DNA of 64,000 bases from Anaerolineae bacterium. Lineage in GTDB: Bacteria; Chloroflexota; Anaerolineae; Aggregatilineales; Phototrophicaceae. A program made the translations under genes and the position numbers. Positions within the stretch are counted from its first letter, which is position 1. Every line of letters starts with the position of its first letter. Positions 1-64,000 of this stretch are shown here, one piece after another. A model generated the notes under the pieces. It was not told the origin of the DNA. It saw only the letters and a program-made list of their open reading frames with translations, and ran no database searches. The stretch lies in NCBI GenBank assembly GCA_016789005.1, contig JAEURA010000057.1, positions 1 through 64,000 on the forward strand, read 5' to 3'.

Positions 1-1140
1 GATGGCTACATGGTGCTGACCGGCGGAGCTATCACTACCATTCAGAACGGCAACCTCAACGGCGAACGAATCCCGCTGTGGTATCAGACGGATGCTCAGA
101 TCTCTCCAGGGAACAGCGGCGGGTTGGCGGTCAATTCCGAAGGACGCATGGTCGGCATTCCTACAGCGGTGCGTTCTGAAGAACGGACATTGGGACGCCT
201 GGGAGGGATTCTCACCGCTACCGCCATCCAAAGCGCACTGTACACGGCGGTCGCCGCCGTGCCGACGCTGACCGCTCCTCAGCTTGAAGCTACTTCTAGT
301 GCTCCGAACGTGCCGCCGCCAGATCTGCCGACTGGGCAGACACAGCTGGTCATCGACCTGACCAATGTTGAGCACAATGTGACCCAGGATGGCGCCGTCG
401 GCATGCTGGCACATGCCAGTGTCCGCGCCATCGGCTACCGTGGCGTGCCGCTCCGCGCAGCTATCTTCCTGTCGTGGGAGGATGGCGCTCCAATGCTTGC
501 CAGTACCCGCACCGCCGCCAGCAATCGCACAACGGAAGGGCAGCTCACCAGTCAGCAGATTTTGACCCCAGGCTTCGACGATACCGTATACGACGATGCC
601 TGGTTCTTCATCCCCTACTCCCTCTTCCCGGAAGGGGAAACAGGGTCGCGCGGCGCCTACGTCGAAGCGCAGATCGGCGTCGACGGGCAGGAGTTCAGCG
701 CCATCAGCGACCGCGCCACTTTCAACTACACCTTCCCGAATGCCCAGCTGGTCGTCAATCTGCTGCGCATTGAGCACAACGCAGTACAGGACAACGCTCA
801 GGGCATGCGGGTCTACGGCTACGTCAATGCCGTCGGCTATCGGGGTATGCCGATTCGCGTGGCGCTGTTCCTGTACTGGGGCGATGGCACGCCAATCTCT
901 GGCGCAAATGCCCCGACCGATTTCCAGACGACCGACGGCGCGCTGACCGTGCAGGATGTCGTCAACCCGTCGTACGATGATTCTGAATGGTCCGAATTCT
1001 GGTTCTTTGTGCCCTATGATTACTTACCAGGCGGGCTGACCGGGGTTCAGGACGCTTACGCTCAGCTTGAGTTGGGGGTGGACGGTGAACCGTTCTCGAC
1101 CTGGAGCTTCACCGAGTCCTTCGAGCTGAATTACAACTGA
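1..1140 (+). CDS. Secreted trypsin-like serine protease, 3' part (5' end outside window)
   Basis: The frame is open from base 1, so the N-terminal part with the catalytic His and Asp lies outside the window. The visible start contains the serine-protease motif SPGNSGGLAV (near bases 106-130), with Ser as nucleophile, followed by GRMVGI, as in HtrA/trypsin-like proteases. A Pro-rich linker (about residues 85-115 of the visible part) leads to two tandem copies of a module of about 125 residues, one starting LVIDLTNVEHN and one LVVNLLRIEHN; both contain a GYRG[VM]P motif, a FL.W.DG motif and a WFF.PY motif. I do not recognise the module; it may be a surface or substrate-binding beta-sandwich. 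The gene converges on the ABC ATPase gene with a long hairpin between them. The protease call is firm; the role of the repeats is unknown. Confidence 0.75.
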   Translation, partial: DGYMVLTGGAITTIQNGNLNGERIPLWYQTDAQISPGNSGGLAVNSEGRMVGIPTAVRSEERTLGRLGGILTATAIQSALYTAVAAVPTLTAPQLEATSSAPNVPPPDLPTGQTQLVIDLTNVEHNVTQDGAVGMLAHASVRAIGYRGVPLRAAIFLSWEDGAPMLASTRTAASNRTTEGQLTSQQILTPGFDDTVYDDAWFFIPYSLFPEGETGSRGAYVEAQIGVDGQEFSAISDRATFNYTFPNAQLVVNLLRIEHNAVQDNAQGMRVYGYVNAVGYRGMPIRVALFLYWGDGTPISGANAPTDFQTTDGALTVQDVVNPSYDDSEWSEFWFFVPYDYLPGGLTGVQDAYAQLELGVDGEPFSTWSFTESFELNYN

Positions 1141-1154
1141 TGTAGAGCGCCGCT

Positions 1155-1200
1155 GATTCCGACTGCAGATGCCCATATTGGGACATCTGCGGTTGGAATC
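1155..1200. terminator. Long hairpin between convergent genes, probable bidirectional terminator
   Basis: GATTCCGACTGCAGATG (1155-1171) pairs with CATCTGCGGTTGGAATC (1184-1200) over 17 positions, two of them G-T. The inner CCCA/TGGG extends the stem. It lies between stop codons that face each other. There is no clear T-run, so the mode of termination is inferred. Confidence 0.65.
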
Positions 1201-1205
1201 TGGGC

Positions 1206-2000
1206 TTACGGGCGATGCGCCGCCAGCTCGCCGGTGGCGCGCTTGTCTCGAAGAATTTTCAGCGCCGCCTGCTGAGCCGTCGAGCGGGGGTCAATGTCGC
1301 CAGCGATCTGCCCATCGACCAGGGTGACCAGCCGATCCATTTCAGACGCCACAGACATGTCGTGTGTGACGACGATCACGGTCGTATTGAATTCCTGCTG
1401 CACCTGTCGGAGCATCTTCATCACCGCATCGCTGGCTTCGCTGTCCAGGTTGCCGGTCGGTTCATCACACAGCAGCAGCGGCGGCTGATTTACCAGCGCG
1501 CGGGCAATCGCCACACGCTGCTGCTGTCCTCCAGAAAGCTGAGTCGGGCGGTGGTGCAGCCGATCTGCCAACCCCAGCATCCCCAGCAGCTCCCGCGCTC
1601 GCCGCTGCGGATTCGTTCGCTGCTTACGCGCAAACTGCCCCGGCAGCGCCACGTTTTCCAGGGCTGTCAAGGTCGGAATCAGGTTGAAAAACTGAAAGAC
1701 AAACCCGATCTTCTCGTTGCGCACGCGCGTCAGTTGAGCCTCGCTCATGCGGGTGATGTCTACGCCGTCAATGGCGATCCGCCCTGCGGTCGGCGCATCG
1801 AGTCCACCGATCAAACCCAGCAGCGTCGACTTGCCGCTTCCCGAAGGACCCACCACGCCGAGGAATTCCCCCTGGCGAACTGCTAGAGAGACGCCGCGGA
1901 GCGCATGTACGACCACTTCACCCATGCGCAGCTCTTTGCGGACGTTCTCGGCTTCCAGGACGAATCCGCCATTGGAATTCTCGGTGCGCTTCGCGCTCAT
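1206..2000 (-). CDS. ABC transporter ATP-binding protein, LolD/MacB type
   Basis: This 264-residue cytoplasmic ATPase of an ABC system has Walker A GPSGSGKST (51-59), the signature LSGGQQQ (155-161), Walker B LLLCDEP (175-181) with NLD after it, and the H-loop THD. The FVFQFFNLIPTLTALENV segment around the Q-loop is typical of the LolD/MacB/FtsE group, which powers lipoprotein extraction, efflux or FtsX-like permeases. No permease gene is adjacent in the window: the neighbours are a protease gene on one side and an L,D-transpeptidase gene on the other, both on the opposite strand. A purine-rich AGAGGATGGA lies just before the ATG. The substrate cannot be named from this sequence. Confidence 0.88.
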   Translation of the reverse strand: MSAKRTENSNGGFVLEAENVRKELRMGEVVVHALRGVSLAVRQGEFLGVVGPSGSGKSTLLGLIGGLDAPTAGRIAIDGVDITRMSEAQLTRVRNEKIGFVFQFFNLIPTLTALENVALPGQFARKQRTNPQRRARELLGMLGLADRLHHRPTQLSGGQQQRVAIARALVNQPPLLLCDEPTGNLDSEASDAVMKMLRQVQQEFNTTVIVVTHDMSVASEMDRLVTLVDGQIAGDIDPRSTAQQAALKILRDKRATGELAAHRP

Positions 2001-2164
2001 TCCATCCTCTTTCTACGCTCCACCAGATGCCGGAACAGGCATCAGTGCGACTTATTTACGGATGCTCTCTGACGAGATTGTACGTGCAAAACGCTGTTCA
2101 GGTTGCTGCCGACTTCGTACAGGTCGTCAGCGTAGGTCTGGCGTCAGCCAGGCGAGTAGAAGTG

Positions 2165-6189
<4,025 letters not shown>

Positions 6190-6461
6190 TTTTCCCTGAT
6201 TTCAGTTACACTGTGGGTCCGTCCAAGTCGGGCGTCAGTATAGCGGATAGCGCTACCGAACATAAGGATCATGTCCCACCGCTGTTCGCCGATCACGGGG
6301 ATACATATGGAATACCGAAAACGAACACGTAGGATTGAAGCAGGCGGATGCGCTTCTGCGCGTCCGTAGGGATGGCATTCTTGCCGTCCGCCGAAATCAT
6401 ACGAATTTGAATTCGTTTATCCATGAGTCGGGGCATGCCAGTTCTCAAGAGAGGAAAAGGC

Positions 6462-7313
6462 GTGAAAACGCTTCAGGTGCGCACCGCCGATGTCGATCTG
6501 GTACTTTACGAATGGGAGGGAGCAGAACCCACCCTGCTCTTCCTGCATGCTACCGGCTTCCATGGGCGAATCTGGGATCAGGTCATCAAGCGCCTGGGCG
6601 ATGTGCATTGCTTCGCCGTCGATCAGCGGGGACACGGTCGAAGCGGCAAACCCGCTGCCGCCCCCGAATGGAGTACTTTCGCCGCCGATGTCGTCGCCCT
6701 GATCGATCATTTCGGGTGGACCGGCGTACTCGGGGTCGGTCATTCCATTGGTGGACACGCTTTGACGGCAGCAGCGGCAGCCCGCCCTGCCGCCTTCCAG
6801 CGCCTGCTGCTGATCGACCCGGTCATCTTGCCCGAAGCTTATTACACTGGCATCGTCGGAGGAGAACACTTCACGGCAAAGCGAAAAGCGGAGTGGTCAA
6901 CCCCGGACGAGATGTTCGAGCGCTTCCGAACGCGACCCCCGTTCGACCGCTGGGACCAGGCAGTCCTGCGCGACTACGTGACACATGGGCTGGAGCCAAA
7001 TCCGGCGGGTGGCGGCTGCATTCTCGCCTGTGATCCGGCTTTTGAAGCCGCCATCTATGCCTACGGCTTCGCCGCGAACATCTATCCGCTGCTGGACCGC
7101 GTGCTGATGCCGGTGACGGTCATGCGCGCCCGCGTTTCCGGGGATGCCAGCGCCAGCAATTTCAGTGCATCCCCCACCATGCCGGATTTGGCAGCGCGGC
7201 TGCCGCAGGGACAGGATATCTACCTGCCGCAGCATACCCATTTCATTCCGATGGAAGCACCAGCACTTATTGCGGAGAGTCTCGGCGCCATGATCAGCGC
7301 TGCGCGTTCATGA
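6462..7313 (+). CDS. Alpha/beta-fold hydrolase
   Basis: This soluble hydrolase of about 283 residues keeps the family landmarks: LLFLHATGFHGRIWD with the oxyanion-hole region, DQRGHGRSGKP, the nucleophile elbow GHSIGGH (Ser), and a C-terminal HTHFIPMEAP with the catalytic His. Overall it resembles the esterase/haloperoxidase/MhpC type. The start is set at GTG 6462 because GAGGAAAAGG (6451-6460) sits just before it; an in-frame ATG at 6423 has no comparable site. The 3' end overlaps the convergent J-domain gene by 20 bases. Substrate unknown; epoxide, lactone or ester hydrolysis are all possible. Confidence 0.85.
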   Translation: MKTLQVRTADVDLVLYEWEGAEPTLLFLHATGFHGRIWDQVIKRLGDVHCFAVDQRGHGRSGKPAAAPEWSTFAADVVALIDHFGWTGVLGVGHSIGGHALTAAAAARPAAFQRLLLIDPVILPEAYYTGIVGGEHFTAKRKAEWSTPDEMFERFRTRPPFDRWDQAVLRDYVTHGLEPNPAGGGCILACDPAFEAAIYAYGFAANIYPLLDRVLMPVTVMRARVSGDASASNFSASPTMPDLAARLPQGQDIYLPQHTHFIPMEAPALIAESLGAMISAARS

Positions 7314-8193
7314 TCGCCTCGAACGCCATGTTGACTTCTGCCATTTTGGCGGTGTATTTATCCACTTCATCCGGGTGGAGGTCCGGGTGATAAGCGCGCG
7401 CCATACGCCGGTAAGCCTGCTTGACCTCATCCATAGACGCAGTCTGAGGCACACCGAGGACCGCATAGTGCCGCGCTGCATTGTGATTCGGTCGCGGGCT
7501 GCGCGCAGCCTGTTCTGATCGCTGCCAGCGTTCCTCGCTGGCGGCTGATCCGTAGTGCCGCTGAAACTCCTCCCAGGGAGTCCAGCCTGCATTCTCTTCT
7601 TCAGAGGCACTGCTGCGGCGTGCACCGCTAAACGACCAGTTGCGCCAGGAGTAGTCGAACGCCGCTTCGTCGTCTCCTGAACGCTGCTTCCAGAATGCTC
7701 CTTCGCCAAACAGCGCCACCGCGAAGTCGCCGTCAATGTCGCGGGTTGCGGCATGAAGCCGTTCAGGACGCAGCGAGTGGACCTCGACGGAATCGCCATA
7801 TTCGACGCCACGAGGGCTGCCGCCCCAGCGCCATTCCATATGCAGCGGACGTATGGTGACCTCGCGTCCATCACACCAGTAGGCGTAGACGCGCCCCATC
7901 GTCAGCGTATGCAGCGCTGACATCCACTGAGGTGGGTTCACCTCATCTGCATGATCCGGCACCATGCGCCCGTCAACGATGAAAAGCGTGTGAATCCGCT
8001 TGCGTGTATTCGCTTCGTAGCGCTGGCGAATTTCGGAAAGGCGTATCGAGCGGTTGACGATGCAGATAGCGACCTTGGCGTGATCAGCAAGGGTGATCAA
8101 CAGATCGTTGTCGCCATTTCCTCTCTGGTGACACACGAAACGGTCGGAGAGGCTGAACTGTGCTGCCAGATAATCCAGAACAAATTGCTTCAT
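7294..8193 (-). CDS. J-domain protein with an unrecognised N-terminal domain
   Basis: The last 60 residues or so form a J-domain (HYAVLGVPQTASMDEVKQAY onward) with the essential HPD in ARAYHPDLHP, so it should stimulate an Hsp70 (DnaK) ATPase. Unlike DnaJ, the J-domain is at the C-terminus and there is no Gly/Phe or zinc-finger region. The first 190 residues or so are not recognised; they include a stretch reading IHTLFIVDGRMVP and look like a compact alpha/beta domain. A Ser/Arg/Glu-rich linker joins the two. I chose ATG 8193 (MKQFVLDYLA); an upstream ATG at 8289 adds a low-complexity stretch. It is probably a client-specific co-chaperone, with an unknown client. Confidence 0.8.
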   Translation of the reverse strand: MKQFVLDYLAAQFSLSDRFVCHQRGNGDNDLLITLADHAKVAICIVNRSIRLSEIRQRYEANTRKRIHTLFIVDGRMVPDHADEVNPPQWMSALHTLTMGRVYAYWCDGREVTIRPLHMEWRWGGSPRGVEYGDSVEVHSLRPERLHAATRDIDGDFAVALFGEGAFWKQRSGDDEAAFDYSWRNWSFSGARRSSASEEENAGWTPWEEFQRHYGSAASEERWQRSEQAARSPRPNHNAARHYAVLGVPQTASMDEVKQAYRRMARAYHPDLHPDEVDKYTAKMAEVNMAFEAIMNAQR

Positions 8194-8419
8194 GCCGTAG
8201 TGCTGTCCACTCCAGGACTCAGTGCCGGAAGAAGCGCGGGGGACGTGCAGCCCTTGATGCTGACGACCGTATGCGTCACCATGGTGCAAGGGTGCATCCG
8301 CTAGACGAATGGGCGTGTCACTCAGCGGGAAAAGATAACCTGATCAGGGCGGTTTTTCAACCAGCCTCGCTGATCATTGTACAGCAAAAACCGAACTATT
8401 CGATCAGACGAGAACCCTA
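8194..8419. other. Intergenic stretch between divergent genes
   Basis: It separates the J-domain gene from the thiamine promoter. I see no gene, strong hairpin or repeat in it. It should hold the promoter for the J-domain gene, but I cannot point to convincing hexamers. Confidence 0.4.
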
Positions 8420-8448
8420 TTGAAGTATGCCTCGCATGCGTGTACACT
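8420..8448 (+). promoter_or_regulatory. Sigma-70-type promoter of the thiamine riboswitch operon
   Basis: TTGAAG (8420-8425), a 17-base spacer and TACACT (8443-8448) each match the consensus at four of six positions. Transcription would start near 8455, a few bases before the riboswitch. Confidence 0.6.
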
Positions 8449-8463
8449 TCCTCATGCCATATG

Positions 8464-8560
8464 TCCAGGGGAGTCCGCGTCAAGCGGGCTGAGAGGGTGC
8501 GTAGAGCCGCACCGACCCTTTTACCTGATCCGGGTCATGCCGGCGGAGGGAGTTGATGGA
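8464..8560 (+). ncRNA. TPP riboswitch (THI element)
   Basis: The conserved THI-box core is present in the correct order: GGGGAG near the start, CTGAGA (8489-8494), a GGTGC-GCACC type stem, then TTTTACCTGATCCGGGT with ACCTGA (8523-8528), and ATGCCGGCGGAGGGA. TCCA (8464-8467) and TGGA (8557-8560) can close the P1 stem. It binds thiamine pyrophosphate and precedes the thiBPQ operon, which fits feedback control of thiamine uptake. Confidence 0.95.
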
Positions 8561-8576
8561 TACAGTCATCCACCAC

Positions 8577-8596
8577 ACCCCGTACAGGGGTTTTTT
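8577..8596 (+). terminator. Intrinsic terminator, riboswitch expression platform
   Basis: ACCCC (8577-8581) and GGGGT (8587-8591) form a five-pair stem around GTACA, followed by a run of six T (8591-8596). AGGGG (8586-8590) can instead pair with CCCCT (8600-8604). The TGGAT/ATCCA pair (8557-8561/8568-8572) competes with the 3' strand of P1. This fits transcription attenuation when TPP is bound; the exact switch is inferred. Confidence 0.7.
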
Positions 8597-8644
8597 GATC
8601 CCCTCACATTGGCACAACTGTCCATCCATTCTGGGAGGTGTGCT

Positions 8645-9691
8645 GTGCGCACTATGCTGCTTCTAGCGTGGCTCATTGTCGGAAGTGTTTTCGTCCCGGT
8701 CAGCGCGCAGGACTCAACCGTCCGGCTGGTGACCCACGACAGCTTCAATGTCAGCGAAGGCGTGCTGGCGGCGTTCGAGCAGGAGAGCGGCTTGACGGTG
8801 GAGATCCTGCGCCTGGGTGACGCCGGCACGATGGTCAATCAATCCATTCTCAGCCGTGAAAACCCTCTCGGAGATGTCCTGTACGGGGTTGATAACACTT
8901 TCCTCTCAAGGGCGCTGGACGCAGATCTCTTCATCCCTTACGAGTCGCCGTTGTTGGAACGGGTCGATTCGTCGTTTTCCGTCCCTGGCAGCCCGGTTGT
9001 CCCGGTCGATTTCGGCGATGTCTGTCTGAACTACGATGTCGCTGCTTTCGAAGCCAGTGGGCTGCCCCTTCCTACCTCTCTTGCCGACCTGGTGCATCCG
9101 GAATACGCCAGGGCTTTGGTCGTCCAGAATCCGGCGACTTCGTCGCCCGGTCTGGCATTCCTTCTGGCGACGGTTGCGGTTTTTGGTGAGGATGGAGACT
9201 ACACATACCTCGACTACTGGAGCGACCTGGTCGCCAACGAAGTAGTGATCGCCGACGACTGGACCGATGCCTACTACGGGCAGTTCAGCGGCAGCGCCGG
9301 CAGTGCCGGTGACTATCCGTTGGTTGTGAGTTATGCCAGCAGTCCGCCGGCAGAGGTGTTCTTCGCCGATCCTCCGGTGAATGCGGCTCCGACCGGCGCA
9401 GTGACGGCACCGGAGATGTGTTTCCGTCAGATCGAATATGCGGGCGTGCTGGCGAATGCCGCCAATGTCGAAGGCGCTCAGCGCTTCATCGATTTCATGC
9501 TCAGCCGCTCGTTTCAGGAAGACCTCCCCTTGCAGATGTTCGTCTTTCCGGTGAGCTTGGACGCCGCGCTGCCGGATGTATTTCAGCAGTACGCAGTCGT
9601 CCCCGAAGAGCCGGTCATCATGTCATTCGATGCGATCGCGGCAGGGCGTGATCGCTGGATTGCCGAATGGACTGAACTGGTGCTTCGTTGA
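8645..9691 (+). CDS. thiB: Thiamine ABC transporter, substrate-binding protein
   Basis: It captures thiamine or its phosphates outside the membrane and delivers them to ThiP. The 348-residue protein starts with a signal peptide (MLLLAWLIVGSVFVPVSA) and has the family opening TVRLVTHDSFNVSEG, then GDVLYGVDNTFL and VPVDFGDVCLNYD, characteristic of TbpA/ThiB. The start is GTG 8645, with GGGAGGTG at 8633-8640; an in-frame ATG is at 8654. The frame is open further upstream, but that region is the riboswitch, so a start there is excluded. The stop overlaps the TTG start of thiP in TTGA. Confidence 0.92.
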   Translation: MRTMLLLAWLIVGSVFVPVSAQDSTVRLVTHDSFNVSEGVLAAFEQESGLTVEILRLGDAGTMVNQSILSRENPLGDVLYGVDNTFLSRALDADLFIPYESPLLERVDSSFSVPGSPVVPVDFGDVCLNYDVAAFEASGLPLPTSLADLVHPEYARALVVQNPATSSPGLAFLLATVAVFGEDGDYTYLDYWSDLVANEVVIADDWTDAYYGQFSGSAGSAGDYPLVVSYASSPPAEVFFADPPVNAAPTGAVTAPEMCFRQIEYAGVLANAANVEGAQRFIDFMLSRSFQEDLPLQMFVFPVSLDAALPDVFQQYAVVPEEPVIMSFDAIAAGRDRWIAEWTELVLR

Positions 9692-11355
9692 TTGCACATT
9701 TTCGCCGCATATCGGGAGGGTTGGTGCTGCTTGGGCTGCCAGTCTTCCTTTTCCTGACGGCATTCTACGTCTATCCCATCCTGTCGCTCTTCGCCGCAAG
9801 CCTTGCGCCAGAGGGGCGGCTCGACTTGAGCGGCGCTGCCGCACTGGTCGACTCGCCTTACTACCTGAGACTGCTGGGTTTTACGGTGGCGCAGGCGGCG
9901 CTTTCAACGCTGCTAACGCTGGCGTTGGCGCTCCCTTCCGCCTATGTTTTCGCGCGTTTCGACTTCGGTGGCAAGCGTCTGCTGCTGGCACTGGCAACCC
10001 TTCCTTTCGTCCTGCCGACGGTGGTGGTCGCGGCGGCGTTTTCGGCGCTCATCGGAGAATCAGGGCTGCTCAACGAGGCACTCATGGGTACACTCAGTCT
10101 CGTCGAGCCGCCCATCCGCCTTGAACGCACACTGGCGATCATCCTGATCGTTCATGTCTTCTACAACTACTCCGTCGCGCTCCGTCTGATCGCCAGCTTC
10201 TGGGCATCCCAGAGTCCGTCGATCGAGGAGGCTGGGCGCACGCTCGGCGCGCATGGCTGGCGGCTGTGGTGGCATGTGCGGCTTCCCATACTCCGACCGG
10301 CGATTCTGGGGGCAGCGCTGCTGGTCTTCATCTTCTGTTTCACCAGTTTCGGCGTCGTCCTCATCCTGGGCGAACCTCGTTTCGCCACCCTGGAAGTTGA
10401 GATCTACCGGCAGGCGACAAGTCTGTTCAACCTGCCCCTGGCGGCGGCGCTCTCCATCATTCAGATGGGGCTGATGTACCTCCTGATGATCGTCTACGCC
10501 GGGATTCAGCGCCAGGTGGTCGTCGAACTGCGCTCGCCCCAACAGGCGCGCACCCCGCAGCGCCCGGCGGAACGCGCCGCGCTGGCTGCCAGCCTGCTGG
10601 TGATGTTCACGCTCCTGTTCGCCCCACTCCTGGCGCTGATCGTCCGAGCCTTCACGCTGGGCGGAGGATTCACGCTGCGCTATTTTGCCGCCCTGAACAG
10701 CAATCCGCGTGGATCGATCCTCTTCACGCCGCCCATGACCGCCGTCGGGAATTCGCTCGTCTTCGCCATCGCCACCATGCTCCTGGGACTGCTGCTCGGC
10801 ACTGCTGCCGCTTACGCCCTGCGGCGCGGCAGGCTGGCCCGCTGGCTTGATCCGCTGCTCATGCTGCCGCTGGCAACCAGCGCCGTGACTCTGGGGTTCG
10901 GATTCATCATCGCGCTGGACGAACCGCCGCTCAACCTGCGCAGCAGCGTTGTGCTCATTCCGATTGCCCATACCCTGGTCGCGCTTCCCTTCGTAATTCG
11001 CAGTGTCTTGCCGGCGCTGCGCGCCATTCCGCCAGCCCTTCCCGATGCAGCCCGCGTCCTCGGTGCGCACGGCTGGTCCTTGTGGCGTAGAGTTGAGCTG
11101 CCGCTGATCGCGCGAGGGCTGATCGTCGGCGCGGTCTTCGCCTTCACCGTCAGTATGGGCGAGTTCGGCGCATCACTCTTCATCGCTCGTCCCGACACAC
11201 CAACAGTCCCCGTCGTCATCTTCCGGCTCCTCGGTCAGCCAGGTGCGCTGAACTACGGACAGGCGCTCGCGCTGAGCGTCATCCTCATGGGCGTATGCGC
11301 GCTGGCGTTCATCCTCATTGAGCGCTCCCGTTCCCTCGGCGCTGGAGATTTCTGA
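9688..11355 (+). CDS. thiP: Thiamine ABC transporter permease, fused two-domain
   Basis: This inner-membrane channel of 555 residues has about 12 membrane segments in two homologous halves, as in ThiP and FbpB-type permeases. Each half carries the EAA loop that contacts the ATPase: EEAGRTLGAHGWRLWWHV in the first and PDAARVLGAHGWSLWRRV in the second. The start is TTG 9688, sharing TTGA with the stop of thiB; GTG 9724 is possible but would trim the first membrane segment. It ends in TGATG with thiQ. It is regulated with thiB by the TPP riboswitch. Confidence 0.92.
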   Translation: MIAHFRRISGGLVLLGLPVFLFLTAFYVYPILSLFAASLAPEGRLDLSGAAALVDSPYYLRLLGFTVAQAALSTLLTLALALPSAYVFARFDFGGKRLLLALATLPFVLPTVVVAAAFSALIGESGLLNEALMGTLSLVEPPIRLERTLAIILIVHVFYNYSVALRLIASFWASQSPSIEEAGRTLGAHGWRLWWHVRLPILRPAILGAALLVFIFCFTSFGVVLILGEPRFATLEVEIYRQATSLFNLPLAAALSIIQMGLMYLLMIVYAGIQRQVVVELRSPQQARTPQRPAERAALAASLLVMFTLLFAPLLALIVRAFTLGGGFTLRYFAALNSNPRGSILFTPPMTAVGNSLVFAIATMLLGLLLGTAAAYALRRGRLARWLDPLLMLPLATSAVTLGFGFIIALDEPPLNLRSSVVLIPIAHTLVALPFVIRSVLPALRAIPPALPDAARVLGAHGWSLWRRVELPLIARGLIVGAVFAFTVSMGEFGASLFIARPDTPTVPVVIFRLLGQPGALNYGQALALSVILMGVCALAFILIERSRSLGAGDF

Positions 11356-12416
11356 TGCAAGCACAAACCGAAGAAGTTGCATATCTTCAGGTGAGGGGCA
11401 TTACCAAACGCTTCGGAGGGCGCGCTGTTCTCAGCGGCATCGATCTGGCGGTCGACTCCGGCGAGATCATCTGCCTCCTCGGTCCGAGCGGCTGCGGCAA
11501 GACAACGCTCCTGCGCGTCATCGCAGGGCTGGAAGCACCAGAGGAAGGCGGCGTCTTCCTGAGCGGCGCGTCCGTAGCCGATCAACCCGTTCACCAGCGT
11601 GGCTTCGGATTGATGTTTCAGGATCACGCCTTGTTCCCGCATCTCAGCATCGCCGATAACATTACCTTTGGCTTAAAGATGCGCGGCGCATCCGCTGAAG
11701 AACAGCGCGCACGGGTTGTGGAGCTTCTGGAACTGATCGATCTGGCGGGCTATGAACGACGTGACCCGGCGACGCTCTCCGGGGGTGAAAAGCAGCGCGT
11801 GGCGCTGGCGCGCAGCCTCGCCCCCAGCCCGTCGCTGCTCATGCTCGATGAACCGCTCGGCGCTCTGGACGGCATCCTGCGTCAGCGTTTGATGGCGGAT
11901 CTGCGCCGCATCATCAAGCAAATCGGACTGACGGCGATCTACGTGACGCATGATCGTCAGGAAGCGTTTGCCACAGCCGATCGCATCGCCGTCATGAACG
12001 CCGGTCGAATCGAGCAGGTCGCCGCACCGCAGGATCTCTACCGTCGCCCGGCGACCGCCTTTGCTGCCCAGTTCATCGGGCTGCGCAACGTCTTTCCGGT
12101 GATTTCTATGCGTGACGGTCGGGCGGCGACAATCGCCGGTGAGTTTGCAGTGCAGACCATTCCCGATGCGATCCTGATCCATCCTGGCGGCATCCGTCTG
12201 TCAGAGGCGACGCGCCAGTGTGGGCAGGTACTGCCTGGAAAGATCGGCGATATGACCTTTGCCGGCAGCACTTATCAGGTGCAGGTGACGCTCACCAGCG
12301 GCGTTTCGCTCTGGCTTGAACTCTCATCCTACAGCGCGCCTCCGCCTCAGGTGGGAGCAGAAGTCAGCATAGAAATCGAGCCGGATGCGGTCATCCCGAT
12401 GGGGACGCCGCAATAA
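11355..12416 (+). CDS. thiQ: Thiamine ABC transporter ATP-binding protein
   Basis: It is the ATPase subunit driving thiamine uptake with ThiB and ThiP. Walker A is GPSGCGKTT (43-51), the signature LSGGEKQ (141-147) and Walker B LLMLDEP (161-167), with THDRQEAF at the H-loop. At 353 residues it is much longer than classic ThiQ (about 230), because of a C-terminal TOBE-like domain as in PotA/FbpC ATPases (about residues 240-350). Assignment to thiamine rests on the operon and riboswitch. The start overlaps thiP (TGATG). The 3' end overlaps the convergent CoA-transferase gene by 26 bases. Confidence 0.88.
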   Translation: MQAQTEEVAYLQVRGITKRFGGRAVLSGIDLAVDSGEIICLLGPSGCGKTTLLRVIAGLEAPEEGGVFLSGASVADQPVHQRGFGLMFQDHALFPHLSIADNITFGLKMRGASAEEQRARVVELLELIDLAGYERRDPATLSGGEKQRVALARSLAPSPSLLMLDEPLGALDGILRQRLMADLRRIIKQIGLTAIYVTHDRQEAFATADRIAVMNAGRIEQVAAPQDLYRRPATAFAAQFIGLRNVFPVISMRDGRAATIAGEFAVQTIPDAILIHPGGIRLSEATRQCGQVLPGKIGDMTFAGSTYQVQVTLTSGVSLWLELSSYSAPPPQVGAEVSIEIEPDAVIPMGTPQ

Positions 12417-13212
12417 ACGACGATAGGTACTGATCGAACGCGCCCGCATTGCAGGCATCGATGTAGCGCAGCAGTTCTGCCCCGGCAATCGGGTAGTCAG
12501 GATAGCACGAGGTCGGATATGCACCACGCGGCGCATGAACAAGGATGGTCGCACCCGGTTCGGGCAGCAGCACGCCGTCGGTGCTGCGTTCGACCTGCTC
12601 GACGATGCGCTCGACCGTGACGATCACCGTTTTTGCGACGCAGGCAAGCTCAAAATCGACGCCCAGGTTATTGTTCAGCTTGACCGCACCATAGCGATCC
12701 CCTTCCAGAGCGTGCAGGACTGCGACATCGCAGCGCATGGCGGGGAATGCCATCAACTCCTCGCCAGAGTACGGATCGACGACCATCTTCACGTCCGGGC
12801 GCAGCCTGGGGAGATCTGTCCCGATCCAAGCCGTTGAGGGCATGAAGCCAACTCCCGCCATTGCCGCGCGCAGCCCGGCGGCAAAACTGGCTTCTGTCTC
12901 TTCGACAACGCGCAGTTTTCCGGCGTTCGCCCATTCGGTGAACATCGGCGCAAATCCAAACGTTTCCAAGCCGAAGTAGACACTGCGCACCATCTCGACG
13001 CAGCCCGCTCCAACCAGGAGGTCGGATTCGAATCCTGCCGTGAAACACAGCAGAGTCAGGTTCTTCGGACGAGATTCTCGACGAAGCAGCGCCCTGATGA
13101 ACGACACCGGGCGGCGATAGACAGTCATCCCACCGAGCGCTATCGTCTGCCCGTCTCTCACCTGCCGTGCCGCTGCTTCGAGGGACACCCATTCAGCCCG
13201 TTGCCGTGTCAT
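12391..13212 (-). CDS. CoA-transferase-like subunit A (glutaconate CoA-transferase/IpdA type)
   Basis: This protein of about 273 residues opens with WVSLEAAARQVRDGQTIALG and GGMTVYRRPVSFIRALLRR, the family I CoA-transferase alpha-subunit pattern seen in GctA and IpdA. It should pair with a beta subunit to form a heterodimer that moves CoA between acids or hydrolyses a CoA ester. The only candidate partner here is at 18018-18845, same strand, about 4.8 kb away, with four opposite-strand genes between. The start ATG 13212 is preceded by AAGGAA; an in-frame ATG at 13254 has a poorer context. Confidence 0.8.
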   Translation of the reverse strand: MTRQRAEWVSLEAAARQVRDGQTIALGGMTVYRRPVSFIRALLRRESRPKNLTLLCFTAGFESDLLVGAGCVEMVRSVYFGLETFGFAPMFTEWANAGKLRVVEETEASFAAGLRAAMAGVGFMPSTAWIGTDLPRLRPDVKMVVDPYSGEELMAFPAMRCDVAVLHALEGDRYGAVKLNNNLGVDFELACVAKTVIVTVERIVEQVERSTDGVLLPEPGATILVHAPRGAYPTSCYPDYPIAGAELLRYIDACNAGAFDQYLSSFIAASPSG

Positions 13213-13339
13213 CGTTGATCTGTTCCTTACTTTGCCAAAGCGCAGCATTTCCACCTGTCATCATAACCCAACTGGCGTCTGGTTTGTGCTCCGCGCTACA
13301 ATCCGTGCGGTAACTCGACCGTAACCAGGATGAACTTCC

Positions 13340-14485
13340 ATGCTGATCACGAATGCGCGGATCATCACCCCTGCCGGTGAGATGCGCTGGATGTCGATAC
13401 GAAACGGGATCATCAGCGCTCTTGGGATGGGTGAACCACAGGCGACATCCGATACCCAGATCATCGATGTCCAGGGGATGACGGTACTGCCCGGATTCAT
13501 CGACGTGCATTTTCACGGCGCAGCCGGTCATGATGTCATGGATGCGACGCCTGAAGCCCTCGAAGGTATGGCGGTATTCAGCGCACGGCACGGTGTCACC
13601 GGATTTCTGGCGACAACCCTGACCAACCCGCGCGGAGCGCTGACACGAGCATTGGAGAATGTCCGCGACTGTATGGCAGGATCGGTGAAGGGTGCGCGTC
13701 TGCTCGGCGCACGCCTCGAAGGACCTTATCTCAACGTCGAAAAGTGCGGCGCGCAGAACCCAGAATATATCCGCACCGCGGTGCCGGGCGAAGCGCTGGC
13801 ATTTCTTGACCTTGGAGTCTTGCGAATTGTCGATGTCGCCCCAGAGATCCCCCAGAACGAGTGGCTGATCGACGAGTGCGTACGTCGCGGCATCAGGGTA
13901 TCCATTGCCCATACTTCGGCGACCGCCGCCGATGTTGTCCGCGCTGCGGCGCGCGGCGCGACACAGTCCACTCACACCTTCAACGCGCAGACCCCCTTGC
14001 ACCACCGCGAACCGGGAGTCGTCGGCGCGGTGCTAGCGCTGCCGGAAATCCGCTGCGAGCTGATCGCCGATGGCGTGCATGTACACCCACTGGCGATCCG
14101 CATCGTCTGGATGTGCAAGAAGCCGGATCGCCTGATCCTGATCAGCGACGCCGTGCGCGCCGCCGGCATGCCCGACGGCGAATACAGCTTCGACGAGCGT
14201 AAGGTGTTTCTCAAGGATGGTGCGGTGAGGCTGCCGGATGGGACTCTGGCAGGCAGCTGCCTGACGATGGATCGAGCACTGCGTATGCTCATGGGAGTCA
14301 CCGGCGAACCCGTTGACTCCCTGTGGCAGACCGCCAGTCTGAACCCGGCGCGAGCGCTCGGAATCGCTGATCGAAAAGGCAGCCTGGAAGTCGGTAAGGA
14401 CGCCGATCTGACGTTTGTGACCGACAACTTGACCGTTCGCCTGACGATGGTCGAAGGGCACATCGTCTATCGAAGCGACTCATGA
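13340..14485 (+). CDS. nagA: N-acetylglucosamine-6-phosphate deacetylase
   Basis: It removes acetate from GlcNAc-6-phosphate during amino sugar or peptidoglycan recycling. The 381-residue amidohydrolase has the metal pair H57/H59 in DVHFHG, the metal-binding Glu in RLEGPYLN, His in SIAHTSAT, His in ADGVHVHP, and the catalytic Asp in LISDAVRAAG. The start ATG 13340 has no strong Shine-Dalgarno but matches the usual N-terminus (ITNARIITPAG). A TACAAT hexamer lies at 13297-13302 without a convincing -35. No glucosamine-6-phosphate deaminase gene is next to it. Confidence 0.92.
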   Translation: MLITNARIITPAGEMRWMSIRNGIISALGMGEPQATSDTQIIDVQGMTVLPGFIDVHFHGAAGHDVMDATPEALEGMAVFSARHGVTGFLATTLTNPRGALTRALENVRDCMAGSVKGARLLGARLEGPYLNVEKCGAQNPEYIRTAVPGEALAFLDLGVLRIVDVAPEIPQNEWLIDECVRRGIRVSIAHTSATAADVVRAAARGATQSTHTFNAQTPLHHREPGVVGAVLALPEIRCELIADGVHVHPLAIRIVWMCKKPDRLILISDAVRAAGMPDGEYSFDERKVFLKDGAVRLPDGTLAGSCLTMDRALRMLMGVTGEPVDSLWQTASLNPARALGIADRKGSLEVGKDADLTFVTDNLTVRLTMVEGHIVYRSDS

Positions 14486-14493
14486 CCCATTTA

Positions 14494-14522
14494 TGCACCA
14501 CACCGGTCTGATGCCCTATAAT
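14494..14522 (+). promoter_or_regulatory. Probable promoter of ctpA
   Basis: A perfect TATAAT (14517-14522) lies 17 bases after a weak TGCACC (14494-14499). Transcription near 14529 would exclude the in-frame ATG at 14521 and supports ATG 14560 as the ctpA start. Confidence 0.55.
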
Positions 14523-14559
14523 GGAATCGACAAATCAGCAACCGGAGCGAAATCACATT

Positions 14560-15780
14560 ATGAACCCTGCCACCAACTTCTCAGGTCGTTTGCGCAGCAT
14601 CCCTGCTGTAGCAGCGCTCGTCCTCGTCTTTTTCATCGGCTACGGCGTGGGCACTCACCAGACCGTGAGTTACGCGCAGGGGTCACGCGCATCAGCCGAA
14701 GAGGTCGAAGCGGCGTTTTCTCCATTCTGGCAGGTCTTCGACTACATCCAGGAGCAGTATATCGAGGAGGTTGCGCTGGAAACGCTCGTTGAAGGGGCAG
14801 CAACAGGGATGGTCAACGCCCTGGACGATCCGTTCAGCGGCTACATGACCTCGGAAGAGTTCGACCTGCTCAACAGCGATCTCGCCGGCGAATTTGAGGG
14901 TATCGGCGTGGTCATCCGCACCATCGAAGACACCGGCGAAATTGAGGTCGTCGGCATTCTCAATGGCGCTCCAGCGCAGGGTTCCGGGATCCTTCAGGGC
15001 GACATCTTCTCGGCAGTGGACGGCATCGATGTCACGCAGATGAATCAGGGAGAGCTGGCGAATTTGGTGCGCGGACCGGAAGGAACCGACGTCGCCATCA
15101 CCATGCGACGGGGCACAGAGCTGGTCGATTTCACCATCACCCGCGCCCGCATCGTTGTGCCAACGGTCGAATCGCGCCTGCTGGAAGACGACATCGCCTA
15201 TGTTCGCCTGAACCAGTTCAATGAACAGTCGCGTCCCGAATTGGACGCCGCCTTCGAGGCGCTGGAAGTCAACGACCGCGCCGGGCTTATACTCGATCTG
15301 CGCGATAATCCGGGTGGACTGCTCTCTTCGGCGATTGAGGTGGGCAGCGCCTTCATACCCTCCGGCACAATCGTGACAGAAGTTTTCGGTGACGGCAGCG
15401 AACAGGCATTTCAATCGGATGGTTCCTTTGCTCACATCTTCGTCCCGGTCGCCATCCTGGTCAACGAAGCAAGCGCCAGCGCATCCGAACTTGTCGCCGG
15501 CGCCATGCAGGATACCGGTGTCGCCACCATTATCGGCGAAACTACGCTGGGCAAGGGCACAGTGCAACAGTGGTATACCCTGAATAACCAGGGTGGGCTG
15601 CGGCTGACCGTGGCGCGCTGGCTGACACCGGACGGGCGCTGGATTCACGAAGAGGGTATCGTCCCCGACATCGTCGTCGAATGGACGCCGGAAACGTATG
15701 ACGATCCGAACGATCCGCAGATCGCAGAAGCGGTCAACTGGCTGCTCCTCCAGACCGGCGAGCGTGCCAAAGGACGCTGA
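14560..15780 (+). CDS. ctpA: C-terminal processing peptidase, S41 family
   Basis: This periplasmic-side, membrane-anchored protease of about 406 residues has an N-terminal hydrophobic signal-anchor (VAALVLVFFIGYGVG), a PDZ domain (about residues 95-180, GEFEGIGVVIRTIEDTG onward) and an S41 domain. The catalytic Ser lies in NEASASASELVAGAMQD and the Lys in GETTLGKGTVQ, which is the expected Ser/Lys dyad. Such enzymes cleave C-termini of exported or cell-wall proteins such as lytic enzymes. ATG 14560 agrees with the TATAAT placement. The downstream hairpin (15803-15825) may end the transcript. Confidence 0.9.
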   Translation: MNPATNFSGRLRSIPAVAALVLVFFIGYGVGTHQTVSYAQGSRASAEEVEAAFSPFWQVFDYIQEQYIEEVALETLVEGAATGMVNALDDPFSGYMTSEEFDLLNSDLAGEFEGIGVVIRTIEDTGEIEVVGILNGAPAQGSGILQGDIFSAVDGIDVTQMNQGELANLVRGPEGTDVAITMRRGTELVDFTITRARIVVPTVESRLLEDDIAYVRLNQFNEQSRPELDAAFEALEVNDRAGLILDLRDNPGGLLSSAIEVGSAFIPSGTIVTEVFGDGSEQAFQSDGSFAHIFVPVAILVNEASASASELVAGAMQDTGVATIIGETTLGKGTVQQWYTLNNQGGLRLTVARWLTPDGRWIHEEGIVPDIVVEWTPETYDDPNDPQIAEAVNWLLLQTGERAKGR

Positions 15781-15802
15781 TCCTGACGTGATACAAACCA
15801 TC

Positions 15803-15825
15803 GGGCAGCCTGTCGTGGTCTGCCC
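15803..15825 (+). terminator. GC-rich hairpin after ctpA
   Basis: GGGCAG (15803-15808) pairs with CTGCCC (15820-15825). It has six pairs and no long T-run, so it is a modest terminator candidate. Confidence 0.35.
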
Positions 15826-15859
15826 CTTCGCTCCGCACCTATGCAGGCGCTTTTGCCCA

Positions 15860-15868
15860 TGCTAAAAT
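15860..15868 (+). promoter_or_regulatory. Extended -10 promoter of secG
   Basis: TG-C-TAAAAT (15860-15868) forms an extended -10 32 bases before the secG start. No clear -35 is seen, which is usual for this class. Confidence 0.5.
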
Positions 15869-15900
15869 CCCGGTGATTGTGATCATCAGGAGTTCCGTCC

Positions 15901-16131
15901 ATGCAGCTCGCTCTCCAAATCGTCGCTATCATCGTCTCTCTTGCGTTGATCGTCATGGTGCTGCTTCAGGTCAAGGGCAGCGGCTTGGGCGATCTGCTCG
16001 GCGGCAGCGGTGAGACGGGCGGCATCACGCGGACACGCCGGGGTTTGGAAAAAACACTCTACCAGATCACGATTGGGCTGGCAGTCGTCTTCATCGCCAT
16101 CTGCATTCTCGCCGTCTCAGTCGTCGGTTAA
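15901..16131 (+). CDS. secG: Preprotein translocase subunit SecG
   Basis: This 76-residue inner-membrane protein has two hydrophobic segments (about residues 4-24 and 53-75) and the SecG hallmark VLLQVKGSGLGDLLGG followed by a Gly-rich loop and TRRGLEK. It assists the SecYE channel in protein export. AGGAG (15888-15892) lies eight bases before the ATG. The downstream binding-protein gene begins 55 bases later and may share its transcript. Confidence 0.93.
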   Translation: MQLALQIVAIIVSLALIVMVLLQVKGSGLGDLLGGSGETGGITRTRRGLEKTLYQITIGLAVVFIAICILAVSVVG

Positions 16132-16185
16132 CTCCCTCCTCCGCGTTGCACTTCCCGCTCGAGACGCCGGGTCGAGGATTTTGAT

Positions 16186-18021
16186 ATGCTGCGTGGAATT
16201 CGCTGGCAGATTCTGGCGTTCATACTGGCGGCGAGTCTGTTCGCCGCTGTTCTCGCCTTCAGGCTGAGTGAACAGCCCGCAACGCCCACGCCGATCCCAT
16301 CGTCTGCCGAAAACCTCCCAACTGCTCATCCCAGCATCACGGAAACCACTGTCGTCGCCGCAGGTGATCCATCTCCGTCGGACCAGATTTCCACGGCGGA
16401 GGATGCCGCTTCTGGAGAAGTGGCGAACAATGCCGTATATCGCGAAGCGCTGGTCGGCACAATTCAGCGTCTCAATCCCCTCTTCGCAGCGCTGAACCCG
16501 GTTGACCGTGACATCAGCGCCATGATCTTTGAAGGGCTGACACGCAATAACATCTATGGCGAGCCGGTTCCGGCGCTCGCCGAACGGTGGGTGATCTCCA
16601 CCGATGGTCTGGAGTACATCGTCTATCTGCGCCAGGATGTACTCTGGCACGATGGTGTGCCATTCACTGCGGCGGATGTCATCTTCACCATGAGTCTCCT
16701 GCGCGATCCGCGTTTTCCGGGTGCGCCGGAACTTGGCGACTTCTGGCGAACCATCGAGACAGAACGGCTTGGCGACTACCTGGTGCGCTTTCGCCTGGCA
16801 CAGCCCCTCGGAGCCTTCCTCGACCGTCTGACCATCGGCATCCTGCCGGCGCACGCGCTGGAAGGCACAGACGCCGTGCGGCTTGCCTCTCATCCTTTCA
16901 ACCTGACGCCAATCGGCACCGGTCCCTATCAGCTCATGCGTATCGCGGCGACGGACGGAACTCAGGCGCGCGTCGTCGAGCTTGCCGCCGCCCCCGTATT
17001 TCGGCAGCGCCGCGAAAGCCAGGCAGTGCCTTTCGCCGTCCAAAGACTCACCTTCCTGCTTTACAGCGACTTTTCATCTGCGCTGACCGCTCTGGCGGCG
17101 GGAGAGGTTGATGGGCTGGCGTCGCGAGACCGCGAGGAACGCCGCGCGCTTTTCGACGTGGCGCTGACGCAGAACGTCACGCTGGTCAACGGGCTGGAAC
17201 CAACGGTCGGCATGATCGTCTACAACTGGGTGCGCGAATCGACATCGTTTTTCCGCGAACAGCGCGTCCGTCTGGCATTGGAAACCGGATTGGATCGCTC
17301 CGGCGCAGTCGAGCGCGGGCTGCCCAATCTGGCGGTGAAGACGGACAGTCCGCTGATCCCTGGGGGATGGGCACATCTGCCCAGCGCAACGCTGCCCACC
17401 TTTGATCCGGGGGCAGCGCGCAGCATGCTCATCACTGCTGCCGAGCGTCTGGACAGACTCAACGGCACAGGCGAACAGACTGAAGCGACCGAAGGCGCAC
17501 CGACGCCCACAGCCTCCACTGCGCTGTTCTCCTTCACCATCCTGACGCCGAATACGCCGTCGCTGGTCACGCTGGCAAATGAGATCGCTACACAGTGGGC
17601 GCAGTTGGGCGTTGAGGTGCGGGTGGAGGCGGCGGAGATCGATTTGTACGAGGCGCGGCTGCGAGGAGGCGATTTTGACGCCGCCCTCGTTGAGATCGGC
17701 TTCAGCGGCAGCGGCGATCCCGATGTCTATTCGTTCTGGCACGAAGGTCAGTACCCCGACGGGGCAAACTACGGGGGAGTTAACGACCGGCGCATCAGCG
17801 AGATTCTGGAGCGCGCCCGCCGCGAGTCCTACAACATCAACCGCATCCCGGAATACTATGAGTTCCAGCGCGAGTTCATCGACCGCGCCATCGCGCTGCC
17901 AATCTACACTCCGCTTTATACCTATGCGTTGTCTGCAACTGTGAGCGGCGTCCAGCTCGGTTATCTGAGTACCCCCGCCAGCCGCTTCGAGAACATCGGC
18001 ATGTGGTCTGTCAGCCGCTAG
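16186..18021 (+). CDS. Extracellular solute-binding protein, family 5 (peptide/nickel type)
   Basis: The 611-residue exported protein begins with a signal peptide or membrane anchor (WQILAFILAASLFAAVLAF), a Thr/Pro/Ser-rich spacer, and then the SBP_bac_5 domain: LNPLFAALNPVDRDISAMIFEGL, WVISTDGLEYIVYLRQDVLWHDG and PFTAADVIFTM. Such proteins feed Opp/Dpp-type ABC importers with oligopeptides or related solutes. No permease or ATPase genes adjoin it. A second Thr/Pro-rich insertion (ATEGAPTPTAST) interrupts the C-terminal half. The TAG stop interlocks with the TAG of the convergent CoA-transferase gene in CTAG (18018-18021). Confidence 0.87.
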   Translation: MLRGIRWQILAFILAASLFAAVLAFRLSEQPATPTPIPSSAENLPTAHPSITETTVVAAGDPSPSDQISTAEDAASGEVANNAVYREALVGTIQRLNPLFAALNPVDRDISAMIFEGLTRNNIYGEPVPALAERWVISTDGLEYIVYLRQDVLWHDGVPFTAADVIFTMSLLRDPRFPGAPELGDFWRTIETERLGDYLVRFRLAQPLGAFLDRLTIGILPAHALEGTDAVRLASHPFNLTPIGTGPYQLMRIAATDGTQARVVELAAAPVFRQRRESQAVPFAVQRLTFLLYSDFSSALTALAAGEVDGLASRDREERRALFDVALTQNVTLVNGLEPTVGMIVYNWVRESTSFFREQRVRLALETGLDRSGAVERGLPNLAVKTDSPLIPGGWAHLPSATLPTFDPGAARSMLITAAERLDRLNGTGEQTEATEGAPTPTASTALFSFTILTPNTPSLVTLANEIATQWAQLGVEVRVEAAEIDLYEARLRGGDFDAALVEIGFSGSGDPDVYSFWHEGQYPDGANYGGVNDRRISEILERARRESYNINRIPEYYEFQREFIDRAIALPIYTPLYTYALSATVSGVQLGYLSTPASRFENIGMWSVSR

Positions 18022-18845
18022 CCAGGTTCGTACGCCCCTTCACGTTCCAGGATTTCTCGCAGCAGATCGCGGCGTGCCGAACCTCCCAGTGTTTCCAGCT
18101 TGCGAACTCCTAAGGGGTCGATGACCTCGCGCAGCAGCCGCAGTTCTTCGCTGCTTGGCGGCGGTGTAATCTGACAGTCCGACGCGACCGCCAGTTCAAA
18201 GCCGGTCTTTTTGCGCACATCTTCGACGGTCACGCCCGCATGGATGCGGACAAGGCGCATCTGTCCATCCTCCCAGTCGAACTCGCCCAGATCGCTGACC
18301 AGATAGAGCGGTCCCTTGCCGCGCCTTCGCGCCTGGGAGTGCCCCATGCCGCTCAGAAAGTCGAGTTTGGCGACGAAGGTCACCCGCGAGTGGCGCGGCA
18401 CGTACAGATAGATGTGTTCGGAAGTGACCGAAACATCTGGAATACCGCCGGAGCCTGGCAGGCGCATCCTGGGTTTAGCGTAGTCCTTGCCGAAAGCAAT
18501 GTTGTTGAAGTTGCCGGCGGCGTCTACCTGAGCCGGTCGAAAGAATTCTTTCGGGTTGAACTGTGGGAGCAGATCAGCGGCGGCGTTGACGAATCCAAGG
18601 TGGATCAGCCCCTTACCCAGCCACAGATCCTCGATGCGCCCCACGCCGAGCACCGCCGGCTCGCGGCAGATGCTCTGCCCAATCGCGGAGGCAAAACGAG
18701 CGTTGGGCGCATGGGTCATCTGCGCCAGAATGAAACCCGCCATGACCAACGGCGTGTTGATGCCCTGCGCCAGCACTTCACCATCATCGACCTGTCGAGA
18801 GATACAAACGCTGATCAGCTCGTCAATGCTGTACTCGGAGATCAT
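18018..18845 (-). CDS. CoA-transferase-like subunit B (IpdB/GctB type)
   Basis: This 275-residue protein has the beta-subunit pattern ISVCISRQVDDGEVLAQGIN, HAPNARFASAIGQSI, GGIPDVSVTSEH and FVAKLDFLSG. In true CoA-transferases this subunit carries a catalytic Glu in an E-x-G turn after the HAPN region; here the equivalent stretch reads SAIGQ, apparently without Glu. The related IpdAB enzymes also lack it and hydrolyse a ring-containing CoA thioester. So this pair could be a CoA-ester hydrolase rather than a transferase (inference from an alignment by eye). The partner is at 12391-13212. Confidence 0.75.
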   Translation of the reverse strand: MISEYSIDELISVCISRQVDDGEVLAQGINTPLVMAGFILAQMTHAPNARFASAIGQSICREPAVLGVGRIEDLWLGKGLIHLGFVNAAADLLPQFNPKEFFRPAQVDAAGNFNNIAFGKDYAKPRMRLPGSGGIPDVSVTSEHIYLYVPRHSRVTFVAKLDFLSGMGHSQARRRGKGPLYLVSDLGEFDWEDGQMRLVRIHAGVTVEDVRKKTGFELAVASDCQITPPPSSEELRLLREVIDPLGVRKLETLGGSARRDLLREILEREGAYEPG

Positions 18846-18884
18846 TCACCTGTCTCCATGCGGCTCACGCTCCGCCCAACCTCT

Positions 18885-20117
18885 CTAATCGTTGCCTGCC
18901 TCGTGGGTCATTCGCACCAGCATTGGACGAAACTGCCCCAGCAGATCGACCAGCTCGCGCTGCGCAGCCATCACCTGCTCGATTGGCTTATACGCCTGCG
19001 GCGCTTCGTCTAAGCCGCCGCCGAGCAGTGTGACCCCGCGCGCCTGCAAATAGCGATCACGTTCCGTCTTGGTGATCGTCTCCGCCGCCTGACGCCGGCT
19101 CATCGCCCGTCCTGCTCCATGCGACGCGGAATTCAGCGACTCGATCAGCCCACGCCCTCGCACCAGATAACCCGGATCGCCCATCGAGCCGGGAATGATG
19201 CCAAGCACTCCCTTACCTGCTGGGGTCGCCCCTTTACGATGGACGATGACTTCTCGTTCGCCCTGCTGATACCCTGGAGGCGCAGGAAAACGTTCCTTCC
19301 AGGCAAAGTTGTGATGATTCTCAAGGCTGAGGATCGGTTTTAGCCCAATGGCTTTCGCCACCCGCTGGTGGATCACCTCATGATTAGCGGCGGCAAAGCG
19401 TCCTGCCAGGTTCATGGCGATCCAGTACTCCTGTCCGATGTGGGTCTCCAGCGACAGCCAGGCAAGGTGGCGAATGGTCTTGTCAAGTTCCTGGTGCAGC
19501 AGCATCGCTTGTTTGCTGTAGGTACTGGCGATCTGGTAGCCGACCCCGCGCGATCCGCTGTGCGAAAGCAGCGCCAGGTATTCCCCATGCTCCAGCCCCA
19601 AGTCGGGCTGATCCGCTTCCAGCCGAAATGCGCCCCATTCGACGAAGTGATTGCCGCTTCCGCTCGTGCCCAGCTGTTCGACGGCGGTCTGATGCAACGA
19701 CCGAAGAAAGCGTGTGCTGTCCCAGTCCGGGTCATCCAGTACAGGATGGCTAACGCGCTCGTGGCGTGCCCATTTTTTGCCTGCGCCGAAGCGCGTTTGT
19801 TCCATCAGCGCCTTCCGAAACTGACCAATCTTCTGGTTGATCAGTATCGGCGACTCCCTGTACAGGCTGAGCCGCATGCGACAGGCAATATCCACACCAA
19901 CTGCATACGGAATGACGGCATCCTCTACTGCGAGGACACCCCCGATCGGCAGTCCATACCCGACGTGCGCGTCGGGCATCAGCGCGCCGGCAATGCTGAC
20001 GGGCAGGCGCATCGCGTTATCCATCTGCTGACGGGCTTCTGGATCAATGAACTCCTCTCCCCAGATCGCGTAGGGAAGCGGGTTGTCGCGTAGATCGCCG
20101 TACTGACTCATGACCAT
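18885..20117 (-). CDS. rtcB: RNA-splicing ligase RtcB family
   Basis: It joins RNA 2',3'-cyclic phosphate and 5'-OH ends using GTP and manganese, in RNA repair or tRNA splicing. The 410-residue protein carries the family motifs: PDAHVGYGLPIGGVLA, GVDIACRM (metal Cys), SGNHFVEW, LSHSGSRGVG, NHHNFAW, HRKGATPAG, and SHGAGRAMSR with the guanylated His. It is shorter than E. coli RtcB (408) by nothing meaningful, so it appears full length. The first ATG is 20117; ATG 20111 (MSQYGD) is an alternative. No archease or RtcA gene is next to it. It lies 39 bases upstream of the CoA-transferase subunit B gene and could share its transcript. Confidence 0.92.
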   Translation of the reverse strand: MVMSQYGDLRDNPLPYAIWGEEFIDPEARQQMDNAMRLPVSIAGALMPDAHVGYGLPIGGVLAVEDAVIPYAVGVDIACRMRLSLYRESPILINQKIGQFRKALMEQTRFGAGKKWARHERVSHPVLDDPDWDSTRFLRSLHQTAVEQLGTSGSGNHFVEWGAFRLEADQPDLGLEHGEYLALLSHSGSRGVGYQIASTYSKQAMLLHQELDKTIRHLAWLSLETHIGQEYWIAMNLAGRFAAANHEVIHQRVAKAIGLKPILSLENHHNFAWKERFPAPPGYQQGEREVIVHRKGATPAGKGVLGIIPGSMGDPGYLVRGRGLIESLNSASHGAGRAMSRRQAAETITKTERDRYLQARGVTLLGGGLDEAPQAYKPIEQVMAAQRELVDLLGQFRPMLVRMTHEAGND

Positions 20118-20151
20118 CCCAGTCCATCTCGGCTCGCCAATCTGGAGCCTG

Positions 20152-20160
20152 TGCTAGAAT
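20152..20160 (+). promoter_or_regulatory. Extended -10 promoter of the TauE/SafE gene
   Basis: TG-C-TAGAAT (20152-20160) is an extended -10 about 33 bases before ATG 20193. It overlies an upstream in-frame GTG at 20151, which argues against that start. Confidence 0.5.
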
Positions 20161-20192
20161 TCGTCAGAATCTCCGACCAAGGCAGAGCAGCT

Positions 20193-20918
20193 ATGGATTT
20201 CGTGGTCATCGTCGCCCTTGCAGGATTAATTATCGGGCTGTCGAAGGGTGGCTTGGGTGCGCCTCTTGGCGCTATCATCGCGCCGATGCTCACCATCGCC
20301 TTCCCCGTCTCGGAAGCCGTCAGCCTGGCACTGCCTCTTCTCATCGTCGGTGATCTTTTCGCGCTCGCCGCCTACTGGAAGCGCTGGGATCGCCGCTACA
20401 TTCTGCTAATGCTGCCTCCCGCCCTGATCGGTATTGCTGTTGGCACGCTGCTTCTGGTGAACCTGGACAACCGCGTCCTGAAGATCGTCCTTGGTCTTTT
20501 CACGTTGGCGTTCGTCGTCTACAAGCTCGTTGGCAGTAGACTCCTTGCCGCCAACTATCACCCGCGCCAATGGCACGGGCTGCTGGCGGGTTTAGCGTCG
20601 GGTTTGGCGTCGGCGCTGGCGAACAGCGGCGGCATCCCATTCACGACCTACATGCTGCTTCAGGACATCCCGCCGCGCACCTTCGTAGGAACGACCACGC
20701 TGTATTTCCTGCTGCTGAACGTCCTCAAGCTGCCCGGCTACATCTATGCCGGGCTGCTCAGTTGGGAACGCCTGGTGACGCTCGCCGCTGCTCTGCCGCT
20801 GATCCCGGTCGGCGTCTTCATCGGACGCTACGTCGTGATGCGCATCGACCGCCAATGGTTCGAACGCATTCTGCTCGTCGTCCTGACCATTGCTGCATTT
20901 CTGCTGCTGTTCCGCTAA
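20193..20918 (+). CDS. TauE/SafE family membrane permease
   Basis: This integral membrane protein of about 241 residues has around eight hydrophobic segments. It begins with the family motif GLIIGLSKGGLGAPLGAIIAPML and has a second, related motif LASGLASALANSGGIPFTTYML in its second half. The family exports sulfite, sulfoacetate or other small anions. The sulfurylase gene is 15 kb away, so a sulfur role is only a family expectation. ATG 20193 follows GGCAGAG. Its TAA stop interlocks with the TAG stop of tyrS in CTAA (20915-20918). Confidence 0.85.
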   Translation: MDFVVIVALAGLIIGLSKGGLGAPLGAIIAPMLTIAFPVSEAVSLALPLLIVGDLFALAAYWKRWDRRYILLMLPPALIGIAVGTLLLVNLDNRVLKIVLGLFTLAFVVYKLVGSRLLAANYHPRQWHGLLAGLASGLASALANSGGIPFTTYMLLQDIPPRTFVGTTTLYFLLLNVLKLPGYIYAGLLSWERLVTLAAALPLIPVGVFIGRYVVMRIDRQWFERILLVVLTIAAFLLLFR

Positions 20919-22150
20919 CCCGCCACAAGCCGGACGAACTTCCGCTTGCCAACCTGAAGCACAATCGGCAGATTCTCCGGTTTGAGCGTCGCGTGAACAT
21001 CATTGACCGGTTCGCCATTGGCGCGCACGCCGTTCTGCTCGATCAGCCGGCGCGCTTCACCGCCGCTGGTGACCATGTTCAGCCGGCGCAGCACATCGAC
21101 GATCTTCTCCTCAACAGTTAGCAAGGCTTGAGGAATATCCTCCGGGATGCCGCTCCCACTGCGGAAAACCTCATCCCAGCGCTTCTGGGCAGCTTCGGCA
21201 TCTGACGGACTGTGGAAGATGGCGACGATCTCCCGCGCCAGCTGCATCTTTGCCTCGTTCGGGTGCAGCGTTCCGCCGGATAGCCCTTTCTGGAGTTCTT
21301 CCAGCTTCACACCAGACCAACCCAAAATAAGCTTGTAGAAGATCGGCATCGCCTGGTCTGGCAGGCTCATCACCTTGCCATACATATCCCATGGCTCGGC
21401 GAGCAGCGGGATGTGATTGCCCATGCTCTTGCTCATCTTGGAGGAACCGTCCGTGCCCGGCAGGCTCTCGCCCATGATGATGGCGATCTGCGGCTTCTGC
21501 CCCAGCGCTTCTTGCAGCTTGCGTCCGGCGACGACGATGTTGAACAGTTGATCCTGCCCACCGACCTGCACATCCGCCTCCTGGGCGACGGCATCATACG
21601 CCTGCATCAGCGCATAGAAGAACTCGTGCAGATAGATCGGCATGCCGGTGTCCATGCGCTTGCTGAAGTTTTCGCGCACCAGGAATTGCTGCACCGTGAA
21701 ATTTGACGCCAGACGAATGATGTCGGCGAAGTCCAGCGTAGACAGCCATTCGTCGTTACGGCGGATGCGCGTCAGGTTCGGGTCAAGTATCTTGAATGCC
21801 TGCTGCGCGTAGGTTTGAGCGTTCTCCTCAACCTGCTCACGGGTAAGCTGGTCGCGCGCCTTCTCCTTGTCGGACGGATCGCCGATCAGGCTGGTGAAGG
21901 TCCCAATCAGGAATGTCACGTCGTGCCCGAATTCCTGGAACTGGCGCAGCTTGCGCATGGTGATTGTGTGCCCCAGGTGCAGGTCCGACGTGCGCGGATC
22001 ATAGCCGCAGTAGACACGAAGGGGTCGCCCCTGATTTTCTGCCTCGATCAGGCGCTCGCGGAGTTCCCGCGCCATGTTGACCTTGGTCTGCGGATCGCCA
22101 TATTCAACCCCGGACATGAGGGTTTCGACTTGTTCGTCAATCGTTGCCAT
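20915..22150 (-). CDS. tyrS: Tyrosyl-tRNA synthetase
   Basis: It charges tRNA-Tyr. The 411-residue class I synthetase has the HIGH-type motif HLGH (58-61), the tyrosine-site segment VGGQDQLFNI (196-205), and KMSKS (238-242), placing it in the TyrRS subgroup with KMSKS rather than KFGKT. The C-terminal 65 residues form an S4-like RNA-binding domain (SGGEARRLIEQNGVRANG). ATG 22150 fits the usual N-terminus. A minus-strand extended -10 (22196-22188) lies upstream, leaving a leader of about 30 bases, too short for a T-box. Confidence 0.94.
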   Translation of the reverse strand: MATIDEQVETLMSGVEYGDPQTKVNMARELRERLIEAENQGRPLRVYCGYDPRTSDLHLGHTITMRKLRQFQEFGHDVTFLIGTFTSLIGDPSDKEKARDQLTREQVEENAQTYAQQAFKILDPNLTRIRRNDEWLSTLDFADIIRLASNFTVQQFLVRENFSKRMDTGMPIYLHEFFYALMQAYDAVAQEADVQVGGQDQLFNIVVAGRKLQEALGQKPQIAIIMGESLPGTDGSSKMSKSMGNHIPLLAEPWDMYGKVMSLPDQAMPIFYKLILGWSGVKLEELQKGLSGGTLHPNEAKMQLAREIVAIFHSPSDAEAAQKRWDEVFRSGSGIPEDIPQALLTVEEKIVDVLRRLNMVTSGGEARRLIEQNGVRANGEPVNDVHATLKPENLPIVLQVGKRKFVRLVAG

Positions 22151-22187
22151 GAGGGTTCACTCGTTCGTGTGTCGCGCGAATAGCGAT

Positions 22188-22196
22188 AGTATAACA
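22188..22196 (-). promoter_or_regulatory. Extended -10 promoter of tyrS
   Basis: On the minus strand the sequence reads TG-T-TATACT, an extended -10 with transcription starting near 22180. Confidence 0.5.
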
Positions 22197-22305
22197 GATC
22201 ACGCGAGCAGCGGACCCTTCATGACCCATCATGACACGCATTTTGTGAAATTTGAACACTGAAACCGGTACGGCGACGGGAACCGGTTTGAGCGAGGCTT
22301 ACCGT

Positions 22306-22716
22306 CTAAAACACCTTGCTGACCTTTGCAATCTTGAAGCGAATGACCATCATGTCAAGCGTCGTCCGCCACAACTCGATGTCTTTTTCAGCCTGTTCCC
22401 CCTGTTCATAGCGCAGCGTCATCCGCCGCAACCAGGCATAGCCGGGATCTTCCTCGATCAGACATTCCCCCTTGAAGAGATAGCCCGATCCGACGGTGTT
22501 CTCGGCTGTCTCGCCGCCGCCAATGCAAATCGACGCCTTGGAATTCGTCCTGATATAGTCAACTTTGCGAGTCTTGCGATCGCTGATGATCACGATGTCG
22601 TCGCCGTCTACGTCAAACCACAGCGGCACCGTATGAGGGAAGCCATTGGAGTCGATGACGCTGAGACGGGCGATCAGCGGGGTTTGCAGAAACGTGCGCA
22701 GTTCGGTGGTTAGCAT
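22306..22716 (-). CDS. PNPOx-like (split-barrel) flavin or F420-binding protein
   Basis: This protein of about 136 residues begins MLTTELRTFLQTPLIARLSV and has GFPHTVPLWFDVDGDDIVI, then RKVDYIRTNSKASICIGG, the typical split-barrel order of pyridoxamine 5'-phosphate oxidase-like proteins. Members bind FMN or F420 and reduce diverse substrates, or degrade haem. The C-terminal region carries Arg/Glu-rich helices. ATG 22716 is chosen because the conserved fold begins there; the frame is open to 22914, but that would overlap rlmD and is not conserved-looking. Neighbours give no hint of substrate. Confidence 0.75.
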   Translation of the reverse strand: MLTTELRTFLQTPLIARLSVIDSNGFPHTVPLWFDVDGDDIVIISDRKTRKVDYIRTNSKASICIGGGETAENTVGSGYLFKGECLIEEDPGYAWLRRMTLRYEQGEQAEKDIELWRTTLDMMVIRFKIAKVSKVF

Positions 22717-22843
22717 GTTGGCACTCGATGAGTCTCCAGCAGATCGAATACGGTACGCGACAGCGAAGTCGCTGATGAGAGAATATACCGCCGTCCGATC
22801 TGCGCTCGCAACTGCCCTTGTCTCGCGAGTTCGAGCCGCATAC

Positions 22844-24043
22844 CTAACGTCTCTCGAACCCCGCCACACACTCGATGTGATAGGTATGTGGGAACATGTC
22901 CAACGGTTGAACATGAGTCAGCGTGTAGCCGGCATCCACCAACCGACGCGCATCGCGCGCCAGGGTTGTCGGGTCGCAGGATACATAGGCGATCCGGTGG
23001 GGTCGTTTGGCGACAAGTGCCTCCAGAGCTTTACGCTGCATCCCGGCACGCGGCGGATCAACCACAGCCGAATCGAAACGCCCGCTTACGCGAGGCAACA
23101 CTGCCTCGACCATGCCTTCAATGACCTCCGCCCCTGGAAACCGCGCCAGATTGATCCGCGCGTCGGCGACCGCGCCTGGCGAGGATTCAATGGCGCTGAC
23201 CTGCGCCGCGAGATTCGCCAGAAAAGCGGTGAACAGCCCTACACCGGAGTACAGATCGAGTACGCGCTCATGTCCATTCAGGCGAAGATGCTCCAGGACA
23301 AGACCGACCAGGCACTCCGCCTGTGGAAGATTGACCTGAAAGAAACTGCCAGCGCCAACCCGAAAGGTCTGGTCTTTGATTGTGTACGTCACTGACCCGC
23401 CCGGCGCGGTCACAGACGCATCCTCGTCCCTCTCGTCCCGTCGGACGGGAATCGAAACACGCTCGCTTCCGTCTGAACCGACCATACAGCGAAGGCGGCT
23501 GCGCGCCGTATGACGATTGCCCGCATCGCTGTCGAGTGCCTGCCGCATCTCCATCAGTTCAGGACGCAGGATAGAACACTCGTCGATGGGAGTGATGGTG
23601 CGGTCGTCTGGCGCAACGAAGCCAAGCCGTCCGCTTACCGGCTCAACCTGAAAGGTAACATGAGTGCGATAGAACCAGGGGTCCGGGCTGGCGAGAATCG
23701 GCAGAATCGGCGCATTCGTGATCTTTCCAATACGGCTGAACTGCTCAGCGACAATATCGGTCTTATAGACCAATTGCGCTTCATAGTCGAGATGCTGCCA
23801 TTGGCATCCGCCGCACGTCCCCGCGCGAAAATGCGCGCAGCGCGGGGTGATCCGCTGCGGTGAAGGCGCGATCACCTGCTCGACAACAGCGAACGCATGG
23901 CGTCCCTGATCGCGCGTGATGCGTGCGGACACTCGTTCGCCGGGCAGCCCGCCGCCGACGAACAGCGTGCGTCCGTCGACTCTGCCAATGGCGTACCCTC
24001 CATAAACCATGCTGGTCAGCTCGAGTTCGATCTGCTCTGTCAT
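22844..24043 (-). CDS. rlmD: RNA m5U methyltransferase, RlmD/TrmA-type
   Basis: It is an SAM-dependent uracil-C5 methyltransferase for 23S rRNA (U1939 type) or tRNA. In 399 residues it has an N-terminal TRAM domain (ELELTSMVYGGYAIGRVDGR), a Cys cluster for a 4Fe-4S centre (CAHFRAGTCGGCQWQHLDY), the SAM motif DLYSGVGLFT, VVDPPRAG, and the nucleophilic Cys in YVSCDPTTLARD. Which RNA it modifies cannot be decided from sequence. Its promoter must lie between 24043 and alaS, which is transcribed the other way. Confidence 0.88.
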   Translation of the reverse strand: MTEQIELELTSMVYGGYAIGRVDGRTLFVGGGLPGERVSARITRDQGRHAFAVVEQVIAPSPQRITPRCAHFRAGTCGGCQWQHLDYEAQLVYKTDIVAEQFSRIGKITNAPILPILASPDPWFYRTHVTFQVEPVSGRLGFVAPDDRTITPIDECSILRPELMEMRQALDSDAGNRHTARSRLRCMVGSDGSERVSIPVRRDERDEDASVTAPGGSVTYTIKDQTFRVGAGSFFQVNLPQAECLVGLVLEHLRLNGHERVLDLYSGVGLFTAFLANLAAQVSAIESSPGAVADARINLARFPGAEVIEGMVEAVLPRVSGRFDSAVVDPPRAGMQRKALEALVAKRPHRIAYVSCDPTTLARDARRLVDAGYTLTHVQPLDMFPHTYHIECVAGFERR

Positions 24044-24112
24044 ATGCCGTTACGCCTGGCAAGCCACGCTGGGCGAATTATACCGGCGAACCCCGCGCGG
24101 AAAAACGGCTTC

Positions 24113-24141
24113 TACACAATCCCTGCTGAGGGAACTATAAT
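24113..24141 (+). promoter_or_regulatory. Promoter of alaS
   Basis: TACACA (24113-24118), a 17-base spacer and a perfect TATAAT (24136-24141) place transcription near 24148, 46 bases before ATG 24194. Confidence 0.65.
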
Positions 24142-24193
24142 CTGCGGCGGTTGTTATGAGATCACCAGGAAGTATCGCATCGGAGCGCACGCT

Positions 24194-26878
24194 ATGAAGC
24201 CGATGACCAGCGCGGAAGCGCGGCAGGCATTTCTCGATTTTTTTGCAGAGATGGGTCACAATGTTGTTGCGTCGTCGTCACTGGTTCCATCTAATGATCC
24301 GACGTTGCTCTTCACCAATGCCGGTATGGTGCAGTTCAAGGATGTCTTCCTTGGGCTGGACAAGCGTGATTACGACCGCGCTACCACCAGCCAGAAATGT
24401 ATGCGCGTGGCGGGAAAACATTCCGACCTGGAAAACGTCGGACCTTCCCCGCGTCACCATACCTTCTTTGAGATGCTGGGCAATTTCAGCTTCGGCGACT
24501 ACTTCAAGCGCGATGCCATCCGCTATGCCTACGCTGTCCTGACCGAGGTCTACAAGCTCCCGAAAGATCGTCTCGCCTTCACGGTCTATCGTGACGATGA
24601 TGAAGCCTATGACATCTGGGTCAACGACGTCGGTGTCGATCCTAAGCGCGTGGCGCGAATGGGTCCTAAAACCAATTTCTGGCAGATGGCGGAGACCGGT
24701 CCTTGTGGTCCAACAAGTGAAATTCACTGGGACAAGACGCCAGACATGGGCGTGGACAGCATCGTCGCGCTGATGCAGGCGGAGGATGACCGTTTCCTGG
24801 AGTTGTGGAACCTCGTCTTCATGCAGTTCAACCGTACCCAGGCGGACCCGACTCATACTGGTGCTTATGACGTGCGCCTTCCCGCCCCCGGTGTCGACAC
24901 CGGCATGGGTCTGGAACGCATCCTCTCGGTGGTGAACGGCGTCGCCAGCAACTACGAGACGGACCTCTTCCTGCCGATCTTCGCGGCGACACAGCAGCTG
25001 ACGGGCCACACCGACGAGCAGCGGAACGCCAATATCGTCCCTTATCGCGTGATCGCCGACCACATTCGCGCGGCGGTATTCCTGATCGCCGACGGCGTAC
25101 TGCCCGGCGCCAAAGGACGAGACTCGGTCTGCCGCCTGGTCATCCGACGCGCAGCGCGCTTCGGCGAAAAGCTTGGCTTCCAGGAACCTTTCCTGGCGCA
25201 TGTCGCCGACGCCGTCATCGCTGTGATGGGCGGACACTATGCCGATCTGCATGACAAGGCGTCGCGTATCAAGCGGGTGATCACTCAGGAAGAAGAGCGT
25301 TTCCGCCGGACGATGGATCGCGGAATCGCCGAACTCGAAGCCGAACTTGACAGGCTGCCCGCCGGCGGCGAACTGTCAGGCGAAGTCGCCTTTTACCTCA
25401 AAGCAACCCTCGGTCTGCCCATACAGGTGACCAAGGATATCGTAGAAGAGCGCGGTTTCTCGGTCGATGTCTCCGGCTTCCAAACTGCCGAGCAGGAACA
25501 CGCCCTGGTCAGCGGCGGCGGCAAAGCGATGGGCGAGATCGACCTGGGCGAGAGCTACAATGCGCTCCTGGCAGACCTGAAAGCGTCGGGTGCGCTGCCC
25601 GGCAGCGGCGTGTCTTACACACCCTACGACCCGACGCCGTTCGAAACGACGATCCTGTCACTCCTGCAGAACGGACGATCCGTCGACTCGGTCATGGCGG
25701 GTGAAAAGGTCGAAGTTGTCCTGCCTCAAACCAATTTCTACGTTGAGGCGGGCGGTCAGGTCAGTGACACCGGCGTCCTGAGCGGCGAAGGCTGGCGTGT
25801 CGAGATCGAAGATATGCGCCGCCCGGTCGGGGGACTGATCGTGCACATCGGCGAAGTGATCGAAGGCTCCCCCCGCGCTGGCGCAGCAGCGCATGCAGAA
25901 GTTGACGTATCGCGCAGAGGGGATATCACGCGCAACCACACCGGCACGCACCTGCTGCACGCCGCGCTGCGTCATCACCTCGGTACGCACGTTCAGCAGC
26001 GCGGATCGTTGGTTGCCCCGGACCGTCTTCGCTTCGACTTCGCTCACGACTCCAAGGTGACATCAGACCAGCTTCGCTTAATTGAGGCGGAGATCAACGA
26101 GTACATCCTGCGCAACTATCCCGTCCTCACCAACGAGAAATCGCTCAGCGAGGCGAAAGCAGAAGGCGCGATGGCGCTCTTTGGCGAGAAGTACGGTGAG
26201 CGTGTGCGTACCGTCACCATCTCCGGCAGCAGCGAACGCTACAGCTACGAACTCTGCGGCGGATGCCATGTCAAATCGACTGCCGAGATCGGATCGTTCG
26301 TCTTCATCAACGAGGGCAGCGTCAGTGCGGGTATCCGCCGCGTTGAAGCGCTGACCGGGCATGCGGCGGTGGATTATGTGCAGCAGCAGGTCGGGATGCT
26401 GAATCAGATTTCTGCGCAGTTAAGCGCCCAACCAGAGCAGATCGGGGCGCGTCTCAGCGCCCTACAGGATGAACTGAGCGGCGCGCGGAAGCAGATCGCA
26501 GCGCTTCAGCGTGAACTGGCCCGCCAGCGTTTTCAGGCGCTTCTGGGGAGTACCGAGACCATCAATGAAAAGCATGTGCTCATTGCTCAGATTAGCGATG
26601 TTCCGCTCGACATGCTGCGTGAAATGTCGGATTGGTTCCGAGGCGCTGTTAATAGCGGCGTCATGGTTCTGGGCAGCATCATAGACGGCAAACCGCAGTT
26701 GTTCGTCACAGTCACCGATGACCTGACCAAACAAGGCATCCATGCCGGCAATCTCGTCAAACAGATTGCGGCGGTGGTCGAAGGCGGCGGCGGCGGACGC
26801 CCAAATATGGCGCAGGCGGGCGGGCGCAACGCCGCCAAGCTTCCCGAAGCGCTCGCCTTGGCGCGCCAGTTGCTTTAG
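24194..26878 (+). CDS. alaS: Alanyl-tRNA synthetase
   Basis: It charges tRNA-Ala and edits misactivated Ser/Gly. The 894-residue class II enzyme begins MKPMTSAEARQAFLDFF, and has VPSNDPTLLFTNAGMVQFK (motif 1 region), the editing-domain metal site HTGTHLLHAALR, and CGGCHVKSTAEIG (metal-binding Cys and His), then a coiled segment and a DHHA1-type C-terminal domain (GRPNMAQAGGRN). GGAG (24182-24185) lies eight bases before ATG 24194. The frame is open to 23897, but that runs through rlmD and the promoter. Confidence 0.96.
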   Translation: MKPMTSAEARQAFLDFFAEMGHNVVASSSLVPSNDPTLLFTNAGMVQFKDVFLGLDKRDYDRATTSQKCMRVAGKHSDLENVGPSPRHHTFFEMLGNFSFGDYFKRDAIRYAYAVLTEVYKLPKDRLAFTVYRDDDEAYDIWVNDVGVDPKRVARMGPKTNFWQMAETGPCGPTSEIHWDKTPDMGVDSIVALMQAEDDRFLELWNLVFMQFNRTQADPTHTGAYDVRLPAPGVDTGMGLERILSVVNGVASNYETDLFLPIFAATQQLTGHTDEQRNANIVPYRVIADHIRAAVFLIADGVLPGAKGRDSVCRLVIRRAARFGEKLGFQEPFLAHVADAVIAVMGGHYADLHDKASRIKRVITQEEERFRRTMDRGIAELEAELDRLPAGGELSGEVAFYLKATLGLPIQVTKDIVEERGFSVDVSGFQTAEQEHALVSGGGKAMGEIDLGESYNALLADLKASGALPGSGVSYTPYDPTPFETTILSLLQNGRSVDSVMAGEKVEVVLPQTNFYVEAGGQVSDTGVLSGEGWRVEIEDMRRPVGGLIVHIGEVIEGSPRAGAAAHAEVDVSRRGDITRNHTGTHLLHAALRHHLGTHVQQRGSLVAPDRLRFDFAHDSKVTSDQLRLIEAEINEYILRNYPVLTNEKSLSEAKAEGAMALFGEKYGERVRTVTISGSSERYSYELCGGCHVKSTAEIGSFVFINEGSVSAGIRRVEALTGHAAVDYVQQQVGMLNQISAQLSAQPEQIGARLSALQDELSGARKQIAALQRELARQRFQALLGSTETINEKHVLIAQISDVPLDMLREMSDWFRGAVNSGVMVLGSIIDGKPQLFVTVTDDLTKQGIHAGNLVKQIAAVVEGGGGGRPNMAQAGGRNAAKLPEALALARQLL

Positions 26879-26955
26879 TTTTTTCGTGTGGGTTCGGGGT
26901 GCGGCGCGCTGCACCTCGACTGCTCCGGTCTGTCCGGCTGAGGTCGTGAGGAACG

Positions 26956-28515
26956 ATGCCACCTAAGCCCGAATACGTTCAGCTGGAACCGAATGAAGAT
27001 GCCGCTTCCGTTCGGGATCGGCTGAGTTTCTTGCGCGGTCAGCGGGTGCTGCTGATCTGGCCCGAACGAGGCACCGCCCTTACCCGCAAACTCGATCTTG
27101 TCCTGGTGCAGCGCGAAGCCATGCGACTGGCGATCAAACTGGCGCTTGTCACCCACGACGATGATGTCATTCGTGGCGCGCACGAACTCAACATCAGCAC
27201 GTTTGAGACCATCGGCGGCAGCGAAAAGCAAAAGTGGAAGCGTGGGCGCGCCAAGGTCTTCACCAACCGTTTTCACAAACCGAAAGATGACCCGGAACCA
27301 GACGCACTGAGCGAGGTAGCCAGTCGGCTTCGCGCTGAGGACCTGACGCCGGTTCAGAAGCGCATCCGCCTGATCACGCGACTGGCGATGATTCTCATCT
27401 TCCTGCTCCTCACCGGAATAGCTGCCTATGCGGCGCTGCCCAGCGCAACCGTGACAATCGTGCCCTTGCGGCAAACCCTTGAAGTCGAAGCCAGTGTCCG
27501 CGCGGTGCCCAACTCCGAACTGGTGCGAGTCGATGTTGAGACCGGCGTGATCCCCGCGCTGGTCGTTCGCGCCCAGGTCGAGGAACGCGCAGCGATTGCG
27601 ACGACGGGAGTTCAGCAACTTGGGGCGTCTCGCGCGACGGGAGCGGTGATCTTCATCAACAGAACGGGCTCCCAGGTTTCGATTCCTGCCGGCGCATTCG
27701 TCGGCACAGGAGCCGGTGCTCCGATCCTTTTCCGCACAATGGTCGAGGCACTAGTTCCTGCCGGTCAGGGATTGCAGATCGAAGTTCCGATTGAAGCGGT
27801 CGAAGAAGCAGCCGGAGACACCGGCAATGTCCCAGCAGGCATGATCAATACGGTCGTTGGTCCCCTGGCGGATCAGGTGGAAGTGAGGAACATCTCGCCA
27901 ACCTTTGGAGGTGAGCGCCGGGTGACCAGCGCAGTCAGCGCCGAGGACCGTGAGAGGTTGATCGCGATCTTGCGCCAGCAGATTCAAGATCGCGCCTTCG
28001 ATGAGATGCAGCCCCGGCTGGAAGAGCGTCAATTTCTGATCAGCGAGACAATCGGTATTGTGGAAGAGCGCGCCGACTGGATGAGTTTTTCGCATAACGT
28101 AGGTGACCCGACCCATGAACTTACCCTGACCATGCGCGCGGTGGTGCAGGCGACTGCCGTCGATGAGGATCTGGCGCAGCAGGTCGCTTTTGCGCGGCTG
28201 GCGGCGCAGATTCCGCGCAGCTATGGTGTTCGCCCAGACTCAATGGTGTTCGAGCGCCGCAGCTTGACAGAAATTGACCCCGACGGCGGCGTGACGTTCA
28301 CTGTTTACGCCGCAGGACAGGCGAGCGCTCAGATAGATTCCTGGCAGTTTCAGCAGGCGCTTGCCGGGCGAAGCGTAGCCGATGCTACAAACTACCTGCA
28401 AGATACTATTGACCTCGAACCGGGATCTTTCCCCCAGATCATGCTGTCGCCCGAGTGGCTCCCCGCTCTGCCCCTTCTTCCAGCGCGTATTCGCATGTTG
28501 GTGGTCAATTTGTGA
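26956..28515 (+). CDS. Membrane-anchored baseplate-J-like protein
   Basis: This 519-residue protein has a cytoplasmic N-terminal domain (residues 1-120; LRGQRVLLIWPERGTALTRK followed by ALVTHDDDVIRGAHELNIST, perhaps a nucleotide- or ligand-binding alpha/beta fold), a basic stretch, one membrane segment (about 139-160), and an external beta-rich part with ATGAVIFINRTGSQVSIPAG, the signature region of the baseplate J family. No other phage-tail or contractile-system genes are present. It is translationally coupled to ruvX (GTGA at 28512-28515). Function unknown; an envelope assembly or sensing role is possible. Confidence 0.7.
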   Translation: MPPKPEYVQLEPNEDAASVRDRLSFLRGQRVLLIWPERGTALTRKLDLVLVQREAMRLAIKLALVTHDDDVIRGAHELNISTFETIGGSEKQKWKRGRAKVFTNRFHKPKDDPEPDALSEVASRLRAEDLTPVQKRIRLITRLAMILIFLLLTGIAAYAALPSATVTIVPLRQTLEVEASVRAVPNSELVRVDVETGVIPALVVRAQVEERAAIATTGVQQLGASRATGAVIFINRTGSQVSIPAGAFVGTGAGAPILFRTMVEALVPAGQGLQIEVPIEAVEEAAGDTGNVPAGMINTVVGPLADQVEVRNISPTFGGERRVTSAVSAEDRERLIAILRQQIQDRAFDEMQPRLEERQFLISETIGIVEERADWMSFSHNVGDPTHELTLTMRAVVQATAVDEDLAQQVAFARLAAQIPRSYGVRPDSMVFERRSLTEIDPDGGVTFTVYAAGQASAQIDSWQFQQALAGRSVADATNYLQDTIDLEPGSFPQIMLSPEWLPALPLLPARIRMLVVNL

Positions 28516-28973
28516 CCCCTCTCAGAGGCAGGCTGCTCGGTATTGATCACGGCTTGGCGCGGATTGGTGTGGCGGTCAGCGACCGTGTCGGCTTGACCGC
28601 GCGTGAGCTGCTGGTAATCTATCGCAAGTCCAAGCGTGAAGATTTTGACAAATTGGCACAGGTCATCGACGAGCAGCAGGTGATCGGCATTGTTGTCGGT
28701 TTGCCGTCTGAATATGACGATCCGGAAGGTGTGTATACGCAGGCGAGTAAGGTGCGCAATTGGGTGGAGTATCTGCATCAGGCACTTCCCCTGCCGGTAG
28801 TGCTGTGGGACGAACAGCTCACGTCAGTAGATGCTCAGGAGTGGGCGCGACGGTTGAAACGCCCTTTCCGCGCGCCGATCGATGATCTGGCGGCGCGAAT
28901 CATGCTTCAGAGTTATCTGGACGCGGTACGTGATGGGTTAATGACCTTCCTGCCCGAATTCCTGTCCGAATGA
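28512..28973 (+). CDS. ruvX: Holliday junction resolvase-like protein, YqgF/RuvX family
   Basis: This RNase H-fold nuclease of about 153 residues is thought to act in pre-16S rRNA maturation or on Holliday junctions. The acidic active-site positions are present: GIDHGLARIGVAVSD, WDEQLTS, and PIDDLAARIML with the C-terminal Asp; VVGLPSE is the usual third block. The start is GTG 28512, overlapping the preceding stop in GTGA; upstream in-frame codons lie in the other gene. mltG follows after 19 bases, the classic ruvX-mltG order of many bacteria. Confidence 0.9.
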   Translation: MTPLRGRLLGIDHGLARIGVAVSDRVGLTARELLVIYRKSKREDFDKLAQVIDEQQVIGIVVGLPSEYDDPEGVYTQASKVRNWVEYLHQALPLPVVLWDEQLTSVDAQEWARRLKRPFRAPIDDLAARIMLQSYLDAVRDGLMTFLPEFLSE

Positions 28974-28992
28974 ACTGATTTGGCGATTGACT

Positions 28993-30096
28993 ATGCGAAT
29001 TCCTAAACTGCTCTTCGCGGCAGCGGCTGCGCTATTCATCTTCGCGCTCATACTGTTCTTGGGACTGCTGCTGATCTCTGGAGGCGACCCGGTAGGTTTC
29101 GTGCAGACGCAGCTCATCCGCCTTCGTCTGGCAGGGCGAGAAGCTGTGCTAAACACGCCGCTGCGTTCAGACAATACGCCGCTGCGCTTCGTCGTCGATC
29201 CAGGCGACTCCCCACGCATTATCGCCGCCAATCTTGTGGCTGCCGGGCTGATCGCCGATGCCGAAGTCTTCGTCGACTATGTCCGCCTACAAGGTTGGGA
29301 CACAGAACTGGAAGCGGGGACTTATTTCCTGAACGCCGCACAGACCATTCCGCAGATCGCGCAGGCGCTCACCGATTCACGCGGCAGTTTCATCCCCTTC
29401 CGCATCATCGAAGGCTGGCGGCTCGAAGAGATCGCCGAGGCAGTCGACGCCAACCCTCTATTCGGATTCTCCGGCGCAGAATTCCTGGCGGTTACGGCAG
29501 CAGGCGCGCAGCCCGACGAATCATTTGCTGCCCGTGTGGGTCTGCCGGCGGGCGCATCGCACGAAGGGGTTCTGTTCCCCAACACCTACAGCCTGCCGCC
29601 GGAGATCACAGCGCGCGGTTTGCGCGACGTACTGACCGACGAGTTCCTGGCGCAGGTCAACGCGGCAGGCGTCGAATCGGCAGCTCACGACCAGGGCTGG
29701 TCGCTGCATCAGGTCGCTACGCTGGCGTCTATCGTGCAGCGTGAAGCCGTGCGCATCGACGAGGCGTCCCTCATCGCAGGAGTCTACCGCAACCGACTGG
29801 ATATCGGCATGAAATTGGACGCCGACCCCACCGTCCAGTATCCGCTGGGACAGCCGGGCGACTGGTGGACGCAGATCACCCGCGCTGACTACACCGGCGT
29901 GATCTCTCCGTACAACACCTATCTCAGTCCAGGACTTCCGCCGGGTCCTATCGCCAATCCCGGTCTGGCAATGCTTCAAGCGGTGGTCGCACCTGAACCC
30001 TCGGAGTTTTACTATTTCCAGGCGGACTGTGCTGGAAGCGGCTACCATCGTTTTGCGCGCACGTTTGACGAACACCTATCGAACAGCTGCTCTTGA
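28993..30096 (+). CDS. mltG: Endolytic murein transglycosylase MltG (YceG family)
   Basis: It cleaves nascent glycan strands and sets their length. This protein of about 367 residues has an N-terminal membrane anchor (LLFAAAAALFIFALILFLGLL), a LysM-like subdomain (FVVDPGDSPRIIAANLVAAG), and the catalytic region LASIVQREAVRIDEASLIAG followed by VYRNRLDIGMKLDADPTV, the MltG signature with the active Glu. ATG 28993 is used; a TTG two codons earlier is possible. Its presence argues for a peptidoglycan wall in this organism. Confidence 0.93.
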   Translation: MRIPKLLFAAAAALFIFALILFLGLLLISGGDPVGFVQTQLIRLRLAGREAVLNTPLRSDNTPLRFVVDPGDSPRIIAANLVAAGLIADAEVFVDYVRLQGWDTELEAGTYFLNAAQTIPQIAQALTDSRGSFIPFRIIEGWRLEEIAEAVDANPLFGFSGAEFLAVTAAGAQPDESFAARVGLPAGASHEGVLFPNTYSLPPEITARGLRDVLTDEFLAQVNAAGVESAAHDQGWSLHQVATLASIVQREAVRIDEASLIAGVYRNRLDIGMKLDADPTVQYPLGQPGDWWTQITRADYTGVISPYNTYLSPGLPPGPIANPGLAMLQAVVAPEPSEFYYFQADCAGSGYHRFARTFDEHLSNSCS

Positions 30097-30115
30097 TGGG
30101 CGCGTGCTGCGGATA

Positions 30116-30754
30116 ATGGAACTACGTCCCTTTCGTACCTGGAACCCTAGGCTCGCCTGCTTTCGCGGCTTCGGAGAGGCGGACAAAGTGGCGCTGTCGG
30201 CAGCTGCGTATTTTGCTGTACTCCTGCTGATGTGCACCGGCTGTTCGGCTCTACAGACGCCCGTGATCTACCGTGTCGCCCTGCTTGCACCTTTCGAGGG
30301 TGCAAATCGCGCCGTCGGCTATGAGGCGCTGTACGCCGCCCGATTGGCAGCGGCGGACTTCGGCGGCATTTGGATTGAACTCCTGCCCATCGACGATGGT
30401 GAAAGCGAAGCCGTCGCCCGTGCCCACGCACTGGCAGCCGATCCGCTGGTACTCGCCGCGATGGCGGTGGGTGAACCTGCAGAAGATGCGGCGGCGGTGG
30501 CAGCATTTGGCGACCTGCCCCTCGTCATCGTCGGAAACTGGAATGCCGTTCCACAGCCGGGCGTATTCATCCGGGCAGAGGAACGGCAGCCAGCAGCGAA
30601 TTTTCGCGAACGCTATTTGAGCGAGAACGCCTTCGCGCCGGAACCGGGTTGGCTGGCACAGCCAGTTTATGACGCAGCATCCGCCGTGATCATCGCCGCG
30701 CAAACGGGGTCACGTGCCGGCGCGATGCGTTATCTCAGCGATCACTACGAATGA
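30116..30754 (+). CDS. Short periplasmic-binding-protein-like lipoprotein
   Basis: After a hydrophobic signal ending LLLMCTGC (a plausible lipobox with the modified Cys), the mature part reads VALLAPFEGANRAVGYEALYAARLAA, very like the start of Leu/Ile/Val-binding or LpoA-type domains (Peripla_BP_6). Only about 190 mature residues follow, half a normal binding protein, with later conserved parts such as PVYDAASAVIIAA joined directly. So it may have lost its middle. ATG 30116 gives a long basic N-region; GTG 30188 with GGAGAGG (30173-30179) is an alternative. It follows mltG by 19 bases. The 3' end overlaps the convergent phosphorylase gene by 20 bases. Confidence 0.6.
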   Translation: MELRPFRTWNPRLACFRGFGEADKVALSAAAYFAVLLLMCTGCSALQTPVIYRVALLAPFEGANRAVGYEALYAARLAAADFGGIWIELLPIDDGESEAVARAHALAADPLVLAAMAVGEPAEDAAAVAAFGDLPLVIVGNWNAVPQPGVFIRAEERQPAANFRERYLSENAFAPEPGWLAQPVYDAASAVIIAAQTGSRAGAMRYLSDHYE

Positions 30755-32057
30755 TCTCGTAGAACAGCGGCAGCGGCAAGCACGGCTGAAGGGCAATTTC
30801 GAATGCCGTGTCCAGCCAGTGCAGGCAGGCTTGCAGTTTCTCCGCATTGTCATAGTGAACGGTCGCCAAGGGTGCGCCAACCTCAACACCGTCGCCAACC
30901 TTGACATGGCATTCGACGCCAACTGCCATATTGATGGGATCCCCTTTCTTCTCACGCCCGGCGCCAAGCTCAAAGGCTGCGCGCGAGAAGTTCTCGGCAT
31001 CGGCTCTGTGGATGACCCCACGCTGCCCGGCGGTCACAACGTGCCGGTGTTTGGCGGCAGGAAGCTGCGTCACATCGTCAATGACCGAACCATCACCGCC
31101 TTGGGCAACGACCATCTGGCGCAGTTTGGCTACTGCCGAGCCATCAGAGATTTTCTCTTCCAGGAGCGCCCGCACCGCCGATTCATCCTGCCAGCGCTGA
31201 CCGCGTCCCGCAAGCTGAAGCATGAAACCGGCGATCATCAGACAGTGCTCGCGCAGGTCAGCCGCCCCACCGCCGCTTAATGTCTCAACAGATTCCTTGA
31301 CCTCTAGGGCGTTGCCGATGGCGCTTCCAAGCGGCTGGTTCATGTCTGAGAGAATAGCGATCACGTCGCGTCCGGCGTCTGCGCCGATGTCTACCATGAT
31401 CTGCGCCAGTTCACGCGCATCATCCAGATTAGACATGAACGCCCCGCGTCCCACTTTCACATCGAGTACGATCCCGTTAGCCCCAGCGGCGATCTTCTTA
31501 CTCATGATGCTGCTGGCGATGAGCGGCTTGCTGGCGACCGTTGCGGTTACGTCGCGAAGCGCATAGATCTTCCCATCGGCAGGCGCGAGGGCGAGCGACT
31601 GCCCGCTCAGCACAATGCCGTTGTCGCGCGCCAGCTGCTTGAATTCGTCCGCCGAAAGATCGACGCGGTATCCGGGGATGGATTCGAGCTTATCTATCGT
31701 ACCGCCTGACATCCCCAATCCGCGCCCGCTCATCTTGGCGACCGGCACACCGCATGAAGCAACCAGAGGCAGGACGATGAGCGTGGTCTTGTCCCCCACC
31801 CCGCCCGAAGAGTGCTTGTCCACCCAGTAATCGCCAATGTCGGAAAGATCAAGCTGTTCGCCCGATCTTGCCATCGCCAGCGTCAGATCGGCTGTTTCTT
31901 TCCGTGTCATGCCGTTCAAATACACCGCCATGACGAACGCCGACATCTGGTAGTCGGGCACATCCTCCTGGGTATAGTGCTCGACGAGCCAGGTGATCTC
32001 ATCGGTCGTCAGCGATTCACGATCCCGTTTCTTGGCGATCAGGTCAATGGCGCGCAT
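30735..32057 (-). CDS. pdp: Pyrimidine-nucleoside / thymidine phosphorylase
   Basis: It splits thymidine, uridine or deoxyuridine with phosphate to base and (deoxy)ribose 1-phosphate. The 440-residue protein has the family signature SGRGLGMSGGTIDKLESIPG, the phosphate site KHSSGGVGDKTT, and a C-terminal domain with GVECHVKVGDGVEVGAPLA. Length matches the dimeric Pdp/DeoA family. GAGAGGAG precedes ATG 32057. Specificity (DeoA or Pdp) is not resolved by eye. Confidence 0.92.
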   Translation of the reverse strand: MRAIDLIAKKRDRESLTTDEITWLVEHYTQEDVPDYQMSAFVMAVYLNGMTRKETADLTLAMARSGEQLDLSDIGDYWVDKHSSGGVGDKTTLIVLPLVASCGVPVAKMSGRGLGMSGGTIDKLESIPGYRVDLSADEFKQLARDNGIVLSGQSLALAPADGKIYALRDVTATVASKPLIASSIMSKKIAAGANGIVLDVKVGRGAFMSNLDDARELAQIMVDIGADAGRDVIAILSDMNQPLGSAIGNALEVKESVETLSGGGAADLREHCLMIAGFMLQLAGRGQRWQDESAVRALLEEKISDGSAVAKLRQMVVAQGGDGSVIDDVTQLPAAKHRHVVTAGQRGVIHRADAENFSRAAFELGAGREKKGDPINMAVGVECHVKVGDGVEVGAPLATVHYDNAEKLQACLHWLDTAFEIALQPCLPLPLFYEIIRSDR

Positions 32058-32125
32058 CGCGCGGCTCCTCTCGTTGGAAAATGTAAATTTTGTGTAATCC
32101 CGCCGAACCTCTCACCAAACCCTGA

Positions 32126-32154
32126 TTGAGCCATCTGGCGAGTTCAGCTAAAAT
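32126..32154 (+). promoter_or_regulatory. Promoter of the DsbA-like gene
   Basis: TTGAGC (32126-32131), an exact 17-base spacer and TAAAAT (32149-32154). Transcription near 32161 would give a leader of about 26 bases. Confidence 0.65.
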
Positions 32155-32186
32155 CACTCGAATCATGGTCTACCGAGGAGAATTGT

Positions 32187-32930
32187 ATGTCCACTTCCGC
32201 AGTGAACAAAACACCGCGCCAGGAAGCCGCCCCTGCCGTCGGCGCGCAGCGGCAGCGGGGATTACTGGTCATCGGCGCAGTCGTCGTGATTGCCGTTGTC
32301 GCGGTCATCTTGATCATCGTCCTCGGCAGTGCCAACGCCGCCAAGGTCGATTATGCGACGATCCCTCAGTCGCGGACCAGCGACGGCGCATTTGTGCTGG
32401 GCAACCCGGAAGCGCCCATCACGCTCATCGAATTCGCCGATTTCGCCTGCCCACACTGCCAGGCTTATCATCCCACCATGCAGCAATTCATCCAGGAACA
32501 GGTTGTCACCGGCAAAGCCAAGTTCGAATATCGTATCATGCCCACCACCGGTGGTGAACTCAGCAACTTCACGGGTCAGCTCCTCGTCTGTGCTGACCAG
32601 CTCAGCCCTGGCGCGTTCTGGAAGGGGAAGGACCTGATGTACAACTACGCGACGACGGGCCGCTACAATCGTGATGTCGGGCGACTTCTTGCTCAGGACC
32701 TGGGCATCAGCTACAGCGACATGCTCGCCTGCTCCAGCGACATCGATCAGGTATCTATCGATCTTGCGCTCGCCAGCAACATGGGCGTCACTGGTACGCC
32801 GGCGACGATGGTGCGTTATGGTGATGGCGCTCCCCAGTGGATTTCTTTCGGCGGCGTCACCTATGATCGCGGCGGCGCACCGATCAACATCCTCACCTCG
32901 GTCGTGAATGCGGCAAATCAGGTTCAGTAG
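32187..32930 (+). CDS. DsbA-like thioredoxin-fold protein, membrane anchored
   Basis: The 247-residue protein has one N-terminal membrane segment (GLLVIGAVVVIAVVAVILII) and an external thioredoxin domain with the redox motif CPHC in FADFACPHCQAYHP and a cis-Pro loop GVTGTPATMV. It resembles BdbD and similar DsbA-like oxidases that form disulfides in exported proteins. No DsbB or VKOR-type partner is visible. GAGGAG (32175-32180) lies six bases before the ATG, and a good promoter precedes it. A perfect 12-pair hairpin follows the stop. Confidence 0.88.
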   Translation: MSTSAVNKTPRQEAAPAVGAQRQRGLLVIGAVVVIAVVAVILIIVLGSANAAKVDYATIPQSRTSDGAFVLGNPEAPITLIEFADFACPHCQAYHPTMQQFIQEQVVTGKAKFEYRIMPTTGGELSNFTGQLLVCADQLSPGAFWKGKDLMYNYATTGRYNRDVGRLLAQDLGISYSDMLACSSDIDQVSIDLALASNMGVTGTPATMVRYGDGAPQWISFGGVTYDRGGAPINILTSVVNAANQVQ

Positions 32931-32936
32931 CCTGTG

Positions 32937-32973
32937 AAAGAAGTGGGGAAGTCCGGGGCTGCCCCACTTCTTT
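32937..32973. terminator. Bidirectional intrinsic terminator
   Basis: AAAGAAGTGGGG (32937-32948) pairs perfectly with CCCCACTTCTTT (32962-32973). The A/T-rich foot gives a U-rich tail in both directions, serving both convergent genes. Confidence 0.85.
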
Positions 32974-32987
32974 CTCTGCTCAGATGA

Positions 32988-33911
32988 TCAGCGAATCGGC
33001 ATCCTCGAATTGACGATCTGAAGCCCCTGTTCAGCATAGAGCCGAAACTTCTTGCGCGCGATCTCGGCGAAATCGATGGTCGGATGTGCCACCGGAGACA
33101 TGCAGTCTTCAAGGATGCGCAGCTTGCGCAGCACTGCCGGCTGATCGGCAAAGTAACGCATGATCGACGCTACCGTTTCTAGGACGCAGTGACTCTCTGC
33201 CTGACCCGCGACATATATCAGGTCGTAGGATGCCAGCATGTTGAGAAATGATATGTTCAATTCCCCCATGGGATGATCGGTGACCTTCACTTCTGGTTCG
33301 AGCATGGAGTAATACTCCGTCTTGGGGATCATCCCTTTTTCGAGGAACACGGGCTGCGTCTGACGCGCGCTGGCGTGATAGGCAATCGCTTCATAGAGCG
33401 CCGGCGTGATCGAGTGTCCAGGTGTACCGATCAGGGTGTGGTAGGGCCAGATCATCAGCTCCTTCTTGGCTTGCGCCTCCAGCTTGGAGACGTATGAGAT
33501 CGACCACTCATCGTCATACAGTGGATTCCAGACCCCTGCGCTCACGTCTGAACTGCGAATAACGGTATAGGGTTCGGGATGCAGCCCCCCCCGGTCGCTC
33601 CACCACGCCGGCGAGAAGATCTGAATCGGCAGATGACTATCCAGTGAAGCCGCTATCGTCGTCACCCGGTTCAGATTGGTGAATATCCACTCGATGGTTC
33701 GTCGTGTATCTTCAACCGCTCCAGGGACGCTCAGCTTGCCGTCCTCGTGAACGAAGTCCACCTGAGGATCGACCAGCAGCAGGATAGTCTTCACTTGTGC
33801 CTGTGCAGAAGGCGACAGGTCCAGTGCACGTCCGACGCTGATCGCACCGGCTATATCCGGGACATACAGAGTTCCAACTTTTTCGGGGTCGTAGAACGAC
33901 GGGAAATCCAT
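32988..33911 (-). CDS. Isochorismatase-family hydrolase, nicotinamidase-like
   Basis: It may hydrolyse nicotinamide to nicotinate for the pncB-type enzyme encoded 2.5 kb away. The cysteine-hydrolase landmarks are the Asp in LLLVDPQVDF (D48), the metal/His region ASLDSHLP, and the nucleophile Cys in VAGQAESHCVLETV (C242). At 307 residues it is about 100 longer than typical PncA, with an N-terminal extension and a middle insertion (about 105-190). So another amide substrate is possible. AAAGGAAACCGG precedes ATG 33911. Confidence 0.78.
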   Translation of the reverse strand: MDFPSFYDPEKVGTLYVPDIAGAISVGRALDLSPSAQAQVKTILLLVDPQVDFVHEDGKLSVPGAVEDTRRTIEWIFTNLNRVTTIAASLDSHLPIQIFSPAWWSDRGGLHPEPYTVIRSSDVSAGVWNPLYDDEWSISYVSKLEAQAKKELMIWPYHTLIGTPGHSITPALYEAIAYHASARQTQPVFLEKGMIPKTEYYSMLEPEVKVTDHPMGELNISFLNMLASYDLIYVAGQAESHCVLETVASIMRYFADQPAVLRKLRILEDCMSPVAHPTIDFAEIARKKFRLYAEQGLQIVNSRMPIR

Positions 33912-34040
33912 TCCGGTTTCCTTTCACGTTGACCGTTGGTGTCATACGCTGCAACCGTTATTATGAGCGCGCGATGCTGTTCCGGCAACATCGTGAACCC
34001 TATTGCCAGTCCGGCTTGGCTGAACGGAAGGATACCTGTG

Positions 34041-35078
34041 ATGCGTACCGTAGAATGGGTGGACGGATATGTCCGCATGATTGACCAGAGACTCATCCCC
34101 TGGGAGCTGGCATTCGTCGATCTTCGCACCTTCCAGGAAGTTGCCGACGCTATCACCAATATGACCGTGCGAGGCGCGCCTGCCATCGGCGCTTCTGCGG
34201 CGTTCGGCATGGCGCTGGCAGGAGTTCAAAGCCGGGCGGCGACCTATGAAGCCCTGATCGCCGACCTTGAGGCTGCGGGTGCTATCCTCAAAGCGTCTCG
34301 CCCGACTGCTGTCAATCTCGCCTGGGGCGTAGACAGAATGCTCAGAAGGGTCAAAACCTCTTCAGATGCCACCCCCGACCAGATACGCACAGTACTGCTC
34401 CAAGAGTCAGAGCGCATCGCCGACGAAGACGTGGCGATCAACCAGCAGCTTGGCGCCTACGGTGCAGAACTTATTCGAAATGGCGACACGGTGCTGCATC
34501 ACTGCAATACCGGCGGGTTGGCTACCGTCGATTACGGAACGGCGCTGGGGGTTATCCGCGCCGCCCACGAACAGGGCAAGAAGTTTCACGTCCTTCTTGA
34601 CGAGACACGCCCTCGTCTGCAGGGGTCACGATTGAGCGCCTGGGAACTGGAACAGCTCGGCGTCAGCTACGACATCATCCCCGACACTGCCGCCGGTTTC
34701 TACATGGCACGCGGTGAAATCAAACTGGTGGTGCTCGGTGCTGACCGTATCGCCGCGAACGGCGATTTCGCCAACAAGATCGGCACGTATCAGGTGGCGA
34801 TTCTGGCAAAAGAACACGGCATCCCGTTTTACTCGGCAGCTCCGATTTCCACAGTCGACCTCGCCCTGGCATCCGGCGCGGATATCCCGATTGAAGAGCG
34901 CGACAAAGCGGAAGTTCTTGCCCCCTACGGGTTGGCACTGGTCCCACCAACCTTCCGGGCGCGCAATCCGGCATTTGACGTTACGCCCTCAAGATACCTT
35001 AGCGGCATCATCACCGAAAAAGGGATCATCCGTCCGCCCTTCGAAGCGGGGCTGCGCCGAGCCGTCCTGGGCGGCTGA
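34041..35078 (+). CDS. mtnA: Methylthioribose-1-phosphate isomerase
   Basis: It converts MTR-1-P to MTRu-1-P in methionine salvage, downstream of the MTA phosphorylase encoded at 57592-58452. The 345-residue protein has MRTVEWVDGYVRMIDQRLIP at the start, TVRGAPAIGASAAFGMAL, the catalytic Cys in HHCNTGGLATVDYG (C155) and the Asp in LGADRIAANGDFANKIGTY. GGAAGGA (34026-34032) precedes ATG 34041; an upstream in-frame ATG at 33936 lacks conservation. None of the later pathway genes (mtnB, mtnC, mtnD) adjoins it. Confidence 0.93.
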   Translation: MRTVEWVDGYVRMIDQRLIPWELAFVDLRTFQEVADAITNMTVRGAPAIGASAAFGMALAGVQSRAATYEALIADLEAAGAILKASRPTAVNLAWGVDRMLRRVKTSSDATPDQIRTVLLQESERIADEDVAINQQLGAYGAELIRNGDTVLHHCNTGGLATVDYGTALGVIRAAHEQGKKFHVLLDETRPRLQGSRLSAWELEQLGVSYDIIPDTAAGFYMARGEIKLVVLGADRIAANGDFANKIGTYQVAILAKEHGIPFYSAAPISTVDLALASGADIPIEERDKAEVLAPYGLALVPPTFRARNPAFDVTPSRYLSGIITEKGIIRPPFEAGLRRAVLGG

Positions 35079-35093
35079 ACCATCACTCCGGTG

Positions 35094-35134
35094 ACATCGA
35101 GGCGGCGGACAAACGACGCTCGCTGCTTCGATGT
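35094..35134. terminator. Hairpin between convergent genes
   Basis: ACATCGAGGC (35094-35103) pairs with GCTTCGATGT (35125-35134) over ten positions with one G-T. It lies between the stops of mtnA and the ATPase gene. There is no T-run. Confidence 0.5.
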
Positions 35135-35152
35135 GGTTCGCTTTCTCATGCC

Positions 35153-36403
35153 TCACAGCCAGCGCGCGAAGAGCGCTTCGGTTCGCCGCGCAGCCCCCTG
35201 ATCGTAGCGAAAGAGCTGAACGTAGTCCGGGTAATCGGTATCGATGCGAGACTGCCACTCGGCGATGCTGAACAGCTTCAGTCGCCCCTGAATGCGCGCT
35301 ACAGAGACCACGAACGGCAGTCGTTCGTACAGCGCATGGACCAGTGCCTCGCCTGCGCCCGGTTCAGCGCGCCGCGCCAGCATCCCCAGGGCGCTCTGCA
35401 GCCTCTTGTGATCCGGCGCACCGCGAAACACCCACCACTGACGCGGAGCGTCCTCGCCGCGCAGGAGCGGCGCGACCGCCGTCGGATCATCGGCGCGCAC
35501 CTCATCGACCATCAGCAGAGGCGGCGCGGCGCTCAGCGACTCGATCAGCCGCTCGCCGAAGGCGATAGGCGCCGCGTCGCCGCTGCCCCAGGTCGGCTGA
35601 AATCGCACGAAGGTTTCAGGCAAGCGCATCTCCCCGGTGCGCTCCACCGCTGCCCCGCCTCCCCCATACTCCAGGGCAAGAGCATTCATCAGCGTGGTTT
35701 TGCCGGTCTCTGTCTCCCCGGCGATGACCAGTCCATAGTTCGAAGTCGTCAGTCTGCGCAGCACGTCCGCAGCTTCAGCGCTGAGAACGCCCTGTTCGAC
35801 GAGTAGGTCCAGCGATGGCGGCGACTGGGGATGAAGACGAATATCGGCAGACACGCTCACGCCGAAGGCTGGCGTGACTACGCTCAGGCTGACGCGCCGG
35901 TCGCCTACATTCAACCCGGTTTCGATGATCGGCGAATCGGAAACGAGCGACGCGCCGGCATTGAGCAGGAGACGATCCACAATGGTCTGAAGCTGATCGC
36001 CATCTTCAAACAGCGGCGACACATCTGTGAGTTCGTCATGTCCATAACGCACTGCCGCTCGTTCTGCACCGTTAAGGGCAATCGTCGTCACGCGCGGATC
36101 AGCCAGGAAGGGATCAAGCGCGCCATAGCCGAACAGTTCGCTGTAAACACGCTGCATGAGCGCCGCCTTATCGTCGCTCGTCATCGAGATCGACTCCACC
36201 GCGACCACGTAATCCGTCACCGCCAGCACCAGTCTCATCCGTCTGGAGGGTGTGTCCGCTTCTCGCAGCGCCTCCGTATCCCGAAATTCCAGCATGAATT
36301 CCTCACGAATTCGTTCGGCGAGCGCCGCAATCGAAAACAACCGCGTGCCTCCGCGGCCCGTGACCAGCCGAGGTTCGCGATGGTGTCCCTTGTTCGCGGT
36401 CAT
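35153..36403 (-). CDS. Orphan CpaF/TadA-like secretion ATPase, divergent
   Basis: This protein of about 416 residues follows the CpaF plan: YSELFGYGALDPFLADPRVT, an N-terminal domain, then a RecA-like ATPase with P-loop GETETGKTT (229-237) and a Walker-B-like LLMVDEVR (296-303). In canonical CpaF the second region reads GEVRG followed by MNTGHDG and a His box; here those give DEVRADD and a stretch with RGAPDHKRL, so the His box is not recognisable. No other Tad or type II/IV pilus genes lie nearby. The start ATG 36403 overlaps the pncB-like stop in ATGA, so translation is coupled. Role unknown. Confidence 0.72.
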   Translation of the reverse strand: MTANKGHHREPRLVTGRGGTRLFSIAALAERIREEFMLEFRDTEALREADTPSRRMRLVLAVTDYVVAVESISMTSDDKAALMQRVYSELFGYGALDPFLADPRVTTIALNGAERAAVRYGHDELTDVSPLFEDGDQLQTIVDRLLLNAGASLVSDSPIIETGLNVGDRRVSLSVVTPAFGVSVSADIRLHPQSPPSLDLLVEQGVLSAEAADVLRRLTTSNYGLVIAGETETGKTTLMNALALEYGGGGAAVERTGEMRLPETFVRFQPTWGSGDAAPIAFGERLIESLSAAPPLLMVDEVRADDPTAVAPLLRGEDAPRQWWVFRGAPDHKRLQSALGMLARRAEPGAGEALVHALYERLPFVVSVARIQGRLKLFSIAEWQSRIDTDYPDYVQLFRYDQGAARRTEALFARWL

Positions 36404-37740
36404 AGCGCCTCCAGATCGATCAATTCCAGATCGGGATTGTCGTTCGCCCTGCGCCCGACCTTTGCCATGTCGAACCACCGCCCTTCGATTTCGACACGAA
36501 CGACATCCATCGTGAAATCGGCGTTCGTCGTCGAATCGTTGCGCAGGAGCGATGACCCAACTCCGTAGATATCGACTGGGACGCCTTCGCTTTCGAACTG
36601 CACGATGCGGTCACGATTGAAGCCGCCGGTCGCGACGATTTTGACGTTGTGGGCAAACTGCTTCGCCTCATCCTCATACCCGACTGGGACGCGCCATCCC
36701 TCCCAGGCTTGGTCCAGCGCCGCCCGCACCAGGCGCACCAGCTTCGGCGATACGCCGGTAGGGTCGTCAGCATCCAGCGACACGTCGCGCACATTGGGGC
36801 TGGTATCCAGCCGCACACCATCCAGCCTCCAGCGGCGCACCGCGTCGTTATCGCCAGCGCGCAACGCCGCCAGGCGGCGTTCCCAGAAAGCGTCGATGAC
36901 AGCGCGTGCCGCGCCTACTGAGTCGTTGTCAAAGTCCACCAGCGCAATCCTCGGAACATCGACAGGCAGGGCGCTCGCGAAAGCGATCATCGTCTCGACA
37001 AGATCGCCGAAGAACGCTGCTATCAACGCATGCGGGACCGTTCCGCCACCCTTTCCGCCCCACCATGCCGCCTGCGCATCTGTGCTGACGGACGGCTGAA
37101 CCTGTTTCCCCTTATCGTGGTTGTAGCGCTGTACCGCCAGCCAGTAGGCGTAACCATCTATAGACTGCACGTCCGGCAGATCGAAGCGCGCCGGGAAGTA
37201 TAGGATCGGTTTACCATTGGCGGCTTCCAGGACATCGTAGACATTTGTGGCTATGCGGCTGGCGCGGGTCAGCACGCCCAGAATCGGCGTCTCCAGCAGG
37301 GCAAAGTCCTGGTAACGTCCGCGTATCCGGATCACCGGCATGATATTTTCGGGATGCCCGTCGTAAAGGACGAAAACGCCATCCTGGACTGACTCAACAT
37401 GCAGGCTGCGCCACGTTTCAGTAAAACCGCCCGCGACGTTCAGCCCGGCGGCGTGGCGCAGCATTGCCAGAGCCACGTCAATACCGGCGATCAATGCGCG
37501 ATTGCTGCGTCGGGTGAAGATCTGCGCTTCGACGAGCATATCACCGGTCTGAACACGGTGAACATCAACCGGCAACGCACGCGCACCGTTTCCACCAAAT
37601 GTGTACCCGGCATGGCGCAGCGACTCCAGGATTCCAACGACATTTTCGAAATACTTGTCGGAGTAGTAGCCCACTCGCAGACGTTCAACGTCAAGGCGAA
37701 ACGTCGCGTTGGTCAGACGCCTTCCATCAAACAGAGTCAT
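36400..37740 (-). CDS. pncB: Nicotinate phosphoribosyltransferase
   Basis: It makes nicotinate mononucleotide from nicotinate and PRPP, in NAD salvage. The 446-residue protein shows LRVGYYSDKYFENV near the start, ARVP-type substrate segments such as VALAMLRHAAGLN, and the C-terminal phosphate-binding stretch ATGGFNRDRIVQFESEGVPV with DIYGVGSSLL. GATGAGGA lies just before ATG 37740. It is transcribed first in a two-gene unit with the CpaF-like gene. The nicotinamidase-like gene upstream in the map would supply substrate. Confidence 0.87.
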   Translation of the reverse strand: MTLFDGRRLTNATFRLDVERLRVGYYSDKYFENVVGILESLRHAGYTFGGNGARALPVDVHRVQTGDMLVEAQIFTRRSNRALIAGIDVALAMLRHAAGLNVAGGFTETWRSLHVESVQDGVFVLYDGHPENIMPVIRIRGRYQDFALLETPILGVLTRASRIATNVYDVLEAANGKPILYFPARFDLPDVQSIDGYAYWLAVQRYNHDKGKQVQPSVSTDAQAAWWGGKGGGTVPHALIAAFFGDLVETMIAFASALPVDVPRIALVDFDNDSVGAARAVIDAFWERRLAALRAGDNDAVRRWRLDGVRLDTSPNVRDVSLDADDPTGVSPKLVRLVRAALDQAWEGWRVPVGYEDEAKQFAHNVKIVATGGFNRDRIVQFESEGVPVDIYGVGSSLLRNDSTTNADFTMDVVRVEIEGRWFDMAKVGRRANDNPDLELIDLEAL

Positions 37741-37817
37741 TCCTCATCCCAGTGAGTACTGAAGCGAACGATATGGCGCTAATCCAATGCCTAGTCTGTA
37801 AGGCGTTCGTGAGATTG

Positions 37818-37826
37818 TGGTATACT
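37818..37826 (+). promoter_or_regulatory. Extended -10 promoter of the PfkB kinase-ahcY operon
   Basis: TG-G-TATACT (37818-37826) is an extended -10; transcription would start near 37833, 41 bases before ATG 37874. Confidence 0.5.
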
Positions 37827-37873
37827 GCCACGCCGTATTCCGATTCGTCGCGCAGCAGATCGAAATCACCAAC

Positions 37874-40122
<2,249 letters not shown>

Positions 40123-40171
40123 TCTGCCCGCGTCGCGGTCGTGACGGGCGTTACGGACAAGGAGAAGCAGA

Positions 40172-42676
40172 ATGTCCAGGACGAGCAGAGGTGCTCTTGT
40201 AATCTTCCTTGCGGCGGCGATCATGATCTTTGGCGTGTTCAGCGCTCAGGGTCAGGTCGCTGACGGAGCGCAGATGCGCTTCGTTCATGCGCTGCCCGGC
40301 GCCGGCGCTGTCGACGTTTACGTCAACAGCGCTCTGGCAATTGTCGATCTTGCCTTTGGAGAGCCGAGTCCCTATCTTGCTGTGCCGGCGGGCACGTACA
40401 GTCTTTCGGTGACTCAGAACGGTGAGACTTCGCCCCTGTGGCAGCAGGAAGTCGGGCTGGCAGCAGGTGGCGCGAAGACCCTGATCGTTTCGTCGATCAA
40501 TCCGCTCCAGTTTTCTGAATTCACGGAAGACCTCAACCCGGTGGCGTTTGGCAAAGCGCGCTTCACCGCCATTCACGCCATCGCAGATGCGCCTGCCGTT
40601 GACATCATCCTGACGGACGGTCGTCCCGTCGTTCCGGGTCTTGCCTACAATACGCCGTATGGCACGCTGGACCTGCCCGCCCTGACCTATGAACTGGCAG
40701 TCGTCCCCGGTGGTGCAGCGCTCGCCGAAGCCATCATCCCGGCAGCGGAATACAGTCTGAACAGCGGCGAATCTTACATCATCGTCGCCTACGGAACCGC
40801 TGCCGATCCAGGCGTCATGGTTCTTCAGACTGCGGCGCGCGCCGAGGCAGCCGATTCCGGCGCGCTGCGGCTGGCACATCTCGTGCCGGGCGCGGCAGCG
40901 GTCGATCTTTTCCTCAACGATACGCTGGTCTCGCCGAAACTCGCTTTTGGCGAAAGCACCGGTTTCATGCAGGTTGCGCCGGGCAGCTACAACATTGCTG
41001 TGCGCCCGACCGGCTCGCAGGAAGCACTGGCGACCGGTGTGGTCGAAGTTGTCTCCGGCGAGGCAACCTCCGCCTACATCGTGGACAGCGCTGCGCCGCG
41101 CATTACGACAGCATCTGCAGCGCTGTCAGCGATCAGCGCGACCTCCAGTCTCTTCACGCTCGTGAATGCCACCGCAGACGATGCCTCAGTGTCGGCGGCG
41201 CTGGCTGATGGAACCCCGCTTGGCGGCGCGCTATCGTCCGGCGCGGTCGAATCGACCATCGTCCAGCCGCGCTCCGGCGGTGTCACGGTCTCACTCGACT
41301 CTTCCGCAATCAGCGCGGAGTTCCCTCTCGCGCTTGACTCCATTTACGGCGGCGTCTATTTCAATGCCATCGCCGTCACCGGTGCGGATGGGGATCAGGT
41401 CGTCCTCCTGGACCCCGTTGCCGTCGCCCAGAGCATCAACAGCGCGCCGATCGCTGCTCCGGCGGTGGTTGTCGCCCAGCCCACCGAGGTTCCGCCGCCG
41501 CCAACTGCGACGCCCGCACCTGTCGTTGCGCAGGTCGAGCCGACCGCTACGCCCAACGTGGTGATCAACCCGGAACCAACGCTCGCGCCGGCTACCGAAG
41601 GTCCGACGGCGCGGGTGAGAGTGAACCCCGGTGTGAACATGCATCTGCGCCAGTATCCCAGCTCGGAAGCATTCTCGCTTGGTCTCGTGCAGTCCGGTGC
41701 GGTCCTGCTGGTGCTGGGGCGCGCCGGGGAACCAGAACCGCCCTTGGGTTCGACTCCTGATCCCAATGCGGAGGAATTCATCGATCCCGCGACGGAACTC
41801 GAAGAGGGCGAGGACCTTGATCCGGGGACGACCTGGCTCAACGTCATCTTCGTCACTGAAGATGGTGGAAGCGTCACGGCGTGGGTCAATGCCCTCTACC
41901 TGACCGTCCTCGATGTACGTGGGCTGCGGCAGCGGCTCGCCGATCTGCCGATGGTCCCCTCGAATCGCGCCGGTTCCGCTCAGGCGACCAGTATGCAACC
42001 GCCGACCGCCCCGGATCGCACGATCTTTGCCTTCACCGGCAACGTTGCGCCTGGTGTGCGGGTCCATATCCGCCGCACGCCCGATAGCGCTGGCGAGTCA
42101 CTGGCGCTGGTCCCAGGCGATGTCCGGCTGATCTTCCAGGGTTTGAACGAAGATCGCGACTGGTACTTCGTCCGCTACGAGGACGCCAGCGCTGTCGTCG
42201 AGGGCTGGATCAGTGCCACATTCGTGGTCAGTTTCGAGCAGTTGGGGCGCGTCGTCGATCTGGAACGCATTGAATCGCTCGGCGAGCTGGTCACGCTGAC
42301 CGGTGAGGAACGCGGCGGGGTGGTCACCTTTGCCGCGCCAACCAGCGCCGTGCCAGAATCAATTCGCGACCTCATTGTCGGCGAAGTCTTCAATCTCAAT
42401 GCCGGCACGAACCTGCACCTGCGCCGCTTCGATGACGCCGCCGCCGAGTCGCTCGCCCTGCTTTCGGGCGGGACGGTTGTGACCATCGACGCGCGCAATG
42501 AGGATGGCTCCTGGCTGCGCGCGACCTATGACGGCACCGTCGGTTGGGTCTCCAGCCAGTACGTACGCCTGACCCTTAACGGCGAGACCTATGATCTCAA
42601 TGAACTGCCGGTTGCCGTGGCACGTCCGCTTCCAACTGAGACGCCCGAAGACGGCTCGGCTTCTGGAAACGGCTGA
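40172..42676 (+). CDS. Large secreted DUF4397 and SH3b repeat protein
   Basis: The 834-residue protein has a signal peptide (LVIFLAAAIMIFGVFSAQG), then DUF4397-type beta-sandwich modules (MRFVHALPGAGAVDVYVNSA at about 35; a second copy LRLAHLVPGAAAVDLFLNDT at about 231; a weaker third at about 328), a Pro/Thr linker (about 425-480), and three bacterial SH3-like modules starting near 482, 623 and 739 (each with a VH.R or LH.R core). SH3b modules often bind cell wall or peptides. No catalytic motif is seen, so a structural, adhesive or wall-binding role is likely. GGAG (40161-40164) precedes ATG 40172. Confidence 0.75.
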   Translation: MSRTSRGALVIFLAAAIMIFGVFSAQGQVADGAQMRFVHALPGAGAVDVYVNSALAIVDLAFGEPSPYLAVPAGTYSLSVTQNGETSPLWQQEVGLAAGGAKTLIVSSINPLQFSEFTEDLNPVAFGKARFTAIHAIADAPAVDIILTDGRPVVPGLAYNTPYGTLDLPALTYELAVVPGGAALAEAIIPAAEYSLNSGESYIIVAYGTAADPGVMVLQTAARAEAADSGALRLAHLVPGAAAVDLFLNDTLVSPKLAFGESTGFMQVAPGSYNIAVRPTGSQEALATGVVEVVSGEATSAYIVDSAAPRITTASAALSAISATSSLFTLVNATADDASVSAALADGTPLGGALSSGAVESTIVQPRSGGVTVSLDSSAISAEFPLALDSIYGGVYFNAIAVTGADGDQVVLLDPVAVAQSINSAPIAAPAVVVAQPTEVPPPPTATPAPVVAQVEPTATPNVVINPEPTLAPATEGPTARVRVNPGVNMHLRQYPSSEAFSLGLVQSGAVLLVLGRAGEPEPPLGSTPDPNAEEFIDPATELEEGEDLDPGTTWLNVIFVTEDGGSVTAWVNALYLTVLDVRGLRQRLADLPMVPSNRAGSAQATSMQPPTAPDRTIFAFTGNVAPGVRVHIRRTPDSAGESLALVPGDVRLIFQGLNEDRDWYFVRYEDASAVVEGWISATFVVSFEQLGRVVDLERIESLGELVTLTGEERGGVVTFAAPTSAVPESIRDLIVGEVFNLNAGTNLHLRRFDDAAAESLALLSGGTVVTIDARNEDGSWLRATYDGTVGWVSSQYVRLTLNGETYDLNELPVAVARPLPTETPEDGSASGNG

Positions 42677-42703
42677 CCTCGCACGCTAAACGATTCATTT
42701 TGG

Positions 42704-43742
<1,039 letters not shown>

Positions 43743-43743
43743 G

Positions 43744-44538
43744 GTGATCGACACGCACTGTCACCTCAATTTCGACGCCTTCGACGAAGACCGCCCTGAA
43801 GTCATCCGCCGCGCCGTCGAGGCTGGCGTCAGCATCATCGTTAACCCGGCAATCGATGTCGAGAGTGGCGCAGCCGGAATTGCGCTGGCTCGGCAGTATG
43901 ACGCTGTCTTCGCTGCGGTCGGCATCCATCCGAACAGTACGGCAGGATTCGAACCGCACATGCTGGAAGCCATCGAAGAACAGGCGCGCGCCGAAAAAGT
44001 GATCGCCATTGGCGAGATTGGGCTGGATTATCATTGGGACCTGAGTCCCAAAGCGGTCCAGAAATCTGCCTTCGAGGCGCAGCTTGCGCTGGCAGCCCGG
44101 CTTGAACTGCCGGTCATCATTCACAACCGTGACGCCAGCGACGATGTCATTGCTATCCTGGAGTCCTGGAGCGCGACGCTGCCCCCCGCCCTGCGTGATG
44201 GACCGGGCGTCCTGCACTCATTTTCGGCAGCGCCGGAGATCGCCCGACGCGCACTGCGGATCGGCTTCTACCTTGGATTCACTGGACCGATCACCTACAA
44301 GAAAGCTGATGACCTGCGGCAGATCGCCGGGCATGTGCCGGTAGATCGCCTTCTGGTCGAAACGGATGCACCATTTCTCACCCCAATTCCGCATCGGGGC
44401 AAACGCAATGAACCCGCTTACATCCCGCTGATGGTCGAACGACTGGCGGCGCTGCACCATATCTCCGGCGATCTGATGGCGGCGACAACATCAGCCAATG
44501 CCGCGCGCCTGTTCCATCTGCCCACCTCGACAGCATAG
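43744..44538 (+). CDS. tatD: TatD family metal-dependent hydrolase/DNase
   Basis: This 264-residue amidohydrolase-fold enzyme is reported as 3'-5' DNase/RNase or D-aminoacyl-type hydrolase in the family. The metal ligands are in IDTHCHLNF (HxH), GEIGLDYHW (Glu), HNRDA (His), LHSFSAAPE (His) and ETDAPFLTP (Asp). The start is GTG 43744, one base after the gmd stop, so the two are co-transcribed. A strong perfect hairpin starts at its stop codon. Confidence 0.9.
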   Translation: MIDTHCHLNFDAFDEDRPEVIRRAVEAGVSIIVNPAIDVESGAAGIALARQYDAVFAAVGIHPNSTAGFEPHMLEAIEEQARAEKVIAIGEIGLDYHWDLSPKAVQKSAFEAQLALAARLELPVIIHNRDASDDVIAILESWSATLPPALRDGPGVLHSFSAAPEIARRALRIGFYLGFTGPITYKKADDLRQIAGHVPVDRLLVETDAPFLTPIPHRGKRNEPAYIPLMVERLAALHHISGDLMAATTSANAARLFHLPTSTA

Positions 44539-44571
44539 CAGCGAACCCCGACGAATGCCGGGGTTCGCTGC
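44538..44571. terminator. Perfect 13-pair hairpin between convergent genes
   Basis: GCAGCGAACCCCG (44538-44550) pairs with CGGGGTTCGCTGC (44559-44571) around ACGAATGC. It lies at the tatD stop, between convergent genes. There is no T-run. Confidence 0.65.
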
Positions 44572-44603
44572 GCCTCAAATCTGGAATACACCGCGACCAG
44601 TGG

Positions 44604-45344
44604 TCAAGCAGAACCGTTCGCCGCAAGACGTTCGCGCAGCGTGCCGCTCATCACATCGTTGAGGAGGGACTCTAGCTGCGCCAGACGCTCATCAGCCTGC
44701 TCCTGGGTGATGCGACCGTTCTCCACTGCCTGCGCCAGTCGCTCGGTCGCCGCCGTCAGCGTTGCATCGATGACCGCCTGTGGGTCGCCGCCATTCTCGG
44801 TGATCACCTCACCCAGCGCCTTACCCGAACGCAATTGCTCAAGGACTTCGCGTGGGTGGAGTCCGGTAGCGTCTTCTACCGCCTTCATGAGGGCGCGATC
44901 CCGCAGTATGTGACCGAGTCCTCGCTCCACGCCACCGCCGCGCTGAGGGTCTCTACTGAGAGCGTCCGCCACCGCCTGCGGCAGATTCGCCAGGATCTCA
45001 TCGGCGCGTTCCTGGGTCAGCCGTCCGTCGGTGACCGCCTGGGTGATGTCGGCGGTAATGGCTGCAATCACCTCTGCCGAGACCGTCTCGACACTGCCGC
45101 CATTGGCGGTGATGATCTCGGCAAGCGTCTGATCCGTCTGGCGAATCTGCTGAAGCAGTTCCGCCGCGCTCAGCCCTGTCTGCGCCGAAATGATCTCCGC
45201 GACCTCGCGCACGATCTGCATCCCTGGGCGCGCCCGTCCCTGAAGCAGTCCCGGACCAGCGCTGTCCTGTGCATTCACCGCCACTGTCCCGGTCAGTCCT
45301 ACCGCTACCGCCGCTGCAACCAGCAGCATCCGCATCTTGTTCAT
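44604..45344 (-). CDS. Secreted helical protein with an internal duplication
   Basis: The 246-residue protein starts with a signal peptide (MRMLLVAAAVAVGLTGTVAVNA) and consists of two copies of an alpha-helical module of about 72 residues, starting TGLSAAELLQQI and TGLHPREVLEQL. Each contains an ..EVI/EIIT.NGG turn, a Val/Ile-rich helix, and a DGRLTQERAD or NGRITQEQAD helix. I do not recognise the family with certainty; it resembles putative DUF2680-like or EF-type scaffolds common in Chloroflexota and Firmicutes. No catalytic residues stand out. Role unknown: stress-induced, metal- or wall-binding are guesses. Confidence 0.65.
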   Translation of the reverse strand: MNKMRMLLVAAAVAVGLTGTVAVNAQDSAGPGLLQGRARPGMQIVREVAEIISAQTGLSAAELLQQIRQTDQTLAEIITANGGSVETVSAEVIAAITADITQAVTDGRLTQERADEILANLPQAVADALSRDPQRGGGVERGLGHILRDRALMKAVEDATGLHPREVLEQLRSGKALGEVITENGGDPQAVIDATLTAATERLAQAVENGRITQEQADERLAQLESLLNDVMSGTLRERLAANGSA

Positions 45345-45445
45345 GTCATCCCTCCATCAGTCTGCTTCGTTGTCTTGAACCTGACTATAGGATCGCCCGC
45401 AGATGTAATCAGAATTCCTTCAGAAAACGGGGGATTGCAAACTTC

Positions 45446-45454
45446 TGGTAAAAT
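45446..45454 (+). promoter_or_regulatory. Extended -10 promoter of the glycan operon
   Basis: TG-G-TAAAAT (45446-45454), an extended -10 about 36 bases before ATG 45490. It would drive the five-gene operon. Confidence 0.5.
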
Positions 45455-45489
45455 CCGTGCTGCGCAGTCCTTTAGGAACGACGGTGGTA

Positions 45490-46413
45490 ATGGACATCTC
45501 AGTTCTGATTGTGAGCTGGAACGTGCGGGATCTGCTGGATGCCTGCATCCGAAGCATCCTGGCGAACACCACTCCCGGTCAAGTCGAAATCCTGGTGATC
45601 GACTCCGCCAGCACCGATGGAACTGCCCAACACATAAGCGCCACATTCCCTGGTGTTCGCCTTTTCGCTCAATCAGAGAACGTCGGGTTCACCAAAGGGA
45701 CGAACCTCGCCCTGCGCGAGGCGGATGGACGCTATCTGATGCTGCTCAATCCCGATACCGTCATCATCGGGGATGCGCTGCTGGCAATGCAGCAGTATCT
45801 TGATAGCCGTCCCGACGTGGGAATTGTCGGTCCGCACACACTTAACCCGGATGGAACCACTCAGTCTTCGCGGCGGCGGTTTCCGACACTGCTCACCGGC
45901 ATTTTCGAGAGCACCTGGCTTCAAGGCTATGCGCCGCGAGGAGTGCTGGAGCGTTTCTACGTGACCGACGCGCCAGACGATGCCACGCTCGAGGTCGATT
46001 GGGTGCAGGGATCGGCGCTGATGGCGCGCCGCGAGGTTTATGAGCAGATCGGCGGTCTGGACGAAGGGTACATCATGTACTCCGAGGAGATGGACTGGTG
46101 TCGTCGAGCGAAGGATGTGGGCTGGCGTGTCGCCTTTTTGGGCGATGCCAGGATCATCCATTATGGCGGCAAGAGCACCGATCAGGTCGTGGCACGCCGA
46201 CACGTTCATTTTCAGCAAAGCAAACTGCGCTATTTCCGCAAGTATCATGGCGCACTCGCCGCGAACGGATTGCGCCTCTTTCTACTGACCTCGTACGCCG
46301 CGCAGATCGGGGTTGAAGCCGCCAAAGGGGTGCTGGGGCTGAAACGCCCGCTTCGCCGCGAACGAGTACGTCAGTATCTCGAAGTCCTGCGTTCAGGCTT
46401 GAAGGTCACCTGA
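45490..46413 (+). CDS. Glycosyltransferase family 2, probable rhamnosyl/other sugar transferase
   Basis: This GT-A enzyme of about 307 residues has ISVLIVSWNVRDLLDACIRS, IDSASTDGT (nucleotide-sugar site), LLNPDTVI (DxD equivalent), and the acceptor-side motif WVQGSALMARREVYEQIGGLDE with EEMDWC, a pattern close to rhamnosyltransferase-like GT2 proteins. The C-terminus has a hydrophobic stretch (LRLFLLTSYAAQIGVEA) that may associate with membrane. ATG 45490 is chosen over an in-frame ATG at 45457 because it matches the fold start. It ends in TGATG with the next gene. Confidence 0.85.
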   Translation: MDISVLIVSWNVRDLLDACIRSILANTTPGQVEILVIDSASTDGTAQHISATFPGVRLFAQSENVGFTKGTNLALREADGRYLMLLNPDTVIIGDALLAMQQYLDSRPDVGIVGPHTLNPDGTTQSSRRRFPTLLTGIFESTWLQGYAPRGVLERFYVTDAPDDATLEVDWVQGSALMARREVYEQIGGLDEGYIMYSEEMDWCRRAKDVGWRVAFLGDARIIHYGGKSTDQVVARRHVHFQQSKLRYFRKYHGALAANGLRLFLLTSYAAQIGVEAAKGVLGLKRPLRRERVRQYLEVLRSGLKVT

Positions 46414-47558
46414 TGCGGATCGGCATCATAACGGGCGAATATCCGCCGATGCAGGGCGGAGTCGGCGCCTACACGGCGATTCTGGCACGCGAACTGGCAG
46501 CGCAGGGGCACACTGTATCGGTGCTCACTACACCGCCGGCAGTCGGTGGCAAAATAGATTCCGTTTCTGTCTCTGATGCAGTGCAGAGGTGGGGTCCCCG
46601 CGCGGTCTCGACGATTCGCCGCTGGGCACGCGACATCAACGCCGATGTCCTCAACCTTCAGTATCAGACCGCCGCCTACAGGATGTCGCCCATCATCCAT
46701 TTCCTGCCGGAACTGCTGCGCCCCTTTCCGGTGGTGACCACCTTTCACGATTTGCGCTTCCCATATCTGTTCCCGAAAGCCGGTCCTCTGCGTCCCTGGA
46801 TCGTCCGCAAACTGGCGAGAGGATCACGGGGCGCAATCGTCACCAACCATGAAGACGCGGCGGACCTCGCCGATCTGCCGTCAGTCCGCCTGATCCCCAT
46901 CGGAAGCAACATCCTTTCCGGCGCACCTGCCGACCGGGAAGTGTTCCGCCGCCGTACTGGAATCACTGCGGACGAAGCGTTGATCGCCTACTTCGGGCTG
47001 GTCAACACCAGCAAGGGTTTGGACGTTCTGCTGCGCGCCTGCCGCCGTCTCCTGGATCGCGGCATCCGGGCGCGACTGGCGCTGGTCGGCGCGGTTGCCG
47101 GGGACAGCGATCCTTCCAATCTGGCTTATACGCGCGAGATCGAAGCATTGATCGTCAACCTTCACCTGGAGGATACGGTCTTTCGGACAGGATACCTTCC
47201 TGAGCAGGACGTTGCCGGCTTTCTCGCCGCTGCCGACCTGGTGGCTTTGCCCTATGCCGACGGCGCTTCGTACCGCCGAGGCAGCCTGATGGCGGCGATT
47301 CGCCTGGGCTGCGCCATCGTGACGACGCATCCCCGCGTGGCGGTACCATCCTTTCAGGACGGAACCAACATGAGGCTGATTCCACCCGGCGATCCTGTCG
47401 TCCTGACCGACGCGCTTCTCAACCTGCTGGGAGACGAGGCATTGCAGACGAGGCTGAGAGCCGGGAGCGCGCGACTGGCGCAGTCGTTTGACTGGGCGCA
47501 GATTGCCCAGGATACCGCTGTTTTTTTCGACCAGGTGGTTATTGGGCAGCGAAAATGA
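46413..47558 (+). CDS. Glycosyltransferase family 4 (GT-B)
   Basis: The 381-residue protein opens MRIGIITGEYPPMQGGVGAY, the usual GT4 N-terminal glycine loop, with FHDLRFPYLFPK mid-way and IAYFGLVNTSKGLDVLLRAC, where the second Rossmann domain starts. The E-x7-E donor site is represented by ADLVALPYADGASYRRGSL. It probably transfers a hexose in surface polysaccharide or lipid-linked glycan synthesis. It overlaps the preceding stop (TGATG) and the next start (ATGA at 47555-47558), so its translation is coupled on both sides. Confidence 0.85.
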   Translation: MRIGIITGEYPPMQGGVGAYTAILARELAAQGHTVSVLTTPPAVGGKIDSVSVSDAVQRWGPRAVSTIRRWARDINADVLNLQYQTAAYRMSPIIHFLPELLRPFPVVTTFHDLRFPYLFPKAGPLRPWIVRKLARGSRGAIVTNHEDAADLADLPSVRLIPIGSNILSGAPADREVFRRRTGITADEALIAYFGLVNTSKGLDVLLRACRRLLDRGIRARLALVGAVAGDSDPSNLAYTREIEALIVNLHLEDTVFRTGYLPEQDVAGFLAAADLVALPYADGASYRRGSLMAAIRLGCAIVTTHPRVAVPSFQDGTNMRLIPPGDPVVLTDALLNLLGDEALQTRLRAGSARLAQSFDWAQIAQDTAVFFDQVVIGQRK

Positions 47559-49846
47559 CGCTGAACCGATGGCGCACGCTGCTCATTGTCACCTACTGCC
47601 TGCTTGGCGCGATCTACAGCATCGTCACGCCCGTTTTCGAGGCGTCGGACGAACTATGGCATTACCCGATGGTCAAGACTCTGGCAGATAACAGCCTTGT
47701 TCTCCCTGTACAGGCAGCGGGAGTCGAAACCGCCTGGCGACAGGAAGGCAGTCAGCCACCCCTTTACTACGTGCTGGCGGCAGCGCTGACCGGAGGCATC
47801 GATACTGGCGATATCGATGAGGTCCGCCGTATCAATCCGCATGCCGACATCGGCGTCATGCGTCCAGACGGAAACGTCAACATGATTGTCCACCGCCTGG
47901 ACGCGGAAGTATTCCCCTGGAGAGGGACCGTCCTGGCGGTGCACATGGCGCGGTTCCTTTCGGTCATTCTCGGCACAGCGACGGTGTGGGTGACCTTCGC
48001 CCTGGCTCGAAGTCTGTTCCCTCACCGCCCGGAAATCATCCTCGGCGCCACAGCGATGAACGCCTTCCTGCCGATGTTCCTGTTCATCTCCGGCTCTGCC
48101 AACAACGACAATCTTTCGACGCTGCTCGGCAACCTGGTGACGCTTCAGATCGTTCTCCTTCTCCGGTCGAAGCATCCGCCGAGATGGCGTGCCTATGCCA
48201 CCCTGGGAATCAGCATTGGCGCAGGCATGCTGGCAAAGTTCAATATCGGCTTTCACATCCCGCTTGTCATGCTGTGTCTGCTGCTGCTGTCTTGGCGCTA
48301 TCGCAGTCTGACGCCGTTGCTCGTGGGCGGCGTCACAGCCGGCGGACTTACCGTTCTGATCGCCGGTTGGTGGTATCTGCGTAACGCCCTGCTCTATGGC
48401 GACCCAACCGGACTGAACGTCTTTCTTGACATCGTTGGAAGACGCGCCATCCCGGCGAATCTCAACCAGCTTTGGGCGGAACGGCACAGCTTCCTTCAGG
48501 CGTTCTGGGGCTTCTTCGGCGGCATGAACGTCCCTCTGCCCAACTGGGTGTACAGCATCTTCGACGCGCTAGGCGTGGTGGGATTCGTCGGCTCTGTTGG
48601 ATTCGTCTTCTCGTGCGTGGCGCGAAATCGACCGAGTCGCGAGCGCCTCTGGCAAGCGCTGCCTTACGCCCTGACAGTGCTGTGGATCGCGGTGAGCTTT
48701 GTCTCCTACCTGCGCTGGACTAGCGAGACCCCCGCGTCGCAGGGGCGGCTGTTGTTCGGCGCGCTCTCCTCAATCCTGATCTGGCTGGCGGTCGGCGTAA
48801 CAGCGTGGCTGCCATCACGGCTGAGAGTCCCCAGCATGGCAGTCGTCGCACTATGGTTTGCCGGCGTCGCCGTCAGTGCCCCGTTCACCATCATTCAGCC
48901 GGCATACGCTTTGTCGGCGAATGAACCTGAGCCGTCGGGGATGCCGATCACGGCTTTCCACGATCCCGCAGCGCAGGGTGTCATCAAGCTTCACGACGCC
49001 CGCGTGAACTCGGACGAAGCCCGACCCGGTGACTACGTGTTCGTAGACCTGAGATGGTCCATCGCAGCGCAGTTTTCACAGGATTGGAGCCTGTTTGTCC
49101 ACATCGTAAGCCCGGATGGGCTGATCATCGCTCAGCGCGACATCTATCCCGGCGCGGGGACGATGGCACTCAGCGACCTGACGGCTGGACGCACCTGGCG
49201 CGACAGGCTGGCAGTTCAGATTTCCGCCAACGCCTATGCGCCGCAGACCGCCGATGTCGTGCTCGGCTGGTATCAGAACGCAACCGGTCAGCGAATGGAA
49301 CAAGTGGCGCGTTCATCAGATGACCGTCGAGGACTGCCCAGCACGTTCCAGATCGGTGAAGTCACCATTGTCCCCCGCGAATCAGCGTTAGCGGTTCCGA
49401 ACCCGACTTCGGTCAACTTCGGCGGGCTGATCGAACTGGTGGGATATGAGCTTAGCGATCTCAGCCTAAACGCTGGAGCCTCGCTCACACTGACCCTGTA
49501 CTGGCGCGCCCTCCAACCGGTTGCCGAGGATTACATCGTGTTCGCGCATGTTATCGATCCGGCGCAGGTGATGATTTATGCAGGTTCGGACGCGCAGCCG
49601 GCAAACTGGACTCGCCCGACTTCGACCTGGTCTCCTGGCGAGATCGTTGAGGATGCCCATGTTCTCACCCTCTCCCCGGACACGCCGCCCCTACCCGGCA
49701 TCTACGAAGTCGAGATCGGGTTCTATCAGAACCCTGGGAATGGCACATTTCCCCGTCTGCGCGTGGTCACCGCTGATGGCGGCATGGCGAATGACTTTGT
49801 CTACCTCAGCCGCCTGCGCGTCTTGCCCCCTGAGGATTCTCCATGA
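47555..49846 (+). CDS. Multi-spanning membrane glycosyltransferase (ArnT/PMT-like, GT-C)
   Basis: The 763-residue protein has about ten membrane segments in its first 450 residues and a soluble beta-rich C-terminal part of about 300. The GT-C catalytic acidic pair is likely in the first external loop, FEASDELWHYPMV. The family uses polyprenyl-phosphate sugars to glycosylate proteins or lipids outside the membrane. The C-terminal domain contains repeated beta-sandwich segments (LIELVGYELSDLSLNAGASL, LTLYWRALQP) that may bind glycans. Overlaps of four bases on both sides tie it to its neighbours. Confidence 0.78.
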   Translation: MTLNRWRTLLIVTYCLLGAIYSIVTPVFEASDELWHYPMVKTLADNSLVLPVQAAGVETAWRQEGSQPPLYYVLAAALTGGIDTGDIDEVRRINPHADIGVMRPDGNVNMIVHRLDAEVFPWRGTVLAVHMARFLSVILGTATVWVTFALARSLFPHRPEIILGATAMNAFLPMFLFISGSANNDNLSTLLGNLVTLQIVLLLRSKHPPRWRAYATLGISIGAGMLAKFNIGFHIPLVMLCLLLLSWRYRSLTPLLVGGVTAGGLTVLIAGWWYLRNALLYGDPTGLNVFLDIVGRRAIPANLNQLWAERHSFLQAFWGFFGGMNVPLPNWVYSIFDALGVVGFVGSVGFVFSCVARNRPSRERLWQALPYALTVLWIAVSFVSYLRWTSETPASQGRLLFGALSSILIWLAVGVTAWLPSRLRVPSMAVVALWFAGVAVSAPFTIIQPAYALSANEPEPSGMPITAFHDPAAQGVIKLHDARVNSDEARPGDYVFVDLRWSIAAQFSQDWSLFVHIVSPDGLIIAQRDIYPGAGTMALSDLTAGRTWRDRLAVQISANAYAPQTADVVLGWYQNATGQRMEQVARSSDDRRGLPSTFQIGEVTIVPRESALAVPNPTSVNFGGLIELVGYELSDLSLNAGASLTLTLYWRALQPVAEDYIVFAHVIDPAQVMIYAGSDAQPANWTRPTSTWSPGEIVEDAHVLTLSPDTPPLPGIYEVEIGFYQNPGNGTFPRLRVVTADGGMANDFVYLSRLRVLPPEDSP

Positions 49847-52101
49847 TCATCTCTGAATGGCTGTATCGCGTGCACCGCTTTGATCGTCGGCTCGGCAGCA
49901 TCCTGCCTGTCTTCCTGCTGATTCTGCTGTGGGGGCTGTTCTTCTGGCGTATGCTCACATCGGCGGAAGCGGACCAGGTGTCGTTCACGCAGGGTGACTT
50001 TTCCGGGCAGTTCTTCACCTTTGCGGGCTATCAGTATGCACGCTTCGCCCAGGGTGAGGTGCCGCTGTGGAATCCCTACAATAACGGCGGGCTGCCGTTC
50101 ATCGCCGATACGCAGGCAGCAGTCTTCTACCCTCCTCGTCTGCTCACTCTCGCGCTGGCAAACCTGAGCGGGGGGTGGACCTACCATGCGCTCGAACTTG
50201 AAGCCCTGTTCCACGTCCTGGGCTTCACACTGCTCATGTACGCCTTTGCGCGCCGGCTTACCGGTTCGCCTTTCGGCGGGCTGACGGCAGCGATCATCGC
50301 CGGCTACGGTGGATTTCTGACAGGCTACCCGCTGCTTCAGCTTGCCATCCTTGAGGCGGGGGTGTGGCTGCCTGTCGCCGCCCTGGGCATTGTCGAAGCA
50401 ACAGCCGCGCCGCGCCTGCGTTACAGCTATCTCTTGTGGACCGGTTTCGCTCTGGGAATGTCCTGGTTGGCGGGTCATCCCCAGACCAGTTTCTTCCTCA
50501 CCTATTTCCTCGCCGCCTATTTCGGTTTCCAGGTCTTCCAGCGCCGCGCGACCGCCCTCCAATGGCTGACCGGCACAGCTTGGTTCGGCGTGGTCGCACT
50601 CGGCATTGCGGCGGTTCAACTCCTCCCCGGCGTCGAATATCTCAGCCGCACCACGCGGGTCGATTTCGGCTTCGACGCCAAAGACAACGGTTTCCCGCTG
50701 CACGACATCGTACAGATGATCATGCCCGGCGTCGTCAGCTTGTGGTCGCCGCTGTACGTCGGCGTCACCGGCTTGATCCTGGCGCTCATCGGCGTGTGGC
50801 GACGCCGGCGCGATGCCTGGTTCTGGGGAATCGTAGCCCTCCTCGCCCTGTTGTGGGGTTTTGGAGGCAACGCGGCAGTTTTCCCGGCGCTCTACAGCAT
50901 TTTGCCCGGTCTGCGCTTCTTCCGGGGGCAGGAACGCGCTGCCTATCTCGTTGTGACAGCGCTGGCGATACTGGCTGCGCTGGGGATCACCGCGCTGGGA
51001 CGCTGGGATGCCGAACGCGAGCACCTCGCCGGGCTGAGGCTGCGACTGGCGCTGAATCGGAGTGTCTACGGCGCGCTAGCACTCACCGCGCTCGTCTTCA
51101 TGAGTTGGATCGGCAGCGCAAACGCCTACGGGCGCGCATTCAGCGCGATCACCCTTGCCGCGGCGGCTGTCGTAGTCTGCTATTTGCTGATCAGCGCCGC
51201 CGTGACGCGCCAACGCCGCGCCCCGTTGCTCTGGGGGATCATCCTCACGCTGGTATTTGAGGTCTTCACCGTCAACATGAATCACGATGCAGTAGTAGAC
51301 CCGCTTCAGCCGCAGGAACAGGTCGCGGTTTCCGCGCCACCGCCGGTCGCATCAGTGCTGGCAGATCTGGATGGCGTTTTCCGCGTCGATGGTTTGCGAG
51401 GTCTGACGGCGAATTACGGCAGTCTATATGGTCTCCAGGATATTCGAGGCATCAGCCCGCTTTGGCTGGCGGGACCTTACGCTATCGTCGAAGGCAGCCT
51501 GCCAGACGAGCGCGCCTGGGAGCTGTTTGCCGTTCGCTACGTCTTTTCCGATTGGATGGAACTGCCCGTTCCATCGGAGATCGTCGAGACCGGACCAGAT
51601 GCCTTCGGCGTGGTCAACCTGCACCGGCTGAGTGCCCCTCGACCGTTCGCGCTGATCCTGTATGATACCTGGATTACCGCAGACGACGCTGAAGCATTGA
51701 CCGTCCTCGCCGATCCCGCTTTCCAGCCGCGCCGCACCATCATTCTGGAGACGCCTGTGGCGCTCGAAAGCGGCGAGCCAACGCCGGCGCAGGTGGCATC
51801 GTTCGCACCGGAGCGCATCGTCATCGTAACGGATGCAAGGGCGCGCGGCGCACTCTCTATTGCCCTGCCCTACTATCCTGGATGGACCGCGCAGTTGGAT
51901 GGCGAGCCGGTCGATATTCTGCGCGCTTATGGCGCGCTCTCTGCGGTGATCGTGCCGCCGGGTCGGCACACGGTTGAACTCCTGTACAATCCCATGACCT
52001 ACCGCGTTGGACTGATCTTGAGCCTGATCACCTGGCTGTGCCTGGGCATCGGCGGCGGAATTGCTGCCATACGAAGGATTTCAAGAGATGGTAGTTCTTA
52101 A
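49843..52101 (+). CDS. YfhO-like polytopic membrane protein
   Basis: The 752-residue protein has around 12 membrane segments and the YfhO family opening DFSGQFFTFAGYQYARFAQG with PLWNPYNNGGLPF, plus a C-terminal soluble domain (LPYYPGWTAQLDGEPVDILR). YfhO proteins are GT-C glycosyltransferases linked with lipoteichoic acid or surface glycan modification. Here the setting supports extracytoplasmic sugar transfer. The ATG 49843 overlaps the preceding stop, and the last 14 bases overlap the next gene. Confidence 0.8.
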   Translation: MIISEWLYRVHRFDRRLGSILPVFLLILLWGLFFWRMLTSAEADQVSFTQGDFSGQFFTFAGYQYARFAQGEVPLWNPYNNGGLPFIADTQAAVFYPPRLLTLALANLSGGWTYHALELEALFHVLGFTLLMYAFARRLTGSPFGGLTAAIIAGYGGFLTGYPLLQLAILEAGVWLPVAALGIVEATAAPRLRYSYLLWTGFALGMSWLAGHPQTSFFLTYFLAAYFGFQVFQRRATALQWLTGTAWFGVVALGIAAVQLLPGVEYLSRTTRVDFGFDAKDNGFPLHDIVQMIMPGVVSLWSPLYVGVTGLILALIGVWRRRRDAWFWGIVALLALLWGFGGNAAVFPALYSILPGLRFFRGQERAAYLVVTALAILAALGITALGRWDAEREHLAGLRLRLALNRSVYGALALTALVFMSWIGSANAYGRAFSAITLAAAAVVVCYLLISAAVTRQRRAPLLWGIILTLVFEVFTVNMNHDAVVDPLQPQEQVAVSAPPPVASVLADLDGVFRVDGLRGLTANYGSLYGLQDIRGISPLWLAGPYAIVEGSLPDERAWELFAVRYVFSDWMELPVPSEIVETGPDAFGVVNLHRLSAPRPFALILYDTWITADDAEALTVLADPAFQPRRTIILETPVALESGEPTPAQVASFAPERIVIVTDARARGALSIALPYYPGWTAQLDGEPVDILRAYGALSAVIVPPGRHTVELLYNPMTYRVGLILSLITWLCLGIGGGIAAIRRISRDGSS

Positions 52102-53563
52102 TCCACTTCAGCGGTGGATCGCGACGGCTAACCGGCGGCTGTACGCCGTCGTGGTTGGTGCAGCGATCGGCAGCAGCGGCGCGATCATCGGTCTGCTGAT
52201 CGCCTTGTTTGATCCGGTCCTGGCAGCGGGGGTGATCATCGGGACACTCGTCGGGCTGTACGTCCTGACAAATATGATGGCGGCGCTTTATGGCGTTATC
52301 GCCATCATGGCGCTCCTTCCATTTGGAACTTTTCCGTTCAATGTCGGCATCACCCCTACGCTGCTCGACGGAGCAATGGGCGCGTTCATCATCGTCTACG
52401 TTTTCCAGTGGATGACTGGACGTAGGCGCGCCCTTCAGCTCACGCCGGCGCACGCGCCGCTTGCGGTGTACATCGGCTGGCTGATGGTCAGCTTCATCCT
52501 GGGGCTGCGCTACGCCCCGCCAACCCAGACCATCCTGCGCCAGTTTGCCGAAACGATCCTCAGCATTGGGATGGTCTTCATCCTGACGGATCTGCTGCGC
52601 GATCCGCGCAGTCTCCGTCGACTCGTCCTGGTTGTCATGGCTGCCGTCGGCGTCCAGGCACTGGTTTCGCTGGCGCTCTATGGGCTGCCTGACGCCGCCG
52701 CCGAATGGACCTTGGTTCGACTTGCACGAATCGGCTATCCGAATGGCGGCGTCATTCGCTATATCGAAGACAATCCGGCAAGCGCCGAACGCGCTATTGG
52801 AACCTGGGTCGATCCTAACGCCCTGGGCGGCTTCCTGGCGATTTCGGCGGCAATGATCGCGCCGCAGGTTTTCGCCAATCGCCCTGTCCTGCGCCGGCGC
52901 TGGATCGCCTGGGGAATCCTGGGCGTCGTCACGCTGGCGCTGATTCTGACATTTTCGCGGGCGGCAATGCTGGCGTTCGGTATCAGCCTGCTGTTCATCG
53001 GCAGTTTCAGAGGCTACAGGAGATTCTGGACGTTGGTTGCGCTTGGGGCATGCTTGCTCCTCGTGCTGCCCCAGACTCGCGACTACATCGACCGCTTTGT
53101 GCAGGCGTTCACCGTCAGCGATCTGGCGACACAGATGCGCGTCGGCGAATATCGCGACTCGCTTCGACTGATCAGCCGTTATCCGCTCACCGGCGTGGGA
53201 TTCACCGGCGTTCCCGACAACGATCTCTACACCGGTGCTGCCAGCATGTACTTCATCATGGCAAATCACATAGGTCTGGTGGGGGTGGCTATCTTTGGCA
53301 TCACCATTGGGTCTGTGTTCTGGTACGGCAGACGGGCGTGGCGAAGCGCCGAGGCAGACGATGACCTGCGTCCTATCATCATCGGCTATCATGCCGCGTT
53401 ACTGGCAGCGCTGATCAACGCCACTTCCGACCATTATTATTTCCGTATCGACTTCCACGCTTCGGTGACGCTTTTCTGGTTGGTCGTGGCGCTGGCAGTC
53501 TCCAGTTCTCGGCTGGCGCTCGCGCACTCCCGAGGGAGCGGGATGGCGAATCAACCGTTGTAA
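52088..53563 (+). CDS. O-antigen ligase/polymerase-like membrane protein (Wzy/WaaL type)
   Basis: This protein of about 491 residues has around 12 membrane segments and the large loop and motifs of Wzy_C proteins, including WVDPNALGGFLAISAAMI, FSRAAMLAFGISLLFIG and NDLYTGAASMYFIMANHIG. It may polymerise a glycan or ligate it to a carrier at the outer face. ATG 52088 is chosen; an in-frame ATG at 52061 lies deeper inside the previous gene. It is the last gene of the operon, and the rpsF promoter begins inside its 3' end (53558). Confidence 0.82.
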   Translation: MVVLNPLQRWIATANRRLYAVVVGAAIGSSGAIIGLLIALFDPVLAAGVIIGTLVGLYVLTNMMAALYGVIAIMALLPFGTFPFNVGITPTLLDGAMGAFIIVYVFQWMTGRRRALQLTPAHAPLAVYIGWLMVSFILGLRYAPPTQTILRQFAETILSIGMVFILTDLLRDPRSLRRLVLVVMAAVGVQALVSLALYGLPDAAAEWTLVRLARIGYPNGGVIRYIEDNPASAERAIGTWVDPNALGGFLAISAAMIAPQVFANRPVLRRRWIAWGILGVVTLALILTFSRAAMLAFGISLLFIGSFRGYRRFWTLVALGACLLLVLPQTRDYIDRFVQAFTVSDLATQMRVGEYRDSLRLISRYPLTGVGFTGVPDNDLYTGAASMYFIMANHIGLVGVAIFGITIGSVFWYGRRAWRSAEADDDLRPIIIGYHAALLAALINATSDHYYFRIDFHASVTLFWLVVALAVSSSRLALAHSRGSGMANQPL

Positions 53564-53586
53564 TGCGACGACGAATCGTGTACGAT
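53558..53586 (+). promoter_or_regulatory. Promoter of the rpsF-ssb-rpsR operon
   Basis: TTGTAA (53558-53563), a 17-base spacer and TACGAT (53581-53586) each match the consensus at four of six positions. Transcription near 53593 gives a leader of about 94 bases. Confidence 0.55.
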
Positions 53587-53625
53587 GCTGAAGGTCATCT
53601 GACCGAATAATCGCATAAGATTCCG

Positions 53626-53657
53626 CTCCATCACTGGCGCACCTGCGCACGATGGGG
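53626..53657 (+). promoter_or_regulatory. Structured leader of rpsF, possible ribosomal-protein autoregulation site
   Basis: CTCCATC (53626-53632) pairs with GATGGGG (53651-53657), and inside it GCGC (53637-53640) pairs with GCGC (53645-53648) around ACCT. S6:S18 complexes bind leader hairpins upstream of rpsF in many bacteria; I cannot confirm the CCG feature of that motif here. Confidence 0.4.
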
Positions 53658-53686
53658 CAAGCCCAAGGAAGGATAACAAACCATCC

Positions 53687-53983
53687 ATGAAGCGTTCTTA
53701 CGAACTGACGTTCATCGTGCGCCTTGAAGGCGGCGATGACAGCGCCGTGAACACCACCGTTGACCAGGTGCGCGGCTGGGTTGAAACACAGGACCTCGGT
53801 CAGGTCACTAAGATTGACCGTTGGGGGCGTCGTAAACTGGCGTACGAAATCGATGGACAGCGCGAAGGCTATTACGTCCTGTTCGATGCTCAGCTCGAAC
53901 CACGCGCGCTTTTTGAACTCGAACGCAGCCTGAATCTGGCGCCCAACGTTCTGCGTTATCTGCTGGTTCGCTGCGAAGAATAA
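53687..53983 (+). CDS. rpsF: 30S ribosomal protein S6
   Basis: This 98-residue protein of the 30S platform pairs with S18. MKRSYELTFIVRLEGG at the start, IDRWGRRKLAYEIDGQREGYYVLF in the middle and a C-terminal VLRYLLVRCEE identify it. GGAAGGA (53667-53673) lies upstream. It opens the rpsF-ssb-rpsR operon. Confidence 0.95.
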   Translation: MKRSYELTFIVRLEGGDDSAVNTTVDQVRGWVETQDLGQVTKIDRWGRRKLAYEIDGQREGYYVLFDAQLEPRALFELERSLNLAPNVLRYLLVRCEE

Positions 53984-54023
53984 GCGTTTCGCACGGCTGG
54001 AACTGCGGCGGAGTAAAACAGGA

Positions 54024-54419
54024 ATGGCACGCGGGCTGAACAAAGTCATGATCATTGGGTATCTTGGTCGCGACCCCGAAATGCGTTACACGCCGAGCGG
54101 GCGCCCTGTGACCAGCTTCAGCGTCGCTACCAGCCGCACCTGGGTTTCCGCCGAAGGGGAACGCCGCGAGGAGACTGAGTGGTTCAACGTTGTAGCCTGG
54201 GGGAACCTGGCGGAAATCTGCAAAGCGCACCTGACCAAGAATCAGCAGGTCTATGTCGAGGGACGATTGCAGACACGCGGATGGGAAGACGACAGCGGCA
54301 AGAAACATTATCGAACCGAATTGGTCGCCAACGAGATGATCCTGCTCGGCGACCGGCGCTCCCCCGGCGATGTGGATTTCTACAACGATAGCGGCGAAGG
54401 CTCTGATTACGCCTTCTGA
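54024..54419 (+). CDS. ssb: Single-stranded DNA-binding protein
   Basis: It binds single-stranded DNA during replication and repair. The 131-residue OB-fold protein has [40 protein letters not shown] and [20 protein letters not shown]. The C-terminal tail is short and acidic (SGEGSDYAF), ending in Phe like the usual protein-interaction tip DDDIPF but without its Pro. It lies between rpsF and rpsR, its conserved position. Confidence 0.94.
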
Positions 54420-54481
54420 CCAGAACACCCGACCTGAAAGTTCACAAGAACCTGAAATACCTGAGAGATGGAGAAAAAGCC

Positions 54482-54835
54482 GTGGCAGACGATAACCGCC
54501 GCCGCATGATGGATGATAACGAAGAAGCTGGTTCAGAAGACGCCGGCACCGAGGTCCGCGAGGAGCGTCACGGACGCGAGGGTCGCGAGGGTCGCGGCGG
54601 TCAGCGCCCAGCACCGTTCGCGCGCAGCCGCTATCGCCAGACCCAGTACTGCCCCAAGGGGAAGTGCTTCGATTACAAGGATGTGGATACGCTGAAGCGC
54701 TACATCACCGAAACGGGCAAAATCAAGCCGCGTCGTCAGACCGGCAACTGCTCGCGCTGCCAGCGTGAACTCGCCCGCGAGATCAAGCGCGCCCGTCACC
54801 TGGCGCTGCTGCCCTTCATCGTCATCACTGACTAG
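54482..54835 (+). CDS. rpsR: 30S ribosomal protein S18, zinc-type with acidic N-terminal extension
   Basis: The S18 core spans residues 50-117: [40 protein letters not shown], then [13 protein letters not shown]. Cys57, Cys62, Cys90 and Cys93 give a CxxxxC plus CxxC set, so it is a C+ form that could bind zinc. The first 45 residues are an acidic then Arg/Gly-rich extension ([10 protein letters not shown]) not found in E. coli S18 (75 residues). Purine-rich GAGATGGAG precedes its GTG/ATG region. Start taken at the first Met-equivalent codon. Confidence 0.93.
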
Positions 54836-54867
54836 CCTGCGCACACTGCCAGATACGAGGAACTGCG

Positions 54868-56235
54868 ATGTCAAAACGCAGCACTACGGGGCTACCCAAG
54901 GCAGGCACGGGCAAGCCGAACACGCCGGATACAGCCGCAGCAAAGCCGACAGGCATTCTCCAGCAGCTGCGTCTGCGAGAATATCATACCAAGCACGAAC
55001 GCGAAGCAGCGGTCCAGCGTCTCGTCATCCTCGGCACCGGCATCGCTCTGGCGATTGCTCTGGTGATCCTGGTGCTCGCCTTCGTGGTTGATCAGTTCAT
55101 TCGTCCCGGTCAGTCGGTCGCCAGCATCAATGGCGAGACGATCACGGTCGCCGATTTCAGGTCGCGCGCCAAGCTTGAACGTGCGCTGCTGGGCGAGCAG
55201 ATCAATCAACAGATCGCGATGATGGCAAGTTTCGGCATGGATTCTGACACCATCGTCCAGCAGATCTCCAACCAGCCGCCTTTCAGCACCTGGTTGAGCG
55301 AACTCAGCGTCCCTGATCAGCTCGGCAATCGCGTCTTGACCGAGATGATTGAGGACGAGCTGGTGCGTCAGAAGGCATCCGAACTTGGCATCAGCGTGAG
55401 CGACGAAGAACTTCAGAACGAGATCAACGAGTTCTTCGGCTACGATCCCAATGTCGGCGTGGTTGAACCGACGGCATCACCAACGGCGACTTCAAGCCCG
55501 ACGCCGGTTGTTTCGCCAACCCCTTCTCAGGTGCCGACGGCGACAAATACGCCGACGGTTACCCCGACCCCGGAAGTCGAGCCGACAGCGACCACGACAC
55601 CTGTGCCTTCGGCAACGCCCAGCGCCACGCCGAATGCTGAGGAACGTGCGCAGCAGTACAATGAAACTCGCACATCCTTCTTCGACGCTGTTATCTCAAG
55701 CGCCGGCATTTCGCAGGAGGTCCTCAACGACTACTTCGAGATGCGCGTCCTGCGGACGAAGGTGCGAGATACAGTCCTTGCCGACGTCCCGAAGACCGAC
55801 AGCTTCGTCAACGCCCGGCACATCCTGGTGGCGACGCTGGAAGAAGCGCAGCAGGTGGTCGATGCACTGAACGCCGGCGACTCCTTCGCGGCGCTGGCGG
55901 CGGCGTTGTCTACTGACGGCAGCGCGCAGCAGGGCGGCGAACTGGGTTGGGCGCAGCCCAGCCGCTATGTCGAGGAATTCGCAGATGCCATCACTGGTGC
56001 GGCAGTCGGCGCAATCGTGGGCCCGGTACAAACTCAGTTTGGCTTCCATGTCATTCAGGTGCTGGGACGTGAAGAGCGCGATATCACTGATGCGCAGTAC
56101 GAGACCAAGCTGAACGATGAGTTCACCACCTATGTCGAAACCCTGCGCAGCGCCGAAACCACGAATGTCGAAATCTTCGACATCTGGGCAGATAATGTCC
56201 CGGAAGAACCGGCTTTCGTCGCGCGCGGACTGTAA
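54868..56235 (+). CDS. Membrane-anchored PpiC-type peptidyl-prolyl isomerase/foldase
   Basis: The 455-residue protein helps fold exported proteins. A cytoplasmic tail (1-50) is followed by one membrane segment (51-75), a SurA_N-like helical chaperone domain (INGETITVADFRSRAKLERA onward), and the rotamase domain (about 315-405: NARHILVATLEEAQQVVDAL, GGELGWAQPSRYVEEF, TQFGFHVIQVL). A Thr/Pro/Ser-rich linker of about 60 residues (about 198-258) interrupts the chaperone domain between FFGYDPNVGV and ERAQQYNETRTSFF. It follows rpsR by 32 bases and ends at a strong terminator. Confidence 0.87.
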   Translation: MSKRSTTGLPKAGTGKPNTPDTAAAKPTGILQQLRLREYHTKHEREAAVQRLVILGTGIALAIALVILVLAFVVDQFIRPGQSVASINGETITVADFRSRAKLERALLGEQINQQIAMMASFGMDSDTIVQQISNQPPFSTWLSELSVPDQLGNRVLTEMIEDELVRQKASELGISVSDEELQNEINEFFGYDPNVGVVEPTASPTATSSPTPVVSPTPSQVPTATNTPTVTPTPEVEPTATTTPVPSATPSATPNAEERAQQYNETRTSFFDAVISSAGISQEVLNDYFEMRVLRTKVRDTVLADVPKTDSFVNARHILVATLEEAQQVVDALNAGDSFAALAAALSTDGSAQQGGELGWAQPSRYVEEFADAITGAAVGAIVGPVQTQFGFHVIQVLGREERDITDAQYETKLNDEFTTYVETLRSAETTNVEIFDIWADNVPEEPAFVARGL

Positions 56236-56258
56236 CTTCAAGCGATATTCACTGACGC

Positions 56259-56287
56259 AAAAGGGGCGTATTGACAGCGCCCCTTTT
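56259..56287 (+). terminator. Intrinsic terminator after the foldase gene
   Basis: AAAAGGGGCG (56259-56268) pairs perfectly with CGCCCCTTTT (56278-56287), and the 3' T-stretch continues with CTGTTGT. It ends the rpsF operon before the FHA operon promoter. Confidence 0.9.
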
Positions 56288-56320
56288 CTGTTGTCATACC
56301 GCCGGCTCCTGGGCTATTCA

Positions 56321-56349
56321 TTGTCGCCTTAGAGGCGCTGGGCTATAAT
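56321..56349 (+). promoter_or_regulatory. Strong promoter of the FHA-ftsW-pbp operon, leaderless
   Basis: TTGTCG (56321-56326), 17-base spacer, perfect TATAAT (56344-56349). The expected start of transcription, about 56355-56357, coincides with the first base of ATG 56357. An inverted repeat CGCCT-TAG-AGGCG (56325-56337) overlaps the -35 and spacer and could be an operator. Confidence 0.65.
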
Positions 56350-56356
56350 GCGCCAT

Positions 56357-57133
56357 ATGGGCAACTACCATTTCACACGGCTCGAAGCCAATCTGGAGCG
56401 GTTGATCGAAGGGGCATTCACGCAGTTGTTCGGCAGGGCGCTCCGCCCCCACGACATCGCTGTGCGCCTCTCACGCGCGCTGGAAAGTGCGATCATACCC
56501 TCTGGCGACAGCGATCCCCGCCCCATCGCGCCCGATCACTTCCTCATTCGACTGAACCACGATGTCTATGATCATCTGTTGATCCATCAGCCACGACTGA
56601 CCGAGATACTGACTCAGCACATGATTTCGCTGGCGGGTGCGGCGGGGTGTCGCATGCGCGCGGCGCCGATAGTCATCATCGGCGGGGATCATGCGCTCAA
56701 TCCAGGCGATATTCAGATTGATGCCCGGCACCAGAACGAGGCGCAGAGTACCACCCAGGTGCTCGATGCCGGACGGCTGGAACGTGAGATATCTCGCCTT
56801 CCGCTCAACCCGGTCCTGGTCATCAACGGAGAACAGACTACAGCGCTGACCAAGGCGATCATCAACATCGGCAGAGGACGGGACAACGAGATTGTCCTGA
56901 ACGATCCGTTCACCTCGCGCAGGCATGCGCAGCTGCGCTTGCGCCACGGCGCATTCTTCGTCTTCGACGCCAACAGCCAGGGCGGCATCAAAGTTAACGA
57001 TGTTGCGGTTCGTGAACATCGCCTCCAGCCAGGGGATGTCATACGGATCGGCAAGACGCAGCTTCTTTACCTCGAAGACTCTCCTCCCGGTGAGCAGCAA
57101 ACCGAGATGGTCGCGCCACCACCTGAATCATGA
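56357..57133 (+). CDS. FhaA-like protein: DUF3662 domain plus FHA domain
   Basis: This cytoplasmic protein of about 258 residues opens MGNYHFTRLEANLERLIEGA, the DUF3662 domain of actinobacterial and Chloroflexota FhaA (residues 1-115), and ends in an FHA domain (about 160-245: INIGRGRDNEIVLNDPFTSR, then HAQLRLRHG), which binds phosphothreonine peptides. In actinobacteria FhaA regulates cell wall synthesis with the PknB kinase. No kinase or phosphatase gene is in view. The start is ATG 56357, directly after the promoter; ATG 56348 would overlap the -10. It overlaps fhaB in ATGA. Confidence 0.85.
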   Translation: MGNYHFTRLEANLERLIEGAFTQLFGRALRPHDIAVRLSRALESAIIPSGDSDPRPIAPDHFLIRLNHDVYDHLLIHQPRLTEILTQHMISLAGAAGCRMRAAPIVIIGGDHALNPGDIQIDARHQNEAQSTTQVLDAGRLEREISRLPLNPVLVINGEQTTALTKAIINIGRGRDNEIVLNDPFTSRRHAQLRLRHGAFFVFDANSQGGIKVNDVAVREHRLQPGDVIRIGKTQLLYLEDSPPGEQQTEMVAPPPES

Positions 57134-57585
57134 CCCCGACGCCTCCCGATACCCAGCTTGTTCTTTTGCTCTTCCGGCTAATCTCCGGTGCGCTGTTGAT
57201 GGGCATCCTGGCGGTGTTGTTCATTGCCCTCTGGCGTGATTTCCGCAGCGCGGTCGAGAAGACCTCGGTTCAGCGGCGTATTTATGGAAAGCTGGTCGAA
57301 GTCGTTGAAAATGATGACGGTTATGAAGAGACGGCAGTTTCGCATCCGCTGCTGCCCCTCACGAGTATTGGGCGCGCACCGACCAACACCATCGCCCTGG
57401 ATGATGATTTCGCCAGTGGTGAGCACGCGCTCCTTGCGCTCCGCGAAGGACAGTGGTGGCTGGAAGATCGCAAGAGTCGAAACGGGACTACAATCAATGG
57501 GCTGCCGATCGGTGATTCTGTCATTGTCACCGACGGCGATGTGATCGGGGTTGGCAACCGAAGATTTCGAATCCACCTGGAGTAG
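57130..57585 (+). CDS. FhaB-like membrane-anchored FHA protein
   Basis: The 151-residue protein has one N-terminal membrane segment (LVLLLFRLISGALLMGILAVLFIALW) and a cytoplasmic FHA domain: TSIGRAPTNTIALDD, SGEHALLALREGQWWLEDRKSR, and NGTTINGLPI, with the Arg, Ser and Asn that bind phosphothreonine. It corresponds to FhaB/FipA-type proteins near ftsW/rodA and pbp genes. It starts inside the fhaA stop (ATGA) and is followed after six bases by mtnP. Confidence 0.87.
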   Translation: MTPTPPDTQLVLLLFRLISGALLMGILAVLFIALWRDFRSAVEKTSVQRRIYGKLVEVVENDDGYEETAVSHPLLPLTSIGRAPTNTIALDDDFASGEHALLALREGQWWLEDRKSRNGTTINGLPIGDSVIVTDGDVIGVGNRRFRIHLE

Positions 57586-57591
57586 AGGCGT

Positions 57592-58452
57592 ATGGAAAGC
57601 GTCACCATCGGCGTAATCGGCGGTTCGGGTCTGTACAAAATGCCGGATCTGCGCGATATCGAGCAGTACAACGTGGTCACTCCTTTCGGCAACCCCAGCG
57701 CACCGGTCATCGTCGGAACGCTGCGCGGGAAGCGAATCGCCTTCATCCCCCGGCATGGTATCGGGCACATCTTCACGCCAACGACGGTTCCATATCGCGC
57801 CAACATCTTCGCCCTGAAAATGCTTGGCGTGCAGCGGATCATCGGCGTCAATGCCTGCGGTTCCCTGCGCGAGGATCACCGACCAGGCGACATCGTCATC
57901 CCTGACCAGCTCTTCGATCACACGACCCAGGATCGCGGACGTTCTTTCTTCGATACCGGACTGGTCGCCCATGTCGGCGTCGCCGATCCGTTTTGCACCG
58001 CGCTCAGCGAACTGGCGGTCCAGGCGGTGCGTGCCGCAGGCGGCACGGCGCATCAAGGCGGTACGTCCATAACCATCGAGGGACCTCGCTTCAGCACGCG
58101 CGGTGAGAGCAACATCTACCGCCAGTGGGGGTGCAGCATCATCGGCATGACGACCTGCCCTGAAGCGTTCCTCGCCCGTGAGGCGGAGATGTGCTACGTC
58201 TCCATGTCACACGTGACCGATTACGATGTCTGGCATCAGGAGCCGGTCAACGTCGAGATGGTCGTGCAGACTCTTCACCGAAATCTGACCCTGGCGCAGC
58301 AGGCACTCGCGAATCTGGTACGCTACATCGAGGAAGATGAAGACTGCGGCTGCCATCATGCGCTGGATACGGCAATCATGACTGACCGCGAAAAGCTGTC
58401 GAAGGAAGCTGTACAGCGTCTCGGACCGATTCTCGAACGCTTTATTCCTTGA
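57592..58452 (+). CDS. mtnP: S-methyl-5'-thioadenosine phosphorylase (or purine phosphorylase)
   Basis: It splits MTA with phosphate to adenine and methylthioribose-1-phosphate, the substrate of the mtnA product. The 286-residue protein has IGVIGGSGLYKMPDLRD, the phosphate-binding IPRHGIGHIFTPTTVPYRAN, NACGSLREDHRPGD and EGPRFSTRGESNIYRQWG with the base/ribose residues. Its place between the FHA genes and ftsW is unusual for a metabolic gene. Its stop overlaps the TTG start of ftsW (TTGA). Substrate choice between MTA and inosine/guanosine is not settled by eye, although mtnA in the same window favours MTA. Confidence 0.88.
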   Translation: MESVTIGVIGGSGLYKMPDLRDIEQYNVVTPFGNPSAPVIVGTLRGKRIAFIPRHGIGHIFTPTTVPYRANIFALKMLGVQRIIGVNACGSLREDHRPGDIVIPDQLFDHTTQDRGRSFFDTGLVAHVGVADPFCTALSELAVQAVRAAGGTAHQGGTSITIEGPRFSTRGESNIYRQWGCSIIGMTTCPEAFLAREAEMCYVSMSHVTDYDVWHQEPVNVEMVVQTLHRNLTLAQQALANLVRYIEEDEDCGCHHALDTAIMTDREKLSKEAVQRLGPILERFIP

Positions 58453-59783
58453 GAAAGCGCGCGGCGATGCGGGCAGGGTCACTGGAAGCAGATTCCTTTG
58501 AGAAGCGGCGCTGGCATCAAAATCGTCTGGAACCTTTGCTGCTTGCGCTAAGCTTCGTATTCCTGGCACTCAACGCAGCAGCCCTGTCTATCGCGCAACC
58601 AGAACGCGACTCCTCTGTCTGGTTGGTCGTTGCGGTCTGGCTGGTATGTGCCGTCGCCGGAAGCACTCTGCTGCGTCGAACGCTCACGCACTGCGACCCG
58701 TTCATCTTCCCAGTAACGATGTTCCTTTCCGGGTGGGGACTGATCATCATCGAGCGAGTCGCGCCGAATTTCGCCGCGCGCCAGACGATCTGGCTGGCGC
58801 TGGCTGTGATCCTGATGATCGCCACAGCCGGTTTTCCACGACTCATCGTCCTGCTGCGCCAATACCGCTACACCCTCCTCTTCGGAGGCTTGGCGCTGCT
58901 CGTCGCGACGATCCGTTTTGGCAGCAATCCCTCCGGCATCTCTGGCGCGCCGGCGTTGTGGCTGAGCCTGGGCGATTTCTATTTCCAGCCGTCTGAACCT
59001 CTGAAAATCATGCTGGTGGTCTTCCTCGCCAGCTACCTCGCCGAGCAGTACGCCGTCGTGCGGGTCGAGCATGCGGCGTTCGGCAAGACACCCACGCCCC
59101 GCGTGGTCGGTCCGGTACTGCTGATGTGGGGACTGTCTGTGATTGTGCTGGTCTGGCAGCGTGATCTCGGCACAGCGGCGATCTTTTTCCTGGTCTTCCT
59201 TACCCTGGTCTACGTCGCCAGTGGTCAGCTCCGACTGCTAATCGGCGGCAGCATCCTGGCGCTCGCTGCAGGCGCCGCAGCCTACATCCTTTTTGGAGTC
59301 GTGCGCCTGCGGGTCGATGCCTGGCTCAACCCCTGGCTGGAAGCAGATGGACGGGCTTATCAGATTGTGCAAAGCCTGATCGCCGTCGCATCCGGAGGGG
59401 TCTTCGGGCAGGGAATCGGGCAAGGTTCACCGACCTACATCCCGGTCATTCATTCCGATTTCATCTTCGCTGCGCTCGCCGAAGAATGGGGGCTGGTTGG
59501 AATTGTCACGGCGCTGTTCTGCTTCGCGTTAATTTGCATGCGCGGGCTGCGGAATACCGTCGAACTGCGCCCTTTCCCGGCGCTGCTCGGCGTGGGTCTC
59601 AGCGCGCTGCTGGCGATCCAGGGGTTTCTGATCATCGGCGGAGTCCTCAAAGTCGTCCCGCTGACCGGAGTGACTGTCCCGTTCATGAGCTACGGCGGAA
59701 GCTCTCTGATCACCAACTTTGTGCTGATCGGCTTGATGCTTAGACTTTCGGCAGGAGAACAGGCGCTTGCTTTTCCAGCGTGA
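58449..59783 (+). CDS. FtsW/RodA/SpoVE family peptidoglycan glycosyltransferase
   Basis: This 444-residue SEDS polymerase has about ten membrane segments. The signature is present: GDFYFQPSEPLKIMLVVFLA, VLVWQRDLGTAAIFFLVF, and the C-terminal PFMSYGGSSLITNFVLIGLM. It would polymerise lipid II, normally with a class B PBP as partner; here the next gene encodes a PBP-like protein without the usual catalytic residues. Start TTG 58449 shares TTGA with mtnP, as thiP does with thiB; ATG 58467 (with GAGAAAG before it) is the alternative. It overlaps the pbp start by 17 bases. Confidence 0.92.
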   Translation: MRKRAAMRAGSLEADSFEKRRWHQNRLEPLLLALSFVFLALNAAALSIAQPERDSSVWLVVAVWLVCAVAGSTLLRRTLTHCDPFIFPVTMFLSGWGLIIIERVAPNFAARQTIWLALAVILMIATAGFPRLIVLLRQYRYTLLFGGLALLVATIRFGSNPSGISGAPALWLSLGDFYFQPSEPLKIMLVVFLASYLAEQYAVVRVEHAAFGKTPTPRVVGPVLLMWGLSVIVLVWQRDLGTAAIFFLVFLTLVYVASGQLRLLIGGSILALAAGAAAYILFGVVRLRVDAWLNPWLEADGRAYQIVQSLIAVASGGVFGQGIGQGSPTYIPVIHSDFIFAALAEEWGLVGIVTALFCFALICMRGLRNTVELRPFPALLGVGLSALLAIQGFLIIGGVLKVVPLTGVTVPFMSYGGSSLITNFVLIGLMLRLSAGEQALAFPA

Positions 59784-61239
59784 GACGAAGAGACTCCTGG
59801 GCGTACTGCTGATGCTTTTTGCCACGCTTGCGCTCTCAGCCGCCTACTGGGTGGTCGATGGCGCAGCGACCTTGTTGGGACGCCCCGATAATCCGCGCCT
59901 GCTCGAAGCGGCGGCAGCAGTGCAGCGCGGCAGCATCTATGACCGCAATGGACATGTTCTCGTCAGTTCGTCCCCGGCAAGGTCGGGAGTCGGTGCGCCG
60001 ATGCAGCGCCAGTATCACGTTCCCGCTGCCTACAGCGTCCTCGGCTACTACAGTCTGCGCTACGGCGCGAGCGGCGTTGAGCTTGCCTTCGATAGTCATC
60101 TGACCGGGTCTGACCGTCCGATCACCATAGCAGAAGCGCTGGAGGGCGAATTGCTGCATCACCGGCCCGCCGGCGGCGACATCATGCTGACGCTGGACGC
60201 CGACATCCAGCAGCGATTGGCAGAGCGACTGAGGGGGTTCGCCGGTGCAGGAGTAGTGATCGATGTGCCTTCTGGCGATATCCTGGCGGCGGTCAGTCTG
60301 CCTACCTACGATCCAAACACGCTCGATACCGATTGGGATCAGCTGGTGTCACAATCGGGCGATCCGTTCTTCAACCGCGTCGTGCAGGGGCGATACCAGC
60401 CCGGAAGCGCTCTGCAAACACCTCTGATGGCTGCCGCCAGCCTCATTGAGTTCCCAGCAGACCGACGGTTTGAGTCCAGCACACTTCCGTTCGAACTGGC
60501 AGGCATATCGAGGGATGGCGGCACTGCCCAGAACGTTGTGTTGGAGTGTGCCGTTCGACTGCCTGAGCGCGCTCTGACGCTTCAGGAAGCCTACATCTAT
60601 GCCTGTCCATCCCCCTTTGCAGCCTTTGCCGAGGAAATCGGCGACACGGTGATCACCGCGATGATGGAGACTTTCCACGTCGAGGATACGCCAAGCCTGC
60701 CAGGTTTTCCGACAGCCATCGTCGAACCCCCGGCGGCTGAAAGCGCACCGTTTGCCGCCGATTCTTCCATAATCGCCGATGCACTGGGTCAGGGCGACAT
60801 CGTCGTGAGTCCCCTGATGATGGCAGTGATCAGCGCCGGCATCGTCAACGATGGCAATGCACCACCGCCTGCCCTGCTCTATGCGATGCGAACCCGCAGC
60901 GACGACAGCGATGGAAGCTGGGAACGCCTGGTCCAGACGACCCCAACGTTTCCGATAGCGACAATCAGCACCGCACGACTGCTGCAGGACTACATGCGGG
61001 AAGCCGTCATCAACGGCGCCGCCCAGAACGCCGGGCGTCCAGGGATTGACGTTGGAGGACACGCGGCGCTGGCGCATGCGGGCGACGAAACCCACGCCTG
61101 GTTCATCGGGTTCACAACACTTCAGAACGGACGCGGTGTTGCCATCGCCATCGTCATCGAGGACAATGCCGATCCGGGACTAGCGGCGGACATCGGCGGC
61201 GACGTTTTGCAGACCGCTCACGACAGGCAGAGCAGCTAG
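59767..61239 (+). CDS. Class B PBP-like protein with degenerate active site
   Basis: This 490-residue membrane-anchored protein has the transpeptidase layout: QRGSIYDRNGHVLVSS, a helper region, and the penicillin-binding domain (about 155-475). The framework around each catalytic motif is kept, but the residues are not. GRYQPGSALQTPL aligns with the SxxK box, so S214 is kept and Lys is Gln217. The SxN box region AYIYACPSPFAAFAEE reads ACP (279-281). The KTG box region DVGGHAALAHAG reads HAA (432-434). HAWFIGF (443-449) is intact. So it should not cross-link or bind beta-lactams normally. It starts at TTG 59767 with GGAG 9 bases upstream, inside ftsW. It may be a structural activator of FtsW/RodA (inference). 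Confidence 0.85.
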   Translation: MLFQRETKRLLGVLLMLFATLALSAAYWVVDGAATLLGRPDNPRLLEAAAAVQRGSIYDRNGHVLVSSSPARSGVGAPMQRQYHVPAAYSVLGYYSLRYGASGVELAFDSHLTGSDRPITIAEALEGELLHHRPAGGDIMLTLDADIQQRLAERLRGFAGAGVVIDVPSGDILAAVSLPTYDPNTLDTDWDQLVSQSGDPFFNRVVQGRYQPGSALQTPLMAAASLIEFPADRRFESSTLPFELAGISRDGGTAQNVVLECAVRLPERALTLQEAYIYACPSPFAAFAEEIGDTVITAMMETFHVEDTPSLPGFPTAIVEPPAAESAPFAADSSIIADALGQGDIVVSPLMMAVISAGIVNDGNAPPPALLYAMRTRSDDSDGSWERLVQTTPTFPIATISTARLLQDYMREAVINGAAQNAGRPGIDVGGHAALAHAGDETHAWFIGFTTLQNGRGVAIAIVIEDNADPGLAADIGGDVLQTAHDRQSS

Positions 61240-61913
61240 CCGCCCTCCCATAGACGGCGGCGCAGACCGAGCTTCTTCGACCACTTCGCCGTCTTACTGT
61301 TGGCATGCACCCAGACCGGGCTGTAACGCTGATCAGCCTGCGCGCTGCCCAGCGCGGCGATGAAGGCGACAGGACCGTCAAACGCCTCCATGAGCAGCGT
61401 GGCGCGCCCATATTCCGGTCGCGAATGCGCGTCTGATCCAACCGTCCGCATCAGCCCGTACCGCTGGGCAAACTGCGCTGCTTTGAGGTTGTCTTCGGTG
61501 AAGATACAACGCGAGTTGAACGTTTCGATGGCATCTACCCGGTCAATGATCTTCAGCAGCTCTGCTTCCTGCCACGCGCCTTTACGCAATCGGTCAAACG
61601 GATGCGAGACGCTGATCACCGCTCCCTGATCGCGCAGACGTCTGAGGGTCTCGTCGGGACTCAACCCTTCGGGAATGGACTCCTGCATGAAATAACCCAG
61701 CAGTTCGCCCTGATTCGTCATGATTTCCTCACCAACGATGATCCGCTCTGGCGCGAGCTGCTGCATTTGCAGCGCCCCTTCTGCAGTATTGTGATCGGTG
61801 ATGGCGAGCCGGTCGATTCCGCGCTGATCCATGAGCTGGAGAATCGTTTCGAAGCGAACAATGCAGTCCTTCGACCACAACGTATGAGTGTGGAGTTCAA
61901 CACGCCACTTCAC
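61236..61913 (-). CDS. PHP-domain phosphoesterase
   Basis: This protein of about 225 residues is a PHP metal-dependent hydrolase: VELHTHTLWSKDC, AITDHNTAEG, VGEEIMT, VSHPFDR and GSDAHSRPE carry the His and acidic metal ligands. Relatives act on 3',5'-bisphosphates or RNA 5' ends, or as histidinol phosphatases. GTG 61913 is chosen: AAGGA lies seven bases before it and the minus-strand promoter (61965-61957) leaves only starts below about 61950; ATG 61937 is possible, ATG 61988 is upstream of the promoter. Its stop interlocks with that of the pbp gene in CTAG. Confidence 0.87.
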   Translation of the reverse strand: MKWRVELHTHTLWSKDCIVRFETILQLMDQRGIDRLAITDHNTAEGALQMQQLAPERIIVGEEIMTNQGELLGYFMQESIPEGLSPDETLRRLRDQGAVISVSHPFDRLRKGAWQEAELLKIIDRVDAIETFNSRCIFTEDNLKAAQFAQRYGLMRTVGSDAHSRPEYGRATLLMEAFDGPVAFIAALGSAQADQRYSPVWVHANSKTAKWSKKLGLRRRLWEGG

Positions 61914-61956
61914 AGATTTTTCCTTGTACTTGCACATCCCAGGCGAAACCTCTGTC

Positions 61957-61965
61957 ATTCTAGCA
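61957..61965 (-). promoter_or_regulatory. Extended -10 promoter of the PHP gene
   Basis: On the minus strand the sequence reads TG-C-TAGAAT. Transcription would start near 61950, ruling out an ATG start at 61988. Confidence 0.5.
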
Positions 61966-61989
61966 GGCGAAGGGGCAGGAACAAGCATG

Positions 61990-61998
61990 TGCTATAAT
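61990..61998 (+). promoter_or_regulatory. Extended -10 promoter of the C39-like peptidase gene
   Basis: TG-C-TATAAT (61990-61998) with a perfect -10. The leader of about 100 bases contains the inverted repeat CCATGA-AGA-TCATGG (62038-62052). Confidence 0.6.
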
Positions 61999-62104
61999 GC
62001 ACCGTCGGCAACCCGTAGGGTGACTATTGACAATGAACCATGAAGATCATGGCAGACTGTCAGCGTTTGCTCGACGTTCGTCTAGCTGTTAGGGTTACGC
62101 CTCT

Positions 62105-63703
62105 ATGGAACATCAACATCAGAAGCCTGCTCACAGCGGTCCTTCGCCGATTCTGCTGTGGATATCGTTCATCCTCCTGTTTCTGTTCGCAGTCGCAGCA
62201 TTTGCCGGGTTCAGCTACTTCGCCAGTGGTCAGCGCCTTGCCGCTCTGATTCCGTATGCTGCTGTCGCTGTGGGCGGCGCAGCGCTGGCGCTCGTCGTCG
62301 GCGCGCTGCTGCTGCGGCGTCATCTGCCGCGTCTGTTCTGGTTGTGGACGATTCTGTTTGTCCTGGTTGCCCTATCCGTGGGCAGCGTGACGACGATCTG
62401 GGCGTACAGAAGCGTCCTGCCGCCGCGCTACCAGGAGCAGTTTCTGACGGAAGTACCGCTCCTGCGAGCATTCCTGCCGCCGACGCCGCAAGGAGGAATC
62501 GTGCCCACCGCTGCCGCGACGAGCGCGTTTTCCGCCGAAGATTTGCTGAGCGCCCCGCTCCCAATCGGAACACCAACGTCAGTGCCGCCAACCCCTACCC
62601 AGGAGACGACTCTTCCGCCGACGGCAACTGCTTCGTCGGTCCCGGAAATGCCCACGCTCGCCCCGACTCTGCTGCCGTCTGCGACAACCCCGCCAACCAG
62701 CATCTCTGTCGCGCCGACTGAAGTCGCGCAGCAGATCGTGGATAGTTTCGCCGCGCCTGTTGCTTCGCGAATCTACGGATTCACCCATGTCCAGCAGGGC
62801 TGGAATAACTGCGGACCGGCAAACGTGACGATGGCGCTGAGCTACTATGGGTGGCAGGAAGATCAGGACTATGCCGCAGGTTTCCTGCGCCCGGATCGCG
62901 AAGACAAGAACGTCTCGCCCGCCGAACTGGTGGCATTTGTCAATGAGCATACCGGGGTGCGCGCGATCACCCGTATTGGCGGTGACGTGGCGCTGCTCAA
63001 GCAGTTCATCGTCAACAACATCCCGGTGATCATCGAGCGCAGCTACACGCCGGAAGGTTATGACTGGATCGGGCACTACCAGACGGTTGTAGGCTATGAC
63101 GACAACGCCAGGGAATTCTATGTCTACGATAGCTATCTGGGAACAGGCGTCGCCGGCGCGGGACTGCCTGAAAGTTACGCCGAATTCGATAACGGATGGC
63201 AAGCCTTCAACCGGGTCTTCATCGCCATCTACGAGCAGGATCGCGAATCAGTTGTCCAGAATATCCTCGGCGAGCGCGCGGACGTGAACCGCGCTGCCGA
63301 AATCGCCCTGGAAGTGGCGCGTGAGGAAGCTCGTGTCGATCGGCAGAACCCGTTTGTCTGGTTCAACATGGGCGGTGCGCTCACCAAGCTGGGCTTGTAC
63401 GAGGAAGCCGCCCGCTACTTCGACGAAGCGCGCCGGCTCAATACGCCGTTTCGCATGCTGTGGTATCAGTTCGCGCCGTTCGAAGCTTACTTCATGGTAC
63501 AGCGCTATGAGGACGTGCTGGCGCTGGTCAACAACAACCTGGTGAACGGCGGACAGTACGTGGAAGAAACCTTTTACTGGCAGGGACGCGCACTCGCCGC
63601 GATGGGTCGAAGCCAGGAAGCGGTGACTGCGCTCCAGCGGGCGCTGGCGCAGAACCCTTATTTCGATGAGGCGCAGCAGGCGCTGAACGCTCTGAATGTC
63701 TGA
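62105..63703 (+). CDS. Membrane-anchored C39-like cysteine peptidase with TPR-like tail
   Basis: The 532-residue protein has three hydrophobic segments in its first 110 residues, a Thr/Pro/Ser linker (about 120-210), a C39-type peptidase domain with Cys236 in QQGWNNCGPANVTM, His324 in DWIGHYQTVVGYDD and Asp342 in FYVYDSYLG, and a C-terminal helical repeat region (about 400-530) with TPR-like EEAARYFDEARRLN and SQEAVTALQRALAQNP. Unlike bacteriocin exporters there is no ABC part. It may cleave or bind an exported protein or peptide outside the membrane. No clear Shine-Dalgarno; AGGG lies 11 bases upstream. murJ follows after ten bases. Confidence 0.78.
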   Translation: MEHQHQKPAHSGPSPILLWISFILLFLFAVAAFAGFSYFASGQRLAALIPYAAVAVGGAALALVVGALLLRRHLPRLFWLWTILFVLVALSVGSVTTIWAYRSVLPPRYQEQFLTEVPLLRAFLPPTPQGGIVPTAAATSAFSAEDLLSAPLPIGTPTSVPPTPTQETTLPPTATASSVPEMPTLAPTLLPSATTPPTSISVAPTEVAQQIVDSFAAPVASRIYGFTHVQQGWNNCGPANVTMALSYYGWQEDQDYAAGFLRPDREDKNVSPAELVAFVNEHTGVRAITRIGGDVALLKQFIVNNIPVIIERSYTPEGYDWIGHYQTVVGYDDNAREFYVYDSYLGTGVAGAGLPESYAEFDNGWQAFNRVFIAIYEQDRESVVQNILGERADVNRAAEIALEVAREEARVDRQNPFVWFNMGGALTKLGLYEEAARYFDEARRLNTPFRMLWYQFAPFEAYFMVQRYEDVLALVNNNLVNGGQYVEETFYWQGRALAAMGRSQEAVTALQRALAQNPYFDEAQQALNALNV

Positions 63704-63713
63704 GGTCACGAGG

Positions 63714-64000
63714 ATGCAAAGCCAGGCACAAACAGATGGCGGCGATCCGGGTGCGCGTCGGTCCGCCAGTCGCAAGATCGCCTTTGATACCCTCGTCGTG
63801 ATGGTCGCCTTTGGCACGGCAAAAGCCATCAGTCTGATCCAGACGTTTGTTATTGCCCGTGTCTTTGGCGTGGGCAGTGAATGGGACGCCTACGTCACTG
63901 CCAACCGTATTCCAGAACTGATCTTCACGCTCATCGCCGGCGGTGCGCTGGCTCACGCCTTCATCCCGATTTTCGGCGGTTTCCTGGCACGTGGCGACAA
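63714..64000 (+). CDS. murJ: Lipid II flippase MurJ, 5' part (runs off the window)
   Basis: ATG 63714 has GAGG (63702-63705) eight bases upstream, and the frame stays open to the window end, giving 95 codons. After a polar start (MQSQAQTDGGDPGARR) the sequence VMVAFGTAKAISLIQTFVIA, FGVGSEWDAYVTANRIPELI and TLIAGGALAHAFIPIFGG matches the first membrane segments of MurJ/MviN, including the Arg-Ile-Pro and GGAL motifs. It moves lipid II across the membrane, or another polyprenyl-linked glycan. It would be co-transcribed with the C39-like gene. Confidence 0.87.
   Translation, partial: MQSQAQTDGGDPGARRSASRKIAFDTLVVMVAFGTAKAISLIQTFVIARVFGVGSEWDAYVTANRIPELIFTLIAGGALAHAFIPIFGGFLARGD

Follow-up and report, generated by a model that had tools for sequence, protein, structure and literature searches.

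Can a class B PBP that has lost the catalytic motifs of its transpeptidase domain still serve the SEDS polymerase beside which it is encoded, and if so, which enzymes cross-link the new strands? SEDS polymerases are antibiotic targets, and the extent to which their polymerisation has to go hand in hand with cross-linking by the cognate class B PBP is an open question. It is raised in a natural setting by a gene near the end of a 64,000-nucleotide stretch of DNA from an Anaerolineae bacterium, hereafter the window.

A PbpA-type fold with its catalytic residues absent

The gene (59767–61239, + strand) starts with a TTG codon, shares 17 bases at its 5′ end with the 3′ end of the SEDS gene upstream, and encodes a 490-residue class B PBP-like protein, here termed pseudo-PbpA, which was characterized from its open reading frame, Pfam matches, alignment and an AF2 model. 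Its N-terminal membrane helix (residues about 8–36; 59788–59874), delineated by conservation and by an AF2 helix spanning residues 2–37, bears conserved F18, Y27 and W28. It is followed by the juxtamembrane motif R39-P-D-N-P-R44 (59881–59898), which stands out by its conservation and is retained in the truncated stubs described below. Then come the PbpA dimerisation/pedestal domain PF21922 (residues 54–125; 59926–60141) and a transpeptidase fold, evident from both Pfam (PF00905, 80 bits) and the AF2 model, whose catalytic residues are absent (residues 160–469; 60244–61173). Pfam matched both domains in all 74 members of the pseudo-PBP family. By sequence, the closest relative in the PDB is Mycobacterium tuberculosis PbpA (3un7, E 5e-28). 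The AF2 model, based on a 74-sequence alignment and with a mean pLDDT of 92.4, finds its nearest folds among PbpA-type PBPs and similar actinobacterial proteins at Z scores of about 41–42 (3lo7, Z 41.9, rmsd 2.3 over 388; 4mnr, Z 42.2, rmsd 2.5 over 390). The PBP2 (mrdA) equivalog TIGR03423 is not reached, the protein scoring 144.6 bits against a cut-off of 455. Pseudo-PbpA is homologous to the PbpA-type class B PBPs and is best read as a pseudoenzyme derived from one of them.

The register of the former motifs was read both from the alignment to M. tuberculosis PbpA and from the AF2 model, and the two agree with the placement given in a preliminary description of the locus. The former SxxK, S214-A-L-Q217 (60406–60417), lies in the segment YQPGSALQ, opposite YPPGSTFK of the mycobacterial protein, and S214 occupies the canonical position at the N-terminus of helix 213–226. 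The former SxN, A279-C280-P281 (60601–60609), falls in the loop joining helices 272–277 and 281–291, again the canonical position, with ACPSPF opposite SCNTAF. The former KTG, H432-A-A (61060–61068), sits on strand 429–438 just where KTG would be expected, GGHAALA standing opposite the KTG strand. The loss of all three transpeptidase motifs, as originally claimed, is thus real: SxxK, SxN and K(T/S)G are each absent, and going by its residues the protein would not be classed as a DD-transpeptidase. Since a relative at 86% identity (L040) has the same residues at these sites, and the order-level sequences are all motif-free, chance and sequencing error are excluded. A second cysteine, the invariant C261 (60547–60549), might form a disulfide with C280; the intact homologue L129 also has a cysteine near the C261 position.

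Extent of the motif loss and selection on the family

A search of the window genome together with 100 relatives, extending to order level, yielded 85 homologues that were read together with the window protein, a few of them partial and one (L094) frame-broken. None of these 86 keeps any of the three motifs. Most members lack the SxxK serine as well, GxxQ being the commonest replacement; the former SxN reads xCP in 86 of 86, its Cys and Pro invariant; and His most commonly takes the place of the KTG lysine. At the level of the class Anaerolineae, 43 of 47 non-FtsI homologues are motif-free; L129, L136 and L143 are intact, and L114 is a doubtful case. Elsewhere in the phylum, outside this class, each of the 29 readable homologues possesses all three motifs. 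The intact PBP of L129 sits in the same MTAP–SEDS–PBP gene order. On a PBP tree computed without the motif columns, the active and dead states are separated by one change; one change also suffices on the SEDS tree, although, depending on where its root falls, several losses would fit too. The proposal that the protein might define a pseudo-PBP subfamily is borne out, the same loss extending through an order and through most of the class.

Two sequences call for separate comment. L114 (family f13), which keeps KTG only, was considered as an intermediate of the loss and set aside: the middle of its PBP gene (L114:2628–3767, − strand) is replaced by a low-complexity repeat of the GELEELGEL type, an insertion or possibly an assembly artefact. 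The broken frame of L094, from genome G027, represents either a pseudogene or a sequencing error.

The pseudo-PBP is under purifying selection. Across nine close pairs its dN/dS ranges from 0.08 to 0.38, eight of the nine falling at 0.08–0.20 and mostly near 0.1; the partner SEDS yields 0.04–0.19, and the pseudo-PBP evolves faster than its own SEDS in seven of the nine. Conservation peaks at the juxtamembrane R39-x-D-N-P-R44, at residues 160–212 and at the old SxxK helix; N42 and R44 do not vary across 74 homologues, and C261 and C280 are also among the invariant residues. The old active-site surface displays a conserved consensus of its own, composed of YQPGGxLQ, CPxPF and GHxA.

The partner polymerase, fusion and erosion

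The overlapping upstream gene (58449–59783, + strand) encodes a SEDS-family polymerase of the FtsW/RodA superfamily (PF01098), as assigned by Pfam and tree. The preliminary description spoke of an ftsW operon, a label that has to be given up. The protein does not reach the ftsW equivalog TIGR02614 (234 bits vs. a cut-off of 337.5), and the window genome encodes three SEDS proteins, a dcw-type on contig C62, a RodA-type on C245 and the present partner, which belongs to a third subfamily separate from the genome's FtsW-like and RodA-like proteins. The retention of a dead PBP beside a SEDS gene, by contrast, stands: the two are linked in an operon, and this linkage is widely conserved. Upstream on the same strand, Pfam and synteny identify as further operon members an FhaA-like protein (FhaA_N + FHA; 56348–57133), an FhaB-like membrane protein with an FHA domain (57130–57585) and an MTAP/PNP-type phosphorylase (57592–58452), and the order FhaA–FhaB–MTAP–SEDS–pseudoPBP is widely conserved among loci. 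In family f7, the SEDS and pseudo-PBP genes are both present and non-adjacent. Across the order and in much of the class, the phosphorylase gene separates the FHA genes from the SEDS gene, and a PHP-domain phosphoesterase gene (61236–61988, − strand) is convergent after the pseudo-PBP gene in the window, a similar gene occurring in the loci of genus g19.

The partner's catalytic aspartate, D337 (59457–59459), aligns with D297 of Escherichia coli FtsW and D262 of RodA. The residues Asp297, Gln147, Asp197, Gly199, Arg246, Gly371 and Gly381, numbered as in E. coli FtsW, are retained in 115 of 115 SEDS proteins of pseudo-PBP loci; cavity residues conserved along with Asp297 are ones whose mutation is dominant negative in FtsW (PMC8765783). 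Replacement of P196, Y242, R243 and R137 in the partner SEDS might be taken to mean that SEDS catalysis has been lost as well. This was rejected, as the same substitutions occur in SEDS beside intact PbpA and do not track the dead PBP.

The SEDS and the pseudo-PBP are encoded as a single open reading frame in 30 loci, comprising 29 of the 47 class-level loci plus L074 of the order, and the PBP and SEDS trees call for at least 7–8 changes between the fused and separate states. No SEDS fusion was present among the intact PBP homologues checked. An AF2 model of one natural fusion, L112, has good overall confidence (pLDDT 89.6, pTM 0.81) and contains a PBP half whose best match is again PbpA. These fusions argue for physical contact between the SEDS and the pseudo-PBP. 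The two are also absent together: eight genomes without the pseudo-PBP (G025, G030, G045, G056, G058, G074, G093 and G096), five of which are 90% complete or more, are also without the third SEDS, their remaining SEDS proteins being only 30–36% identical.

Elsewhere the pseudo-PBP is eroded. Families f11, f32, f22 and f49 lack the central part of the transpeptidase domain or have it in a form that can no longer be recognised; in genus g19 all that is left is a stub of 56–59 residues, a membrane helix that closes with RxDNPR and carries a short tail; and in G088, from a different family, a separate truncation has likewise kept the membrane helix and RxDNPR. This series points to the helix and RxDNPR as the part relevant to the SEDS. 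The SEDS proteins of g19 (L171, L173, L175) have themselves lost part of ECL2, including the equivalents of W138 and Q147, and sit on a long branch of the SEDS tree (1.18), so that the g19 lineage may be losing the system, its stub reflecting decay of the pair rather than sufficiency of the helix.

Cross-linking and the role of the dead PBP

The preliminary description had called for a search for a full PBP2 or PBP3 elsewhere in the genome, and both an intact FtsI-type and an intact PBP2-type protein were found. Judged by alignment to E. coli PBP2, the genome's four other class B PBPs are all intact: the FtsI-type (contig C62; SIFK/SLN/KTG), the PBP2-type (C245; SIWK/SCD/KTG, comparable to the SAD of E. 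coli PBP2) and two of MecA_N type (L002 on C2, SVMK/SCN/KTG; L003 on C139, STFK/SCN/KTG). Three class A PBPs (C44, C26 and C331) each carry SxxK, SxN and KTG. Because these FtsI-type, PBP2-type, MecA_N-type and class A proteins are intact, the organism retains its main transpeptidases, and the dead class B PBP affects one of three SEDS–class B PBP pairs in the window genome. The MecA_N-type proteins, present in almost every one of the Anaerolineae tested but rare elsewhere in the phylum (3 of 23 genomes of other classes), were examined as a possible correlate of the death of PbpA. They also occur in genomes without the pair and in four of the five genomes of families f37 and f47, whose PbpA is intact, and are thus a permissive background at most.

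The pseudo-PBP is probably a non-catalytic activator or scaffold subunit of the third SEDS polymerase. Such a function has precedents in parts of active class B PBPs, whose membrane helix and pedestal regulate SEDS proteins (PMC10449877, PMC6207328, PMC10257715): in vitro, the membrane helix of PBP2 is by itself able to stimulate polymerisation by RodA (PMC10449877), and opening of PBP2 activates RodA (PMC10257715). By analogy, the pseudo-PBP and the third SEDS would form a membrane complex, or a single fused polypeptide in other families, in which the membrane helix, the RxDNPR segment and the pedestal domain would attach to the SEDS and govern its activity much as the corresponding PBP2 parts do on RodA. 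The former transpeptidase domain would stay folded, serving as a lever or docking platform while making no cross-links, and strands from the third SEDS would be cross-linked by the cell's intact PBPs. We infer complex formation, activation and the identity of the cross-linker alike; the best reading is that activation and cross-linking are separated here, which suggests that evolution has parted the helper role of a class B PBP from its chemistry. Counting against it, a pure scaffold has no obvious need of a newly conserved active-site consensus, and the decay of the g19 SEDS, the faster evolution of the pseudo-PBP and the non-adjacency in f7 also weigh on the other side.

That consensus could instead point to a sensor or receptor role for the dead domain, whose cleft would bind stem peptides, strands not yet cross-linked or some other ligand, its ligand state being reported to the SEDS or to the FHA proteins. 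The above-average conservation of the SxxK helix and the KTG strand, the intact fold seen in the AF2 model and the fold comparison, and the FHA proteins of the operon, which suggest phospho-signalling, are congruent with such a role. Yet several class families have deleted the middle of the domain, SxN region included, and kept the tie to the SEDS, such that the cleft is not always needed, and a sensor appears unlikely. Still less probable is that selection on the pair is weakening and that it survives as a relic heading for loss. Its absence from eight genomes, the stubs in g19 and G088, the broken frame in G027 and the degenerate g19 SEDS would all be expected of a relic, but full-length frames persist through most of the order at 31–50% identity, with dN/dS mostly near 0.1 and with repeated fusion to the SEDS. 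It is very improbable that the protein retains enzymatic activity through a newly evolved active site built, for example, on S214 without its lysine, or on C280 as the nucleophile. S214 is present in the window protein and C280 is invariant in the order; however, most order members have another residue, usually Gly, in place of the serine, and the cysteine is missing from class families f11 and f32 and already present in intact homologues (SCN), while the nearby C261 fits a structural disulfide. Least credible is the original suggestion that a LysM–YkuD L,D-transpeptidase (2027–3349) takes over cross-linking for the third SEDS, for although its YkuD and LysM domains were confirmed, it lies 56 kb away, unlinked to the operon, and with seven intact PBPs in the genome it is unnecessary to explain cross-linking.

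In mycobacteria, PbpA is encoded with FhaA, FhaB, PstP, RodA, PknA and PknB. Pseudo-PbpA shares with this protein the PF21922 + PF00905 architecture, its closest sequence and fold, and the FHA–FHA–SEDS–PBP setting. The mycobacterial protein, however, is catalytically intact and acylated by beta-lactams (3upn, 3upo, 3upp), whereas all motifs are gone from pseudo-PbpA; and unlike the mycobacterial locus, the window has an MTAP gene between FhaB and SEDS and no kinase gene after the PBP. The RodA–PBP2 pairs of E. coli and Thermus thermophilus and the FtsW–FtsI pair likewise combine a SEDS with a class B PBP, but one that is an active transpeptidase. Roles of class B PBPs beyond catalysis are known from laboratory mutants: in Bacillus subtilis, dead PBP2B (S309A) sustains division given PBP3 (PMC5656894), and in Staphylococcus aureus the PBP1 protein is required for division apart from its transpeptidase activity, its S314A variant needing compensating mutations (PMC7617827). 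Unlike in these mutants, the dead state of the pseudo-PBP is natural and extends over most of a class. Examples of natural SEDS–PBP fusion frames also exist (PMC10449877) and are likewise single polypeptides, but in the Anaerolineae fusions the PBP half is dead and the arrangement recurs in many families. A literature search, with most subscription journals outside it, found no report of a natural pseudo-class B PBP family this broad; SEDS–PBP fusions and engineered dead class B PBPs are already known, and a natural family of dead ones would appear not to have been described.

Somewhat more tentatively, and with the case falling a little short of even, the class as a whole may harbour a natural SEDS synthase whose class B PBP has been reduced to a pure activator, repeatedly fused to its polymerase and trimmed, in two lineages to a remnant of membrane helix and RxDNPR. 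If so, evolution would have mapped the minimal SEDS-activating part of a class B PBP, and a SEDS would be able to work without a transpeptidase of its own. A pseudo-PBP with these residues should be blind to beta-lactams, and a natural, conserved SEDS–class B PBP pair with a dead PBP makes the polymerase-helper and cross-linking roles separately testable.
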